From Gammaproteobacteria bacterium (GTDB taxonomy: Bacteria; Pseudomonadota; Gammaproteobacteria; JAJPIJ01), in NCBI GenBank assembly GCA_022072255.1, contig JAJVHZ010000022.1, forward strand, positions 1-64,000: a stretch of DNA of 64,000 nt. The letters are read 5' to 3'. Shown piece after piece: positions 1-64,000 of this stretch; positions within the stretch are counted from its first letter, which is position 1; the number at the start of each line of letters is the position of its first letter. The notes under the pieces are model-generated. The model worked only from the letters and a program-made list of their open reading frames with translations, ran no database searches and was not told the origin of the DNA. A program made the translations under genes and the position numbers.

Positions 1-1
1 C

Positions 2-127
2 GCGGCCAAGCGCGATCACGCCGCGGCGCGCTACAACTACCTCCTGGACACGCTGCGGCTGAAGCAGGCCGCCGGCACGCTGGCCCCCGCCGACCTCGAC
101 GAGGTCAACGGCTGGCTGGCGAAGTGA
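2..127 (+). CDS. C-terminal end of a TolC-like outer membrane efflux protein (partial, truncated by window start)
   Basis: Frame 2 reads AAKRDHAAARYNYLLDTLRLKQAAGTLAPADLDEVNGWLAK*, typical of the TolC C-terminus (Y-xY-LxxxLxLKxAAGTL...DL..VN.WL). Confidence 0.75.
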   Translation, partial: AAKRDHAAARYNYLLDTLRLKQAAGTLAPADLDEVNGWLAK

Positions 128-720
128 ACGCCGGCATGGCGGGGGATCGAGGCGTCGAAATCCTCGCACTGACCTGCAATCAGGCTACCAGCCGCCTGGT
201 CGTCATCGACATCCAGGAGAAGCTCGGCGCGGCCATGCCGGAGAAGGTGCTGGCGCGCGTCGTGCGCAACGTCAACCTGCTGCTGACGGCGGCGGATCGG
301 CTCGGCGTCCCGGTCACGGTCTCCGAGCAGTATCCGAAAGGTCTCGGCCCGACCGATGCGCGCGTCGCCGCGGCGATCCCGCCCTCGGCACACCGTTTCG
401 AGAAGACCTGTTTCTCGTGCGCGGACGCGGAGGGTTTTTCTGCCGTGATCGGCGATGCCCGGCGCCGACAGGTGATCCTTGCCGGCATGGAATCGCACGT
501 CTGCGTGCTGCAGACCGCCATGGACCTGCTCGCTGCCGGCTTTCAGCCTTTCGTGATCGAGGATGCCGTGTGCTCTCGCAGGCTCGAGAACTACCAGAAC
601 GCCCTGCAGCGGCTGCGGCGGGCCGGCGTGGTGATCGCGACGGCCGAATCGGTCGTCTTCGAGTGGCTGCGCGATGCCCGCCACGGGCACTTCAAGGCGC
701 TATCGGCAATGGTGCGCTGA
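124..720 (+). CDS. isochorismatase-family (cysteine hydrolase) protein
   Basis: SRLVVIDIQEKL...VPVTVSEQYPKGLGPT...GMESHVCVLQTAMDLLAAG: conserved isochorismatase-like D/K/C residues. Confidence 0.85.
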   Translation: MNAGMAGDRGVEILALTCNQATSRLVVIDIQEKLGAAMPEKVLARVVRNVNLLLTAADRLGVPVTVSEQYPKGLGPTDARVAAAIPPSAHRFEKTCFSCADAEGFSAVIGDARRRQVILAGMESHVCVLQTAMDLLAAGFQPFVIEDAVCSRRLENYQNALQRLRRAGVVIATAESVVFEWLRDARHGHFKALSAMVR

Positions 721-2004
721 TCCACCCGCCAGGATCTCTTCCAGCCACCTCAGCAGCCTCTCCGCCGCGCCCGAATACTGATCCACGACCGACCGCGCCG
801 CCTCGCCGCGGCGCCGGCAGGCCGCGGGATCCCTCAGCAGGGCGGCGATCTCGGCGGCCAGCATCGCGGCGTCCCCGACGACGGACAGCGCGCCGGCCGC
901 GCGCATCCGCTCGCCGATCCCGGCGAAGTTGAATAGATGCGGCCCGCTCACGATCGGTCGCGACACCGCGGCCGGCTCGAGCAGGTTGTGTCCGCCCACC
1001 GCGACCAGGCTGCCGCCGACGAAGGCCGCATCGGCAGCGCCGTAGAACGGGATCAGCTCACCCAGGGTATCGATCAGATAGACCTGCGTGCCCGGCTCGC
1101 AGTGCTCCCCTGCGGAGCGCCACCGGAATGAAAAGCCGTGCCGATCGATGATCTCGGCCACCTGCCGGGCGCGCACCGGGTGACGCGGCGCCAGCAGCAG
1201 CAGCGCCGACGGCAGCTCACCGCACACGCGCGCATGCGCGGCCAGCACCTGTTCCTCCTCGCCCTCGTGCGTGCTGGCGGCGATCCAGGCGGGACGGCCC
1301 GGCCCGCAGTCGCGGCGGGCCGCCTCGATCCGTGCCGGCAGATCCTCGGCAAGTCTCACGTCGAACTTCAGGCTGCCGATCACGCGCGTGCGCGCGGGTG
1401 GCATGCCCAGCGTCCGGAATCTCTCCGCGTCCGCCTCGCTCTGCGCCGCCACACCGGCCAGATCGCGCAGCATGGCCGCCACCAGCGGACGCAGTCGCGT
1501 GTATCGGCGCCGGGAACGTTCGGAGAGCCGCGCGTTGACCAGGACGGACGGAATACGCCGCCGCGCGCACGCGCGCAGCAGATTGGGCCAGAGCTCCGTC
1601 TCCATGAGCATCAGCAGCGCCGGCCGGGTGCGCCGCAGGAACCGGGCGACGGCGTCAGGCGTGTCGTAGGGGAACCATGCGTGCGAAACCTCCGCGCCGA
1701 ACAGCCGTTGTGCATGTTCCGCGCCGGTGGCGGTCGTCGTCGTCACCAGCAATCGGTGGGCGGGCATCCGTCGGCGCAGACCTGCGACCAGGGGCAGGCT
1801 CGCCTGCACCTCGCCCACCGACACGGCGTGCAGCCAGATGAGCGGCGTGGGGCCCGCACGCGCCGGCGCATGTCCGAAGCGCTCGCCGATCCGGGCGCGG
1901 TAGCCCGGCTGGCTGCGCCCCAGCCACCACAGCCGGAGCAGGAGAAACGGAAGGGCGAGGTAGAGCGAGATCGTGTAGATGCAGCGCAGCGCGGCCGCTA
2001 GCAC
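700..2004 (-). CDS. waaA: 3-deoxy-D-manno-octulosonic acid transferase
   Basis: LIWLHAVSVGEVQASLPLVAGLRRRMP...LVTTTTATGAEHAQRLFG...FVGGSLVAVGGHNLLEPAAVSRPIVSGPHLFNF. GTG start inferred; the listed ORF extends artificially into hldD. Confidence 0.93.
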   Translation of the reverse strand: MLAAALRCIYTISLYLALPFLLLRLWWLGRSQPGYRARIGERFGHAPARAGPTPLIWLHAVSVGEVQASLPLVAGLRRRMPAHRLLVTTTTATGAEHAQRLFGAEVSHAWFPYDTPDAVARFLRRTRPALLMLMETELWPNLLRACARRRIPSVLVNARLSERSRRRYTRLRPLVAAMLRDLAGVAAQSEADAERFRTLGMPPARTRVIGSLKFDVRLAEDLPARIEAARRDCGPGRPAWIAASTHEGEEEQVLAAHARVCGELPSALLLLAPRHPVRARQVAEIIDRHGFSFRWRSAGEHCEPGTQVYLIDTLGELIPFYGAADAAFVGGSLVAVGGHNLLEPAAVSRPIVSGPHLFNFAGIGERMRAAGALSVVGDAAMLAAEIAALLRDPAACRRRGEAARSVVDQYSGAAERLLRWLEEILAGGSAHHCR

Positions 2005-2017
2005 GGGCGGTCTTTTC

Positions 2018-2980
2018 CTAGCGCGCCGACGGCGGTTGACGCTGCAACCAGTCGAGGTAGCCCGGCACGCCCTCCTCCACGCTGCGGAACTGGCCGTGAA
2101 AGCCGGCCGCGCGCAGCTGGGTGAGGTCGGCCTGGGTGTAGCTCTGGTAGCGGCCGACCAGGTGCGGCGGGAACGGCAGGTACTGGATATGACCCTTGTT
2201 GTGCCAGTTGACGACCGCCCGCGCGACGTCGTTGAAGGTCTGGCTGCGGCCGGTGCCGACATTGAAGATGCCCGAGTACGGCGAGTGCAGCCCGAACCAC
2301 AGCGTCACGTCCACCGCGTCGTCGACATGGATGAAGTCGCGGCGCTGTTCGCCGTCGCCGTAGCCGTCGCTGCCCTCGAAAAGCCTGACCGTACGATCCG
2401 TCAGCACCTGTTTGTGGAAGTGCCAGGCCACGCTCGCCATCGATTCCTTGTGCGACTCGCGCGGTCCGTAGACGTTGAAATACCGCATCCCCGCGACCAG
2501 GCTGCCGGCGGAAGGCAGGTGACGACGGACGTACTGATCGAAGAGGAACTTGGAATAGCCATAGGCGTTCAAAGGCGACTCGTTGCGCCGATCCTCGACG
2601 AAGGTCTGCCCGGCGCCGTAGACGGCGGCGCTGGATGCGTACACGAAGCGGATGCCGCGATCCAGGCAATAGTGCAGCAGCGCCTTGGAGTAGGCATAGT
2701 TGTTCTGCATCAGGTAGCGACCGTCCCACTCCGTGGTCGCCGAGCAGGCCCCGAGGTGGAAGATCACCTCGATGGCGCGGGCCTGCCCGGTGGCCTGCTC
2801 CAGCATGCGCAGGAATTCATCCTTGTCGAAGTAATCCAGGTACTCGCAGTCCACGAGATTTCTGAACTTTACCCCGTTCCTGAGGTTGTCGACGACCAGG
2901 ATGTCGGCGCGCCCGTGCTCGTTGAGCGCGCGCACGAGGTTCGACCCGATGAAGCCGGCGCCGCCGGTGACGATGATCAT
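2018..2980 (-). CDS. hldD: ADP-L-glycero-D-manno-heptose 6-epimerase
   Basis: [23 protein letters not shown]...; [23 protein letters not shown]; 4-nt overlap with hldE. Confidence 0.95.
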
Positions 2981-4419
2981 CCCTCGAGCGCCTTCGCCGC
3001 GCGCGCGGCCTCGATGATGCGGGTGGTCGAATGTCCGGGAATGAAGTCGACGATGACCACCTCGCCGCCGTGCGCCCGCACGCAGTCGCCGCCCGCGATC
3101 TGATCGGGACGATAGTCGCCGCCCTTCACGAGCACGTCGGGGCGGACCTCGCAGATGAGCCGTTCGGGCGTGTCCTCGGTGAACGGCACCACCCAGTCCA
3201 CGGCGGACAGCGCCGCCAGCACCTCCATGCGTTGCGCGAGCGCGTTGACGGGACGGCCCGGCCCCTTCAGCCGCCGCACCGAGTCGTCGTCGTTGACCGC
3301 CACGATCAGGCGATCCCCCTGCCGGCGCGCCTCATCCAGATAGCGGACGTGACCTGCGTGCAGGATGTCGAAACAGCCGTTGGTCATCGCGATGCGCTCG
3401 CCGCGGGAACGTGCCGCGGCGACACCGCGCAGGAGCTGCGCCTCGCCGACCACGCCGAACCCGGCCATCGGCAGCGATTCGTCGGCGGCATGCTCGAGCT
3501 CCTCCGGCGTCACCGAGGCCGCGCCCAGCTTGCCGACGACGATGCCGGCCGCCGTGTTCGCCAGCCGCGTGGCGTGCACGAGGTCGTAACCGGCCGACAT
3601 GGCCGCGGCCAGCACGCCGCACACCGTGTCGCCGGCGCCGGTGACGTCGAAGACATCGCGGGCGCGCGCCGGCATCGCCACCGCCGCGCCGTCGCGCGGG
3701 ACGAGCAGCACGCCGTGCTCGCCGCGGGTCACCAGCACCGCCCCCAGGTCGTGGCGCAGGCACAGTTCGCGGCCGCGCCGCTCGATGGCGCGCTCGTCCT
3801 CGCATGGCCCCGCCACCGCCTCGAACTCCTTCATGTTCGGGGTGATCACGGTCGCGCCCGCGTAGCGGGAGAAATCGGCGGACTTCGGGTCGACCACCAC
3901 ACGCCTGCCCGCCTCTCGCGCCAGCCCGATGAGGCTGCGCGCATCCTGCAGCACGCCCTTGGCGTAATCGGAGAGCACGACGACGTCGGCCTGCGCCAGC
4001 GCCGCCGTGTACGCGCGCGACACTGCCTGGAGATCCAGCCTCGGCCGCGCGTCCTCGAAGTCCAGCCGTATGAGCTGCTGATGCTGGCTCAGGACCCGCA
4101 GCTTGACGATGGTCTGCAGGCCCGGTTGCGCGAGCAGGTGGCAGAGGATGCCGCGATCCGCCAGGCGCGCGCGCAGGGTCTCGCCGTCCCTGTCCGGCCC
4201 GACCGCCCCCACGACGGCGACGGTGGCGCCGAGGCTGCGTATGTTCAGGGCGACGTTGGCCGCACCGCCCGGGCGTTCGTCGTTGTCCGTGACGTGCACC
4301 ACGGGCACGGGCGCCTCCGGCGAGATGCGCTGCGTACTGCCCTGCCAGTATCGGTCTAGAATCACGTCCCCGGCGACGAGAACGCGCGCCGAGGCCAGTG
4401 CCTGCTTGAGAGATTTCAT
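2977..4419 (-). CDS. hldE: bifunctional heptose 7-phosphate kinase / heptose 1-phosphate adenylyltransferase
   Basis: PfkB kinase domain ([13 protein letters not shown]...[11 protein letters not shown]) plus nucleotidyltransferase ([32 protein letters not shown]). Confidence 0.95.
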
Positions 4420-4488
4420 GAACCGCGTGTGCGCCTGCCGAATCCCGGAAACTTCTGTACTGATTGAAAATCTTAACACATCACGACC

Positions 4489-5214
4489 ATGAGCCCGTTG
4501 ACGAGAAATATGTTGTCCCTGAGCGTGGCCACGTGGGCCGTGCTCGCCGCGCCCGCCGGCGGCGCGGCCACGTTCCCGGCGCAGTTCTCCGCCAATTACA
4601 CGGTATCGCTGAACGGTCAGGAGATGGGCGTCATGGCACGCACGGTCAGCAGGCAGGGTCCGCAGGACTACCTGTTCCGCTCGGAACTGAAGGCCACGCA
4701 CGGGCTGTATGCGCTGCTGCGCGTGAAGGTCGTGGAGAGCAGCCGCTGGCGACTCGCCGGCGAGCAGGTTCGGGCCATCGAATACCGCTCCGCACAGACC
4801 GGGCCCAAGCGGCGCGAGTCGACCGCGCGCTTCGACTGGGAGAACATGCTCGTGCACGTCACGCACAAGAGGCAGAACGCGGAGCTGAAGGCCACCCCCG
4901 GGATGCTGGACAAGCTCCTCTACCAGCTGGTCCTGATGCGCGACCTGCAGTCGGGCCGATCGCCCATCCGCTACACCGTCGTGGACGGCAACAAGGTCCG
5001 CAACTACCCGGTCGAGATCATGGGCGAGGAGGACATCGAGACGCCGCTCGGCATGCTGAAGACCGTCAAGGTGCGTTACCGGAAACCCGGCAGCGAGCGC
5101 AGCACCACGCTATGGTGCGCAAAGAGCCTCGGCTTCCTGCCGGTGAAGCTCGACCACTACGAGAAGGAGGGCGAACGCACCTCGGCCCTCATCCGGTCGG
5201 TGAGCGGGCTGTAG
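4489..5214 (+). CDS. DUF3108 domain-containing protein with signal peptide
   Basis: N-terminal signal-like segment; FSANYTVSLNGQEMGVMARTVSRQG...YRKPGSERSTTLWCAKSLGFLPVKLDHYEKEGER. Confidence 0.8.
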   Translation: MSPLTRNMLSLSVATWAVLAAPAGGAATFPAQFSANYTVSLNGQEMGVMARTVSRQGPQDYLFRSELKATHGLYALLRVKVVESSRWRLAGEQVRAIEYRSAQTGPKRRESTARFDWENMLVHVTHKRQNAELKATPGMLDKLLYQLVLMRDLQSGRSPIRYTVVDGNKVRNYPVEIMGEEDIETPLGMLKTVKVRYRKPGSERSTTLWCAKSLGFLPVKLDHYEKEGERTSALIRSVSGL

Positions 5215-5260
5215 CGCGGGCAAGCCCTGCTTCCCGCGGTCCGGCAGCGGACACCTGGTC

Positions 5261-6004
5261 TCAGGAGGCTCCGCCGCCCGATTCGAAGAACTTGATCAGC
5301 TGCTCGGCAGGGATGTAGCCGCCGAGTTCCTCTCCGGACTCCAGCAGTGTGGTGGGCGTGCCGGAGACCTGCATGGAGTTGCCGAGCTCCCACTCCTCCT
5401 TGACCGGGTTCTCGCAGCTCGCCGCGGCGAGGTGGTTGCCCTTCTTGGCCTCGGTCAGCGCCTGCTTGCGATCGGCGGCGCACCACACCGACACCATCGT
5501 GTCATAGGTCGCCGAGGGCACCCCGGCGCGCGGATACGCGAGGTAGCGTACCGCGATACCGGCCTGGTTCAGCTTCCCGACCTCGCCATGCATCTTGCGG
5601 CAGTAGGCGCAATCGGTGTCGGTGAAGACGTAGACGACGTGCCTGGTCTCGCCCTCCGGGGCAAATTCGATGAGCTTGTCGGCGTCGCTCAGCGACTTCA
5701 GTGCGGCGGCGCGGGCCTGCATCGCCGGTTTGGCCGTGAGGTTCTTCTGCTCCTTGATGTCCATGAGCGTCCCGTCGAACACGTAGCGCGCGTCGGCGCT
5801 CACGTAGATGAGCTTCGCCCCCATCAATACCTCGTACCACCCAGGGACCGGCGCGGGGCGGATCTCGTTGACCTTCAGCCCGGGCACGACCTTGGCGAGC
5901 CGCTCCGTGATGCTGGCCTTGACCTGGGCGTCGTCGTCGGCGAGAGCGGCGACCGTCCATGCGGAGGCGACCAGCAGAACGAGGGGGGATAGGTACTTGC
6001 GCAT
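5261..6004 (-). CDS. dsbC: DsbC-type thiol:disulfide interchange/isomerase protein
   Basis: Signal peptide; GVYVFTDTDCAYCRKMHGEV (CxxC), ...VSGTPTTLLESGEELGGYIPAEQLIKFFE. Confidence 0.88.
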   Translation of the reverse strand: MRKYLSPLVLLVASAWTVAALADDDAQVKASITERLAKVVPGLKVNEIRPAPVPGWYEVLMGAKLIYVSADARYVFDGTLMDIKEQKNLTAKPAMQARAAALKSLSDADKLIEFAPEGETRHVVYVFTDTDCAYCRKMHGEVGKLNQAGIAVRYLAYPRAGVPSATYDTMVSVWCAADRKQALTEAKKGNHLAAASCENPVKEEWELGNSMQVSGTPTTLLESGEELGGYIPAEQLIKFFESGGGAS

Positions 6005-6186
6005 TGGATGAGCTCCTGCCGCCTTCGACGGCAACGGTTTGAGATGGAAGCAGTAGGCGATCCTATCAGACCGCGCGCGGCGCAGCGCGTTCCCGCGAAC
6101 GGCGCCCGGGTTCGCCGCCCGGGCTCTGGACAAGCCTTGCACCCGACCCGCACACTTTCCCGGAATCACAGGTGGAGGAGGACCCC

Positions 6187-7965
6187 ATGGCGGCCACGAC
6201 TCCCGCCCCGCAGCCGGAGGGCGCGCTCACGCTCGATGCGGTACTGCGCCTGCTGCTGGCCGATCAGATCATCGCCCCGATGCACGTCGAGCAGGTGCGG
6301 GTTGCCGGGCGCGGTGGCCGCGAGGACAGGCATCCGTTCCTCCGCATCGCCGAGATGGGCTGGCAGAGCCAGACCAAGCCCGGTTATCCGATCACCGTGG
6401 AGCGCCTGTCGCGCTGGCTCGCGGGCAGGGTCGGGCTGCCCTACCTGCGCATCGATCCGCTGAAGATCGACGTGCGCGCGGTCACGCGCCTGGTCTCGCA
6501 GGCCTACGCCTCGCGCTTCCGGTTCCTGCCGATTGCGGTCGACGAGCAGTCCGTGACGGTCGCCACCGCCGAGCCCTTCCTGCGCGAGTGGGAGCGCGAG
6601 ATGGCGCGCGTCCTGAAGCGCCGGGTCAAGCGGGTCATCACCAACCCGCAGGACGTGGAGCGCTATCTCGCCGAGTTCTACGGCGTGAGCCATTCGATGG
6701 CCGGCGCCGCGAAGGCCGCGGAAAGGCCGGCGTCCGGCGTCGGCAATTTCGAGCAGCTCACCGAGCTCGGCAAGGTCGGCGAGCCCGACGCCAACGACAA
6801 GCACATCGTCCACCTGGTGGACTGGCTGCTGCAGTTCGCCTTCGAGCAGCGCGCCAGCGACATCCACGTGGAACCGCGCCGCGAGTTCACGCGCGTGCGT
6901 TTCCGCATCGACGGCGTGCTGCACCAGGTGCACGAGATCCCGGCCAACGTCGCCAGCGCGATCACCAGTCGCCTGAAATCCCTGGGCCGCATGGACGTCT
7001 CCGACCGTCGCCGCCCGCAGGACGGCCGCATCAAGACCAAGACGCCTGCCGGCAAGGAGATCGAACTGCGATTGTCCACCATGCCCACGGCCTTCGGCGA
7101 GAAGCTGGTGCTGCGCATCTTCGACCCGGCCGTGCTCAGCCGCAGCTTCGAGGAGCTCGGCTTCAGCAGCCACGATCTCGCCGCCTGGAAGTTCATGACC
7201 GGCCACCCCTACGGATTCATCCTGGTCACCGGACCGACCGGCTCGGGCAAGACCACGACCCTTTATTCCGCGCTGAAGCAGCTCGCCAGACCGGAGATCA
7301 ACGTCTGCACCATCGAGGATCCCATCGAGATGGTCGAGCCGGCCTTCAATCAGATGCAGGTCCAGGCCAGCATCGATGTCGATTTCGCCAGCGGCGTACG
7401 CACGTTGCTGCGGCAGGACCCCGACATCATCATGATCGGGGAGGTCCGCGATCGCGAGACCGCCACGACCGCCATCCAGGCCGCGCTGACCGGCCATCTC
7501 GTGCTCTCCACGCTGCACACCAACGACGCACCGTCGGCCATCACGCGCCTGGTGGACATCGGCGTACCGCCGTTCCTGATCGGCGCCACCCTGCTGGGCG
7601 TGGTCGCGCAGCGGCTGGTCCGCACCCTGTGCCCGCACTGCAAGCAACCGGCGCCGCTGGACGTGAAGGCGTGGCAGAGCCTGGTCGGCGCGAACGCCAT
7701 CCCGCACCCCAAGATCGGCTACCGTGCGGTCGGCTGCGAAGAATGCCGGCAGACGGGCTATCTCGGCCGCACGGGTCTGTACGAGATGCTGACCATGCGC
7801 AGGGAGCTCGCCGCGATGCTGCATGAGGACAACGTCAACGCCGGCCGTCTGCGCGAGGCGGCGTTGCAGCTCGGCATGCGCAGCCTGCGGGTGAGCGGCG
7901 CGGACAAGGTTTCCTCCGGCCTGACGACCATCGAGGAGGTCTTGACCGTGCTCCCGGCGAACTGA
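6187..7965 (+). CDS. GspE/PilB-type secretion ATPase
   Basis: Walker A VTGPTGSGKTTTLYSAL, Asp box, Walker B DPDIIMIGEVRDRETA, Cys4 zinc motif CPHC...CEEC. Confidence 0.92.
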   Translation: MAATTPAPQPEGALTLDAVLRLLLADQIIAPMHVEQVRVAGRGGREDRHPFLRIAEMGWQSQTKPGYPITVERLSRWLAGRVGLPYLRIDPLKIDVRAVTRLVSQAYASRFRFLPIAVDEQSVTVATAEPFLREWEREMARVLKRRVKRVITNPQDVERYLAEFYGVSHSMAGAAKAAERPASGVGNFEQLTELGKVGEPDANDKHIVHLVDWLLQFAFEQRASDIHVEPRREFTRVRFRIDGVLHQVHEIPANVASAITSRLKSLGRMDVSDRRRPQDGRIKTKTPAGKEIELRLSTMPTAFGEKLVLRIFDPAVLSRSFEELGFSSHDLAAWKFMTGHPYGFILVTGPTGSGKTTTLYSALKQLARPEINVCTIEDPIEMVEPAFNQMQVQASIDVDFASGVRTLLRQDPDIIMIGEVRDRETATTAIQAALTGHLVLSTLHTNDAPSAITRLVDIGVPPFLIGATLLGVVAQRLVRTLCPHCKQPAPLDVKAWQSLVGANAIPHPKIGYRAVGCEECRQTGYLGRTGLYEMLTMRRELAAMLHEDNVNAGRLREAALQLGMRSLRVSGADKVSSGLTTIEEVLTVLPAN

Positions 7966-8006
7966 GCGCGGCGATCGCAGTCGGCGAGGCGCGCCCTCCG
8001 CCGCAG

Positions 8007-8930
8007 TCAACCGCGCGGATGATGGCGCGCGTGCAACTCCTTGAGCCGCGCGCGGGCGACGTGGGTGTAGATCTGCGTGGTCGAGATGTTGCTGTGGCCG
8101 AGCAGCATCTGCACGACGCGCAGGTCCGCGCCGTGATTCAGCAGGTGCGTGGCGAAGGCGTGCCGCAGCGTGTGCGGCGACAGGGTGTCGTCGATCCCGG
8201 CCGTCCGCGCATAACGCTTGACGAGATGCCAGAACATCTGCCGCGTCATGGGCTCGCCATGGCGGGTGAGAAACAGGAACGGCGAGGAGGCATTGCCGAG
8301 CAGTTCGGGGCGCGCCGCCTTGAGGTATCGTTGCAGCCACTGCATCGCCTCTTCACCCATGGGCACGAGCCGCTCCTTGCCGCCCTTGCCCGTCACCCGC
8401 AACGCCCCCTGGCGCAGGTTCACCTGCACCCCCGGCAGCCGCACCAGTTCCGATACCCGCAGACCGGTGGCGTACATGAGTTCGAGCATCGCGCGGTCGC
8501 GCAGACCGAGCGGCTGCGCGGTATCCGGAGCGTTCAGCAGTTGCTCCACGCCCGCCTCGGATATCGCCCTGGGCAGCGAACGTCCGAGTCGCGGCGCGGG
8601 CACACCGGTGCTCGGGTCGTGCCCGAGCACGCGTTCCCGCACCAGGTACTGGTAGAAGCGCCGCAGCGTCGAGAGCCGACGCGCGGTGCTCCGCGCCGAG
8701 GCACGCGGATGGCTCGAGAGAAACTCCAGGAGGTGCGCGGAACCCGCGCCGGTGACCGTTACCGCGCGCGGCGCGAGCCAGCGGCAGAATGCGGCGAGGT
8801 CGCCGCGATATGCGGACAGCGTGAGATCGCTCAGACCGCGCTCCACCCAGATGGCATCCAGGAACCGCTCGACCAGGTTATCGGGGTCGGCCCCGGCGGC
8901 GTCGGTGGATGGGGGCGCAGCGGCGGTCAT
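8007..8930 (-). CDS. xerD: site-specific tyrosine recombinase XerD
   Basis: MYATGLRVSELVRL...GKGGKERLVPMG...SPHTLRHAFATHLLNHGADLRVVQMLLGHSNISTTQIYTHV. Confidence 0.92.
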   Translation of the reverse strand: MTAAAPPSTDAAGADPDNLVERFLDAIWVERGLSDLTLSAYRGDLAAFCRWLAPRAVTVTGAGSAHLLEFLSSHPRASARSTARRLSTLRRFYQYLVRERVLGHDPSTGVPAPRLGRSLPRAISEAGVEQLLNAPDTAQPLGLRDRAMLELMYATGLRVSELVRLPGVQVNLRQGALRVTGKGGKERLVPMGEEAMQWLQRYLKAARPELLGNASSPFLFLTRHGEPMTRQMFWHLVKRYARTAGIDDTLSPHTLRHAFATHLLNHGADLRVVQMLLGHSNISTTQIYTHVARARLKELHARHHPRG

Positions 8931-9044
8931 GCGATCGCAGGCGTGGCCTGGAAGCGAAAACGGGAGACGCCGTGCCGGCATCCCCCGCTGCGGGTGCATC
9001 GCATTGCTGACACCGGTGGAGGTGTCGGCGCAACGCCGGTCGTG

Positions 9045-9410
9045 TTACTCGGCCTTGTCCTTGCTCACGATGCGCTCCTTGATGCGCGCCGCCTTGCCGC
9101 GCAGGTCGCGCATGTAATAGAGCTTGGCCTGGCGCACGTGGCCGCGGCGCTTGACGGTGATCTCGCTGACGGTCGGGCTGTAGGTGCGGAACACGCGCTC
9201 CACACCCTCGCCGTGGGAGATCTTGCGGACCGTGAACGAGGAGTTCAGCCCCCGGTTGCGCTTGCCGATGACCACGCCCTCGAATGCCTGCAGGCGCTCG
9301 CGGTCGCCTTCCTTCACCTTCACCTGCACGACGACCACGTCGCCGGGGCGAAACTCCGGCACTTCGCGGTTCATCTGCTCTTTTTCGATCTGCTCGATCA
9401 CCTTGCTCAT
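9045..9410 (-). CDS. rplS: 50S ribosomal protein L19
   Basis: [60 protein letters not shown]. Confidence 0.98.
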
Positions 9411-9481
9411 GGCGTCTTCCTCTCAACTCTGTCGTCACTGCCAAGTCTCTGCTCCGTGCTGCCGCGCGCGCCGGCACTGCA

Positions 9482-10246
9482 TCACTTCCCGGGCGTCGCG
9501 GCGTCCGCACCCCGGCGTTCCGATATGAACTCCTCCAGCAGCAGGCGGTCGGCCTTCGCCAGCGACAAGCTCGCCAGCAGATCGGGGCGCCGCAGCCAGG
9601 TCACGCCCAGCGCCTGCTTGCGCCGCCATCGCGCGATGACCGCATGGTTGCCGGATAGCAGGACCTCCGGTACCCGCCGCCCGTCGATCTCCTCCGGGCG
9701 CGTATAGTGCTCGCAATCGAGCAGCCCCTCGACGAAGGAATCCTGGCGCGCGGAGTCCTCGTCACCCAACGCCCCCGGGATCAGCCGCACCAGGGCGTCG
9801 ATCAGGACCATCGCGGGCAGTTCTCCCCCGCTCAACACGTAATCGCCGATGGACAGCTCCTCGTCGATCTCCGTGTCGAGGAGCCGCTGATCGATGCCTT
9901 CGTAACGGCCGGCGACCAGCACCGTACTACCATGGCCGGCGATACGCTCGACGCCCGCCTGATCCAGCCGCCGGCCTCCCGGCGAGAGGTAGATGACCGT
10001 GCAGGGCTCGAGCGCCCCGCGTGCCGCGCGGATCGCGCTACGCAGCGGCTCCACCATCATCACCATCCCTGGGCCGCCGCCGTAAGGCCGGTCGTCGACG
10101 CTGCGATGGCGGTCCGTCGCGTAGTCGCGTGGATTCCACGTCCGCAGCTCTACCAGTCCACTGGCCACCGCCCGGCCCGAGACGCCGAATCCGGTCAGCG
10201 CCCGCAGCATCTCCGGGAACAGGGTCACCACGCCTATGCGCTGCAT
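9482..10246 (-). CDS. trmD: tRNA (guanine-N1)-methyltransferase
   Basis: [26 protein letters not shown]...[14 protein letters not shown]...[27 protein letters not shown]. Confidence 0.97.
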
Positions 10247-10275
10247 GCCGCCCCCTGCGCGTACCCCGGCGCGGA

Positions 10276-10815
10276 TCAGTAATCCTCGCGCCAATCCACC
10301 TCGATCACTCCGCCGGCTTCGTCGACCCCGAGCACATGGACGCCGAACACCAGCGGGATCAGGTGCTCGTGCTCACCGCGTACCACCAGCACGTCGTGCG
10401 CACCGGTCTCGAAGATCCTCTGCACGGTGCCGAGCGCGACACCCTCGCGGTTCACCACCGCCATGCCGACGAGATCCGCGTGGTAGTACTCCCCGGCGGC
10501 CGACGCCGGCAACTGCGAGCGCTTCACCGCGATGGCGGCTCCCACGAGCGACCGCGCCAGGTCGCGATCCTCTACGCCTGCCAGTCGCGCGACCATTCCC
10601 TTGCCGTGCGGCCTGCCCTCGGCAAGCTCATAAGGCTGCCACGAGCCGGCCTTCTGCAGATACCACGGCGTGTAACTCAATATGTTTTCGATCGGCCGCG
10701 TATGGGAATAGACCCGTACCCAGCCCTGCACACCGAACAGCCCGCTGACCTTGCCCAGGATGACGTAGGGTTCTTCTGTCGCCCCGGCCCGGACGCCGTC
10801 TGTCACCTGCGTCAC
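10276..10815 (-). CDS. rimM: ribosome maturation factor RimM
   Basis: [31 protein letters not shown]...[23 protein letters not shown]; start uncertain. Confidence 0.93.
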
Positions 10816-10852
10816 CCCACACCCCCCGGCTGCCGCCGCCGGCGGGGAGACC

Positions 10853-11095
10853 TCAGGCGGCGTGACGGGCCATGAGATCGGACACCCGCTCGGAGGCCTT
10901 GGCGCCCCTGGATACCCAGTAGTCCACGCGCGCCTTGTCAATCTGAAACTTCGGCTCGTTGCTCGCCGCCATGGGGTTGAAGAAGCCGATGCGTTCGAGC
11001 TTCTGGCCGTCGCGCTTGCAGCGGCTGTCGGTCACCACGATGTAATAGTACGGGCGCTTCTTGGCGCCACCGCGCGACAAACGTATGGTTACCAT
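10853..11095 (-). CDS. rpsP: 30S ribosomal protein S16
   Basis: [41 protein letters not shown]. Confidence 0.98.
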
Positions 11096-11205
11096 GCGAC
11101 TTAAGTTCCTGTCAGAATAGGATTTATCAGGTAACGCGGGGGGCGTTCGCCCACGCCGCGAAAGGCGCGTATTGTACGGATAAGCTCCGAAAATGAAAAG
11201 GATAA

Positions 11206-11802
11206 ATGACGACCACCGATTCTGATGTGCTGGCCGCCGGGAAGGCGGCACTGCGGGCCAGGCTGAAGGCCGATCGCGACGCGCTCTCCGAGGCCGACCG
11301 CCAGCGGTTCTCCGCGGCCATATGCCAGCGGCTGATGGCCCTGCAGGCCATGCGATCGGCCGCCCGGGTGTTCGTGTTCATCTCCAGCGGCAGCGAGGTC
11401 CACACCCACGGGCTCGTCCGGCAACTGCTCGCCGAGGGACGCGAGGTCGCGGTCCCGAAGATCCTCGGCAGGACCGAGATGATCGCCTGCCGGCTGCGCG
11501 AATGGGAGGGGCTGCGCCCTGCGCAGCTCGGGATCCTGAGCCCCGTCGCCGTCGAGGCGGTGAACGGGGAATTCGACGTGGTGGTGACCCCGGGCCTGGG
11601 GTTCACCGAGGCCGGCCACCGCATCGGCTTCGGCGCGGGCTATTACGATCGCTGGTTCGCGGCCCATCGCAGTCAGGTGAAGATCGCCCTGGCATTCGAG
11701 GCGCAGGTCGTGCCCTCGGTACCCACGGACGCGAACGACATTCCCGTCGACGCCATCGTCACCGAGCAGAGAATGATCGCGATACGCGCCGGGGTGTGCT
11801 GA
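11206..11802 (+). CDS. 5-formyltetrahydrofolate cyclo-ligase
   Basis: [20 protein letters not shown]...[37 protein letters not shown] upstream. Confidence 0.93.
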
Positions 11803-11876
11803 AGCACGGGATGCGTCGCCGCGCCGCCGTCGCGCCACCGCCGTCATGCGCGGACAATAACAGGCGAGGAGATCAC

Positions 11877-14012
11877 GTGCTGCGGGCTGTCTTGAAGCGA
11901 CTGTTCAGGCTGCTGTTCGGCGTGCGCGTGCTCGGCGACGCCTCGCCGATGAAGCATCGCAGGCTGCTGGTGATCGCCAATCACCTGTCCTTCCTCGACG
12001 GCGTCCTCCTCGGCCTGTTCCTGCCCATACGCCCTACCTTCGTGGTGCATACGACGGTGCTGAAGCAGCCGTTCTTCCGGGTGGTGCTCTCGCAGGTACC
12101 GCATCTGGCGGTGGACCCCACCAACCCGATGGCCATGAAGAAGGTCATCGCGCTGCTCGAATCCGGTGAGCCCGTGGTCGTATTCCCGGAGGGCCGGATC
12201 ACCGTCACCGGCAGCATCATGAAGGTCTACGACGGCCCGGCGTTCGTCGCCGCCAGGACCGGCGCCACCATCCTGCCGGTGCGGCTGGACGGTCCGGAAC
12301 GCTCCTACTTCAGCCGCTTGTCGGGGAAGTTCCGCCGCCAACTGTTTCCGCGCATCACGATCACGCTGCTGCCGACCACCACCATCGCGATGCCGGAGGC
12401 GCCGACGGCGAAGCAGAGGCGGCGCAAGGCCGGCGAGGCGATGCGCCGGCTCATGCAGGAGATGGTCTTCTCCTCGCGGCCGTCACAGACGCTGTTCACC
12501 GCCTTTCTCGAGGCCATGGCGATCAACGGCCGGAACGCACGCCTGCTCGAGGACATGAACCAGGAGGAACTGTCCTATCGTGACCTGCTGAAGGGGAGCC
12601 TTGCCCTCGGAAGGCTGGTCGCGAAGTTCACCGGGGAGGGCGAGAACGTCGGCGTGCTCCTGCCCAACGTCAGCGCCACGGTGTGCATGATCTTCGGAAT
12701 GAGCGCGATGCGGCGCGTGCCGGCCATGTTGAACTACACGGCCGGAAGCGCCGGCATGCAATATGCCTGCGAGGCGGCCGGCGTGCGCACCATCGTCAGC
12801 TCGCGGCGCTTCCTGGAGACCGCCAAGCTGGCAGCGACCGTGCAGGCGATCCGGGACGTGCAGGTGGTGTACATGGAGGATCTGCGCGCGCGGTTCACCG
12901 TGGCGGACCGGCTCTGGCTCGTCCTCTTCGCGCTGCGCATGCCGCGCGCGGCGATGCGGCGGACATCGCCGCAGGACCCGGCGGTCGTGCTGTTCACCTC
13001 GGGCTCCGAGGGCAAGCCCAAGGGCGTGGTGCTGAGCCACGACGCACTGCTCGCCAACGTGGCGCAGGTCCGCGCGGTGGTGGATTTCTCGCCGGCCGAC
13101 AAGTTTCTCGTCGCCCTGCCGGTGTTTCACGCCTTCGGGTTGACCTGCGGTGCCATCATGCCGCTGGTCACCGGCAGCAGATTGTTTCTCTACCCCTCGC
13201 CGCTGCACTACCGCGTGATCCCCGAGGTCATCTACGACCGCGGCTGCACGGTGCTGTTCGGCACCAGCACCTTCCTCGGTGCGTATGCCAGGTTCGCCCA
13301 TCCCTACGATTTTTTCCGGCTGCGCTACGTGGTCTCCGGGGCCGAGAAATTGAACGAGGAGGTTCGCAGGGCGTGGTACGAGAAGTTCGGAATACGCATC
13401 ATGGAGGGCTACGGCGCCACCGAATGCGCCCCGGTGATCGCCGTGAACACGCCGATGGCCTATCGCAGCGGCACCGTCGGCACGCTGCTGCCGGGGGTGG
13501 AGCACCGCCTGCAGCCGGTCGAGGGGATCGGCGAAGGCGGAATACTGCACGTGCGCGGACCGAACGTCATGCTCGGCTATTACCTGCACGAGAGGCCGGG
13601 CTTGCTGCAGCCGCCGGCCTCCGATATCGGCGCGGGCTGGCACGGCACCGGCGACATCGTCGCAATCGACGAGGACGGCTTCCTCAGCATCCGTGGCCGG
13701 GTCAAGCGGTTCGCCAAGATCGCCGGGGAGATGATGTCGCTGGAGGTGGTCGAGAAGATCGCGCAGGCCGCCTCGCCCGGCGGGCATCATGCCTCCGTTG
13801 CGGTCGCGGATCCGAAGCGCGGCGAGTTGCTGGTCCTGTTCACCACCGACGCCGGCCTGGAGCGGGAGGCGATCCTGCAGGCAGCGCGCACGCTCGGGGC
13901 GCCGGAGCTGGCAGTACCGCGGCGGATCGAGCATCTGCAGGAACTGCCCCTGCTCGGCACCGGCAAGACCGACTACGTCTCGCTGCGGCGACTCGCCGAG
14001 GCCCCCGCCTGA
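11877..14012 (+). CDS. Aas-like bifunctional 1-acylglycerophosphate acyltransferase / acyl-ACP synthetase (paralog 1)
   Basis: PlsC motifs NHLSFLD and VFPEGRITVTG; AMP-binding motif VVLFTSGSEGKPKGVVLSH; GYGATECAPV; GTG start inferred. Confidence 0.9.
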   Translation: MLRAVLKRLFRLLFGVRVLGDASPMKHRRLLVIANHLSFLDGVLLGLFLPIRPTFVVHTTVLKQPFFRVVLSQVPHLAVDPTNPMAMKKVIALLESGEPVVVFPEGRITVTGSIMKVYDGPAFVAARTGATILPVRLDGPERSYFSRLSGKFRRQLFPRITITLLPTTTIAMPEAPTAKQRRRKAGEAMRRLMQEMVFSSRPSQTLFTAFLEAMAINGRNARLLEDMNQEELSYRDLLKGSLALGRLVAKFTGEGENVGVLLPNVSATVCMIFGMSAMRRVPAMLNYTAGSAGMQYACEAAGVRTIVSSRRFLETAKLAATVQAIRDVQVVYMEDLRARFTVADRLWLVLFALRMPRAAMRRTSPQDPAVVLFTSGSEGKPKGVVLSHDALLANVAQVRAVVDFSPADKFLVALPVFHAFGLTCGAIMPLVTGSRLFLYPSPLHYRVIPEVIYDRGCTVLFGTSTFLGAYARFAHPYDFFRLRYVVSGAEKLNEEVRRAWYEKFGIRIMEGYGATECAPVIAVNTPMAYRSGTVGTLLPGVEHRLQPVEGIGEGGILHVRGPNVMLGYYLHERPGLLQPPASDIGAGWHGTGDIVAIDEDGFLSIRGRVKRFAKIAGEMMSLEVVEKIAQAASPGGHHASVAVADPKRGELLVLFTTDAGLEREAILQAARTLGAPELAVPRRIEHLQELPLLGTGKTDYVSLRRLAEAPA

Positions 14013-14141
14013 GAGCGGCGCGGCCGGGCCGGCCACGAGATGGATTTACTTGCTCATATTTATGCTCTAACTTATTGAAGATATTCCCTACCGACTACGC
14101 AACTTCATGCAGTCTCGAGCAACCTTCTGCGAGGCGAAGGC

Positions 14142-14771
14142 ATGACCGGGTCGCGGAGATGGGCGTGTGGCGCGGCGCTCCTGGCAGCGGGGGTGTGCGG
14201 TTGCACGGCGCTGCCGCCGGCATTGAAGCTCGGCACGCTCGCACTGACCGGTGCCAGCTACCTCGTCACCGGCAGGGGACTCTCCGATCACCTCATCTCC
14301 GCCATCGCCGAACAGGACTGCGCCCTGCTGCGTGTGGTGGGAGATCGCCCCGTCTGCATCGCTGCCCAGCCCGGGACATCGGCCCCCCTCACCGCTCGCG
14401 GGAAGGCGCAGCGGCGGGAGGCGCGGATTGCGCGCGCCGGCGCGACGCCACCAGGGCCGGACCGAAACGAGGCGATCGCTCCGTGGCGTTACTACCTGGT
14501 CCTGGGCAGCTTCAGCACCGAGCAGAATGCGCAGCGCTGGCGGCGCTCGCTGGCACACCTGGACACCGCGATCGCCCGGACCGAACCCGGCGCCGATCAT
14601 GAATCTGCCCGGTACCGCGTCGTGATGGGACCATACCGGGACGAGGAATCGCTGCGGCGCAGGACGGAGATCGCGGAGACACTCAAGCAGGACGTCTGGC
14701 GCGTGCGCCTGTGCAGCGGCGACCTCAGTGCGCCACCGTGCACGGCTCCCGCCATGGTGGCCAGCCGGTGA
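14142..14771 (+). CDS. predicted lipoprotein with C-terminal SPOR-like domain
   Basis: Lipobox-like AAGVCGCTAL; C-terminal YYLVLGSFSTEQNAQRW...YRVVMGPYRDEESLRRR. Confidence 0.7.
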   Translation: MTGSRRWACGAALLAAGVCGCTALPPALKLGTLALTGASYLVTGRGLSDHLISAIAEQDCALLRVVGDRPVCIAAQPGTSAPLTARGKAQRREARIARAGATPPGPDRNEAIAPWRYYLVLGSFSTEQNAQRWRRSLAHLDTAIARTEPGADHESARYRVVMGPYRDEESLRRRTEIAETLKQDVWRVRLCSGDLSAPPCTAPAMVASR

Positions 14772-14800
14772 GCGATGCGGCCGGCCTTTCCCCGAAAATA

Positions 14801-14826
14801 CGAACGGGCCCGCAGGCCCGTTTTCC
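14801..14826. terminator. rho-independent (probably bidirectional) terminator
   Basis: cgaacgggcccgcaggcccgttttcc: GC-rich inverted repeat with T run between convergent SPOR gene and pnp. Confidence 0.8.
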
Positions 14827-14852
14827 GTAGCTCACCACCCTCACGCCTGCGA

Positions 14853-16940
14853 TCAGCCGCCGGCGCCGACCGCCTTGATGCTGAGGCGTATGCGGCCCTG
14901 CTTGTCGACCTCCAGCACCTTGACCTTGACCATGTCGCCCTCGCGGAGCTTGTCGCTGACGTTCTCGACCCGCTCCTCGGAGATTTGCGAGATGTGAACC
15001 AGGCCGTCCTTGCCGGGCAGTATGTTCACGAACGCGCCGAAGTCCATCAGCTTGGCAACACGGCCCTCGTAGATCATTCCCACCTGCACGTCGGCGGTGA
15101 TCTGCTCGACGCGGCGCTTGGCCTCCAGACCCGCCGCGGCATCGACGGAGGCGATCTTGACGGTGCCGTCGTCCTCGATGTCGATGGTGGTGCCCGTCTC
15201 CTCGGTGATGGCCCTGATCGTCACGCCGCCCTTGCCGATGACGTCGCGTATCTTGTCCGGATGGATCTTGAAGGAGATGATGCGCGGGGCGTGCTCGGAC
15301 ATCTCCTCGCGGGGCTTGCTGATGGTCTTCGCCATCTCGCCCAGGATGTGCATGCGGCCGGCCTTCGCCTGCGCCAGGGCCTGCTCCATGATGGCGGCGG
15401 TGATGCCGCTGATCTTGATGTCCATCTGCAGGGCCGTGATGCCGGCCGTCGTCCCGGCCACCTTGAAGTCCATGTCACCGAGGTGGTCCTCGTCTCCCAT
15501 GATGTCGGAGAGCACCACCCACTTCGGCCCCTCCATGATGAGGCCCATGGCGATGCCGGCCACCGGCGCCCTGACCGGCACGCCCGCGTCCATCAGTGAG
15601 AGGCTCGCGCCGCACACAGACGCCATCGAACTGGAACCATTGGATTCCGTGATCTCGGAGACCACGCGCACCACGTACTGGAACTTGTCCTTCGCCGGCA
15701 TCATCGCCTCGACGCCGCGGCGCGCCAGGCGCCCGTGTCCGATCTCGCGGCGCTTGGGCGACCCGACGCGGCCGACCTCGCCCACCGAGAACGGCGGGAA
15801 GTTGTAATGGAACAGGAACCGGTCGCTGCGCTCGCCCTCGATGGCGTCGATGATCTGCGCGTCGCGCTCGGTGCCGAGCGAGGTGACGACCAGCGCCTGC
15901 GTCTCGCCACGGGTGAACAGCGCCGAGCCGTGCGTGCGGGGCAGCACGCCGACACGGCAGGTGATCGGGCGGATCTGGGTCCGGTTGCGGCCGTCGATGC
16001 GGCGTTCCTCCTCGAGCGCCATCGCGCGCACGATCTTGTACTCCAGGTTCTCGATGGCAGTCCTGACATGCTCGGGCTTCCACTTCGGCTCCTGCCCGGC
16101 CGGCAGCAGGGCGGTGGCGATCTCGCCGCGCAGCCTGGCGAGCGTGTCGCGACGAAGCAGCTTGTCGACTATCGTGTAGCCCTCGCGGATGGGCGCGGCG
16201 TAAGCGTCGACAGCGGCCAGCAGCTCGCCGTCGGCGGCCGGAGGGGTCCACTCCCAGGGCTGCGTGCCGACCGCCTTCGCCAGCTCGCGGATGGCATTGA
16301 TAGCGGTCTGCAGGTGCTGGTGGCCGAACAGCACCGCCCCCAGCATGACCTCCTCGGCAAGTTCCTTCGCCTCGGACTCCACCATCAGCACGGAGGTGTC
16401 GGTGCCGGCGACCACCAGATCGAGCAGAGAGTCTTCCAGGTCCTTGAAGCTGGGGTTGAGCAGGTACTGGCCGTCGCGGTAGCCGACGCGGGCCGCCCCG
16501 ATCGGTCCGTTGAACGGGATGCCGGAGACGGCAAGGGCCGCCGAGGAACCGAGCATCGCCGGGATGTCCGGATCGACCTTCGGGTCGAGCGACAGGACGG
16601 TGGCGACGATCTGGACCTCGTTGCGGAACCCTTCCGGGAAGAGCGGGCGCAGCGGCCGGTCGATGAGGCGCGAGGTCAGCGTCTCCTTCTCGCTCGGGCG
16701 GCCCTCGCGCTTGAAGAAGCCGCCGGGGATCTTGCCGGCGGCGTAGGTCTTCTCCTGGTAATCGACGGTCAGCGGAAAGAAATCGCGATCGGATTCGTTC
16801 CTGTTGCCGACCACCGTGACCAGCACGACGGTCTCGCCCATGCTGACCATCACCGCGCCGGTGGCCTGGCGGGCGACCTCGCCGGTCTCGAGTGTTACGG
16901 TATGCGCGCCGTATTGAAATGACGTTTTCGTCGGTGCCAT
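14853..16940 (-). CDS. pnp: polynucleotide phosphorylase
   Basis: [55 protein letters not shown]...; C-terminal KH and S1 domains. Confidence 0.98.
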
Positions 16941-16966
16941 GGCAGTCACCAGATCATGAGAGGTGA

Positions 16967-16995
16967 AAATGAAAAGCCCGCGATGTACGCGGGCG
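16967..16995 (-). terminator. terminator/attenuator after rpsO, upstream of pnp
   Basis: Minus strand: gcccgcgtacatcgcgggcttttcatttt stem-loop plus T-rich tract. Confidence 0.75.
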
Positions 16996-17003
16996 TGATC
17001 GTC

Positions 17004-17273
17004 TTACTTGCGCAGACCCAGTTTGCCGATGAGGCCGCGGTAACCGTCCGGGTTCGAACGCTTCATGTAGTCCAGGAGCTTGCGGCGCTTGTTGATCAGC
17101 CGCAGCAGGCCCTGGCGGGAGTGCAGATCGTGGGTGTGGCTCTTGAAGTGCTCGGTCAGCTCGTCGATGCGGGCTGACATCAGGGCCACCTGCACCTCGG
17201 GAGAACCGGTGTCGGATTGCTTACGCTGGTTGTCCTTGATGATGGCGCTCTTGCGCTCGGAGGTCATTGCCAT
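17004..17273 (-). CDS. rpsO: 30S ribosomal protein S15
   Basis: [52 protein letters not shown]. Confidence 0.98.
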
Positions 17274-17423
17274 GGAATACTCCTGCTACGCTGTCTCTTC
17301 TGTCGGTCTGTCGGCTTCAAAGCGGGCGCTATTGTAGCCACGCGAGTCCCGGCTAACAAGGAAAAACTGCCGGACTGCGGCGGTCCGGACCGCCCCGCGG
17401 GCCGCCGGGCGAGCGCCCTTCCG

Positions 17424-18335
17424 TCAGTTCCGGTTGACCAGGCGCCGCGGCGCGACGCGGCCGTCTGCGATCCTCTCGCCGATGCCCATGAAGCGCCCCT
17501 CCTCGTCGTACATCCGCAGCAGTCCCGCTGCCGCCCCGGCCGTTCGCACCGCCTGTCCGGTGCGAACGTAATAAGCGGAATCCCTTGAAAATTGCACGGC
17601 GGCAAGCTGCGGCAGGGCCAGATCCATCGCGATCAGGACGGCGTCGAGCTCCTGCATCCCCGCCGCCGCGCGCCTCTCCAGCTCATCGAGCGCATGCGCA
17701 TCCTCGATGCCGAACGGCGCCACCCTCGTGCGCCGCAGGGCCAGCAGGTGGGCGACCGTGCCGAGCGCGCCGCCGATATCCTCGGCGAGCGTGCGGATGT
17801 AGGTTCCCTTGCTGCAGCGGACCCGTATCTCCAGATCCGAGGCGCCGAGCGCGAGGCGCTCGATGGCGTGGATGGTGACGGTGCGCGCCTTGCGTTCCAC
17901 GGTCACGCCCTGCGCCGCCAGGCGGTAGAGGCGTTCGCCCTGGTGCTTGAGTGCCGAGTACATGGGGGGCACCTGCTCGATCTCGCCCTGGAATCTCCGC
18001 AGCACGCGGTCGACAGCCTCGACATCGAGTGCGGGCACGGAGCGGGTCTCGATCACCTCGCCGGCGGCATCCGCCGTGGTGGTCCGTATGCCGAATGCGA
18101 TGCGGGCCACGTATTCCTTGTCGGCATCGAGCAGATAGGGCGTGACCTTGGTCGCCTCGCCCAGGCACACCGGCAGCAGGCCGCTCGCCGGACCGTCCAG
18201 GTTGCCGGTGTGGCCGGCCTTGGTGGCGTTGAACAGGCGCTTCACGCGCTGTAGCGCCGCGTTGGAGGTGATGCCGACGGGCTTGTCGAGGAGCACGATG
18301 CCGTGCACCGCCCGCCGCTCGCGGGCGCGGTTCAT
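17424..18335 (-). CDS. truB: tRNA pseudouridine(55) synthase
   Basis: GIVLLDKPVGITSNAALQRVKRLFNATKAGHTGNLDGPASGLLPVCLGEATK. Confidence 0.97.
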   Translation of the reverse strand: MNRARERRAVHGIVLLDKPVGITSNAALQRVKRLFNATKAGHTGNLDGPASGLLPVCLGEATKVTPYLLDADKEYVARIAFGIRTTTADAAGEVIETRSVPALDVEAVDRVLRRFQGEIEQVPPMYSALKHQGERLYRLAAQGVTVERKARTVTIHAIERLALGASDLEIRVRCSKGTYIRTLAEDIGGALGTVAHLLALRRTRVAPFGIEDAHALDELERRAAAGMQELDAVLIAMDLALPQLAAVQFSRDSAYYVRTGQAVRTAGAAAGLLRMYDEEGRFMGIGERIADGRVAPRRLVNRN

Positions 18336-18754
18336 CCGTCCTCGTCGGTCCCGGGCCGGTCCCCAGCGGATTCCCCGGTAGCGCCCGATTCGTGCAGCAA
18401 CGAGTCGATGCGCGCGCCCCGCTCCACGGATTCGTCGAAACGGAACGACAGCCGCGGGGTGTAGCGCAGCCGCACGGCACGCCCGAGGAGCGCGCGCAGT
18501 TCTCCGAGGTGAGGATGCAGCCGTCGCAGGACCTCGTCGTGGGAGATCTCGCCGCCCAGATGCGTGACGTACAGCCGCGCATCGCGCAGATCCGGCGACA
18601 CGTCCACCTCGGAGAGCGTCAGCATCCCCAGGCCCGCGTCGCTCGCGATCCGCTGTAGCGGCTGCGCGAGTTCGCGCCGGATGCTCTCGGCAACGCGGCG
18701 CGGGCGCGTGCTGGGGGCGGGTCGCCCCCAGGCATCATCGTTACGGCTGGCCAT
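18332..18754 (-). CDS. rbfA: ribosome-binding factor A
   Basis: RVAESIRRELAQPLQRIASDAGLGMLTLSEVDVSPDLRDARLYVTHLG; overlaps truB by 4 nt. Confidence 0.95.
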   Translation of the reverse strand: MASRNDDAWGRPAPSTRPRRVAESIRRELAQPLQRIASDAGLGMLTLSEVDVSPDLRDARLYVTHLGGEISHDEVLRRLHPHLGELRALLGRAVRLRYTPRLSFRFDESVERGARIDSLLHESGATGESAGDRPGTDEDG

Positions 18755-18777
18755 GGGCGCTGTCGAAGCGACCGGCG

Positions 18778-21306
18778 TCAAAGCGTGCGCGCGACTTCCG
18801 TGCGCTCGAACACTTCGATGTGGTCGCCGGGTTTGACGTCGTTGTAGTTCTTCACCCCGATGCCGCATTCGGTGCCGGACTTCACCTCCTGCACGTCGTC
18901 CTTGAACCGGCGCAGCGATTCCAGCGCACCTTCGAAGATGACCACGTTGTCGCGCAGCACGCGTATGGGGTTGTTGCGCTTGATCACGCCGGTGGTGACG
19001 ATGCAGCCGGCGATGGCTCCGAACTTCGAAGACCGGAACACGTCGCGCACCTCGGCAACCCCGATGATGGTCTCCTTGACCTCGGGCGAAAGCATGCCGG
19101 AAAGCGCGGCCTTCACGTCATCGATGACGTCGTAGATGATGCTGTAGTAGCGCAGGTCGATCTTCTCGGATTCGATGAGCTTGCGGGCGCTCGCGTCGGC
19201 GCGGACGTTGAACCCCACGATCATCGCGCTCGATGCCAGCGCCAGGTTGACGTCGGACTCGGTGATGCCGCCGACGCCGCTGGAAACGATGCTGACGCTG
19301 ACCTCTTCGTTGGAGAGCTTGGTCAACGCGTCGGAAAGCGCCTCCGCGGAGCCCTGCACGTCGGCCTTGACCAGGACGTTGAGGCTGACCAGCTTGCCTT
19401 CCTCCATGCGCGAGAACACGTTCTCGAGCTTGGTGGCCTGCTGGCGCGCCAGCTTGGCCTCACGGCTCTTGGCCTGGCGCAGCAGCGAGATCTCGCGCGC
19501 CTTGCGCTCGTCGCTCACGACGACCGCCTCGTCGCCGGCATTGGGGGTGGAGGAGAGTCCGAGCACCTCCACCGGTGTGGAAGGCCCCGCCGCCTCCACG
19601 GGCCGGCCGTTCTCGTCGACCATCGCGCGCACCCGGCCGAATTCGAATCCGGTCAGCAGGATGTCGCCCTTGCGCAGGGTGCCGCTCTGCACCAGCACGG
19701 TGGCGACCGGACCGCGCCCCTTGTCGAGGCGGGATTCGATCACCGCGCCGGTCGCCGGTCCGTCCTCCACCGCCATCAGTTCCAGTACCTCGGCCTGAAG
19801 CAGGATGGCGTCCAGCAGATCGTTGATGCCCTCGCCGGTCTTGGCGGACACCCGCACGAACTGTGTGTCACCGCCCCAGTCCTCGGGGATGACACCGTGT
19901 TGGGTCAATCCCTGCCGCACGCGATCGGGATCCGCGTCCGGTTTGTCGATCTTGTTCACGGCGACGATGAGTGGCACTTCAGCCGCCCTCGCGTGCTGCA
20001 CGGCCTCGACGGTCTGCGGCATCACGCCATCGTCGGCGGCAACGACCAGCACGACGATGTCGGTGACCTTCGCGCCGCGGGCACGCATCGCGGTGAAGGC
20101 CGCGTGGCCCGGCGTGTCTATGAAGGTGATCGTGCCCTTGAGGGTGGAGACCCGGTAGGCGCCGATGTGCTGCGTGATGCCGCCCGCCTCGCCGGCGGCG
20201 ACCTCGGCACTGCGTATGCGATCCAGCAGCGAGGTCTTGCCGTGATCGACATGACCCATGACGGTGACCACGGGCGGACGTGGACCCTTGTCGCCGGTGA
20301 CGGCAATGTCCTCCATGAGCTGCGTCTCGAGTGCGTCGGCCTGGATGAGCTTCGGCTTGTGGCCCATCTCCTCGACGATGATCGCGGCCGTGTCCTGGTC
20401 GATGACCTGGTTGATGGTGGCCATGCTGCCCATGTTCATCATGGCCTTGATCACCTCGGCAGCCTTCACCGACATGCGCTGGGCGAGTTCGGCGACCGTG
20501 ATCCCCTCGGGAATGGCGACCTCGCGGATGATGGGCTCCGTGGGGCGCTCGAACCCGTGCTTGCCGCCCGGCTGGGTCACGACGCGGCGGGGCGGCGGCA
20601 TCTTGCGCTTGCGCTTGCCCGCCTTGCTGGCGTCGACGTGCAGTTCGGCGCGTCCGTGACGATCCTCGACACGTTCGCGGACCGCCGGCTCGCCACGCTT
20701 CTTCTTGCCGCGCTCCTCCTCGGTGGCGGGCGCGGGACGTTCCGCGGGACGGGCGGCGGCCTGTTTCGCCCTCTCCTCCTCGGCGCGGCGACGCGCCTCG
20801 GCCTCGGCACGCGCGCTCTCCTCCTCGGCGCGGCGCTGATCCTCGTGCTCCCTTTGCCGGCGCTGCTCTTCCTCCAGGCGCACGCGCTCCTGGGCCTCCA
20901 GCTCCTCGCGCTGCGCGGCCTCCTCGGCGAGCTTCTGCGTCTCCTCGTCGACGACCAGGCTGCGCTTGACGTAGGTCTTCTTCTTGCGGACCTCCACGCT
21001 GACGGTCTTGGTCGGCACCGGCTTGGCACCGACGGCCCCCGGACGCACACGCAGGCGCGCCTTGTCCGCAGGCACTTTCAGCTCGCTCACCGTCTTGCGG
21101 CGCAGGGTGATGCGCGTTGGCTCGGTGGCGTCGTCGCCGCGGCCATGGGCACGACGCAGGTGGCTCAGCAACTGCCCCTTTTCATCGTCGTTGATCGTGT
21201 CGTCCGCCGCCTTGGCAGACAGTCCCGCATCGGCGAGCTGCGCGAGCAGTCGCTCAACCGAGATGCCGACCTGTTCCGCGAACTGCTTGACCGTCACGCC
21301 CGTCAT
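18778..21306 (-). CDS. infB: translation initiation factor IF-2
   Basis: [51 protein letters not shown], charged N-terminal region. Confidence 0.98.
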
Positions 21307-21321
21307 CTGGACTGTTCCTCG

Positions 21322-22824
21322 TTACTGTTTCTCGGCGAACCAGGGTTCGCGGGCCGTCATGATAAGCGATGCCGCCCGCTCCTCCGTCATGCCGTCGATG
21401 TCCAGCAGCTCGTCCACGGACTGGTCGGCCAGATCCTCCATGGTCACGACCCCCCGGCCGGCCAGCGCGTAGGCGAGGTCCTCGTCCATGCCCTCCATGG
21501 CGAGCAGATCGGATGCGGGTTTCGCGTCCCCGATCTTCTCTTCGGAGGCGATCGCGCGCGTGAGCAGCAGATCCTTCGCCCGGCGGCGCAGTTCGGAGAC
21601 CAGCGTCTCGTCGAATTCCTCGATCTCGAGCATCTCGGATTCCGGCACGTAGGCCACCTCCTCGATGCTGGTGAAGCCCTCCTCGACCAGGATCCGGGCA
21701 ACCTCCTCGTCGACGTCGAGCTGGGCCATGAACTGCTGCTGCAGGTTCTGCTCCTCGCGGCTGGCCTTCTCGGCCGCCTGCGACTCGGTCATGACGTTCA
21801 GCTCCCAGCCCGTGAGGTGGCTGGCGAGACGGACGTTCTGGCCACTGCGGCCGATAGCCTGCGCCAGATCGGCCTCGGCCACGGCCACGTCCATGCTGTG
21901 CGAGTCCTCGTCCACCAGGATCGACACCACCTCCGCAGGCGACATCGCGTTGATGACGAACTGCGCGGGATTCTCGTCCCAGAGGATGATGTCGACGCGC
22001 TCGCCGGCGAGTTCGTTCGAGACCGCCTGCACGCGCGAGCCGCGCATGCCGACGCAGGCTCCGACGGGGTCGATGCGCGCATCCTTCGTGCGCACGGCGA
22101 TCTTGGCGCGCAGCCCGGGATCGCGCGCAGCGCCGAGCACCTCGATGATGCCCTCGCCGATCTCCGGAACCTCCAGCTTGAACAGCTCGACCAGCATCTC
22201 GGTGGACGTGCGGCTGACGAAAAGCTGCGGACCCCGCTTCTCCGGCCGGATGTCGAACAACAGACCACGGACGCGATCGCCGTTGCGGATCGGCTCGCGC
22301 GGGATGACGTGCTCGCGCGGGATGATGGCCTCGGCGTTGCCGCCCAGGTCCATATAGATGCTTCCCTTCTCGATGCGCTTGACGATTCCCGAGACGAGCT
22401 GCCCCTTCTTGTCCTGGTACTGCTCGACGATCTGCGCGCGCTCGGCCTCGCGCACCTTCTGCACGATGACCTGCTTGGCGGTCTGCGCGGCGATGCGCCC
22501 GAATGCGGCGGGCTCCAGCGACTCCTCGATGAAATCTCCTGAATTGAGGCCCGCGTCCCTCGCCTGCGCGTCCGTCAGCAGGATCTGGCGATCGGGGAAT
22601 TCCAGCCCCTCGGTGACCGCCGCGTCGTCGATCACCTCCCAGCGCCGGAAGGCCTGGTAGTCGCCGGATCTCCGATCGATCGCCACGCGCACCTCGATGT
22701 CGTCGCGATAAAGGCGCTTGGTAGCCGTCGCGAGCGCCGCCTCGAGCGCCTCGAAGATGACGTCCTTGCCGACGCCCTTCTCGTTCGATACGACTTCAAC
22801 CACTGTCAGGATTTCTTTGTTCAT
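21322..22824 (-). CDS. nusA: transcription termination/antitermination protein NusA
   Basis: [38 protein letters not shown]1/KH domains; [28 protein letters not shown]. Confidence 0.98.
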
Positions 22825-22862
22825 AAGCTTCCAAAGCCCATAAATCCGTACGCCCGGCTCCG

Positions 22863-23318
22863 TTAGAACTCGGGCTTGAGTCTGGCCTTCGCAACATTGG
22901 CCAGCGGAATGCGATATTCCACGCCGTCCGCGAGGATGGTGACCTCCTCACCGGCGTCGATTCCGACCAGCCGGCCGTCGAGCTTCCGTCGGCCCTGCAC
23001 GAGATCCCTCAGTTGCAGCCGCACCTCGCTGCCGGCGAACCGGCGATAGTGCTCCGGGGTGAACAGCAGCCGATCCAGCCCGGGGGACGACACCTCCAGG
23101 TTGTACTGCCCGCGAATGACGTCCTCGACGTCGAGTACCGCGCTCACCTGCCGGCTCACCCGCTCGCAGTCCTCGACACTGATCCCGCCATCCCGATCGA
23201 TGTAGACCCGCAGGATCGACCGGGCCCCGGCCGACAGGAACTCGAGCCCCACCCACTCGTAACCCAGCCCCGTCACCACCGGCTCCAGAAGACCTTGCAA
23301 CCGCTCCTGGGCTTTCAT
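22863..23318 (-). CDS. rimP: ribosome maturation factor RimP
   Basis: [56 protein letters not shown]. Confidence 0.96.
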
Positions 23319-23333
23319 TCACGAACTCCGCAA

Positions 23334-23360
23334 AGCAAAAAGCCCCGAATCCGGGGCTCC
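23334..23360 (-). terminator. intrinsic terminator/attenuator between tRNA-fMet and rimP
   Basis: Minus strand: agccccggattcggggctttttgc (7-bp GC stem, 4-nt loop, T5). Confidence 0.75.
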
Positions 23361-23452
23361 TGCGTCTCCAATACCGTTGTCGGCTTCCCAGCCATGCCGG
23401 CGCCGCGCGCCGGTCCGACGTCGTCCTTGCCACGGCCGCACGGGCGGCGAAT

Positions 23453-23529
23453 TGGTAGCGGGGGCAGGATTTGAACCTGCGACCTTCGGGTTATGAGCCC
23501 GACGAGCTGCCAGACTGCTCCACCCCGCA
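23453..23529 (-). tRNA. tRNA-fMet (initiator, anticodon CAU)
   Basis: Minus strand: tgcggggtggagcagtctggcagctcgtcgggctcataacccgaaggtcgcaggttcaaatcctgcccccgctacca; GGG/CCC anticodon stem and encoded CCA. Confidence 0.97.
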
Positions 23530-23805
23530 ATCGTCAGGCGCGCAATCATGCCAATCGGTCCATGTTTTTTCAAGAACTTTCGGCCGCGCCTCGACGCCGC
23601 GGGACACCCGTCGGCGGCCGCCATCGCGGCCACGCCGCCCGTACGACGCGGACACCGCACGGGGCTCGCCCATCCCCGGGCGCGGCGATGTCGCGCCGCA
23701 ATGCCCCGGGGCTGGCACGAGTCATGCTGTTTCAAGAAATGCCGGGAGACGCCGATGACCCGATCGGACGGACTTGCGGCCAAGCCGCCGATGGAGGTAG
23801 CAGTC

Positions 23806-24096
23806 ATGTGGTCAGCGTGGTCTCGCTACTGGGTTGCGTGCAGCACGGGGATGCTGCGCTGGTATCTCGCCTGCCTGCACCGCGTCGAGGCGACCGACGG
23901 CATCCTCGAGACCCGGGTCAGCCGCGACGGTACGCGTTGGGCGATCCTGAGTTCCGGGAAGACCAACGTCATACACCTGCAGCGACGGGCACGACGCGGC
24001 GCAGGCCTGGTTCGGCCCGTCATCGACGTTGCCGGCGAGCAGAACAACGTCGTCCCGTTCGTCTCCACCTACCTCCGGCGCGCAACCCTGGGCTGA
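23806..24096 (+). CDS. hypothetical Trp-rich small protein (96 aa)
   Basis: ATG preceded by GGAGG at 8-nt spacing; MWSAWSRYWVACSTGMLRWYLACLHRVEATDGILETRVSRDGTRWAIL. Confidence 0.5.
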   Translation: MWSAWSRYWVACSTGMLRWYLACLHRVEATDGILETRVSRDGTRWAILSSGKTNVIHLQRRARRGAGLVRPVIDVAGEQNNVVPFVSTYLRRATLG

Positions 24097-24137
24097 CGCC
24101 AGCCCCCGGCGTCGCCCCGGCGGCCGAGACGCCCGTT

Positions 24138-26306
24138 TCATTCCCCCCGGCTTGCCGCCAGCGCCGCGAGCCGTCGGTAATCGACCTTGCCGGTTCCCAG
24201 CAACGGCAGGGCGTCGACGCTCACGAAGCGCTTCGGCACGTGTAGCTCGCTGTGCCCGAGCCGGTGCGCGCACTGCAGGAAATGTCGTCTGTCGGCGTCA
24301 GTCTGTTGGGTGACCAGCACGATGTGCTCGCCCTTGCGGGTATCTGCGACAGCCACGGCTGCATGTGACCTGCCCGGCCAGGCCGCCGCCGCAATCTCCT
24401 CGACGACGGCCAGCGAGATCATCTCCCCGCCCACCTTGGCGAAGCGCTTGGCACGGCCGACGATCCGAAGGTAGCCGTCGGGGTCGACCTCGACGATGTC
24501 CCCGGTGTCGTACCAGCCCGCGCCGCGACTCGTCGCGGGCGCGACGATCTCGCCGTCACTGCCGTGGTAGAGATATCCTTTCATGACGTTCGGTCCGCGG
24601 ATCACCAGGCGGCCACCCTGCGCCATGCCCTCGACCGGCTCGAGATAGTACTCGATGCCGGTCAACAGGCGTCCCACCGTACCCGGCGTGTGCGCCATCG
24701 GCGTGTTCACGGCGACCACCGGGCTCGCCTCGGTGGCGCCATAGCCCTCGAAGATCCGTATGCCGAATCGCTCGGCCCACACCCGCCGGGTCTCGGCCTG
24801 CAGCTTCTCCGCCCCGGCGATGGCGTAGCGCAATGTATGGAAATCGTACGGATGCGCGCTCTGCGCGTACGCGGCGAGGAAGCTGTTGGTGCCGAAGAGC
24901 ACCGTGGCCCCGAGCTGATAGCACAGCTCGGGGATGATCTTGTGATGCAACGGCGTCGGATACATGAAGATCCGCGCACCGTAGAGCATCGGCAGCAGCA
25001 TGCCGGCGGTGAGCCCGAACGAATGAAACACCGGCAGGGCGTTGAACACCAGATCGCGGTCATTCAATCCGATCAGCACCTGCGTCTGCGCGCAGTTCGC
25101 CAGCAGATTGCGGTGCGAGAGCACCACACCTTTCGGCACGCCTTCGGAGCCGGAGGTGAAGAGTATCACGGCGGTATCGCCGGGATCGCGCAACGGATGG
25201 CATCGCCGGTAGGCGGCGCCGGGGAACCATGTGCCCAGCAGCGCGGCAAGGCGCGTGCCCAATGTCAGGTGCGCGGCAAGGTCGTCGAGATAGATCACCT
25301 TGACGGCGGATTCCAGTGCGGCGACCACCTCGCCGAGCTCGGCCTTCGCGACGAACTGCCGGGAGGTGTATACCACGGCGATCGAGGCGGTCTGCACGGC
25401 GGTCAGCAGCGCGGCGCTGCCGGCGGTGAAGTTGAGCATTGCTGGCACGCGGCCATGGCTGTGCAGTGCGAGAAACACCGCGACCACGCCGGTGGAGTTC
25501 GGCAGCATGACACCGACGTGCTCCCCGGCGCGCGTCTGCCGTGAGAGGAGGCGGCCCAGTGCGAACGCGCGCAGCAGGAGCGTGCGGCCGGTCACCGGTC
25601 CGCGCTGCATATCCTCCGCAATGACCGTGCCGCCGCCATACAGCCGCAGCGCCACGAGAAAGGCGTCGAAGATTGTCCCCTCCCTGTAGAAGGCGGCGTA
25701 GGAGATCTGCTGCATGATCTGCTCGACGCCGCGCACCGCCGCGACCCGCCGCCCGCGTCCCGGCGCGCCCTCCTCGGCCGTTGGTGCCACGGCCGGCAGC
25801 ACGATCATGCGGATCCTCGGCCGCCAGTGCCGCCTGAGCGCCGTGCGCGGACAGGCGAACCAGGTATGCTGGGGTCCGTCGAAGGCCACGGGAAGGATCG
25901 CGGCACCGGCCTTGTCGGCGATCACGGCGGTGCCCTCGTAGATCTTCATCAGCGCCCCGGTGGTCGTCATCCGGCCTTCCGGGAAGATGGCTGCGATGCC
26001 GCGCTCCTTGATCGCGCGGACCATGGCCTTCAGCGCCATCGGATCGTTGGCCTCGAACGGAACGGTCTTGACCAGCCGCAGGAACGGTCGGACCCACCAC
26101 TTGCGCGCCCAGACCGTCTGCACGGCGAAGACCGGTGCGCGCGGCAGGTAGAGGTAGAGCAGGATCCCGTCGAGCAGGGAAGCGTGATTGGCCACCACGA
26201 GCACGCGATCGCCGGCACGATCGTAATGCACCAGCCCGCTCACCTCGACACGACAGAGCAGTGCGCACAGGCCACGACCTATCATCCTGGCGAGGAAATC
26301 GATCAT
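24138..26306 (-). CDS. Aas-like bifunctional acyltransferase / acyl-ACP synthetase (paralog 2)
   Basis: NHASLLD and IFPEGRMTTTG PlsC motifs; VILFTSGSEGVPKGVVLSH; GYGATEASPVVAVNTPMAHTPGTVG. Confidence 0.9.
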   Translation of the reverse strand: MIDFLARMIGRGLCALLCRVEVSGLVHYDRAGDRVLVVANHASLLDGILLYLYLPRAPVFAVQTVWARKWWVRPFLRLVKTVPFEANDPMALKAMVRAIKERGIAAIFPEGRMTTTGALMKIYEGTAVIADKAGAAILPVAFDGPQHTWFACPRTALRRHWRPRIRMIVLPAVAPTAEEGAPGRGRRVAAVRGVEQIMQQISYAAFYREGTIFDAFLVALRLYGGGTVIAEDMQRGPVTGRTLLLRAFALGRLLSRQTRAGEHVGVMLPNSTGVVAVFLALHSHGRVPAMLNFTAGSAALLTAVQTASIAVVYTSRQFVAKAELGEVVAALESAVKVIYLDDLAAHLTLGTRLAALLGTWFPGAAYRRCHPLRDPGDTAVILFTSGSEGVPKGVVLSHRNLLANCAQTQVLIGLNDRDLVFNALPVFHSFGLTAGMLLPMLYGARIFMYPTPLHHKIIPELCYQLGATVLFGTNSFLAAYAQSAHPYDFHTLRYAIAGAEKLQAETRRVWAERFGIRIFEGYGATEASPVVAVNTPMAHTPGTVGRLLTGIEYYLEPVEGMAQGGRLVIRGPNVMKGYLYHGSDGEIVAPATSRGAGWYDTGDIVEVDPDGYLRIVGRAKRFAKVGGEMISLAVVEEIAAAAWPGRSHAAVAVADTRKGEHIVLVTQQTDADRRHFLQCAHRLGHSELHVPKRFVSVDALPLLGTGKVDYRRLAALAASRGE

Positions 26307-26378
26307 CGGCCGACCTGACCAGGGGATGAACGAGGCCGCCGGCCGTGCCGGTGCGGAGAGGAGAGGGAACCGCGAAGG

Positions 26379-28178
26379 TCAGATCCGGAGCGCGGCACCC
26401 GCGGTGTCGGCGGACACGACGTAAACATCGATGCTCTCACCGGGCTGCAGCGTCTTGCGCTCGCCGATCCCGTTCCAGAGCCGCAGCTGATCCACGCTGA
26501 CCTTGAACCTCTGCGCGATCGTCCACAACGAATCGCCGGTCTGGATCTCGTAGCGCACGAGCTTGAAGGCCCCCTCGCCGGCCACGGCCGCGGAGGTCTT
26601 GACAATGGTACTGGCGGTGTCGACAGCCGCGACGGCCTCCTCGGCATTCTCCGCCCAGACGACCAGCTTCTGGTTCAGCCGCAGCACGGACTTCGCGCTC
26701 AGCCCGTCGTTCCAGGCGACCAGGTCCGTCACGTGCACGTCGTAACTGCGGGCTATCGTCCAGAGGCTGTCGCCCGACTGCACCGTGTGGATGATCCTTC
26801 GCCCATTGCCGCCCGCCGCCGCGGCAGCGTCCGCCACCTCCACGGTAACCGCCGGGCTCGCGGCATCCTGCGGCGCGCTGCGCCCGGCGTCCGCCGCGGT
26901 GTCTTCCACGGGGATGAGCAGGGTCTGCCCGATGCGCAGTCTGCGAGGTTGCACGGAGTTCAGCTCCTGTATGGCCTCGACAGTGACGTCGTAACGGCTG
27001 GCGATGAGGCCGAGGTTCTCGCCCTTGCGCACCTTGTGATACGTGCCGCTATCGTCGGACGGCCTGCCGGCGCCGCCGCGATCCGCGACCCGCGCGGCCT
27101 TGCGATCCGGGGCCAGGTCCGCAATGTGCTGCGCGAGGGTCTCCTTGAAAACCTGCATCTTCGCGACCGGCACGGCGACCTTGTGTATGCCAGCCGGAGT
27201 CGTCACCCCCTTGGTGTAGCCCGTATTCAGGGCCCGCAGTTCCTCGCCGTCCAGCCCGGCGCGCGTGGCGGCCTTGCCGAGATCGATCTGCTTGGCGACC
27301 TCCACCACCGCGAGATACGGCTCGTTCGGGATCGGCTCGAGCCTGACGTCGTAGCGCAGCGGCGTGGCGACGATCGTCGACAGTGCGAGCAGGCGCGGTA
27401 CGTATACGCGCGTTTCGGATGGCAGGTCCAGAGACCAGAAATCCGTCGGCCGCCCGGCGGCGCGATTGGCCTCGACTGCGCGCTCGACGTTGCGCTCGCC
27501 GCAGTTGTAGGCGGCCACGGCGCTCAGCCAGTCGCCGTCGAAGCGATCATGCAGCTCCTGCAGGTAATCGAGAGCGGCACCGGTCGAGGCGACCACGTCG
27601 CGGCGACCGTCATACAGGTTATTGCGCTCCAGTCCGAAGCGGCGACCGGTCGCAGGAATGAATTGCCACAGGCCGACCGCACCGCTGCGCGAGCGGGCCG
27701 TGGGCTGAAAGGCGCTTTCGACGATCGGCAGCAGCGCCAGATCGAGCGGCATCTGGCGGCGCTCCAGTTCCTCGACGATGTGGTGCAGAAACGGCCTGGC
27801 GCGCTGGGTGGTGCGCGCGATGAACCGATCGTAGCGGGCGTAGAAGCGCACCTCCTTCTCCACCTCCGCCCGATCGGATCCCGCGTATTGCAGGCCGCCG
27901 CGTATCCGATCCCAGAGATCGGCAGCGTCGCGCGAGACGTCGTGCGCACCTGCGCCCGCGCGATCCGCGAGGCGGGGAATGCGCAGCGTCGAGGAGTCCG
28001 CCGCCGCAGCGGCGGTGGCGGAGGTTGAATCCGGATTGGTGACGCGGGACGCAGCGGTGCCGGCAGTGGAGGGACCGTCCCCGCCGCCGCGGAAGAGCGC
28101 GGTGATGGCGCTGCAACCCGACAGACTGGTCCCCAACACTGCGATGGTGAGAATTCTTCTTAATGTCCCCCGAGCCAT
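26379..28178 (-). CDS. mltD: membrane-bound lytic murein transglycosylase D with three LysM repeats
   Basis: Lipobox LSGCSA; ALLPIVESAFQPTARSRSGAVGLWQFIPATGRRFGL; three LysM (YHKVRKGENLGLIA, HTVQSGDSLWTIA, YEIQTGDSLWTIA). Confidence 0.93.
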   Translation of the reverse strand: MARGTLRRILTIAVLGTSLSGCSAITALFRGGGDGPSTAGTAASRVTNPDSTSATAAAAADSSTLRIPRLADRAGAGAHDVSRDAADLWDRIRGGLQYAGSDRAEVEKEVRFYARYDRFIARTTQRARPFLHHIVEELERRQMPLDLALLPIVESAFQPTARSRSGAVGLWQFIPATGRRFGLERNNLYDGRRDVVASTGAALDYLQELHDRFDGDWLSAVAAYNCGERNVERAVEANRAAGRPTDFWSLDLPSETRVYVPRLLALSTIVATPLRYDVRLEPIPNEPYLAVVEVAKQIDLGKAATRAGLDGEELRALNTGYTKGVTTPAGIHKVAVPVAKMQVFKETLAQHIADLAPDRKAARVADRGGAGRPSDDSGTYHKVRKGENLGLIASRYDVTVEAIQELNSVQPRRLRIGQTLLIPVEDTAADAGRSAPQDAASPAVTVEVADAAAAAGGNGRRIIHTVQSGDSLWTIARSYDVHVTDLVAWNDGLSAKSVLRLNQKLVVWAENAEEAVAAVDTASTIVKTSAAVAGEGAFKLVRYEIQTGDSLWTIAQRFKVSVDQLRLWNGIGERKTLQPGESIDVYVVSADTAGAALRI

Positions 28179-28336
28179 CGTCGCCGGATGCTAGTCATCA
28201 TTGTGACCGCCGTCAAGTCTTGGAGTCGTTCAAAGATCCAGGAGCGATGGTGGTGCGGCATGCGAATTCGCGGGGCAGGACCGTTCGACACGCGCATGGC
28301 AAACGCTGACTCATCGGCCCGATGATCGCCGATCGA

Positions 28337-29110
28337 TCAGTTACGGTTCTTCCATTCCCGCAGGATCGAGAACACCTCTGTTGCATTCGACAGCGCGTGG
28401 CCGCAATACATCTCGGCGGCACGTTGCACTTCCGCATCATTTGTCCGCAGGAACGGGTTGGTCTGACGTTCGAGCGCGATGGTCGAGGGCACCGTGGGTA
28501 CTCCTCGTGCACGCAGCTCGCGGCTGTCCTCGAGTCGTCGCGCGATCGCCGCGTTGCCGGGTTCGACGGTCGCCGCGAACCGAAGATTCGCGAGCGTGTA
28601 CTCGTGGCCGCAGTACACCCGTGTCTCGCCCGGCAACGCGGCGAGCCGCCCGAGCGAGGCGTGCATCTGCGCCGGCGTGCCCTCGAACAGCCGCCCGCAG
28701 CCTGCGGCAAACAGCGTGTCGCCTGTGAAGACGATGCCATCGCCGCAGTAAGCGATCGCGCCCAGGGTATGGCCGGGCACCCACAGCGCCCGCAACTCCA
28801 GAGCCATCTCCGGGATGATTGCGGCATCGCCCTCTCCCACCGCATCGGTGCGCTCCGGGATGGTCTCGGCGACCGGGCCGAAGACGCGCACCGGGAAGCG
28901 GGCGCGGAGCGCCGCGATCCCGCCGACATGATCGTGATGGTGATGCGTGACGATGATCGCCGCCAGTTCCAGCCCGCGGAGCGAGATCGCGGCGAACACC
29001 GGACCCGCCTCGCCCGGATCGACGACCGCCGCGGCGCGACTGCCGGGGCGCGCGAGCAGCCAGACATAATTGTCGCGCAGGGCGGGGATGGCGGTGATCT
29101 CGAGATTCAT
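28337..29110 (-). CDS. gloB: hydroxyacylglutathione hydrolase (glyoxalase II)
   Basis: MNLEITAIPALRDNYVWLLA; THHHHDHVGG; YCGHEYTLANLRFA. Confidence 0.96.
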   Translation of the reverse strand: MNLEITAIPALRDNYVWLLARPGSRAAAVVDPGEAGPVFAAISLRGLELAAIIVTHHHHDHVGGIAALRARFPVRVFGPVAETIPERTDAVGEGDAAIIPEMALELRALWVPGHTLGAIAYCGDGIVFTGDTLFAAGCGRLFEGTPAQMHASLGRLAALPGETRVYCGHEYTLANLRFAATVEPGNAAIARRLEDSRELRARGVPTVPSTIALERQTNPFLRTNDAEVQRAAEMYCGHALSNATEVFSILREWKNRN

Positions 29111-29279
29111 GCGTGCGGACCCTGGATCGGGGCGAGCATGCAAGGGCTGGCGCCATGAACGCCGTTCCGGCGCCGGCGCTCTGGACGCAGCTCGCGGTCG
29201 TTCGCTATGGTACCGCCGAGTCACCCTCCGCATCACGCGGGCGGCGGGCACCTTCCAGCCAGGACGGGGTCGGGGAACC

Positions 29280-30059
29280 GTGAGCGACGAGAAGAACACT
29301 GCACGATCGAGCGTGAGATCCGAACTCGAGGCCTGGTTCGATTCCGACCTCGGCCGCTCCATGCTTGCCGGCGTGCTGCTCAGGCTCGGCGCGCTGCTGC
29401 CAACGCTCTTCGGCTACCACATCCTGCAGCTCGGGCTGTTCCGCGACAAACCGCTGATGGCAGCGAGCCGCATCTCCCATCAGGTCGTCTTCAGCATCGA
29501 CCCGGCACTGTATCCACGGCTGGACAACGGCGTCCTGTGCGCGGCGAGCGCCCTGCCGATCGCGGCGGACAGTGTCGACGTGGTCCTGCTGCCCTTCGTC
29601 CTGGAATTCGAACAGGAACCGCACGACGTATTGCGCGAGGTGGAACGCGTGCTGATCGGCGAGGGTCACGTCGTCATCATCGGGTTCAATCCGCTCGGCT
29701 GCTGGGGGCTGTGGCGGCTGCTGCTGTGGTGGCGCGACAACGTGCCATGGAGCGGACGATTCCTGCGCATCGGGCGCCTGAAGGACTGGCTCAAGCTGCT
29801 GGGCTTCGAGGTCACGCACACCAGCCGCGCCTTCTTCAGGCCGCCCCTGAATTCCGCGCGCCTGCTGCGCAACCTGGGCCTGCTCGAGCTGCTCGGACGC
29901 AAGCTGTTGCCGATGTTCGGCGGCTGCTACGTCATCGTCGCGCGCAAACGCCTGCAGCGGCTGATACCCATACGCACGCAGTGGCGGGCGCGACGCCGGC
30001 TGATCGCCGCCGGCGTCGTCGAACCCACCGCTTTCCAGGCGCCGCGCGATGAACGCTGA
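29280..30059 (+). CDS. class I SAM-dependent methyltransferase (gloB/rnhA-linked)
   Basis: [52 protein letters not shown]; divergent from gloB, overlaps rnhA; GTG start inferred. Confidence 0.85.
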
Positions 30060-30516
30060 GGCCGGCGGGGATGTCGTGGAGATCTATTCCGACGGGGCGT
30101 GCCGCGGCAACCCCGGTCCCGGCGGCTGGGGAGTCGTGCTCCGATACCGGCATCACGAGAAGACCCTGCAGGGCGCGGAGCGTGAAACGACGAACAACCG
30201 CATGGAGCTGATGGCCGCCATCGCCGGGTTGGAGAGCCTGAAGCGTCCAAGCCGCGTCAGACTGACCACGGACTCGCAGTATGTGATGAACGGCCTGCGC
30301 TCCTGGCTGAAGGACTGGAAGCGCCGTGGCTGGAGGACCGCGGACAGGAAGCCCGTGAAGAATGTCGACCTCTGGCAGCGCCTCGACGAGGCGGCATCCA
30401 GGCACGAGGTCGAATACGAATGGGTGCGGGGGCACACGGGTCACGTGGACAATGAGCGCGCCGATGCGCTCGCGAACGCGGCCATCGACGGGCTGCTCGG
30501 GGAGTCACGCGGATAA
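30049..30516 (+). CDS. rnhA: ribonuclease HI
   Basis: [24 protein letters not shown]...[16 protein letters not shown]...[18 protein letters not shown]. Confidence 0.98.
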
Positions 30517-30520
30517 TCTC

Positions 30521-31255
30521 ATGCGACAGGTCGTTCTTGATACCGAAACCACGGGCCTGGAGCCCGCCGAAGGGCACCGCGTCATCGAGATAGGTTGCGT
30601 GGAGATGGTGAACCGGCGGCGCACCACGCGCACGTATCACTGTTACCTGAACCCGGACCGCGAAATCGACGACGGCGCGGTGGCCGTGCACGGCATCACC
30701 CGCGAGCAGCTGGCGAGCAGCCCGCGGTTCGGGGAGGTGGCGCAGGAGTTCATCGACTTCCTCCGCGATGCCGAGGTCATCATCCACAACGCGCCGTTCG
30801 ACGTCGGCTTCCTGAACGCGGAACTCGCGCGGCTGGGCGCAGCGTGGGGAACGCTGACCGATCACTGCCAGATCACCGATACGCTGGCGATGGCGCGCGA
30901 GCAGCATCCCGGCCAACGCAACAACCTGGACGCGCTCTGCAAGCGTTACAACGTGGACAACTCGGGCCGCACGCTGCATGGAGCACTGCTCGATGCGGAG
31001 ATCCTCTCCGACGTCTATCTGCGTATGACCGGCGGGCAGGCGACGCTGCTGCTGGATGAATCGCCGCCGGCGCGCGAGGCGCAGGTGCTTGCCGTCAATT
31101 CCCCGCACCGCGAGGAACGCCCGGCACTGCGCGTGGTCGCCGCCAGTGCCGAGGAACTCGCGGCGCACCGGGTGCGGTTGGCCACCCTGCAGAAGAAAAG
31201 CGACGGGCGCTGCATATGGCTGCAGCTGCCGGGCCAGGAGGCCGCCGACTCCTAG
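30521..31255 (+). CDS. dnaQ: DNA polymerase III subunit epsilon
   Basis: RQVVLDTETTGLEPAEGHRVIEIGCVEMVNRR...HNAPFDVGFLNAEL...TLHGALLDAEILSDVYLRMTGGQ. Confidence 0.97.
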   Translation: MRQVVLDTETTGLEPAEGHRVIEIGCVEMVNRRRTTRTYHCYLNPDREIDDGAVAVHGITREQLASSPRFGEVAQEFIDFLRDAEVIIHNAPFDVGFLNAELARLGAAWGTLTDHCQITDTLAMAREQHPGQRNNLDALCKRYNVDNSGRTLHGALLDAEILSDVYLRMTGGQATLLLDESPPAREAQVLAVNSPHREERPALRVVAASAEELAAHRVRLATLQKKSDGRCIWLQLPGQEAADS

Positions 31256-31321
31256 GACGCCGGGCCACGCCGGCGCCGCACGGCCGAGACCATGCAAGGC
31301 CTGCCCGGCCCGGCCGGCGAC

Positions 31322-31639
31322 TCACGCGTTGGCAGCCGCCTGGGTCAGCCTCTGCAGTTCTCCGGACTGGTACATCTCCATGACGATGTCGCAGCCGCCG
31401 ACCAGCTCGCCGTTGACGAAGACCTGGGGAAAGGTCGGCCAGTTGGAATAACGCGGCAGGTTCTGGCGCATCTCGGGGTCGGCCAGGACGTCCACGTGCG
31501 CGAAGTCCACTCCACAGGCGGCAAGCGCCTGGGAGGCGCGCATCGAGAAGCCACACTGCGGGAACTGCGGGGTCCCCTTCATAAAGATGACTATGCGATT
31601 GCCCTCGATCGTCTGCTTGATACGCTCCATCACGTCCAT
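31322..31639 (-). CDS. grxD: monothiol glutaredoxin (Grx4 family)
   Basis: RIVIFMKGTPQFPQCGFSMRASQAL...WPTFPQVFVNGELVGGCDIVMEMYQSGEL. Confidence 0.95.
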   Translation of the reverse strand: MDVMERIKQTIEGNRIVIFMKGTPQFPQCGFSMRASQALAACGVDFAHVDVLADPEMRQNLPRYSNWPTFPQVFVNGELVGGCDIVMEMYQSGELQRLTQAAANA

Positions 31640-31850
31640 AACGGCGGTCTGCCTCTCGATTAATCAGCGGGTTACTTTGTTGAGTCTAAATCGACCCGCG
31701 GGCCCTGTCACGCCGGGCGCAGGGCGTCGGTAGCCCCCGCGCCGACGGCTTGCAAATGCCGACGGACATGGCCGACAATTCGGCTCGTTCAACTTGGGGG
31801 ATGCCCGTCAGACCGGCTGCGCGACGGGGCGGATCACGGAGGGTAACAAT

Positions 31851-32453
31851 ATGAAAAATCCACTGGATTCAATTAGTAAAACCATCGTGCTGGGCGTCAT
31901 CGTGGCGCTTGTGCTGGCCTGGCTGGTGAGGTCCGGCGGCGAGTTCAACCTGCCCGGGGTCTACCGCTGGCTACATTATATTGCGGGCGTGTGCTGGATC
32001 GGCCTGCTCTACTATTTCAACCTGGTCCAGGTGCCGGCCCTGGCCGCCGCCGCCGCGGACAAGGGCGGACCGGGCGGCGCCGGCGTCACCAAATATGTAG
32101 CGCCCCGCGCCCTGCTGTGGTTCCGCTGGGCGGCTGTGGTCACCTGGCTGTCCGGCGCGGCGTTCCTGGGCAAGAATTTCCTCCCCGCGTTCACGCTCGG
32201 GTTGGCAGCCGCCGAGCCGAGCCCCTACCTGACGGCGATCGGCATCGGCGCGTGGCTCGGTACCATCATGCTCTTCAACGTCTGGGTGCTCATCTGGCCC
32301 AATCAGAAAAAGGTTCTCGGTCTGGTGCAGGCGACCGACGAGGAGAAGGCCAGGGCCCGGCGCGTGGGCGCGCTGGCCTCACGCACGAACACGCTGCTGT
32401 CGATACCGATGCTCCTGTTCATGGGCGCGGCCAGCCACGGGGTGCTGTTCTGA
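31851..32453 (+). CDS. urate hydroxylase PuuD-like / urate-oxidase N-terminal-type membrane protein
   Basis: Multi-TM; FNLPGVYRWLHYIAGVCWIGLLYYFNLVQVPAL...WFRWAAVVTWLSG...NVWVLIWPNQKKVLGL. Confidence 0.65.
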   Translation: MKNPLDSISKTIVLGVIVALVLAWLVRSGGEFNLPGVYRWLHYIAGVCWIGLLYYFNLVQVPALAAAAADKGGPGGAGVTKYVAPRALLWFRWAAVVTWLSGAAFLGKNFLPAFTLGLAAAEPSPYLTAIGIGAWLGTIMLFNVWVLIWPNQKKVLGLVQATDEEKARARRVGALASRTNTLLSIPMLLFMGAASHGVLF

Positions 32454-32516
32454 GTCTCACGGTTGACTGAGTCGCACAACCCACAGACGGACAGCGAGGC
32501 GTCGTTGCGACGCGAC

Positions 32517-32550
32517 AAGGCCCGGCCCTTCGGCCGGGCTTCTTCTTTTC
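32517..32550 (+). terminator. rho-independent terminator
   Basis: aaggcccggcccttcggccgggcttcttctttt: GC stem with cttcgg-type loop and T-rich tail. Confidence 0.8.
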
Positions 32551-32624
32551 CGGGGTACGAAAAATTGAAAGCGCGGACCACCACCCCGACACGGGACGAC
32601 GTCAACAGCAGCCGCGATGCGTTG

Positions 32625-33782
32625 ATGTCAACCTACCAGCGCCTGCCGGTCGCTTTCGTGCGCGGCAGCGGCGCCTACCTGTGGGACGAGAACGGCCGCC
32701 GTTATCTCGATGCGCTGAGCGGTGTGGCTGTCTGCAACCTCGGGCACGCGCATCCGGTCCTCGCCGCGGCAATCGCGGAGCAGGCGTCCACCGTGCTGCA
32801 TACCTCCAACATTTTTCGTATTGCGCTGCAGGAAGAGCTCGGGAGGCGGCTGACGCAGCTGGCGGGAATGGAGAAGGCTTTTTTCTGCAACTCCGGCGCC
32901 GAGGCCAACGAGGCCGCCATCAAGCTCGCGCGCCTGCATGGACATTCTCGCGCCATCGCCGAACCGCAGATCCTCGTCATGGAGGACAGCTTCCACGGGC
33001 GCACCATGGCCACGCTCAGCGCCACCGGCAACGCGAAGATACAGCAGGGCTTCGAGCCGCTGGTGCAGGGATTTCTGCGCGTGCCCTACGGGGACCTCGA
33101 CGCGATCGCCGCGCTCGCCGACGCCCGCGACGACATCGCCGCGATCCTGGTCGAACCGATACAGGGCGAGGGCGGCATCAACATCGCCCCACCAGGGTAT
33201 CTCGCCGGGGTCCGCAGGCTTTGCGACCGCAATGACTGGCTGATGATGCTCGACGAGGTGCAGACCGGCATGTGCCGCACCGGTCGCTGGTTCGCCTGCC
33301 AGCACGAAGGCGTGACGCCGGACGTCATGGCGCTGGCAAAGGCGCTGGGCAATGGCGTTCCCATCGGCACCAGCCTCGCCGTCGGCAAGGCCGCCGCGCT
33401 GCTCTCGCCTGGCAGGCACGGTTCCACCTTCGGCGGCAGTCCGCTCGCCTGCCGCGCCGCGCTGGCCGTGATCGAGGTGATGGAACGCGAGCGCCTCGAT
33501 GAGCGCGCCGCCGCCATCGGGGCGCAGATCCTGCAGCGCCTCCGGGACGCGCTGCGCGGAATCGCGGCAGTCCGTGATGTACGCGGCAGGGGCATGATGA
33601 TCGGCATCGAATTGGACCGCCCGTGCGCCGAGCTCGTGACGCAGGCGCTCGCTGCCGGGCTGCTCATCAACGTGACCGCCGACAATGTCGTAAGGCTGCT
33701 GCCGCCACTCATCTACGGGGCCGAGGAGGTCGAGAGCCTGGTATCGACGCTCGCCTCCGTCATCGCCCGCTTCGCGGGCTGA
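32625..33782 (+). CDS. argD: acetylornithine aminotransferase
   Basis: YQRLPVAFVRGSGAYLWDENGRRYLDALSGVAVCNLGHAHP...FFCNSGAEANEAAIKLAR...LDEVQTGMCRTG. Confidence 0.94.
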   Translation: MSTYQRLPVAFVRGSGAYLWDENGRRYLDALSGVAVCNLGHAHPVLAAAIAEQASTVLHTSNIFRIALQEELGRRLTQLAGMEKAFFCNSGAEANEAAIKLARLHGHSRAIAEPQILVMEDSFHGRTMATLSATGNAKIQQGFEPLVQGFLRVPYGDLDAIAALADARDDIAAILVEPIQGEGGINIAPPGYLAGVRRLCDRNDWLMMLDEVQTGMCRTGRWFACQHEGVTPDVMALAKALGNGVPIGTSLAVGKAAALLSPGRHGSTFGGSPLACRAALAVIEVMERERLDERAAAIGAQILQRLRDALRGIAAVRDVRGRGMMIGIELDRPCAELVTQALAAGLLINVTADNVVRLLPPLIYGAEEVESLVSTLASVIARFAG

Positions 33783-33806
33783 AGGCTCGCCATACCCGCA
33801 CCGCCC

Positions 33807-34721
33807 ATGATTCGGCATTTTCTCACCCTGATGGACCTGAGCAGCGAGGAGCTGCTCGGACTGATACACCGCGGCATCGAACTGAAGGCCATGCGTGCCG
33901 CCGGCCGCCTGCACGAGCCGCTGAAGAACCGCGTGCTCGCCATGGTGTTCGAGAAGTCGTCGACCCGCACGCGCGTCTCCTTCGAGGCGGCGATGGCCGA
34001 GTTCGGCGGACAGGCGATGTTCCTCTCCCCGCGCGACACCCAGCTCGGCCGCGGCGAGCCGGTGGAGGACACGGCACGGGTCCTCTCGCGGATGGTCCAT
34101 GCGATCATGGTGCGCACCTACGAACACGAGAAGATCGAGCTGCTGGCCGACTACGCCAGCGTACCGGTCATTAACGGCCTGACCGATCTCCACCATCCCT
34201 GCCAGCTGCTCGCCGACATGCAGACCTATCACGAGCACCGCGGTCCGATCCGGGGCAAGACGGTGGCCTGGATCGGGGACGGCAACAACATGTGCAATTC
34301 CTACATTCATGCCTCCAGGCAGTACGGCTTCACGCTGCGCGTCGCCTCTCCGCAGGGTTATGATCCGGAACCCGACGTGCTCGCCGAAGGCACCAGGGTG
34401 GAGCTGCTGCGCGATCCAGACAAGGCGGCCGCGAACGCGGACCTGGTCGTGACCGACGTCTGGGCCAGCATGGGGCAGGAGCAGGAGGCGCGCGCGCGCC
34501 AGGAGGCGTTCGCCGGGTTCGAGGTCAACGAGGCCGTGATGGCGCACGCGAAGTCCGACGCGATCTTCATGCACTGCCTGCCGGCGCACCGCGGCGAGGA
34601 GGTGAGCGCGGGCGTGATCGATTCGCCGCAGAGCGTGGTCTGGGACGAGGCCGGCAACCGGCTGCACGCCCAGAAGGCGCTGCTCGAGTTTCTGCTCGCG
34701 GGCGCCCCGGCGGCGCGGTAG
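33807..34721 (+). CDS. argF: ornithine carbamoyltransferase
   Basis: [50 protein letters not shown]. Confidence 0.97.
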
Positions 34722-34734
34722 GACGCGCCGCCCC

Positions 34735-35496
34735 ATGCGATTTCTCGTCAGCAACGACGACGGTTATCAGGCGCTGGGCCTGCGCGCGCTCGCCCAGTCG
34801 CTGATGCGGCACGGCGAAGTCGTGGTGGTGGCGCCGGACCGGAATCGCAGTGGCGCCAGCAACTCCCTCACCCTGGATGCGCCGCTGCGCGTCCAGCAGG
34901 CCGACAATGGATACCATTACGTCAACGGCACGCCGACGGATTGCGTGCACCTGGCCATCACCGGTCTGCTGGAGCGCGATCCGGACATGGTGATTGCCGG
35001 CATCAACGCCGGGGCCAACCTCGGCGACGATGTGCTTTACTCCGGAACCGTTGCCGCCGCCATGGAGGGACGGTTCCTGGGGCTGCCTGCGATCGCCGTC
35101 TCGCTGGTCGGCGAGAGCTTCACGCATTTCGAGACCGCCACCCGGGTCGTGGAGCAGCTCATCGATCACATGCTGCGCCGTCCGCTGCCCGCCGATACGA
35201 TCTTGAACGTGAACGTTCCGGACCTGCCCTGGGCGGAGATCGCCGGCTTCGAGGCGACCAGGCTCGGCCACCGTCACAAGGCCGAGCCGGCGGTCAGGAC
35301 GAGGGATCCGCGCGGACGCTCGATCTACTGGGTAGGCCCGGCGGGTCCCGAGGAGGACGCGGGCCCGGGCACGGATTTCAACGCGATCCGGCGCAGATGC
35401 GTGTCGATCACGCCGTTGCAGGTTGATTTGACACGCTATACGGCGCTGGATACCGTTGCGCAGTGGCTGCACGATGTTACGCAACGCGATGAATGA
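34735..35496 (+). CDS. surE: 5'/3'-nucleotidase SurE
   Basis: [23 protein letters not shown]...[37 protein letters not shown]. Confidence 0.97.
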
Positions 35497-36145
35497 CGCT
35501 CGTGGTATCGGAATGACCTCGCAGCGTGCGCGCGACCGCCTGGTCGCGCAGCTGCGGGAGATGGGCATACATTCCTCCCGCGTTCTCGACATCATGCGCC
35601 ATACGCCCCGGCATTTGTTCATCGACGAGGCGCTCGCCAGCCGCGCCTACGAGAACACCGCGCTGCCGATCGGACACGGGCAGACCATCTCCCAGCCATT
35701 CATCGTCGCGCGCATGACGGAGGCCCTGCTCGAGGGCGGTCCGCTGCACAAGGTACTGGAGGTCGGTGCCGGATGCGGCTACCAGACGGTGATCCTCGCC
35801 CAGGTTGCCGACCAGGTCTACTCCATCGAGCGCATCGCCGCGCTGGCGAGCCGGTTGCGCGATCGGCTGCGCGCCATGAATCATTTTCACGTCAGTGTGC
35901 GCCATGGCGACGGCAGCCTCGGTTGGGCCAGGCACGCGCCGTACGACGGAATTCTCGTTGCGGCGGCGCCGCTGGGCCTGCCGCGGCGCCTGCTCGATCA
36001 GCTCGCCCCCGGCGGGCGGCTGGTGATCCCTGTCGGTGCCGCCGGTCAGCAGCAGTTGCTGCGCATCACGCGCACCGACGAGGGATTCCACGAGGAGTAT
36101 CTCGACAAGGTCAGCTTCGTGCCGCTGCTCGGGGGCGTCAGCTAG
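35489..36145 (+). CDS. pcm: protein-L-isoaspartate O-methyltransferase
   Basis: [58 protein letters not shown]. Confidence 0.96.
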
Positions 36146-36162
36146 CGGCGCGGATCGCCTCC

Positions 36163-36984
36163 ATGACGGGTGGTACTGCAAACACTGCCGTTCGTTCGCT
36201 CGCCGCCGCGGCCCTGCTTGCGGCGCTCAACGGATGCTCCGGCCGCTACGCGGCCCCGCTCGACGAGGAGCTCAGCGAAGTGTCGGAACCGGCGCCCGTC
36301 GTTCGCCCGTCGGCGCCCGCGCGCGCCGCGCACGGCGAGTATGTGATTAAGCAGGGCGACACGCTCTACGGCATCGCCTGGCGATTCAAGCTCGACTACC
36401 AGGTACTGGCGCGCTGGAACGGGATTGGGCCGCCCTACCGGATCTACCCCGGTCAGCGGCTGCGGCTGTCCCCGCCGGCCGCCACCGCCGCGCCCGCGAT
36501 CGGCGCATCGACCAGGAAGGCGGCAACCGCCGCGCCGCCCGCCGCGGTCAGTCCCTCGCCGGCGAAGCCGCCGGCAATCGCCGCAACCGCATCGCGCGCC
36601 GGCGGCGCGGCCCGCATCATCGGCGGAATAGCGTGGCAGTGGCCCGCGCAGGGACGCGTGGAATCCGCCGATTCGGTCCTGGGCGAGCGCGGCATCAACA
36701 TATTCGGTGCGCGCGGCCAGTCCGTACGCGCGGCGGCGGCCGGGCGGATCGTGTACAGCGGCAGTGGACTGGTGGGATACGGAAAGCTTATCATCATCGA
36801 ACACAACGACACCTATCTCAGCGCCTATGCCCACAACGACAGACTGCTTGTGGCGGAGGGCGCAAGGGTCGTCGGCGGTCAGCAGATCGCCGAGATGGGA
36901 AGCACGGGTGCGCGGCAGGTGATGTTGCATTTCGAGATCCGCCGCGGCGGGAAGCCCGTTCCTCCCCTTGAATTCCTCCCTTGA
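36163..36984 (+). CDS. nlpD: NlpD-like LysM/M23 peptidoglycan lipoprotein
   Basis: Lipobox LNGCSG; Lys[18 protein letters not shown]23-like domain [42 protein letters not shown]; upstream of rpoS. Confidence 0.9.
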
Positions 36985-38108
36985 GACGTGAGCTAACGGG
37001 AATGGCGGCAACGGGAACGAACGGCCAGGGAACGAGGGGCAAGCCTGCGGGATCCGGCCCCGAGTCGCGCGTCGAGGACGGCGCGGCGCTGGAGATCGAA
37101 GCCCTCGAGACGGAGACCATCGAGGAAGATCTCGATATCACGCTGGCCGATGCGCAGACGCTCGCCGAGGAGCCCGACGACATCGGCGAGCCCGCCGCCG
37201 AGGACACGCTGGATCCCTCGATCACCATCACCGTCGACCGCGCGGTCCCCGCGGGAGACGTCTCGGAAGGCGAACTCGACGCCACGCGCATCTATCTCAA
37301 CGAGATCGGCTTCGCGGACCTGCTCACCGCCGAGGAGGAGGTCCGCTACGCACGGCTGGCGAAACGCGGCGACGAATCGGCCCGCAAGAGGATGATCGTC
37401 AGCAATCTGCGCCTGGTGGTGAAGATCGCGCGCCGCTACATGAACCGGGGCCTGGCGCTGCTGGACCTGATCGAGGAAGGCAACCTCGGCCTGATACGCG
37501 CGGTGGAGAAATTCGACCCGGAACGCGGCTTCCGTTTCTCCACCTATGCCACCTGGTGGATACGTCAGACGGTCGAGCGCGCGCTGATGAACCAGACGCG
37601 CACCATCCGGCTGCCCATCCACGTGGTCAAGGAGATCAACATCTACATGCGGGCCGCGCGCCGGCTCGCGCAGACTCTCGATCGCGAACCCACGCCCGAG
37701 GACGTGGCGCAGATGCTCGATCGGCCGATCGACGAGGTCAAACGCATGCTCGGTCTCAACGAGCGCGTCACCTCCATGGACAGCACCACCGACCACGACT
37801 CGGACCGCTCGCTGCTGGACACGATCCCCGACGAGCAGAACCCGGACCCCTGGCTGCTGCTGCAGGACAACGACATGCAGCGGCACATCGAGATCTGGCT
37901 GTCGCAGCTCAACGACAAGCAGCGCGCGGTCGTCGAGCGGCGCTTCGGCCTGAACGGGCACGAGATCGCCACGCTCGAGGAGGTCGGCAACGCGATCGGC
38001 GTGACGCGTGAGCGGGTCCGCCAGATACAGATCGAGGCCCTGAAGCGCCTGCGCCAGATCCTGGAGCGCCAGGGCTTCTCGGTCGAGTCACTGCTGCGCG
38101 AGACCTGA
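36981..38108 (+). CDS. rpoS: RNA polymerase sigma factor RpoS
   Basis: [102 protein letters not shown]; nlpD-linked. Confidence 0.95.
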
Positions 38109-38148
38109 TCCGCGCCGACGGCGCCCTGCCGCCGGCCCGCCGATCGGC

Positions 38149-39269
<1,121 letters not shown>

Positions 39270-39463
39270 GCGTCGTGATTCGAGGACGCACCACCTCGCG
39301 CCGATAGCGACTGCGTGATGCCAGATGAAGCGCGTGACGAGTCGTTGAGATGCGGCATCGAGCGGCGCGAAGAGTTGCGAATGACGAACAACGGATGCTT
39401 GTGCGAACCACCGACATCAATCATCGACGAGCGATCCCAGTCGTAACCAGATTACAAAAAAGT

Positions 39464-39492
39464 TTGCAACTGTTCGCATTGTGATGTATATA
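39464..39492 (+). promoter_or_regulatory. near-consensus sigma70 promoter (TTGCAA - 17 nt - TATATA)
   Basis: ttgcaa at 39464-39469, tatata at 39487-39492, 17-nt spacer, A-rich tract directly upstream. Confidence 0.7.
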
Positions 39493-39547
39493 AATGCGCG
39501 TGGTACTTGCTTCACATGCTGTTCAACACATCGATAGGGGGTTAAAC

Positions 39548-39640
39548 ATGGCAGCAAAGAAGAAGGCTAGCAAGAAAAAGGTAGCGAAGAAGTCGGCCGC
39601 GAAGAAGACGAAGAAGAAGGCAGCGAAGAAGAAGAAGTAG
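39548..39640 (+). CDS. 30-aa Lys/Ala-rich basic microprotein (histone H1-tail-like)
   Basis: ATG...TAG reads MAAKKKASKKKVAKKSAAKKTKKKAAKKKK; AGGGGG Shine-Dalgarno-like motif with 6-nt spacing; not in supplied ORF track because of length. Confidence 0.7.
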   Translation: MAAKKKASKKKVAKKSAAKKTKKKAAKKKK

Positions 39641-39889
39641 TCAGCAGTACGGGCACAAAGGTACGATTCGGCGGGATGCCAGGAACGGTTGAAAGCCGAT
39701 AATCGATAAGGCGACGCGAGCGGTAACAAGGAATCAGATACCGCCGCCCGCCGCGTAGCGCAACCTCTCAGGTTCTCCTCTCGACATTCCAACTTCAGTC
39801 AGCCAGCCTCCGGCACCCGGTGCAGACCGACGGGCGTCGCGGATCGCGGTTCACCCCGTCGGAGCCGCAGTGCGGGCTTCACCCTGAAG

Positions 39890-42193
39890 ATGGCCACCAA
39901 GCAAAAACCCCGGAAAGCGCGCCGTTTTTCCCTGCCGCGCGCGCTGTTGCTGCAGCTCGTTCTGGTCTTCATCATGGCCGTGGTGGCCTACGTCCTCTGG
40001 GTCGATCACCAGGTGACCAGGACCTTCACCGGCTGGCACTGGCAGCTCCCGGCGCGCGTGTATGCCCGTCCGCTGGAGCTGTACGCCGGGCTCGCGATCG
40101 ATCGCGACGCGGTGGCGGCGGAGATCCTGCGATTGGGCTATCGGAAGGTCGACCGCCTGGACGGACCCGGCCAGTTCGCGGTTCTCAAGGATGAGCTGCA
40201 GATCCATACCCGCGGATTCGCCTTCTCGGACAAGCAGGAGGCGCCGCAGCGATGCCGCATCCGGTTCAACGCCGGAGTCGTGGCGGACGTCGACACCCTC
40301 CCCGCCCGGACGCCGATTGCGATCCTGCGGCTGGAGCCGATGCAGATCGCCCGCATCTACCCGACTCACAACGAAGACCGGGTGCTGGTCCGGCTGACGG
40401 ACGTCCCGCCCGAGATGATCGAGGCCCTCATCGCGACGGAGGACAGGCGCTTTTATCGGCACGTCGGCATCGATCCGCTCGGCATCGCGCGCGCCATGGT
40501 CTCGAACATCCGCCACCTGCGTTTCGACCAGGGCGGCAGCACCATCACGCAGCAGCTCATCAAGAACTATCACCTCAGCCACGAACGCACCCTCGTGCGC
40601 AAGATCCCCGAGATGGCCATGGCGCTGTCGCTGGAGCGCCATTACACCAAGCAGCAGATACTCGAGGCCTACCTGAACGAGATCTTCCTCGGGCAGGATG
40701 GGAAGCGCGCCATACACGGCTTCGGACTCGCCGCGGAGTTCTATTTCGGACGCCCCCTGAAAGAGCTGCGCCTTCCCGAACTGGCTTTGCTGGTCGGCCT
40801 GGCCAAGGGCGCGTCGTATTACGATCCAAGGCGATTCCCGGAGCGCGCGCTGGCGCGCCGCAACCTGGTCCTGGACCTGATGGCGGAGCAGAAGAAGATC
40901 ACCGCCGAGGCCGCGGCGCGGGCAAAGGCGGCGCCGCTCGGCGTCATCGCCAAGCCGCTGTTCCGCAGCACCCGCTACCCGGCGTTCGTGGAGCTGGTGA
41001 GGCGACAGTTGCGCCAGGACTATCGTGAAGAGGACCTTCGCAACGAAGGCCTGCAGATCTTCACCACCATCGATCCGCGCGTGCAGGCGGCCGCCGACGA
41101 ATCGGTGAGCGGCCAGATCGCCGCCCTGGAGAAGGGCTACGCCCGGCTCAAGGGCCATCTGCAGGCGGCGATGGTGGTCTCCAACCATCAGACCGGCGAG
41201 GTGCTGGCCATCGTCGGCGACCGCAATCCCGCCTATGCGGGATTCAATCGTGCACTGGACGCGCGCCGCCCGGTCGGTTCGTTGCTGAAGCCCGCGGTGT
41301 ACCTGGCGGCACTGCAGCGCCCGGAATCCTACGCCGTCAACACGCTGGTCGCCGATGAACCCGTCACCGTGGACATGCACGGCAAGCCGTGGACGCCGGG
41401 CAATTACGACGGCATCCCGCACGGCCCGGTGACCATCGAGGAAGCCCTCGCGCACTCCTACAACCTCGCCACGGTGCAGCTCGGCATGTCCCTGGGCGTG
41501 CCCGCGGTGGTGGGCGTGCTGCGCGGTCTGGGCATCGACCGGCCGTTGCCGGAGTATCCATCCCTGTTCCTCGGCGCGGCCGACCTCTCGCCGATGGAGA
41601 TCGCACAGATGTATCAGACCATCGCCGCGCGCGGCTTCCGCACCCCGCTGCGCGCCATACGCGAGGTGCTGACGCGTGACGGCCAGCGCCTGAAGCGCTA
41701 CGAGCTGAAGACGACAGCGGCCATCGACGCGCGCGCGGACTACCTGCTCACCTATCTGCTCACGCGCGTGACCTCCGAGGGCACGGCGGCGTCGCTGGTG
41801 CGCTGGCTCGGCGCCGGGCGCGTCGTGGCCGGCAAGACCGGCACGACGAACGACCTGCGCGACAGCTGGTTCGCGGGATTCGGCGAGGACCTGACGGCGG
41901 TTGCATGGATAGGGCGCGACGACAACGCACCGATAGGGCTGACCGGCGCGCAGGGGGCGATGCGGGTCTGGGGACAGTTCATGGCCGATGCGCATGTCCG
42001 GTCGCTGCGCATGGATCCGCCGGAAGGCATCGAATGGCGCTGGGTCGATCGGCAGACGGGCGCGTTCACGCGCGCGAACTGCCCCGGATCGCGCAGCGTG
42101 CCGTTCATCTCGCCAGCGCCGGTGGCTGCTACACTTGAATGTCCGACGACGTTGTTTGGCACACCGGAGACGACCTATGCACCAATCCGCTGA
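39890..42193 (+). CDS. mrcB: bifunctional penicillin-binding protein 1B (transglycosylase/transpeptidase)
   Basis: TEDRRFYRHVGIDPLGIARAM...GGSTITQQLIKNYHLS; RPVGSLLKPAVYLAAL; VAGKTGTTNDLRDSWFAGF. Confidence 0.95.
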   Translation: MATKQKPRKARRFSLPRALLLQLVLVFIMAVVAYVLWVDHQVTRTFTGWHWQLPARVYARPLELYAGLAIDRDAVAAEILRLGYRKVDRLDGPGQFAVLKDELQIHTRGFAFSDKQEAPQRCRIRFNAGVVADVDTLPARTPIAILRLEPMQIARIYPTHNEDRVLVRLTDVPPEMIEALIATEDRRFYRHVGIDPLGIARAMVSNIRHLRFDQGGSTITQQLIKNYHLSHERTLVRKIPEMAMALSLERHYTKQQILEAYLNEIFLGQDGKRAIHGFGLAAEFYFGRPLKELRLPELALLVGLAKGASYYDPRRFPERALARRNLVLDLMAEQKKITAEAAARAKAAPLGVIAKPLFRSTRYPAFVELVRRQLRQDYREEDLRNEGLQIFTTIDPRVQAAADESVSGQIAALEKGYARLKGHLQAAMVVSNHQTGEVLAIVGDRNPAYAGFNRALDARRPVGSLLKPAVYLAALQRPESYAVNTLVADEPVTVDMHGKPWTPGNYDGIPHGPVTIEEALAHSYNLATVQLGMSLGVPAVVGVLRGLGIDRPLPEYPSLFLGAADLSPMEIAQMYQTIAARGFRTPLRAIREVLTRDGQRLKRYELKTTAAIDARADYLLTYLLTRVTSEGTAASLVRWLGAGRVVAGKTGTTNDLRDSWFAGFGEDLTAVAWIGRDDNAPIGLTGAQGAMRVWGQFMADAHVRSLRMDPPEGIEWRWVDRQTGAFTRANCPGSRSVPFISPAPVAATLECPTTLFGTPETTYAPIR

Positions 42194-42767
42194 TCCACGC
42201 GCCACGCGCGTGCCGATACTGTGCACGGCGCTCTTCGCGCTGCTCGGCGGCTGCACCACGACGCCGGCGCCCGTGACCGAGGTGCCCGTGGATGAATCGG
42301 GGATGGAGCAGGAAGCCGGCGAGTCCGCCACGCCGCTCCAGGAACCGCCGCTCGAGGAGGCGCGCACCTATGCGCTGCCGGAGGAGGCGCCCCCGGCGGT
42401 CGGCGCGGGATCCGACGGGATGAATGCCGGGAACGCTGCGCCGGCGCCGACGACGCCCGGGTCGGGTTCGGAGATGAACAGCCCTGCGGTCGTCGCGCTG
42501 CTCGACGAGGCCGAGGTATACGCCAGCCAGGGCGACGGCGATCAGGCCGCTGCAACCATCGAGCGTGCGCTGCGCATTGAGCCGAAAAACCCATGGCTCT
42601 GGCACCGGCTGGCGGTCATCCGCATGCAGCAGGGCCGCTACAGCGAGGCGATCGAGCTCGCCGCGCGTTCCAGTTCGCTGGCCGGCGGCGACGCACGGCT
42701 GCTGCAGGGCAATCAGCAGGTCATAGAGCGCTCTCGCGCCGCCATGAGCGACGCACCGCAGGGCTGA
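42177..42767 (+). CDS. TPR-containing lipoprotein
   Basis: Lipobox LLGGCTT; ASQGDGDQAAATIERALRIEPKNPWLWHRLAVIRMQQGRYSEAIELAARS. Confidence 0.8.
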   Translation: MHQSADPRATRVPILCTALFALLGGCTTTPAPVTEVPVDESGMEQEAGESATPLQEPPLEEARTYALPEEAPPAVGAGSDGMNAGNAAPAPTTPGSGSEMNSPAVVALLDEAEVYASQGDGDQAAATIERALRIEPKNPWLWHRLAVIRMQQGRYSEAIELAARSSSLAGGDARLLQGNQQVIERSRAAMSDAPQG

Positions 42768-42833
42768 GATCCGGGGGACCAGACACCGCTCGCACGCAGG
42801 TGCGCGCCGGCGGTGGCCGCGCCCGCCAGCGAG

Positions 42834-43112
42834 TCATTCCGGGATGCGCTTGTTGCGCAGGTGATATGCGAAGGCGATCACCTGCGCGCAGGCGACGTAG
42901 AGCGCCTCCGGTATCTCCTCGCCCAGTTGCACCTTGGCGAGCAGCTCGACCAGATCGCCGTTGTTGCTGATCGGCACGTGGTGCTCGCGCGCGCGCCTGA
43001 GGATCTCCGCGGCTACCGGTCCCCTGCCCTTTGCCGTGACGCGCGGCGCGCCGCTGCCGTCGTAACGCAACGCGACGGCGACGTTCTCCGCCCCCGGCTC
43101 CTTGGCCCTCAT
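42834..43112 (-). CDS. FlhB C-terminal-domain-like (EscU/YscU/HrcU family) orphan protein
   Basis: VAVALRYDGSGAPRVTAKGRGPVAAEILRRAREHHVPISNNGDLVELLAKVQLGEEIPEALYVACAQVIAFAY. Confidence 0.85.
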   Translation of the reverse strand: MRAKEPGAENVAVALRYDGSGAPRVTAKGRGPVAAEILRRAREHHVPISNNGDLVELLAKVQLGEEIPEALYVACAQVIAFAYHLRNKRIPE

Positions 43113-44332
43113 GCGTGCGTGTCCACCAGCGGCGTGGGCGCCGCCGCGGCCCTGGGGACAGGCTGCCCCTGCAGGCACTGCACCTCCGCCGGTTCGAGTC
43201 CCGCCTGGCGCATCTGCGTGCGCAGCCACTCTGCGTGGAGGCGCGCCAGCTCCGCCGTCGCCGGCCGCTCTGACCAGATTACCGTGTGCACGCTGTCCTC
43301 GATCAGCGTGACCCGCGCGCACATCGGCCCCAGCGGCTCGATGTCCATCCTCACCGTCATTGACCACTGCCTGTGCATTTCGCCCTGCCGCGGTATGGAT
43401 TCCTCCTCGACCTCGAGCCCCAGATACCGCAGCTCACCCGCCGGGTCACGCACCGGCAGATCCATGGTCCAGATTGCGCTGCCCTGACCGGTCTCCGCGA
43501 TCGCCCTGAGTTGATTCACCTCGATAGCGGCGATCCCGCCGCGCGCCTGCTCGGCTATCCTGGGATGCGCCGGCGGGCCGTCCTCGAGCGCGGGCGGCGG
43601 CAGCGCGACCTGCCGCGGCTCGGCACGCACAGGCGCAGCACGCGTCTGTAGCTCTGCGTGCCTGGACGTCGCGGCGTCGGCCGCCGGCGCGGAGGGCGGC
43701 GGCGCCGCGCCGGGAGACACCGCTTGCACCAGCCGCAGCAGCGAGACCTTCAGATCGCGAGGCAACAGCTGCCGCAGGTCTGCATCCGTGGCCCGGGCGA
43801 GATTCGACTCCAGGAACAGTCCCGATGCCTGCATCGCGCGCTTCAGGGCCTCGGGTTGCGCGAGGTCCTTGAATGCGGGCAGCACGTTCACGATCGCCTG
43901 AGTCGCCGCCGCCGCCCGGGTGTTGGCGGCGGGAGCTGCAACCGCATCCGCCCGCTGCGCCGCGCGCTCGAGCGCGGGCAGCAGATCGCGCATGGGCACC
44001 GCCTGCGGCAGCCGCTCCCGCAATGCCTGCTGCTGGACGCGCATCGCATTTTCCTGCGGAGCCGGCAGGCGTTCCAGCAGCGTCCTTGCGCCGGTCTCCA
44101 GCACCCGCAACTCGAGCCGCTGTCCGGGGTTCATCGGACCGGAAACCTGCGCCTGTACGCGCCGCTCGCCGATCTGCAGCATCGCCGTTCCTGCGGCGCC
44201 GTCCACCTTCATGACGGTGGCACTCAGCAGCTGCCCCACTGTCCAGCCACGCACCGCCGCCGGGGTCGACAGGGCGATCAGTCGCGCCGGGAGCGCGCCA
44301 TTGAGCAAGGATGGAATCATCAAGGGGAGCAT
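43109..44332 (-). CDS. FliK-like hook-length control domain protein (orphan)
   Basis: C-terminal WTMDLPVRDPAGELRYLGLEVEEE...WSMTVRMDIEPLGPMCARVTLIEDSVHTVIWSERPATAELARLHAEWLRTQMRQAGLEPAEVQCLQG; 4-nt overlap with FlhB-like gene. Confidence 0.8.
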   Translation of the reverse strand: MLPLMIPSLLNGALPARLIALSTPAAVRGWTVGQLLSATVMKVDGAAGTAMLQIGERRVQAQVSGPMNPGQRLELRVLETGARTLLERLPAPQENAMRVQQQALRERLPQAVPMRDLLPALERAAQRADAVAAPAANTRAAAATQAIVNVLPAFKDLAQPEALKRAMQASGLFLESNLARATDADLRQLLPRDLKVSLLRLVQAVSPGAAPPPSAPAADAATSRHAELQTRAAPVRAEPRQVALPPPALEDGPPAHPRIAEQARGGIAAIEVNQLRAIAETGQGSAIWTMDLPVRDPAGELRYLGLEVEEESIPRQGEMHRQWSMTVRMDIEPLGPMCARVTLIEDSVHTVIWSERPATAELARLHAEWLRTQMRQAGLEPAEVQCLQGQPVPRAAAAPTPLVDTHA

Positions 44333-44404
44333 CGGCCGATTGGCATGGAACTTGAAGTTATTTGCCGCGAATCAGGCACTTTCGCCGTAATACATCGACG
44401 GGGC

Positions 44405-45292
44405 ATGAGCGCGGCACAGACTCAATCTCAGGGGCGCCTGTGGTACGTTCGCCGTGGCGAGGTGGTAAAGGGCCCCTTCCAGACATCCCTGATCAAGCGC
44501 TATCTCATCATGGGCCGCATCCGGGCCAGCGACGAGCTCAGCCTCGACAAGGAAGTCTGGCACGTGCCGTCCCACTATCCGATGTTTTCCCCGGAGAAGC
44601 TGGAGGAGGATCGCGCCGCTCTGCTCGCGCGCGAGGACGAGCGCCGCGGCGACGATCGACGGCACAACGAACCGCCGGACAACCCGCACAAGGAGCGCCG
44701 CAGCGGTGCGGAGCGGCGCTCGGCGGAGACCCCCGAGACCGTGGCGCGCCGCCAGCGCCGGCAGCGGGTCCTTGCCAGCCTCAAGCCCACGCGCCAGAGC
44801 AACGTCGCGCCCGCCCTCATCTCCGCCTTCGCGGTGGCGCTGATCGTGGTGAGCGGGTTCCTGTTCAAGCCGCGGGGCGAAGGCTCGGAGCCGGATTGCG
44901 AGGCCGCGCCCGCCCCCGGCGTGAACTGGTCGAACTGCCGCAGGGAGGCGATGGATGCCCACGGCTCGGACCTGCGCGGTGCCATCCTGCGCAGCGCGCG
45001 CCTGACCGGGGCGAATCTCGAGGCAGTCCGGCTTCAGGCCGGCGATCTCGCCTATGCCGACCTCGCGGGAGCCAACCTGGTCGGCAGCGATCTCTCCGGC
45101 GCCAACCTGAAGGGCACGACGCTGCGCCGGGCGGTGCTGACCGGCGTCCGGTTCGGCGGCGCGGATCTCTCCTACGCGGATCTCTCCGACGCGCTGATTG
45201 ACGGGGCGACGTTCGAGGGGGCCAAGCTCGACAACGCGATCTGGGTCGATGGCCGCACCTGCGCGCGCGGCTCCATCGGCGCCTGCCGCTGA
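44405..45292 (+). CDS. membrane protein with N-terminal GYF_2-like domain and C-terminal pentapeptide repeats
   Basis: GRLWYVRRGEVVKGPFQTSLIKRYLIMGRIRASDELS; TM NVAPALISAFAVALIVVSGFLF; GSDLRGAILRSARLTGANLEAVRLQAGDLAYADLAGANLVGSDLSGANLKGT. Confidence 0.8.
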   Translation: MSAAQTQSQGRLWYVRRGEVVKGPFQTSLIKRYLIMGRIRASDELSLDKEVWHVPSHYPMFSPEKLEEDRAALLAREDERRGDDRRHNEPPDNPHKERRSGAERRSAETPETVARRQRRQRVLASLKPTRQSNVAPALISAFAVALIVVSGFLFKPRGEGSEPDCEAAPAPGVNWSNCRREAMDAHGSDLRGAILRSARLTGANLEAVRLQAGDLAYADLAGANLVGSDLSGANLKGTTLRRAVLTGVRFGGADLSYADLSDALIDGATFEGAKLDNAIWVDGRTCARGSIGACR

Positions 45293-45300
45293 CGAGGTGG

Positions 45301-45903
45301 CTACAGGCCGGGGAAGTCGCGCTCCGCAAACGACTCCGTGCCATAACGGCTGACCTGGCACACCTCGATGTCATCGTCCGGACGCATGCCCGCCTTGCGT
45401 TTCAGCGCCGCCAGAAACGCGCGTGGCTCCGGCAGGGCGTCCCAGACCGACGGCAGGAAGGTGGCACGGCGCGTGCCACACTGCAGGATGAGCCCGTCCT
45501 CGCCGGCGCGCAGCTGGCACAGAAGATCCTCCTCGCTGCGGAACGAGATCGGGCTGGCTGGCTGCAACACCGAGACCTGCACCCGCATGTCCGTCATCTC
45601 CAGTCCCGTCAACGGCGAGAATCGCGGATCGTGAAAGGCACTGGCAAAGGCGTTGTGGGCGACATCCTCGGCGACCGCCCGATGCGCCTCGAGCGTACCG
45701 ATGCAGCCCCTGAGCTTCTCGCCCCGGTAGATCGTCACGAACGTCGCGCGCAGCGAGTGCAAGGCCTGCGGCAAATCCGCCAGCGTCAACCCGAGTGGAC
45801 CTCCGCCGCCGAGTCCGCTCGCGATGGACTCGCGAGCGATGCGCAACAGCAGGCCCCGTTCGGCGTCCGCGAACTCAGGCCTCGTAGAAGGCATACGCAC
45901 CAT
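45301..45903 (-). CDS. AMMECR1-domain protein
   Basis: FVTIYRGEKLRGCIGTLEAHRAVAEDVAHNAFASAFHDPRFSPLTGLEMTDMRVQVSVL. Confidence 0.93.
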   Translation of the reverse strand: MVRMPSTRPEFADAERGLLLRIARESIASGLGGGGPLGLTLADLPQALHSLRATFVTIYRGEKLRGCIGTLEAHRAVAEDVAHNAFASAFHDPRFSPLTGLEMTDMRVQVSVLQPASPISFRSEEDLLCQLRAGEDGLILQCGTRRATFLPSVWDALPEPRAFLAALKRKAGMRPDDDIEVCQVSRYGTESFAERDFPGL

Positions 45904-46669
45904 AACCCACCACGCGGTCCCGCGTGCCGGCAGTGTCCCCTGAATTGCGCACGTCGAGTGCCTCGACCTGCAATCCCCGCCGCTGCGCGAGCAGCAGCAG
46001 CCCGCCCAGCGCCACGCAGCCGCACGCCTGCGATGGACCGATGCGATCGTAGTCGAGCGCGCATATGGCCGCGGTGGTCTCCGCGTCGATACGCTGCGCC
46101 GTTTCGTAATCGTGATAGTGACTCAGATCGCTGCTCACCACGACGAGGGTGTCCTCGCCACCCCAGAGGCGCGCGAGCACCTCGGCGGTGGCCGTCGGAT
46201 TCGCACGCCCGAACAGCAGCGGCACCAGGACGAATTTCCCGAACAGCAACTGCAGAAACGGCAGCTGCACCTCCAGGCTGTGCTCGAGCCGGTGGGCGGG
46301 GGCGGAGACCGACACCTGCGGCAGATCGCCGAGCAGCGCATTGGCATCCGGGTCGACAGCCACGGCCCCGAGCGGGGTGTGGAACTCGGCGGCGGGCGAT
46401 AATGCCGCGCCCTGCACCGGGACGCGGTGCGCGGGACCGGCGAGGACGACCCGCCTGATGCGTGTACGCGCCGATTGCAGCAGACGGTAGACCGAGGCGG
46501 CCACCGGTGCGGAATACACGTATCCGGCATGCGGCACGACGACCGCCTTCGGCAGCCGCCCGGGGCGAGTACCGGCACCGGCCAGGTAGGCCTCGACGGC
46601 CGCGCGCAGCGTGGCCGGATCCTCCGGGTAGAAATAGCCGGCGACGGCGGGCGCGCGTATGGTGCTCAT
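45875..46669 (-). CDS. MEMO1 family (AmmeMemoRadiSam protein B) protein
   Basis: RAPAVAGYFYPEDPATLRAAVEAYL; VVPHAGYVYSAPVAASVYRLL; VVSSDLSHYHDYETAQRIDAET. Confidence 0.92.
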   Translation of the reverse strand: MSTIRAPAVAGYFYPEDPATLRAAVEAYLAGAGTRPGRLPKAVVVPHAGYVYSAPVAASVYRLLQSARTRIRRVVLAGPAHRVPVQGAALSPAAEFHTPLGAVAVDPDANALLGDLPQVSVSAPAHRLEHSLEVQLPFLQLLFGKFVLVPLLFGRANPTATAEVLARLWGGEDTLVVVSSDLSHYHDYETAQRIDAETTAAICALDYDRIGPSQACGCVALGGLLLLAQRRGLQVEALDVRNSGDTAGTRDRVVGYGAYAFYEA

Positions 46670-46733
46670 AGGATTCCTCCATGTCACAGGCGACATTACG
46701 CCGCAAGACCGCGGCGGGTCACCGTGACGCGGA

Positions 46734-47411
46734 TCAATCGCGGCGGCTGCGCGCCGAGGCGAGACGGTCGGCCAGACGCATCGGCTCGGGCAACCTGTAA
46801 CGTGTGACGCACCTTTCCACGTAGTCAATCGCGCTCGCCAGACTGATACGATGGCCGATCGAGACGAACACCGGCCTTACCCCGCCGCGGGTGCGGAGGA
46901 CCGCACCGATCTGCTCGTCCCCGTCCATCAGCGGCGACCATGCCATCCTCTCCTGCGGGGGTTCTCGGTAGGTCCCGAGGAGGCAGCTCTTGGCCACGCC
47001 GATGCACGGCAGGTCGAGGACGACGCCGAGATGACAGGCCAATCCGAAGCGGCGTGGATGAGCATATCCCTGTCCGTCGCAGAGGATGAGGTCGGGCAGC
47101 TCCGGCAGGCACGCCAGCGCCGCGAGCACCGCCGGGATCTCGCGAAACGACAGCAGACCCGGGATGTAGGGGAACGAGGTCGGCACCGTCGCGACCGCCT
47201 CGCCCACGGGTTCCAGGCCGGGGAATCCGAGGACCACCACCGCCGCGCGCGTCCTGCGCCCGCCCGCTGCGAAACCGACGTCCACCGCCGCCACCGTACG
47301 CACGGGGGCGAGCCGATCGATGCGCACGACGCGGCCGCGCAGTTGCTTCTGCAGCGCAACTGCCGCCTTCGGCTCCAGATCGAAGCGATGATGGACCGCG
47401 AGCGTCAGCAT
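46734..47411 (-). CDS. nfi: endonuclease V
   Basis: AAVDVGFAAGGRRTRAAVVVLGFPGLEPV; IPGLLSFREIPAVLAAL; LILCDGQGYAHPRRFGLACHLGV; CIGVAKSCLLG. Confidence 0.94.
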   Translation of the reverse strand: MLTLAVHHRFDLEPKAAVALQKQLRGRVVRIDRLAPVRTVAAVDVGFAAGGRRTRAAVVVLGFPGLEPVGEAVATVPTSFPYIPGLLSFREIPAVLAALACLPELPDLILCDGQGYAHPRRFGLACHLGVVLDLPCIGVAKSCLLGTYREPPQERMAWSPLMDGDEQIGAVLRTRGGVRPVFVSIGHRISLASAIDYVERCVTRYRLPEPMRLADRLASARSRRD

Positions 47412-48142
47412 GCGCCGCGCAGCGCCGCGATCGCCTCCAGCACATCCGCGCGCAGCGCCGCCGCGAGCAGCCGACCCTTCTCGGGGGTGGCGCGCGTCGG
47501 ATCGCCGTTGACGCCGCTCGGGCTGTAGTTCGGACCGTGCGGGTCGCGCCGGTTGAAAAGGCCGCGCCGTATCGGCCCCGGCGCGGGGCTCGCGCGTGTC
47601 ATGTCGACCCCTTCGGGATGCAGCGCCAGCATGAGCGAGGTCTCGATCTCGTCGGCGTGGCCGCCGAAGGGCTGCTCCTCGATCTCCCTGCTGACGCGGG
47701 TGAAACGCGGGCCGGCGTACACGTTGATCAGGGCCACCGTCATGCCTTCGTGATCGCGCCGGGTCGCCTCCTCGAGGGGCGCGATGGTGCTGATGCCGGT
47801 GTTCAGGATGGCGCAGCTCTGCGCGCCGGCGCGTGCGATGCCGGCCAGCACCTCCTGCACGACGCTGCAAAACGTTCCGCGCTCCAGCGAGATACTGCCC
47901 GGGTAGTCGACGAACACCGGATAGTAACCGTAGGAGAGCGTGGGCCAGACCACGACGGGCGCCGCATCCGCGAGTTGCCGCGCCAGCCATTCGGCCTGCC
48001 GGTAGTCGGTGTTCAGGGGCAGGTGGCTGCCATGTTCCTTGGCAGCCGCCCCGATCGGCAGGGCGGCGACGCCTCCCGCCGCGAGGGCGCGCTCGACCTG
48101 CGGCCAGCTGGCGTCGGCGACGAGCAGACCGCTGCTATGCAT
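47405..48142 (-). CDS. creatininase-family protein
   Basis: ALPIGAAAKEHGSHLPLNTDYRQAEWLARQLAD...PTLSYGYYPVFVDYPGSISL. Confidence 0.88.
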   Translation of the reverse strand: MHSSGLLVADASWPQVERALAAGGVAALPIGAAAKEHGSHLPLNTDYRQAEWLARQLADAAPVVVWPTLSYGYYPVFVDYPGSISLERGTFCSVVQEVLAGIARAGAQSCAILNTGISTIAPLEEATRRDHEGMTVALINVYAGPRFTRVSREIEEQPFGGHADEIETSLMLALHPEGVDMTRASPAPGPIRRGLFNRRDPHGPNYSPSGVNGDPTRATPEKGRLLAAALRADVLEAIAALRGAC

Positions 48143-48151
48143 CCGCGGCGG

Positions 48152-48739
48152 TCACACCCGCAGGCGGCGGTAGTGCGGTCCCAGCCGATGACGTTCCTCG
48201 CCCGTCAGGGCCGCCATGACCAGCGCTGCGAGGGTCCAGCCGATCACGACGTCAGCCAGATCGATGACCATGAACTCGGTGCCGAAATGCCACCAGATCC
48301 AGTTCGGCGCCCGACCGGCGATGGCGATCACGATGCCGACAGTTGCGATGAACAGCACGCGCTGGAAGTAGCCCAGGCCCTCGGCCGCGCGCACCAGCCA
48401 GGCGATCAACAGCGCGGCGATGATGCTGCTCACGACGGCGTATGCCATCGCCATCGTCATATGCGGGTCGACACCCTCGCGGGTGTAGGCGACGAAGGCA
48501 AACGGGCCCGCCGGCGCGGGCGCCGCCCCGGTCGGCGGCACCGCGCCCTGCGACGGCTGTGGCCTGGGCAGGACGTAAATGCCCGTCATCGGCGCATTGT
48601 CGACGAGGACCTGCGCGACCTGATCCTCGTCGGCAAATGCGTTGATCGTCGGGGCATGCCACCCGAGCACCATCCAGGAGACGGCGCCCCAGGCGAAAAC
48701 GATCGCGCCGCCGAGTATGGCGGCCAGCAGTGTCTTCAT
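48152..48739 (-). CDS. hypothetical multi-TM membrane protein
   Basis: MKTLLAAILGGAIVFAWGAVSWMVLGWH... with several hydrophobic helices. Confidence 0.65.
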   Translation of the reverse strand: MKTLLAAILGGAIVFAWGAVSWMVLGWHAPTINAFADEDQVAQVLVDNAPMTGIYVLPRPQPSQGAVPPTGAAPAPAGPFAFVAYTREGVDPHMTMAMAYAVVSSIIAALLIAWLVRAAEGLGYFQRVLFIATVGIVIAIAGRAPNWIWWHFGTEFMVIDLADVVIGWTLAALVMAALTGEERHRLGPHYRRLRV

Positions 48740-49311
48740 CGCCAGTTCCTCCCGCCTTGCACGTGCCCTGGTCCTTACTATCGTTTTTTGCAGCGTCTCC
48801 GTGCGCAATCGCGAGGACCACGTCGGGGGCCAAGGATATAGGAATAGATCCGCGTGGTCATCCCCCGCCGGATCCGGAGCGATCGCCCGGATCGCATTCT
48901 GCCGCGGCCACGCCCGCAGGCGCCGAGTGCCTCGCCCATGGCCCGCCACCCCGGTGTCTCTCGGGGCAGAGTCACGATGCGCCGGACGGAGGCACCGTCG
49001 TCGGCCTCCACGATCGCCGCCCAACACGTCCACGGCGCCCGTCGGTCCGGTCGACGGCGCCGGCCGACCGAGTGTCACGGCCTCGGGCTGCACGGAAGCG
49101 GTGCGACCGGACCTCGCGCACGGGATGCCCGGAGGTCGCCGGAGCCACACGCCTTCGTGATGGGCGGGCAGTGGCGTCGGCATGCGCACGATGTCGGACT
49201 GCCCCGGTTGCATCCCGCCGGCAATCGCACGCAGCGCGCGCATCGTTGCCTCCTTACCCGTGCGTACGCAATAAGGATAAGATGCGCCGAGTTCATTGCG
49301 AGGACACGACG

Positions 49312-49827
49312 ATGGAGCGGCTGCGCGCGAAAATTCGCGATATCCCGGACTTCCCCGCTCCCGGGATCGTGTTCAAGGACATCACGCCGTTGATGAAGGA
49401 CCCCTCCGCGATGCGTCTGGCGGTCCATCAGATGCTGCATCCCTTCCTCGGCGAACGCATCACCGCGGTTGCCGGAATGGAGGCGCGCGGTTTCATTTTC
49501 GGCAGCCTCGTCGCCTGGGAGCTGGCCGTATCCTTCGTTCCGCTGCGTAAGCCGGGCAAGCTGCCGCACAGGACGCGCAGCGCCAACTATGACCTGGAGT
49601 ACGGCACCGCGACACTGCAGATACACGAGGACGCCGTCGGCCCCGGCGACCGCGTACTGCTCGTCGATGACGTGATCGCCACCGGCGGCACGGCGCTGGC
49701 GAGTTGCGAGTTGCTGGAACATCTGGGCGCCGAGGTGGCGGGGTGCGGCTTCCTCGTCGAACTGGGTGTTCTGAAGGGCCGTGCCCGGCTCGCCGACTAC
49801 CGCGTGCACTCGGTGCTGCAGTACTGA
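49312..49827 (+). CDS. apt: adenine phosphoribosyltransferase
   Basis: RDIPDFPAPGIVFKDITPLMKDP; MEARGFIFGSLVAWELAVSFVPLRKPGKLP; LLVDDVIATGGTA. Confidence 0.96.
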   Translation: MERLRAKIRDIPDFPAPGIVFKDITPLMKDPSAMRLAVHQMLHPFLGERITAVAGMEARGFIFGSLVAWELAVSFVPLRKPGKLPHRTRSANYDLEYGTATLQIHEDAVGPGDRVLLVDDVIATGGTALASCELLEHLGAEVAGCGFLVELGVLKGRARLADYRVHSVLQY

Positions 49828-49869
49828 TCCCTCGTGGCCCGGCCGCTGCGCCCGGCGGCCGAACCCGGC

Positions 49870-51237
49870 TCAGGCCACGAGGCGATAGCAGGGCACGTAG
49901 TCCCGCCCCGGCAACCGCATTCGTTGTTGCGCGACAAAGGCGCGCAACAAGCCGTCGAGCGGCTCGACGACAGCCTTGTCGCCGTGGATCTCGAACGGCC
50001 CATGCTCCTCTACCAGGCGCATACCCTCCTCCTTGACGTTGCCCGCGACGATGCCGGCGCACGCCCGGCGCAGGCTGCAGGCGAGTTGATGGGGCGGCAG
50101 ATCGCGATGCAGGGCCAGCTTCGCCATGCTCTCGTGGTTGGCGTGGAACGGCTGCTGAAAATCCAGGCCGAGCCGCAGCGGCCAGTTGAAGTAGTAGGCC
50201 TCGTCCTCGCGTTCGCGGTAACCCATCACCTGCTCGGCCTGCTCGCGCATCGTGCGTGCCACGGCTGCCGGATCGTCGATGATGACGCACAGTCGTGCCG
50301 CGACCTCCCTGCCGAGCGTGGCGTCGATGAAGCCGACGAACTCACGGAAATAGCCCTCGCTGAGGTCCGGCCCGGTCAGCACCACGGGGAACGGCAGCTT
50401 GCGGTTGTCCGGGTGCATGAGTATCCCCAGCAGGTACAGCATCTCTTCGGCGGTCCCCACGCCGCCGGGGAAGACGACGAACACGTGTCCCATCCTCACG
50501 AACGCCTCCAGACGCTTTTCCATGTCGGGCATGATGACCAGATCGTTGACGATCGGATTCGGCGACTCCGCCGCGATGATCCCGGGCTCGGAGATGCCGA
50601 TGTAGCGCCCGTTGCGAACCCGCTGCTTGGCATGACCGATCGTCGCTCCCTTCATCGGCCCCTTCATGGCCCCGGGCCCGCAGCCGGTGCAGACGTTGAA
50701 TCCGCGCAGACCGAGTTCATAGCCGACCTTCTTGGTGTAGTCGTATTCCTCGCGGCTGATGGAGTGGCCGCCCCAGCAGACCGCCAGTGGCGGAGCCCGC
50801 CCGGCCCTCACGATCCGCGAATTGCGCAGGATGTTGAACACCGCGTCGGTCAGGCCCGCCGAGGTGGTGAGATCGAAACGGCCGCTGCGATGAATCTCGT
50901 TCTGGATGTACAGGATGTCGCGCAGCACCGAGGACAGGTGCTCGCGTATGCCGCGGATCATGCGGCCGTCGACGAAGGCCCGGGACGGCGCGTTGATGAT
51001 CTCGATCCTCACGCCGCGTTCGTTCTGCACCAGTCTCACGTCGAAGTCCGGGTGCGCCTCCAGCGCGGTGCGGGTGTCGTCGATGTCGCTGCCGCTGTTC
51101 AGCACCGCCAGGCAGCAGCGGCGAAAGGTCCCGTACAGCCCGCCGGTGCTGGTGCTGCACAACTCGTTGACCTCCTTCTGCGAGAGGACCTCCAGGCTCC
51201 CTTCGGGATTGATGACCGCATCCACTCCGTAACTCAT
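49870..51237 (-). CDS. ppnN: pyrimidine/purine-5'-nucleotide nucleosidase, LOG family
   Basis: LSQKEVNELCSTSTGGLYGTFRRCCLAVLNSGSDIDDT; VFVVFPGGVGTAEEMLYLLGIL; CTGCGPGAMKGPMKGA. Confidence 0.93.
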   Translation of the reverse strand: MSYGVDAVINPEGSLEVLSQKEVNELCSTSTGGLYGTFRRCCLAVLNSGSDIDDTRTALEAHPDFDVRLVQNERGVRIEIINAPSRAFVDGRMIRGIREHLSSVLRDILYIQNEIHRSGRFDLTTSAGLTDAVFNILRNSRIVRAGRAPPLAVCWGGHSISREEYDYTKKVGYELGLRGFNVCTGCGPGAMKGPMKGATIGHAKQRVRNGRYIGISEPGIIAAESPNPIVNDLVIMPDMEKRLEAFVRMGHVFVVFPGGVGTAEEMLYLLGILMHPDNRKLPFPVVLTGPDLSEGYFREFVGFIDATLGREVAARLCVIIDDPAAVARTMREQAEQVMGYREREDEAYYFNWPLRLGLDFQQPFHANHESMAKLALHRDLPPHQLACSLRRACAGIVAGNVKEEGMRLVEEHGPFEIHGDKAVVEPLDGLLRAFVAQQRMRLPGRDYVPCYRLVA

Positions 51238-51353
51238 CACGCCCCCCCTGTCGACTGTCACAACTTCTTCATCTTACTTGAAAATTCCTTACGCAATCGC
51301 ACTGTACCGCAACCGCTGCGGACCTTGGAGACGCGCCCCGTGGAGGCATCGGC

Positions 51354-51596
51354 ATGATCGATACGAACGTGGGCATTGCAGATGAGGTCTTCGACGTCCT
51401 GATGCGCCTCGCTGGCGAGGGCGCGGACCGGCCCGCCGAATGGCGGCGTGTGGCCGACAAGATCGCTCGGATCGAGGAATTTTTCTCCGGGCCGCAGCAG
51501 CAACCGGACGGCAGTTCGATGGCGCGGCGGTGTGACCTGCGGCGCCTGCTGAAGGGAAAGCGCGTCCTGCTCGCCGCCACGGACGTCTGCCGCTGA
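51354..51596 (+). CDS. hypothetical 80-aa protein
   Basis: GGAGG 7 nt upstream of ATG; MIDTNVGIADEVFDVLMRLAGEGADRPAEWRRVADKIARIEEFFSG. Confidence 0.45.
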   Translation: MIDTNVGIADEVFDVLMRLAGEGADRPAEWRRVADKIARIEEFFSGPQQQPDGSSMARRCDLRRLLKGKRVLLAATDVCR

Positions 51597-51878
51597 CGAT
51601 CGCGGCAAAGGCGCCCGCCGCCACCGACGCGGACGCCGCGCCCTCGGCAGTCATTGTGCTTGACGACCCGTGGCGCGCCGGGTCGCGGACTGCAAGGACG
51701 CTCGCAACCCACGTATAATGCGGGGTGCCGGCGAGCCCTAGGCGGCTTCGGGGACAGTCGGACCCGGGCGAATATCCGGTGCGTGACCGCCCCGGCGAGC
51801 GCCCGGTCACGGATGACGGGCCCAGGAATGTGCTCCACGGAGGGATGCAACCACCGTACTGTTGAAACGACGCAACAC

Positions 51879-51954
51879 GCCCTGGTAGCTCAGGGGATAG
51901 AGCAACCGCCTCCTAAGCGGTAGGTCGGCGGTTCGAGTCCGCCCCAGGGCGCCA
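51879..51954 (+). tRNA. tRNA-Arg (anticodon CCU)
   Basis: gccctggtagctcaggggatagagcaaccgcctcctaagcggtaggtcggcggttcgagtccgccccagggcgcca; full cloverleaf with encoded CCA. Confidence 0.97.
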
Positions 51955-51992
51955 TTTGGCCGCACACTCGCGACACCCCCGGGAATTACGCA

Positions 51993-53216
51993 GTGATCGC
52001 CCGAATGCGCCTGATCCATCACTGGCAGTTCACCCTCGCCGCGGTGATGATGCTCGCTGCCCACGCCTCCGTCGCGCAGCGCCACGCCGATGCGCCTGCC
52101 GCGGCCGGGGACTGTGGCGCGGACCCCGTCGCGCCGCCCTATGATGCGGGCCCGTTGCGGCTCCGCCACGCGGAACTCTTCGGCATCGAGTACTTTCCGC
52201 ATTACAAGATCCTCACGGTGAGGCTGGCGCCGCAGGACCCCAGTCCGCTTCGGTACCTGCTGGTGCAGTGCGGCGCGCCGCGTCCCGACGTCCCGGATAT
52301 CGCGGCGACGGTGACTGTCCCGGTACGCTCGACGGTGGCCCTTTCCAATGCGTACCTGCCTTTCATCGCCGCCAGCGGCGCGATCGGAACCGTGGTCGCG
52401 GTCAATCAGCACTCCCATGTCGGCGACGCCGGCCTGCGCAAGGCGATCGAGCGCGGCGCGGTGCTGGAGGTCGGACGCGAAGGCAATCTCGACCGCGAGC
52501 GCCTCGCATTGCTGAATCCGGGAGTGGTGCTCACCTACGGTGACGGCAGGCCTCCGGAATCACTGGCGCCGCTGCTGCGGCTGGGATTGCCGGTCGTCGT
52601 CACCTCGGAGTATCGCGAGACGAGCCCGCTTGCCTACGCCGAATGGGTGCTGTTCTTTGCCGCATTCTTTGATTCCGAGAGCGCGGCGGCGGCGCACCTC
52701 CAATCCCAGTCACGGCGCTACGAGTCGCTCCGGCGGCTGGCTGCGAACGCTGCGCCGGGGCCCGCCGTCCTCGCAGGGGGCAGCTACCGGGGGAACTGGT
52801 ACGTGCCGGCGCCCCGCAGCTACACCGCGCGCATGATCGCCGATGCCGGCGCGCGCTACGTATTCTCCGCGCTGCAGCCCGACGGACAGGCCCATGAGAC
52901 CACGATCGCGATCAGCCTCGAGCAGGCGCTCGCCTACGGAGGCGACGCCGACATCTGGATCGACACCATGGACTGGCGATCCCTGGCCGAGGCGCGCAGC
53001 CAGGATCCTCGTTACGCGCTGTTCCGGGCGTTCCAGCAGCGCCAGCTTTACAACAATGACAAGCGGCGGAACGCGTATGGCACCAACACCTTCTGGGAGG
53101 CGGGTCTGGCGGAACCGGACTCGGTGCTTGCGGACCTGATCGCGATATTTCACCCCGAGCTGCGCGCCGGTCAGGAATTGAAATGGTATCGACGCCTGCC
53201 GGAGGACGTGCCATGA
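51993..53216 (+). CDS. ABC transporter periplasmic binding protein (BtuF/FepB-type)
   Basis: Signal sequence; STVALSNAYLPFIAASGAIGTVVAVNQHSHVGDAGLRKAIERGAVLEVGREGNLDRERLALLNPGVVLTY. Confidence 0.85.
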   Translation: MIARMRLIHHWQFTLAAVMMLAAHASVAQRHADAPAAAGDCGADPVAPPYDAGPLRLRHAELFGIEYFPHYKILTVRLAPQDPSPLRYLLVQCGAPRPDVPDIAATVTVPVRSTVALSNAYLPFIAASGAIGTVVAVNQHSHVGDAGLRKAIERGAVLEVGREGNLDRERLALLNPGVVLTYGDGRPPESLAPLLRLGLPVVVTSEYRETSPLAYAEWVLFFAAFFDSESAAAAHLQSQSRRYESLRRLAANAAPGPAVLAGGSYRGNWYVPAPRSYTARMIADAGARYVFSALQPDGQAHETTIAISLEQALAYGGDADIWIDTMDWRSLAEARSQDPRYALFRAFQQRQLYNNDKRRNAYGTNTFWEAGLAEPDSVLADLIAIFHPELRAGQELKWYRRLPEDVP

Positions 53217-54304
53217 CCGCCGGGCTGGCGGGCCACGGGGCCGCGTCGCGCTGGTCGTCGTCGGCCTTCAGCGCCGCGGCGCGCCGTCGATTCCTGCTCG
53301 TTCTGCTGTGCCTGTCGGCGCTGTTGTTGCTGCTGGTGACGCTTGCGTGCGCCTACGGCTCGGTCCCGGTCTCGCTGACCGGCATCTGGCGCAACGAGGC
53401 GAACGGCACTGCCGCGACGCAGGCGCGCCTCATCGTTCTGGAGCTGCGCCTGCCTGCCGCCTGTACCGCGGCGCTGGCCGGCGCCTCGCTCGCGGTCAGT
53501 GGGCTGCAATTGCAGACGTACTTCCGCAACCCGCTGGCCGGCCCCTTCGTGCTCGGCGTGGACAGCGGCGCCGCGCTCGGGGTGGCGCTGATGCTGATCG
53601 CACTGCCGGCGGCGCTGGCCGCCGACCCGGATCTCGCAATGCTCTCGGATCTCGGACTGTCGGGCGCGGCGATTGCGGGCGCGGCGGCCACCATCGCGCT
53701 CGTGCTGGTGGTCGCGCGCAAGGCGCTGAGCGACGCCACGCTGATCGTCGCGGGTCTCATGCTGAGCCTGCTGCTCGCCAGCATGGTGAGCCTGCTGCTT
53801 CATTACGCCGACCCGTTCCGACTTCAGGCCTTCGTGCTGTGGACCTTCGGGAGTTTCGCGGGCGTGCCCTGGCAGCGTCTGCCCGCCTATGCGGGCCTTG
53901 CCGGCGCGGGGCTCGTGCTCGCGCTCTGGGATGCCAGGAGCCTGAACGCGCTGCAGCTCGGTCAGCTCGCCGCCGGCACCCTCGGGGTAAACCACCGCCG
54001 TTGCCGGCGGCGCATCGTCGCGTCGACCGCATTGCTCGCCGGCGCGACGGTCGCCTATTGCGGACCGCTCGGGGTGGTCGGCACCGCCGCGCCGCATATC
54101 GCGCGCGGCCTGTTGGGATCGGCCGATCATCGCCAATTGATGCCGGTCACCGCCGTGGTTGGCGCCGCGCTGACGCTGCTCGCCGATCTCCTGAGCCGCC
54201 TGCTGGCGAACCAGGGCACACTGCCCCTGAACGCGGTGCTCGCCCTGTTGAGCGCGCCGGTCGTCATCGCCGTGCTGGTGCGCTCGAACCGCTCAGGCTG
54301 GTAG
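53213..54304 (+). CDS. FecCD/BtuC-type ABC transporter permease
   Basis: LELRLPAACTAALAGASLAVSGLQLQTYFRNPLAGPFVLGVDSGAALGVAL; YCGPLGVVGTAAPHIARGLLGSADHRQLMP; ATGA overlap with upstream gene. Confidence 0.92.
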   Translation: MTAGLAGHGAASRWSSSAFSAAARRRFLLVLLCLSALLLLLVTLACAYGSVPVSLTGIWRNEANGTAATQARLIVLELRLPAACTAALAGASLAVSGLQLQTYFRNPLAGPFVLGVDSGAALGVALMLIALPAALAADPDLAMLSDLGLSGAAIAGAAATIALVLVVARKALSDATLIVAGLMLSLLLASMVSLLLHYADPFRLQAFVLWTFGSFAGVPWQRLPAYAGLAGAGLVLALWDARSLNALQLGQLAAGTLGVNHRRCRRRIVASTALLAGATVAYCGPLGVVGTAAPHIARGLLGSADHRQLMPVTAVVGAALTLLADLLSRLLANQGTLPLNAVLALLSAPVVIAVLVRSNRSGW

Positions 54305-55081
54305 ATGGCCGTGCCGCTGCTCGAGGTCAGCAATCTCGTTACCGGCTATTCCGGCCGCGGCGCGTCGGCAGCGGCCGTTTCGGCGATCGCGTCCATGCGG
54401 CTGGCTCCACACGACCTCGTCTGTCTGCTCGGGCCGAACGGCGCGGGTAAGTCGACCCTGCTGCGCACCCTCTGCGGGCTGCAGGCTCCGCTGTCGGGAT
54501 CGATCCGCGTCAATGACCGGCGTCTCGAGCATATGCCGAGTCGCGAGCGCGCGCGCGTGCTCACCTATGTCGGCAGCGAGACGGTGCCGGCATCGCCGAT
54601 CCGCGTCCACGAGTTCGTTGCCCTGGGACGCTATCCCCACCGCGCCGGGTGGAGCGCCCTGCGGTCACGGGACCACCGGGCGATAGAGCAGGCCATCGAG
54701 GATGCCGGAATAGGCACGATGGTCGATCGCGACGTCACCCGGCTCAGCGACGGCGAACGTCAGCGCATACTGCTGGCACGCGCGCTGGCGCAGGAACCGA
54801 GGATACTGTTCCTGGACGAGCCGACCGCGCACCTGGACATCGTACAGCGCCGCAGGCTGGCGAGTACCCTGCAGGCGGTGGTGGCGCGCGACGGCATGGC
54901 CGTGGTCGCATCAACCCACGACCTCGATTTTGCGCTCGGCGCCTGCCAGCGTCTCTGGGTCCTGGATCGCAGCCGTCGCCTCTGCATCGACGCCCGCACC
55001 TCGGGGCTCGATCGTGCAAGCATCGACGCCGCCTTCGGCATTCCCGCCGGCGGGGGCAGCACGGGCGCGCCGCCGGATTGA
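54305..55081 (+). CDS. BtuD/FecE-type ABC transporter ATPase
   Basis: LLGPNGAGKSTLLRTLCGL; LSDGERQRILLARALAQEPRILFLDEPTAHLD. Confidence 0.94.
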   Translation: MAVPLLEVSNLVTGYSGRGASAAAVSAIASMRLAPHDLVCLLGPNGAGKSTLLRTLCGLQAPLSGSIRVNDRRLEHMPSRERARVLTYVGSETVPASPIRVHEFVALGRYPHRAGWSALRSRDHRAIEQAIEDAGIGTMVDRDVTRLSDGERQRILLARALAQEPRILFLDEPTAHLDIVQRRRLASTLQAVVARDGMAVVASTHDLDFALGACQRLWVLDRSRRLCIDARTSGLDRASIDAAFGIPAGGGSTGAPPD

Positions 55082-55179
55082 ACCGCGCTGCGCGGCGGCC
55101 GTCTCCGATCGACGCCGCGAACGGGTACACTGCCGCGAGCGCGGGCGGCGGTCGGCCGCGACCTGTCGGATGAGACACA

Positions 55180-55788
55180 ATGGCCATCAAACTGACGCGT
55201 ATCTACACCCGCACCGGCGACGACGGCTTCACGGCCCTGGTCGGCGGCTGCCGGGTATCGAAGACTGATCTGCACGTCGAGGCGTATGGCACGGTTGACG
55301 AGCTGAACAGCGTGCTCGGCATACTGCGCACGCTGATCGATCAGCTCGAGGACACCGGCGGCCGCCTGGTCCGCGACAGCCGCGAGGATCTGCATCGTTT
55401 GCAGAACCGGCTGTTCGACATCGGCAGCATCCTCGCCACGCCCGGCGGGTCCCACTACGAAGGCATGCCACGGGTCGACGAGGAGGACATCGCCTGGCTG
55501 GAACGGCGTATCGATGCGATGAACGCGGAACTCAAGCCGCTCGACTCCTTCGCGCTGCCTGGCGGCGGCATGCTCAACGCCCATGCCCACCTCGCCCGCA
55601 CCGTCTGTCGACGCCTCGAACGCGTGCTCTGGCGGGCCCAGGAAACTGCCCACGACGTGCCTGCAGCGGTGCTGCGCTTTGCGAACCGACTCTCGGACTA
55701 CCTGTTCGTCTATGCGCGATGGGCCGCGCTCTGCGGCGGAGAACAGGAGTACCTGTGGGAGCATCCACTGAAGGCCAGGGAGCGCTGA
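55180..55788 (+). CDS. PduO-type ATP:cob(I)alamin adenosyltransferase
   Basis: IYTRTGDDGFTALVGGCRVSKTDLHVEAYGTVDELNSVLG; NAHAHLARTVCRRLER. Confidence 0.93.
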   Translation: MAIKLTRIYTRTGDDGFTALVGGCRVSKTDLHVEAYGTVDELNSVLGILRTLIDQLEDTGGRLVRDSREDLHRLQNRLFDIGSILATPGGSHYEGMPRVDEEDIAWLERRIDAMNAELKPLDSFALPGGGMLNAHAHLARTVCRRLERVLWRAQETAHDVPAAVLRFANRLSDYLFVYARWAALCGGEQEYLWEHPLKARER

Positions 55789-56054
55789 TCGTGGCCGATG
55801 TGCGTGGCCGCGCCGGGCGGGAGCGCGGGCACCCTCGTACCCGCGCAGGATTCTGAGCCGCCGGTCACGGATTCCCGGCCGGCGGCAATGGCATCGTCCA
55901 TCGCATCGCCCTGCCGACGACCGTGCGTCGCGATCTTGCATCTCCGCGATTGCATCGTGCGAGCCGCGGCCGCCGCGAGGTCGCCGGCGCCTGCCGGCCG
56001 GCAACGCCCCCTCATGAGGCGAGACGCGCGATCAAACCGACGGCCGTACCGCAT

Positions 56055-57455
56055 ATGCCCGACAACCGTGCGAATAACCTCCGGCCTCCCCGCCGCCTCC
56101 CCTCCGCGGCGGACACGCAGGTGTGCGCCGCGACGGGCGCGAGGCCGCGGGCGCTGCGCTCGCGTTCTTTCGCCGCGCAGCGCCAGCAATGGGAGCCGTA
56201 CCTGTTCATCGACCAATTGCGCCTCATGCCGCAGGGCGGTCGACCCGGCCCGGGGTTGCGGCTGCTGACCGCGATCACGGTTGCAACCGACGGCCGTCCC
56301 ACGACCCGCTTCCTGCTGCCTGTGCGCGAATCCCATGCGGAGTGCTGGGTGCGCATGCTGACCCAGCTGCAGCGCGAACGCCTCCCGGATCTGCGCCTCA
56401 TCGTCGCCGATGCCTCAGCGGCCTTGCGCACGGCCACGTTGCGCGCGTTCCCACGCGTCCAGTGGCAGCAGTCGATACCGGCGTTCTGCGCCCGCGTGCT
56501 CGCCCACCTGCCGGCAAGCCAGAGGACGGGCGTCGCACGCCGGCTGCGGAACATCTACCAGCAGCCCGATCGCACCGCAGCGACCGCCCGGGCAATCGGT
56601 GTCGCGGCCCTGCTCGCACGACTGGGAAACTGGTCCGGGGCCGTGTATTTCGCGAGCTGTTATCAGGACACCCTGACGTTCTACAGCTTCCCCGAGGCGG
56701 ACTGGCAGCAGTTGCGGGAGCAGGCGACCAGCAGTGAGCTGCGCGGCAGCATACGGCGGCAACTCGCCCTGGACGGCCGCAGCGACGGATGGCTCCTCGA
56801 GAGTCACGATGCCCCGGCGCACGCCACCGGCTTGCACCTGGTGGCGCCGGCCCCGGCCGCCCCCGCCGCGGATGGTTCGCCGCGCACTGACGGAACGCTC
56901 GAAGGTGCGCATCCCCCGGGCGACGGCACGCTGCCGCTGTCGCCGCTGGCGGTCGCATCAACCGGAGGGGCGGAATCCGCGGACCCCGAACCGACGTTGC
57001 CGCCCGCTCAGCCCCGCGCGCCGGACATGGAGGCGAGCGACGCCGCGGGTGCAGGCTGCGGGCCGGCTGACTGCAGATCGGACGCGCCCCCCGCGTGTGG
57101 CCCCGCCGCGGAGCGGGTGTCCCCCGCGGCTTTGTACGCCGGGCTGGAATTCATGGAAACCGAGCCCACGCAGCCGCCCGCGATCCGCATGGAGTTCATC
57201 GAGGTGGAGGATCGTTACGGTTACACGGCGTTGTTCGAACACGAGGAACGCGCGGCCGCGCACTCGGCCACCGGTGGCGGAGCGTGCGCCACGCAGGCGC
57301 CGCCCCCGCGCCTGAAAGGCCGGCTCAGGCGCGTCGCAGACATGGTCCTCGGGACGGTCGGCGCCGCGGCGCTCGCCAGGCCGGGGATGCGCCAGGCGGC
57401 GGACGCGGCAGTCGGCACCGGCGGCATGGCTCCCGCCCCTCCGGGGCCGACCTGA
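56055..57455 (+). CDS. IS256/mutator-type transposase-derived protein with long disordered C-terminal tail (candidate domesticated transposase)
   Basis: EPYLFIDQLRL...RESHAECWVRMLTQLQRERLPDLRLIVADASAALRTATLRAFPRVQWQQ...RNIYQQPDRTAA...LTFYSFPEADWQQLREQATSSELRGSIRR parallels the IS256 transposase core order; no N-terminal DNA-binding region. Confidence 0.65.
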   Translation: MPDNRANNLRPPRRLPSAADTQVCAATGARPRALRSRSFAAQRQQWEPYLFIDQLRLMPQGGRPGPGLRLLTAITVATDGRPTTRFLLPVRESHAECWVRMLTQLQRERLPDLRLIVADASAALRTATLRAFPRVQWQQSIPAFCARVLAHLPASQRTGVARRLRNIYQQPDRTAATARAIGVAALLARLGNWSGAVYFASCYQDTLTFYSFPEADWQQLREQATSSELRGSIRRQLALDGRSDGWLLESHDAPAHATGLHLVAPAPAAPAADGSPRTDGTLEGAHPPGDGTLPLSPLAVASTGGAESADPEPTLPPAQPRAPDMEASDAAGAGCGPADCRSDAPPACGPAAERVSPAALYAGLEFMETEPTQPPAIRMEFIEVEDRYGYTALFEHEERAAAHSATGGGACATQAPPPRLKGRLRRVADMVLGTVGAAALARPGMRQAADAAVGTGGMAPAPPGPT

Positions 57456-57483
57456 GCCCGGGCGCCGGGCAACCTCCGCAGGG

Positions 57484-58800
57484 CTATTCTTCGACCCGCG
57501 CGATCGCCTGCTGCGAGACGCGCTCGGTCGTGACCGACAGCCGCTGGATCAGGGTCCGCAGAAAGGCCTTGAGAAAGCGCACCTGGCAGACCATCGACAC
57601 CTGGTTGATGACCGTGGAATTCAGCTTCAGCAGCGCCGTCTGTGACTTCGCGACGATGGTCGCGGTGCGGCGCGCGCGGGTCAGGTAGCCCATCTCGCCG
57701 AAGCAGTCGCCGACCTTGAGTATCCGGAGATCGACGCCGGCCTTGCGCACGGTCACCTCGCCGCTGGTGATGACGTAGAACGAGTCGTCGATCTCGCCCT
57801 CCAGGATGATCTCCGCGCCGGGGGCGTACTGCAGCCAGTTGCCCGCCCGCACCAGCTCCCAAAGCTCCGCGTCCGTGAAGCCGCGGAAGAACTCCAGCCG
57901 CTTCAGGTCCGCGCACAGTTCCTCCGCGGCGATCTCCTCGCGCGGCTGCTCGAGCATGCGATCGAAGGCGCGGCTCAAGTCGGCGGCAAACTCCATCGCC
58001 GTGGGGTACCGATCCTGCGTGTTCTTCGCCATTGCACGGCGCACGATGGCCTCGAGCACCGCCGGCACGCCGCTGCGCGCGCTGGCCAGCGGCGGGGCCT
58101 CCTCGTTGAGGATGCGATGTATGAGACGCGAGAAGCTCTCCGCCGTGAAGGGATGACGGCCGGCAAGCAGTTCGTAGGTCACCACGCCCAGGGAGAAAAT
58201 GTCGGTCTGCGCCGTGAGGGAGTCCTCGTTCAGCTGCTCGGGCGACATGTAGCGGGGCGAGCCGATCATGGCCATGGGCAACGTGCCGGTGGCGTCGTGC
58301 TTGCTCAGGTAGGCGATGCCGAAATCTCCGAGCTTGACGTCGAGGTCAGCGCTCAGCAGGATGTTGCTGGGCTTGATGTCGCGGTGGATCACACCCTGCC
58401 GGTGCGCGTAGTCGAGCGCCTTGGCCACCTTGAAGACGATCTCCACCACCTTCTCCACCGGCAGCAGGGATTCCGGCTTGCAGTACTTCTTGAGGGTTTC
58501 CCCGCCCTCGACGTTCTCCATGACGATGTAGCACTCCCCCCCGTCCACACCGGCGTCGTAGATCGCGATGATATTGGGATGGGTGAGCAGGCCGGCGGTA
58601 TGAGCCTCGTTGAAGAACAGCTTGCGATACTGCGCGCCGGAGCCCTCGTCCTGGAGCTGCTCGGCGTGGGCCACCTTGATGGCGACCCTGCGATCGACGT
58701 AGGGGTCATGGCCGAGGTACACCGTCCCCATGCTCCCGCGCCCGATCTCTTCCAGCAGTTCGTACTTGCCGAGGCTCTTGGTCTTGGTAATTGACGTCAT
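57484..58800 (-). CDS. Ser/Thr protein kinase with C-terminal cyclic-nucleotide-binding domain (paralog A)
   Basis: GRGSMGTVYLG, VAIKVA, HRDIKPSN, DFGIAY, GSPRYMSPEQL; cNMP: LILEGEIDDSFYVITSGEVTVRK...GDCFGEMGYLTRARRTATI. Confidence 0.93.
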   Translation of the reverse strand: MTSITKTKSLGKYELLEEIGRGSMGTVYLGHDPYVDRRVAIKVAHAEQLQDEGSGAQYRKLFFNEAHTAGLLTHPNIIAIYDAGVDGGECYIVMENVEGGETLKKYCKPESLLPVEKVVEIVFKVAKALDYAHRQGVIHRDIKPSNILLSADLDVKLGDFGIAYLSKHDATGTLPMAMIGSPRYMSPEQLNEDSLTAQTDIFSLGVVTYELLAGRHPFTAESFSRLIHRILNEEAPPLASARSGVPAVLEAIVRRAMAKNTQDRYPTAMEFAADLSRAFDRMLEQPREEIAAEELCADLKRLEFFRGFTDAELWELVRAGNWLQYAPGAEIILEGEIDDSFYVITSGEVTVRKAGVDLRILKVGDCFGEMGYLTRARRTATIVAKSQTALLKLNSTVINQVSMVCQVRFLKAFLRTLIQRLSVTTERVSQQAIARVEE

Positions 58801-59061
58801 GTCGGGGATCGCGCGCGACAGGGTTGACGCGAAGTGCGCAATCCTAGCGTCAGCGCCCCGGGCTGGGTGTGTTGCGAACCGCGTCTTGGGACACCGTCAC
58901 GGTTTGTGCATCCGCAACATTTCATAGACTAGCACACTTGCCGGCACGGACGGGGCGCCGCGTGGTTGTACTGCCCCACCTTCGGTGACAGACTATATTT
59001 ATTCGGGGTGTGCCCGGAAACAGACCAATCGGGCATAAAACTTGCGCCGGAGGCGACATAT

Positions 59062-59499
59062 ATGGTGACTGTTCAGCAGGTGTTGCGAGACAAAGGGTCC
59101 GCAGTGTGGTCGATAGGGCCCGACGCCACCGTCTACGAGGCGGTCGAGATGATGGCCGAGCGGGGCGTCGGGGCGCTGCCCGTCATCGACTGGGCCAGCA
59201 ATCTGGTCGGTATTCTTTCCGAGCGCGACTATACGCGCAAGATTGTCCTGCGGGATCGGTCCTCCCGCGGCACCAAGGTGCGGGAGATCATGACCGCGAC
59301 GGTGGTTCACATCAGTCCCACCGTCAGCATCGACGAATGCATGATGATGATGTCCGAGCGCCGCATCCGGCACCTGCCGGTCGTGGACGGCGACCGGGTC
59401 GTGGGGATGATGTCCATCGGCGACGTGCTCAAGACCATCATCACCGAGAAGCAGTCGCTCATCGAACAGCTGGAGAGCTATATTTCCGGCACCGGTTGA
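59062..59499 (+). CDS. CBS-domain pair protein
   Basis: EAVEMMAERGVGALPVIDWASNLVGILSERDYTRKI...MTATVVHISPTVSIDECMMMMSERRIRHLPVVDGDRVVGMMSIGDVLK; GGAGG RBS. Confidence 0.92.
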   Translation: MVTVQQVLRDKGSAVWSIGPDATVYEAVEMMAERGVGALPVIDWASNLVGILSERDYTRKIVLRDRSSRGTKVREIMTATVVHISPTVSIDECMMMMSERRIRHLPVVDGDRVVGMMSIGDVLKTIITEKQSLIEQLESYISGTG

Positions 59500-59537
59500 C
59501 CCGGCCATGCCGGGAAGTTGAGAGCGGCATCGTCAAC

Positions 59538-60620
59538 ATGCGAGCATTCCTGGCCACACTGCTGGTTGTGGCATGTCTTGCGGCCGGTGCGTACCTGTAC
59601 CTGCGGCGCCCCACGCCGCCGCCGGCGCCGCCCAGCGCCGAAGCCACCCAGCCCGCACCGAACACGCCCGCCACGGGACCCGATACGGGAACCGCCATCT
59701 CCGAGAACCCCGCCGCCCGCAACGATGCCCTCGAAAAGGAGGCACGCGAGTACGTGCGTGAAATCACCGAGCTCAAGGCGCAGCCACTGGCCGCCGACAG
59801 CGCCGACAATTTCGTGCAGCGGGATCAGACCATACAGCTCCTGCCGACCCGGAAGGCCGACACCATCACACCCGAGAAGCTGCTCGCGGACCCGAACCTC
59901 AAGCCGGAGACGCCACTGACCATCATCAGGGACGTCGATCGGATCGAGATCGTCACCATCGGGAAGCTGCGGGAGATGTACGGGCGGACGCCGGAGAAGC
60001 AGATCAGGATCCTCGACGGATCGCAGACCAAGGCCACATCGGTCGGGGCGCTGCTGGCCGAGCGCGGCGGCGCACCGGACACTGCCGTCACGGTGGTGAA
60101 AAAAGTCGAGGAGATACAGTCCACCACCGCGCAGGAGCTGGCCGCCGACTCCGCACTGGACCGGAACCAGCCGATCCGGGTGCTGCGCGGCCGCCAGGCC
60201 CTCGACGCCGCGACGGTCGCCGAACTCATGATGGGCAGAGACGATTCCGGCACCGACGCCATCTATTACGTTCGCACCGTCAAGGACACGGACACGCAGG
60301 GCATCTGGGGCATCATTCAGTACGGACTCATCGACAACTTCGGCCGCGGGATCGCGATCCGGCGCGGCGAGGACATCAGCACTTACCGCGTCGACATCCC
60401 GCGCAGCGCCGACGAGATGGTGAACGGCCGCAACAGCTCCTTTCTTGGACAGCTCATCTTCGAGAAGTCACAGCACAGCTACATCTACAATCTCGAGCAG
60501 GGGCGCATGGGACGCAATCCTGACATGATCCGGCCTGGGCAGGAGCTCCTCATCATCCGCTTCACCGCCGACGAACTGGTGGACATCTACAAGCACTTCG
60601 TCAACAGCCGCCGGAGTTGA
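59538..60620 (+). CDS. membrane-anchored hypothetical protein with five degenerate ~28-aa tandem repeats
   Basis: N-terminal TM MRAFLATLLVVACLAAGAYLYL; repeats at residues ~97-238; C-terminal IRPGQELLIIRF. Confidence 0.75.
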   Translation: MRAFLATLLVVACLAAGAYLYLRRPTPPPAPPSAEATQPAPNTPATGPDTGTAISENPAARNDALEKEAREYVREITELKAQPLAADSADNFVQRDQTIQLLPTRKADTITPEKLLADPNLKPETPLTIIRDVDRIEIVTIGKLREMYGRTPEKQIRILDGSQTKATSVGALLAERGGAPDTAVTVVKKVEEIQSTTAQELAADSALDRNQPIRVLRGRQALDAATVAELMMGRDDSGTDAIYYVRTVKDTDTQGIWGIIQYGLIDNFGRGIAIRRGEDISTYRVDIPRSADEMVNGRNSSFLGQLIFEKSQHSYIYNLEQGRMGRNPDMIRPGQELLIIRFTADELVDIYKHFVNSRRS

Positions 60621-60692
60621 CGACGGCGCTCTGGTCACGGCCGGGCGATCCGATGGCATAATCGGGACAGTAACCTCCTTCGCCGGCCCGTC

Positions 60693-62354
60693 ATGAACCA
60701 CGACATCACGACCAGTGCGCCATGGCGCGCCCTCAGTTCCCATCACGCCCAGGTGGCGACGCTGCACATGCGCGAGCTGTTCCGGAACTCGCCGGAACGC
60801 GCGATCGCGTTCAGCCTCGAGGCCGCGGGCCTGTTCCTCGATTATTCCAAGAATCGCATCGTGCCGGAGACCATGCAGCGGCTGCTGGACCTGGCGCGTA
60901 CCGCGGACGTCGAGGGTCAGCGCGACGCGATGCTGGCCGGCGCGATCATCAACAACACCGAGCGGCGTGCCGTGCTGCACACGGCGCTGCGGCGGCCGGC
61001 CTCGCAGGCGCTGGTGCTGGACGGCACGAACATCATGCCCGGGATCGCCGAGGTGCAACGGCGCATGCGCGGCCTGGTCGACGCGCTGGCCGGCGGACAC
61101 TGGCGCGGCTACAGCGGACAGCGAATTACGGACGTCGTCAACATCGGCATAGGCGGCTCGCACCTGGGACCCTGCATGGCGACCGATGCCCTGAGGGCCC
61201 ATCACCGTACCGGCCTGCGCGTACACTACGTGTCAAACGTCGATCCCGGCGATCTGTCCCACACGCTCGCCACGCTGCATCCTGAATCGACCCTGTTCAT
61301 CGTGGTCTCCAAGACCTTCACCACCCAGGAGACCTCGGCAAATGCCCAGGCCGCGAGAAACTGGCTGCTGCAGAGCTTCGGCGACGGCCGCGCCGTGGCC
61401 TCCCACATGATCGCCGTCACCTCCAACGTCGAGGCGGCGCAGCGCTTCGGCATTGAACCGGCGAACACCTTCGAGATGTGGGAATGGGTCGGCGGGCGCT
61501 ACTCGCTATGGTCCGCCGTCGGCCTGTCGACCGCCTGCGCGGTGGGCGGCGACGCGTTCGCTGAAATGCTTGCGGGCGCCTACGCGATGGACAGCCATTT
61601 TCAGCAGGCGCCGCTGGAGATGAACATGCCCGTGGCCCTGGCGCTGCTCGGGGTGTGGTATCACAACTTTTTCGGCGCCGAGAGCCTGTGCGTGGTGCCT
61701 TACGACGAATCGTTGCGGCATTTTCCGGCGTACCTGCAGCAGCTCGACATGGAGAGCAACGGCAAGCGCGTCGATCGCGCCGGTCGGCCGGTGCAAACGA
61801 GCACCGGTCCGGTGCTCTGGGGCGGCACCGGCACCAACTCCCAGCACGCCTTCTTTCAGCTCCTGCATCAGGGCGGACGCCTCGTTCCCCTGGATCTCCT
61901 CGTGGGGCTGCGGAATCCACGGCCGATTGCGGACCAGCACGACATCCTGGTCGCCAACTGCATCGCCCAGGCCGAGGCGCTGATGCGCGGGCGGACTCTC
62001 GATGAGACCCGGCGGGAGATGCGGTCCTCGGGCGTCGAGGAAGGCCGAATCGAGCAGCTTGCACCGCACCGCGTGTTTCCCGGCAACCGCCCGAGCAACC
62101 TCATCGTCTACCCCGAACTGACCCCGCGGGTGCTGGGGGCCCTGATCGCCCTTTACGAACACAAGGTGTTCGTGCAGGGCGCAATCTGGGGGCTGAATTC
62201 CTTCGATCAGTGGGGCGTGGAACTTGGCAAGCAACTGGCGGGCACGGTGCTCCGGGAATTGCAGGGCGGCGCGCAGGTCGAGCACGACGCCTCCACCGCT
62301 GCGCTTGTCGCCCTGTACCGCAGCCGGCGCGAGGCCGGCGACGCCGGGGACTGA
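60693..62354 (+). CDS. pgi: glucose-6-phosphate isomerase
   Basis: VVNIGIGGSHLGPCMATDAL; VSKTFTTQETSANAQAARNWL; GKQLAGTVLRELQG; ALYEHKVFVQGAIWGLNSFDQWGVELGK. Confidence 0.97.
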   Translation: MNHDITTSAPWRALSSHHAQVATLHMRELFRNSPERAIAFSLEAAGLFLDYSKNRIVPETMQRLLDLARTADVEGQRDAMLAGAIINNTERRAVLHTALRRPASQALVLDGTNIMPGIAEVQRRMRGLVDALAGGHWRGYSGQRITDVVNIGIGGSHLGPCMATDALRAHHRTGLRVHYVSNVDPGDLSHTLATLHPESTLFIVVSKTFTTQETSANAQAARNWLLQSFGDGRAVASHMIAVTSNVEAAQRFGIEPANTFEMWEWVGGRYSLWSAVGLSTACAVGGDAFAEMLAGAYAMDSHFQQAPLEMNMPVALALLGVWYHNFFGAESLCVVPYDESLRHFPAYLQQLDMESNGKRVDRAGRPVQTSTGPVLWGGTGTNSQHAFFQLLHQGGRLVPLDLLVGLRNPRPIADQHDILVANCIAQAEALMRGRTLDETRREMRSSGVEEGRIEQLAPHRVFPGNRPSNLIVYPELTPRVLGALIALYEHKVFVQGAIWGLNSFDQWGVELGKQLAGTVLRELQGGAQVEHDASTAALVALYRSRREAGDAGD

Positions 62355-62388
62355 GACCTGCCCGCAGAGCGCGCGGCGCGCGCCGGGA

Positions 62389-63702
62389 TCACGGGGCGGT
62401 ATCCGCCATCCTCTCGGTGGTCGAGGACAGCCGCTCGATCAGGATGCGCAGGAACACGCGGCAGAACCGCAACTGACAGTCCTTGGAAACCTGCTCGATC
62501 AGGGTCGAGTTCACCCGCATCAACGTCACGGGCGAGGTCGCGATGATCGATGCCGTGCGCCGACGCCGACTGATGTAACCCATCTCGCCGAAGCAGTCGC
62601 CCGCCTTCAGCTCGCCCACGATCGTGTCGCCTTTCTTGACCACGACCGAGCCGCTGATGAGTATGTAGAAGGAGTCGTCAATCTCCCCTTCGACGATGAT
62701 CTCTCCGCCCTCGTCGAAGCGCTCCCAGACGCTGGCGCGCATGATTTCCCAGATCTCCGCTTCGCTGAAACCGCTGAAGAAGTCGAGCCGCTTCACGCTC
62801 GCGACCTTCTCCTTGGTGGAGATGTCCTCGACCGGCTGATCGAAGTTCCTGAACGTGGTGCTGAGATCCACCGCGATGTCCATGCCCATCTTGTAGCGCC
62901 GTCGCAGATCCTTCTGCAGGCATCGATTCACGATCTGCTCGAGCTGCTCCGGAAGATCGGGGCGCACCTGCCGCAGCGGAATGGGCTCCTCGTTGACCAC
63001 CCGGTAGATGAGCTTCGAGAAGGAATCGCCGCCGAAGGGATGCCGCCCGCTCAGCAGCTCGTACATCACCACGCCCAGCGAAAACAGATCGGTCTGATTG
63101 CCGACGTTGTCCTCCTGGATCTGCTCCGGGGACATGTAGCGGGGCGATCCGACGAACCCCACCGGCAGCGTCTTCGAGGAGTCACGGCGGGTGACGTAGG
63201 CTATGCTGAAATCGGCGATCTTGAGATCGCCGTCGGGGGTCAGCAGCATGTTGGAGGGCTTGATGTCACGGTGGATCACCCCCTGCCGATGCGCATAATC
63301 GAGCGCCTTGGCGCACTTGAAGACGATCTCCAGAACCTTGGAGACGGGCAGCAGCTTGTCGGGCCGGGTATAGGACTTCAGGGTGTCGGCGCCCTCGACG
63401 AGCTCCATCACGATGTAGCAGGTCTCGCCTTCCACACCGGCGTCGAAGATGTCCAGTATGTTCGGATGCCGCAGCATTCCGGCCGTGTGCGCCTCGTTGA
63501 AGAACATCTTGCGGTAGGTTTCACCCGATTCCTTGTCGCGCAATGCCTCGGCGAGGGCCACCTTGATGGCGACGGGGCGGGCGACGAAAGGATCGAAGCC
63601 GCGGTAGACGACTCCCATGCTGCCACGCGCTATGGCATCGATGACATCGTACTTGCCGAGCTTGCGCGGCAGGGTGTCGGTGCTTTCCAGGAGCGCGCTC
63701 AT
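62389..63702 (-). CDS. Ser/Thr protein kinase with C-terminal cyclic-nucleotide-binding domain (paralog B, DFS variant)
   Basis: ARGSMGVVYRG, VAIKVALAEAL, HRDIKPSNMLL, ADFSIAY, GSPRYMSPEQI; cNMP: IVEGEIDDSFYILISGSVVVKKGD...GDCFGEMGYISRRRRTASI. Confidence 0.92.
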   Translation of the reverse strand: MSALLESTDTLPRKLGKYDVIDAIARGSMGVVYRGFDPFVARPVAIKVALAEALRDKESGETYRKMFFNEAHTAGMLRHPNILDIFDAGVEGETCYIVMELVEGADTLKSYTRPDKLLPVSKVLEIVFKCAKALDYAHRQGVIHRDIKPSNMLLTPDGDLKIADFSIAYVTRRDSSKTLPVGFVGSPRYMSPEQIQEDNVGNQTDLFSLGVVMYELLSGRHPFGGDSFSKLIYRVVNEEPIPLRQVRPDLPEQLEQIVNRCLQKDLRRRYKMGMDIAVDLSTTFRNFDQPVEDISTKEKVASVKRLDFFSGFSEAEIWEIMRASVWERFDEGGEIIVEGEIDDSFYILISGSVVVKKGDTIVGELKAGDCFGEMGYISRRRRTASIIATSPVTLMRVNSTLIEQVSKDCQLRFCRVFLRILIERLSSTTERMADTAP

Positions 63703-63910
63703 TTCGGTTCAGGCCTTCCGCCGCATGTTACTTGAAAGCCCTACAGGGGGGGTAGCGACAGCGATAACAGTTCGGCCGAATACAGCCTTTCCACCCCACG
63801 GCGGGTCGGGCGCGGCCAGCCCCCCGGCCGGCGCCGGCACCGCCGCCGTGCGCGTAGCTGCGGGCCTTGCCGAACCCCGCCCGGGACAGCCGGGGCAGCA
63901 TGCGCTTCCG

Positions 63911-63916
63911 GTATAA
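63911..63916 (+). promoter_or_regulatory. candidate -10 element TATAAT
   Basis: ccggtataatcgccccATG just upstream of the final partial ORF. Confidence 0.45.
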
Positions 63917-63923
63917 TCGCCCC

Positions 63924-64000
63924 ATGCTCAAGTCCCCGTTTTCGCTCCGCCTGCTGGCTGCGGCGGTGGTGGCGCTGATCGTGGGCGCCGCGGCCGCCTG
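63924..64000 (+). CDS. N-terminus of a secreted/membrane protein (partial, truncated by window end)
   Basis: MLKSPFSLRLLAAAVVALIVGAAAA, signal-peptide-like. Confidence 0.5.
   Translation, partial: MLKSPFSLRLLAAAVVALIVGAAAA

Follow-up and report, generated by a model that had tools for sequence, protein, structure and literature searches.

A predicted lysine-rich microprotein gene with a conserved promoter of its own downstream of adk in Gammaproteobacteria

The locus between adk and mrcB

The window, that is, the whole 64-kb stretch of gammaproteobacterial DNA analysed here, carries adk (38631–39269, +), encoding an E. coli-type adenylate kinase (Pfam ADK, 7.5e-56; NCBIfam NF001379, 343 bits), and downstream of it mrcB (39890–42193, +), encoding penicillin-binding protein 1B (PBP1B; NCBIfam TIGR02071, 868 bits). 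A preliminary description had put the gap between the two at about 620 bp, and with adk ending at 39269 and mrcB starting at 39890, 620 bp is indeed its length. The same description spoke of an unusually AT-rich patch, which agrees with a GC content of 39–49% over 39400–39650 against 60–70% in the surrounding region. The window also holds two tRNA genes, at 23456–23529 (−) and 51879–51951 (+).

Within the gap lies a microprotein ORF (39548–39640, +), which begins with an ATG at 39548, ends with a stop codon at 39640, and encodes the 30-aa Lys/Ala-rich peptide MAAKKKASKKKVAKKSAAKKTKKKAAKKKK. Re-reading the sequence bore out these coordinates and the peptide first given for them, although a recount finds 17 lysines among the 30 residues where 18 had been claimed. 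Eight further residues are alanine, and acidic residues number 0. An alternative in-frame ATG at 39494, giving 48 aa, was rejected, as it lies upstream of the expected transcription start (~39499) and the Shine-Dalgarno sequence favors 39548. When a lysine filter was applied across the window, the sole other ORF to pass was a 12-aa frame. A gene of this size is easily overlooked by annotation, and the peptide has no match in Pfam or NCBIfam at E ≤ 10.

Upstream of the ORF stands a putative promoter made of three parts: an A-rich UP-like tract, AAAAAAGT (39456–39463, +), which the four genomes of the order share unchanged; a −35 element, TTGCAA (39464–39469, +), kept as TTRCA in 15 aligned loci and recognizable in further families beyond these; and TGATGTATATA (39481–39492, +), which joins GTGATG to the −10 element TATATA (39487–39492), with a 17-nt spacer between TTGCAA and TATATA. 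This last part is invariant in the 15 aligned loci, which come from two orders and were partly picked by this motif, so that its invariance is partly selected. Close variants of it are present in four further families, and TTGCA...TGATGTATATA-type promoters are visible in the families found by profile search too. The 5′ leader (39497–39547, +) is 96% identical to that of the sister species. It carries a conserved GTGGT element (39500–39504, +), at a distance of 43–46 nt from the ATG across loci, and the Shine-Dalgarno sequence AGGGGG (39536–39541, +), in which GGGG is invariant. Both the spacing of the promoter elements and the AGGGGG before the ATG had been correctly described. The term “near-consensus,” however, overstated the case: only 8 of the 12 sigma-70 consensus positions match, which is why the promoter is missing from the list drawn up by a consensus scan. 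The true evidence for this predicted promoter is its conservation, not its match to consensus.

Conservation and selection

Four genomes, from two genera, represent the order. The promoter block, AAAAAAGTTTGCA-N11-TGTGATGTATATAAATG, occurs in exactly one copy in each of them, and in all four it is found at the adk locus with a Lys-rich frame of 21–30 aa. Its 37-nt core is absent from the 365 other genomes of the class, even with up to 3 mismatches allowed, and a search of genome contigs for the exact promoter pattern gave no match. From promoter through leader to ORF (39447–39640), the block is 97.9% identical to that of the congener MAG isolate Bin_9R (L028), compared with 82–85% for the flanking intergenic DNA and 92% for adk and mrcB; the sole difference from this sister species within the ORF is one synonymous change. 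In the sister genus, residues and lengths have changed and the composition is kept, the frame reading MAAKKKAKKRPAKKKAKTKKRRR in G003 and MAAKKKAKKRSAKKKSKKRRR in G002; in the latter genome the locus is split, with promoter and ORF on the ends of two contigs. A tblastn-type search with the 30-aa peptide found matches in two congeners only. blastn matches to Lys-rich stretches elsewhere were mostly low-complexity and were left uncounted.

How far does the gene reach beyond this order? In a set of 80 named adk loci, a Lys-rich ORF occupies the corresponding position at three from outside it (L029, L033, and L035). A motif search with GATGTATATA-N6-8-GTGGT returned 12 loci in a second order (that of G094), all with the layout of the window: adk upstream, promoter, leader, G-rich ribosome-binding site, and a Lys/Ala-rich ORF of 38–121 aa beginning with MATAKKKA, MAKAKKKA, or a near variant. 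mrcB lies downstream in 11 of these 12 stretches. An extra match in G215, at a different site and without the gene, was discarded.

Since such a search selects its own motif, the independent evidence is the profile search together with the adk context, rather than the invariant columns. The profile, a sequence-only model of the block built from 15 regions and holding no adk information, was run on 369 genomes of the class. All 11 matches at E ≤ 2.4e-4 fall on the microprotein gene, and the four matches from families outside the build set (two from f12, one each from f120 and f121) all lie between an upstream adk and a downstream Lys-rich ORF. Only one of the 12 weaker matches (E ~0.001 and above), that in G176 (f29), has this context; the others lack it and were set aside as noise. 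The profile search thereby adds five genomes belonging to four further families, and corresponding frames occur in every genome of the order as well as in families f92, f12, f29, f120, and f121. adk is the upstream neighbor at every syntenic locus examined, and mrcB the conserved downstream neighbor in most relatives.

In the two best-sampled orders the frames range from 21 to 121 aa, with MA(x)AKKK... repeats and a Lys/Ala composition that is kept throughout. Variable length with constant composition is as expected for a chain that would be disordered and act through its charge. Within the single family f92, orthologues vary from 38 to 121 aa (L119, L122, L126, and relatives), apparently by repeat expansion.

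Substitutions within the frame were compared in pairs of loci. In L124/L125, which are of equal length and align without gaps, there are 7 synonymous and 2 replacement changes (pS 0.23, pN 0.02); the values are pS 0.50 and pN 0.05 for L128/L129, and pS 0.13 and pN 0.01 for L121/L122. Because aligning repeats by protein identity inflates synonymous counts, the ungapped pair weighs most, and with this caveat the frame appears to be under purifying selection. The preliminary description had proposed a stand-alone microprotein gene with its own promoter, and the proposal passes the refuting condition named with it: the frame is conserved in relatives along with adk synteny and the promoter, and purifying selection acts on the protein reading. 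Judged by these comparisons, the ORF is a real protein-coding gene, which several families of Gammaproteobacteria have retained together with its promoter.

Candidate functions and the tie to adenylate kinase

What could so short a polycation do? The reading that we favor, at a probability of roughly 0.6, is that of a real gene with an ancient promoter of its own, the shortest branch of a family of adk-linked, H1-tail-like polycations, whose product is probably a disordered polyanion binder. A disordered Lys-rich peptide would bind polyanions without sequence specificity, most likely nucleoid DNA, with RNA or polyphosphate (polyP) as alternatives. It would coat or bridge them, acting by charge neutralization, and its net charge and abundance would outweigh its length or sequence. 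The resemblance to H1-like tails noted earlier is backed by composition and by the longer orthologues. As was also proposed, the peptide may be highly expressed and nucleoid- or RNA-binding; its expression level, like its disorder, ligand, and physiological role, is something that we infer.

H1-like chains of Lys, Ala, and Pro, of the KPAA type, bind DNA, and AlgP sits on polyP granules, whose spacing requires the AlgP C-terminal domain (PMC9239181). All four genomes of the order have a PPK1 match. G014 (97% complete) carries a gene of the family and has no PPK1 match, so that it would be unsafe to regard polyP as the ligand in every case, and a role limited to polyP is weakened. Three points weigh against the favored reading: 21–30 residues are very short for a chromatin protein; the genome of the window has a second stand-alone H1-like gene, Lys/Arg/Ala-rich and 103 aa long, on contig C1 (L016:1376–1687, minus strand); and the Adk tails of other families point to a function linked to Adk, not to DNA at large.

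The link to Adk was followed in a sample of the class comprising 80 canonical adk loci from 67 families. A same-strand Lys-rich ORF lies no more than ~350 nt downstream at eight of the 80, besides the loci of G000, G002, G094, and G014, which belong to this sample too. The families with a Lys-rich ORF 3′ of adk are at least nine (f1, f92, f12, f29, f67, f120, f121, f134, and f140); those of f67 and f134 encode larger proteins with an added basic region, which are perhaps not orthologous. Of 40 genomes, 0 have such an ORF in the upstream control region and 8 have one downstream on the same strand (sign test p 0.008, with shared ancestry ignored). Lys-rich, partly coiled-coil-like ORFs were also seen on the opposite strand downstream of adk, at L204, L225, L227, and L212 (f30, f28, f55, and f5).

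In other lineages the chain is part of the enzyme itself. Adk genes were selected for their long open frames from 19 other families, and all 19 inspected end in an in-frame Lys-rich H1-like C-terminal tail of roughly 100–320 aa (L255–L273). Four of them were tested and proved to be genuine adenylate kinases, from a different clade (NF001380); tailed Adks are ~47% identical to the Adk of the window, and some genomes (G135, G037, and G083) have a tailed and an untailed Adk together. The presence of Lys-rich chains in two Adk clades, by neighborhood in one and by fusion in the other, suggests a functional link, and the association may have more than one origin.

A tentative alternative, to which we give a rather low probability, is that the polycation serves as a partner or tether, bringing adenylate kinase to the polyP granule, nucleoid, or ribosome for local nucleotide interconversion, other lineages having reached the same result by fusing the Lys-rich chain to Adk. 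The location of the H1-like AlgP on polyP granules (PMC9239181) and the PPK1 matches throughout the order are consistent with this. So are the placement immediately after adk, seen in at least nine families, the contrast between upstream and downstream regions, and the tails on every long-frame Adk inspected. The microprotein gene, however, comes with a promoter of its own and its product lacks an Adk-binding domain, G014 carries the gene without a PPK1 match, and the neighborhood may be inherited linkage; basic tails, moreover, are common on many unrelated bacterial proteins. Equally speculative is a wider idea: that in Gammaproteobacteria Adk is functionally paired with an H1-like polycation, which would bring nucleotide-energy metabolism to the nucleoid, to RNA, or to polyphosphate. 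The polycation partner would be encoded next to adk in some lineages and fused in frame to Adk as a tail in many others, with the window peptide as the minimal stand-alone form.

Less probable again is that the peptide is no nucleoid protein at all, and acts instead as a ribosome- or RNA-binding peptide or as a polyamine-like, charge-balancing counter-ion. The composition suits any polyanion, and the short length would suit a mobile counter-ion, but the peptide has no sequence feature specific to RNA, and for H1-like proteins from other systems the ligands are DNA or polyP (PMC9239181).

The dual-function small RNA that had been suggested at first fares much worse, and we consider it very unlikely that the locus yields a functional small RNA from its leader or transcript, the ORF being incidental or secondary. 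The adk–mrcB gap has no Rfam match at E ≤ 1, and the window leader folds no better than its shuffles (z-score +0.87), other leaders also staying within the shuffle range (−0.9 to +0.7). The leader is conserved nearly as strongly as the ORF, but conservation follows the codons, on which selection acts. The f92 leaders can form a TTCAAC-loop-GTTGAA hairpin just before the ribosome-binding site (seen in L111, L118, L124, and L125); by eye it shows no clear compensatory changes, and it is not retained as such in the order of the window. Least credible of all is a Lys-rich frame that arose by chance in AT-rich intergenic DNA, or the decaying remnant of a longer gene: low-complexity AAG repeats arise easily and the frames of the order are the shortest of the family, but the block is 98% conserved, its promoter elements are identical in two genera, and the single change to the sister species is synonymous.

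Comparison with known H1-like systems

Like the C-terminal domain of AlgP and PhaF in Pseudomonas, the family consists of a Lys/Ala-rich H1-like chain with repeats and with polyanion binding, predicted in our case (PMC9239181). Contrary to the microprotein, which corresponds to the tail only, AlgP and PhaF are much longer, with KPAA repeats and a further N-terminal part, and they have no reported linkage to adk. The AlgP arrangement of an N-terminal helical part followed by KPAA repeats does not fit the window peptide, which has 30 aa and no KPAA. Chlamydial Hc2 is a Lys-rich nucleoid protein whose length varies by repeat number (PMC2848022); Hc1 and Hc2 are Lys-rich like the family but belong to another phylum. 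With the HC2 model (PF07382), one orthologue scored 15.3 bits against a gathering cut-off of 40, and the window peptide gave no match. The Burkholderiales histone H1-like protein (NF038053, hist_H1_lk_Burk) is alike in composition, although its model is 195 aa long; an orthologue scored 14.2 bits against a cut-off of 80, and the window peptide again gave no match. In tailed Adks a similar Lys/Ala-rich H1-like chain is tied to Adk by fusion, and here by a separate gene. NF010381/PRK13808 models a 335-aa Adk, and tailed Adks reach only about half the NF010381 cut-off.

The window gene has the features of the adk-linked family: a stand-alone Lys/Ala-rich ORF directly 3′ of adk on the same strand, a TTRCA...TGATGTATATA promoter, and a G-rich ribosome-binding site. 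H1-like Lys-rich proteins are already known; the adk-linked family, its conserved promoter, and its 21–30-aa minimum were found neither in the literature searched nor in the family libraries. Pfam, NCBIfam, and Rfam do not recognize this polycation family, and the literature searched mentions neither a Lys-rich gene linked to adk nor an Adk with a Lys-rich tail. The microprotein would show how far an H1-like protein can shrink, under an unusually well preserved promoter, and the repeated tie to Adk, by neighborhood and by fusion, is a testable lead to the purpose of bacterial H1-like tails. By description, it can also be set beside Coxiella ScvA, a 30-aa basic peptide which it resembles in being small, strongly basic, stand-alone, and gammaproteobacterial, and which differs in being Arg/Gln-rich and stage-specific.

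Follow-up and report, generated by a model that had tools for sequence, protein, structure and literature searches.

A probably domesticated IS256-type transposase gene with a partly selected C-terminal tail in a gammaproteobacterial genus

Results

A transposase-derived gene at a fixed locus

An open reading frame on the plus strand of the window, the whole 64,000-nucleotide stretch of DNA analysed here, begins with an ATG at 56055 and closes with a stop codon that ends at 57455, encoding 466 amino acids in a region of about 71% GC. The placement of the start at ATG 56055 is supported by sequence comparison, since the orthologue described below starts at the same codon, alignment gaps of 16 and 1 bases lie upstream, and an in-frame stop is found upstream in the window. 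The gene is flanked by genes for a cobalamin adenosyltransferase and a Ser/Thr kinase. The cobalamin adenosyltransferase and a periplasmic-binding-protein/FecCD/ATPase transporter are encoded on the same strand, and the kinase, which carries a cyclic-nucleotide-binding domain, is convergent. Apart from one tRNA, no RNA families, riboswitches included, were found near the gene. Two paralogous Ser/Thr kinases with a C-terminal cyclic-nucleotide-binding domain are present in the window, at 57484-58800 and 62389-63702 (both on the minus strand); they lie about 4 kb apart and their DNA is about 69% identical, as compared across two genomes. The parts of the transposase-derived gene are as follows.

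56055..57455, plus strand: whole gene, transposase-derived protein of 466 aa; start and stop region shared with the orthologue, indels in multiples of three bases
56055..56189, plus strand: short Arg-rich N-terminus, aa 1-45, in place of the IS256 DD/NDB/HTH domains; dN/dS 0.41
56190..56804, plus strand: RNase H-like IS256 core, aa 46-250, matching PF00872 and ISCth4; dN/dS 0.16
56211..56213, plus strand: D53, kept; equivalent to ISCth4 D175, the first catalytic Asp
56409..56411, plus strand: D119, kept; equivalent to ISCth4 D241, the second catalytic Asp
56472..56483, plus strand: SIPA, aa 140-143, replacing CxxH (ISCth4 C262/H265); Cys and His gone from both species
56733..56738, plus strand: S227-E228, with S227 at the third catalytic position (ISCth4 E348) and a Glu one residue downstream
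56805..57119, plus strand: acidic linker rich in Pro, Ala and Gly, aa 251-355, close to neutral; dN/dS 0.83
57120..57254, plus strand: acidic tail block, aa 356-400, containing TEPTQPPAIRMEFIEVEDRYGYTALFEHEER, selected; dN/dS 0.27
57309..57392, plus strand: basic, probably helical C-terminal block, aa 419-446, containing GRLRRVADMVLGTVGAAALARPGM, selected; dN/dS 0.22

An orthologue at the same place in a sister genome

The one other genome of the genus that was examined (G001; JAJVIQ) carries an orthologue, 77% identical overall and 90% identical in the core, in the corresponding position between its cobalamin adenosyltransferase and Ser/Thr kinase genes. JAJVIQ is GAM_9R, a metagenome-assembled genome (MAG) recovered from a partial-nitritation anammox reactor (PMC9202391). 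Our evidence base consists of two MAGs of related wastewater bacteria, probably from one anammox reactor, together with a sample of about 700 other genomes. A same-locus orthologue across species, one mark of a domesticated transposase, is thus present for two species of the genus only. The gene was found in two of the four genomes of the order that were examined; the two other genomes of the family lack it, and their cobalamin adenosyltransferase loci have different neighbours and no trace of it. In 369 genomes of the class and, in an overlapping set, 399 of the phylum, we recovered just ordinary IS256-like proteins, whose identity, where available, was about 30% or less; the genome-contig scan used two N-terminal patterns, which distant relatives would escape. 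Phage and plasmid searches produced no match, and PHROG and PADLOC returned nothing except a general transposase match.

Two other differences from the sister genome were noted in the surrounding region. At L010:1008-5941 of that genome (versus window 51879-51954) an island of about 4.9 kb adjoins the 3' end of tRNA-Arg(CCT) and is delimited by an imperfect copy, about 48 bp long, of the tRNA end; its cargo, read by eye, appears to comprise CBS-domain, DksA/TraR-like and HAD/ATPase-like ORFs, with no integrase seen. A phosphoglucose isomerase gene at window 60693-62354 is missing at the same spot in the sister genome, which has its own phosphoglucose isomerase elsewhere. The latter is 50% identical to the window enzyme, compared with 60% for more distant family members, a pattern that suggests a possible gene replacement.

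The core resembles IS256-type transposases

Residues 48 to 237 match Pfam PF00872 (Transposase_mut) with an E value of 6e-17 and 62 bits (cut-off 21), across profile positions 161-349 of 379. By this measure the likeness of the core to IS256-type transposases is far above chance. The initial annotation had predicted the PF00872 similarity, and its ORF coordinates and IS256 motif landmarks are likewise as we find them. Against the NCBIfam IS256 model NF033543 the protein scored 63 bits, below the 150-bit cut-off for a full-length equivalog. The only solved relative recognized by sequence was ISCth4 TnpA (E 2.7e-6 for the core). The protein lacks about 160 N-terminal positions of PF00872, which cover the dimerisation, DNA-binding and HTH domains, and only about 45 amino acids precede the match, in agreement with the earlier observation that the N-terminal DNA-binding region is missing. 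The catalytic domain also ends early, its C-terminal catalytic segment having been replaced. The best IS256 matches elsewhere are about 30% identical to the core and have CxxH and the Glu intact, and in a tree of the core the window protein branches off on a stem 2.1 substitutions per site long, its placement weakly supported (0.56).

AlphaFold models built from the two sequences were poor, with mean pLDDT of 36 for the whole protein and 42 for the core. When these models were submitted to Foldseek, ISCth4 ranked first in the PDB for both whole protein and core (core E 1.7e-4, probability 1.00), and the weaker matches included other RNase H-like proteins such as RuvC, HIV integrase and Metnase. 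The homology claim is carried by the sequence match; the low-confidence models are weak evidence.

The DDE active site is altered

The active site of ISCth4 consists of D175, D241 and E348, plus C262xxH265, and for transposases carrying this kind of insertion domain the CxxH motif is reported to be important in catalysis (PMC7780238). Both aspartates have counterparts here at the codons initially assigned to them. The initial annotation had also noticed that a WQRCRVHF-type sequence has become WQQSIPAF, and this change from the WQRCxxHF of IS256 transposases is indeed seen, the C and H of CxxH being S140 and A143 in both species. When aligned without gaps to IS256 proteins, the window protein has Ser (S227) at the third catalytic position, where the orthologue has Asn, and the TNP motif that precedes this position is lost. 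The Glu that had been placed near the third catalytic position (56736-56738) is present as E228, one residue downstream of the aligned position 227. Among 30 related IS256 proteins, C was retained in 28, H in 27 and the third-position Glu in 28. Since CxxH is lost and the third position is Ser or Asn, a working DDE site is unlikely; as the two Asp are kept and E228 adjoins the third position, some residual or altered metal chemistry may persist.

That residual chemistry is the starting point for one alternative, in which the gene encodes a domesticated nuclease or recombinase that still acts on DNA through D53, D119 and a repositioned E228. All three residues are conserved in both species, and the modelled structures lend support to an RNase H-like fold. 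The altered catalytic position and missing TNP motif nevertheless count against such an enzyme, as do the loss of the CxxH motif, with its reported importance for catalysis (PMC7780238), the missing DNA-binding domains and a core model (mean pLDDT 42) that yields no high-confidence active-site geometry. We consider it improbable.

The gene does not behave as a mobile element

The absence of inverted repeats, recorded at the outset, held for the flanks of the gene: no terminal inverted repeats flank it, and the only pairs detected were imperfect, GC-rich, and either within the ORF or with both arms on one side. Its own assembly, 95% complete in 128 contigs, contains no other PF00872 match, and a DNA search there found no second copy, so the multiple genomic copies that would have pointed to an ordinary element were not seen. 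The sister genome contains the orthologue plus a 50-position PF00872 fragment elsewhere. Of the properties that define an IS256 insertion sequence, the gene shares core similarity to Transposase_mut; it lacks a full-length equivalog score, an aligned DDE triad, the C/DxxH motif, the N-terminal domains, terminal inverted repeats, and multiple copies or varying location. An ordinary IS is ruled out by the lack of flanking inverted repeats, the single copy and the fixed place in the sister genome.

Transposases that have been cut short can disturb their intact counterparts, and an immobile derivative could in principle guard the genome as a dominant-negative inhibitor of IS256 transposition, a role with which an assembly free of any other IS256-type transposase would agree. 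That same absence leaves the inhibitor no target element, however; the dimerisation and DNA-binding domains that it would presumably need are missing, and even the nearest IS256 proteins found share just about 30% identity with the core. We regard this role as very improbable.

Purifying selection acts on the core and on two blocks of the tail

Selection was assessed by comparing the amino-acid changes observed between the two orthologues with those expected if the same base changes were placed at random; the signal rests on two sequences only. The core shows 21 amino-acid changes where an unconstrained sequence would be expected to have 43.9 (P 0.0002), and its dN/dS of 0.16 falls inside the 0.08-0.31 range of the neighbouring genes. 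Purifying selection, a second mark of a domesticated transposase, is thus seen here. P values are given per region, uncorrected for the eight regions compared; multiplied by eight, those for the core and the two tail blocks are still under 0.05.

The tail comprises about 216 amino acids (residues 251-466). A long disordered tail fused to the transposase had been proposed; the fused form was right, the proposed length of about 180 amino acids was too short, and the tail resolves into two selected blocks plus a nearly neutral linker. The linker (251-355) has 50 changes where 48 are expected, the neutral value (dN/dS 0.83). Block 356-400 has 9 changes against 15.6 expected (P 0.001; dN/dS 0.27), and block 419-446 has 4 against 8.6 (P 0.003; dN/dS 0.22). 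The conserved-looking block named in the initial annotation is therefore under selection, and block 419-446 is a second conserved block in addition to it. Approximate net charges are +9 for the core, -10 for the linker, -7 for the acidic tail block and +5 for the C-terminal part. Tail-block matches in two genomes of the same family (E 0.004 and 0.017) were attributed to chance; they sit inside diaminopimelate epimerase genes.

Indels within the ORF total 12 bases, all in frame and in multiples of three, and no frameshift was present in the single orthologue found. A decaying IS256 remnant whose frame stays open by chance, as long frames commonly do at about 71% GC, would suit the truncation of both ends, the lost catalytic residues and the nearly neutral linker, but it is strongly disfavoured, with a very small residual probability, by the 21 core changes against 43.9 expected (dN/dS 0.16), by the lack of any stop codon in an ORF in which unconstrained substitution would be expected to produce about 3.4, and by indels in multiples of three in the ORF when those upstream (16 and 1 bases) are not.

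Discussion

The initial annotation had left a choice between an exapted transposase and a strongly diverged remnant whose full-length ORF has been kept, and the dN/dS pattern leans towards exaptation. The gene is probably neither an IS nor a decaying pseudogene; its core appears to be exapted and catalytically dead. That it is a domesticated transposase in these two genomes we consider likely.

We propose that an ancestor of this gammaproteobacterial genus captured an IS256-family transposase gene. Both ends of the coding region would then have been cut back, with loss of the dimerisation, DNA-binding and HTH domains at the N-terminus and of the catalytic segment at the C-terminus; the inverted repeats and key catalytic residues would also have gone, and the tail of about 216 amino acids with its two conserved blocks would have been added. 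Sequence, copy number, synteny and dN/dS show, for the two genomes, that selection now maintains one copy of it, in a fixed position, as a host gene. Judging from the missing residues, DNA cutting and joining have most likely gone. The RNase H fold that remains, together with an Arg-rich helical insertion, would serve as a folded module, probably contacting nucleic acid or a partner protein, and the flexible linker would present the acidic block and basic C-terminal helix to another partner. Taken as a whole, this account of a captured and degraded IS256 transposase, kept as a host gene in a binding-module role without cutting, has in our estimate a probability of roughly 0.7. Any more specific role, as regulator or scaffold, is argued by analogy with the FHY3/FAR1 and TldR proteins discussed below and is doubtful.

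With ISCth4 TnpA (IS256/Mutator; PDB 6xg8, 6xgw, 6xgx; PMC7780238) the window protein shares an RNase H-like core with a helical insertion domain, the first two catalytic Asp, and the FPxxxWQ and (F/Y)YxxPxxxW landmarks. It differs in having no DD/NDB/HTH domains, in the loss of CxxH, the displaced third Glu and the replaced C-terminal catalytic segment, and its gene in the long added tail, the lack of inverted repeats and the single fixed copy.

A search of the open-access literature found no description of an IS256-derived host gene. Domesticated transposases are well known in eukaryotes; among them, FHY3/FAR1 keep an N-terminal DNA-binding domain, the part missing in the window protein. FHY3/FAR1 are plant MULE-derived transcription regulators (PMC13306707) and likewise represent a Mutator-superfamily transposase kept as an immobile host gene. 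They are plant transcription factors of known function, whereas the window gene is bacterial. To our knowledge, recent examples of bacterial domestication come from other nuclease families, and one such protein, TldR, is nuclease-dead. The TldR proteins, TnpB-derived RNA-guided bacterial regulators (PMC13418256), are also transposon proteins repurposed in bacteria; they differ in belonging to an unrelated nuclease family and in being RNA-guided.

We tentatively suggest, at somewhat less than even odds, that the gene founds a new family of bacterial regulators or scaffolds, so far confined to one genus, in which a catalytically dead IS256 core is joined to a new selected tail as a bacterial counterpart of FHY3/FAR1. 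The small size of the protein makes this easy to test. If true, it would mean that the common DDE transposase fold has been recycled into host proteins in bacteria too.
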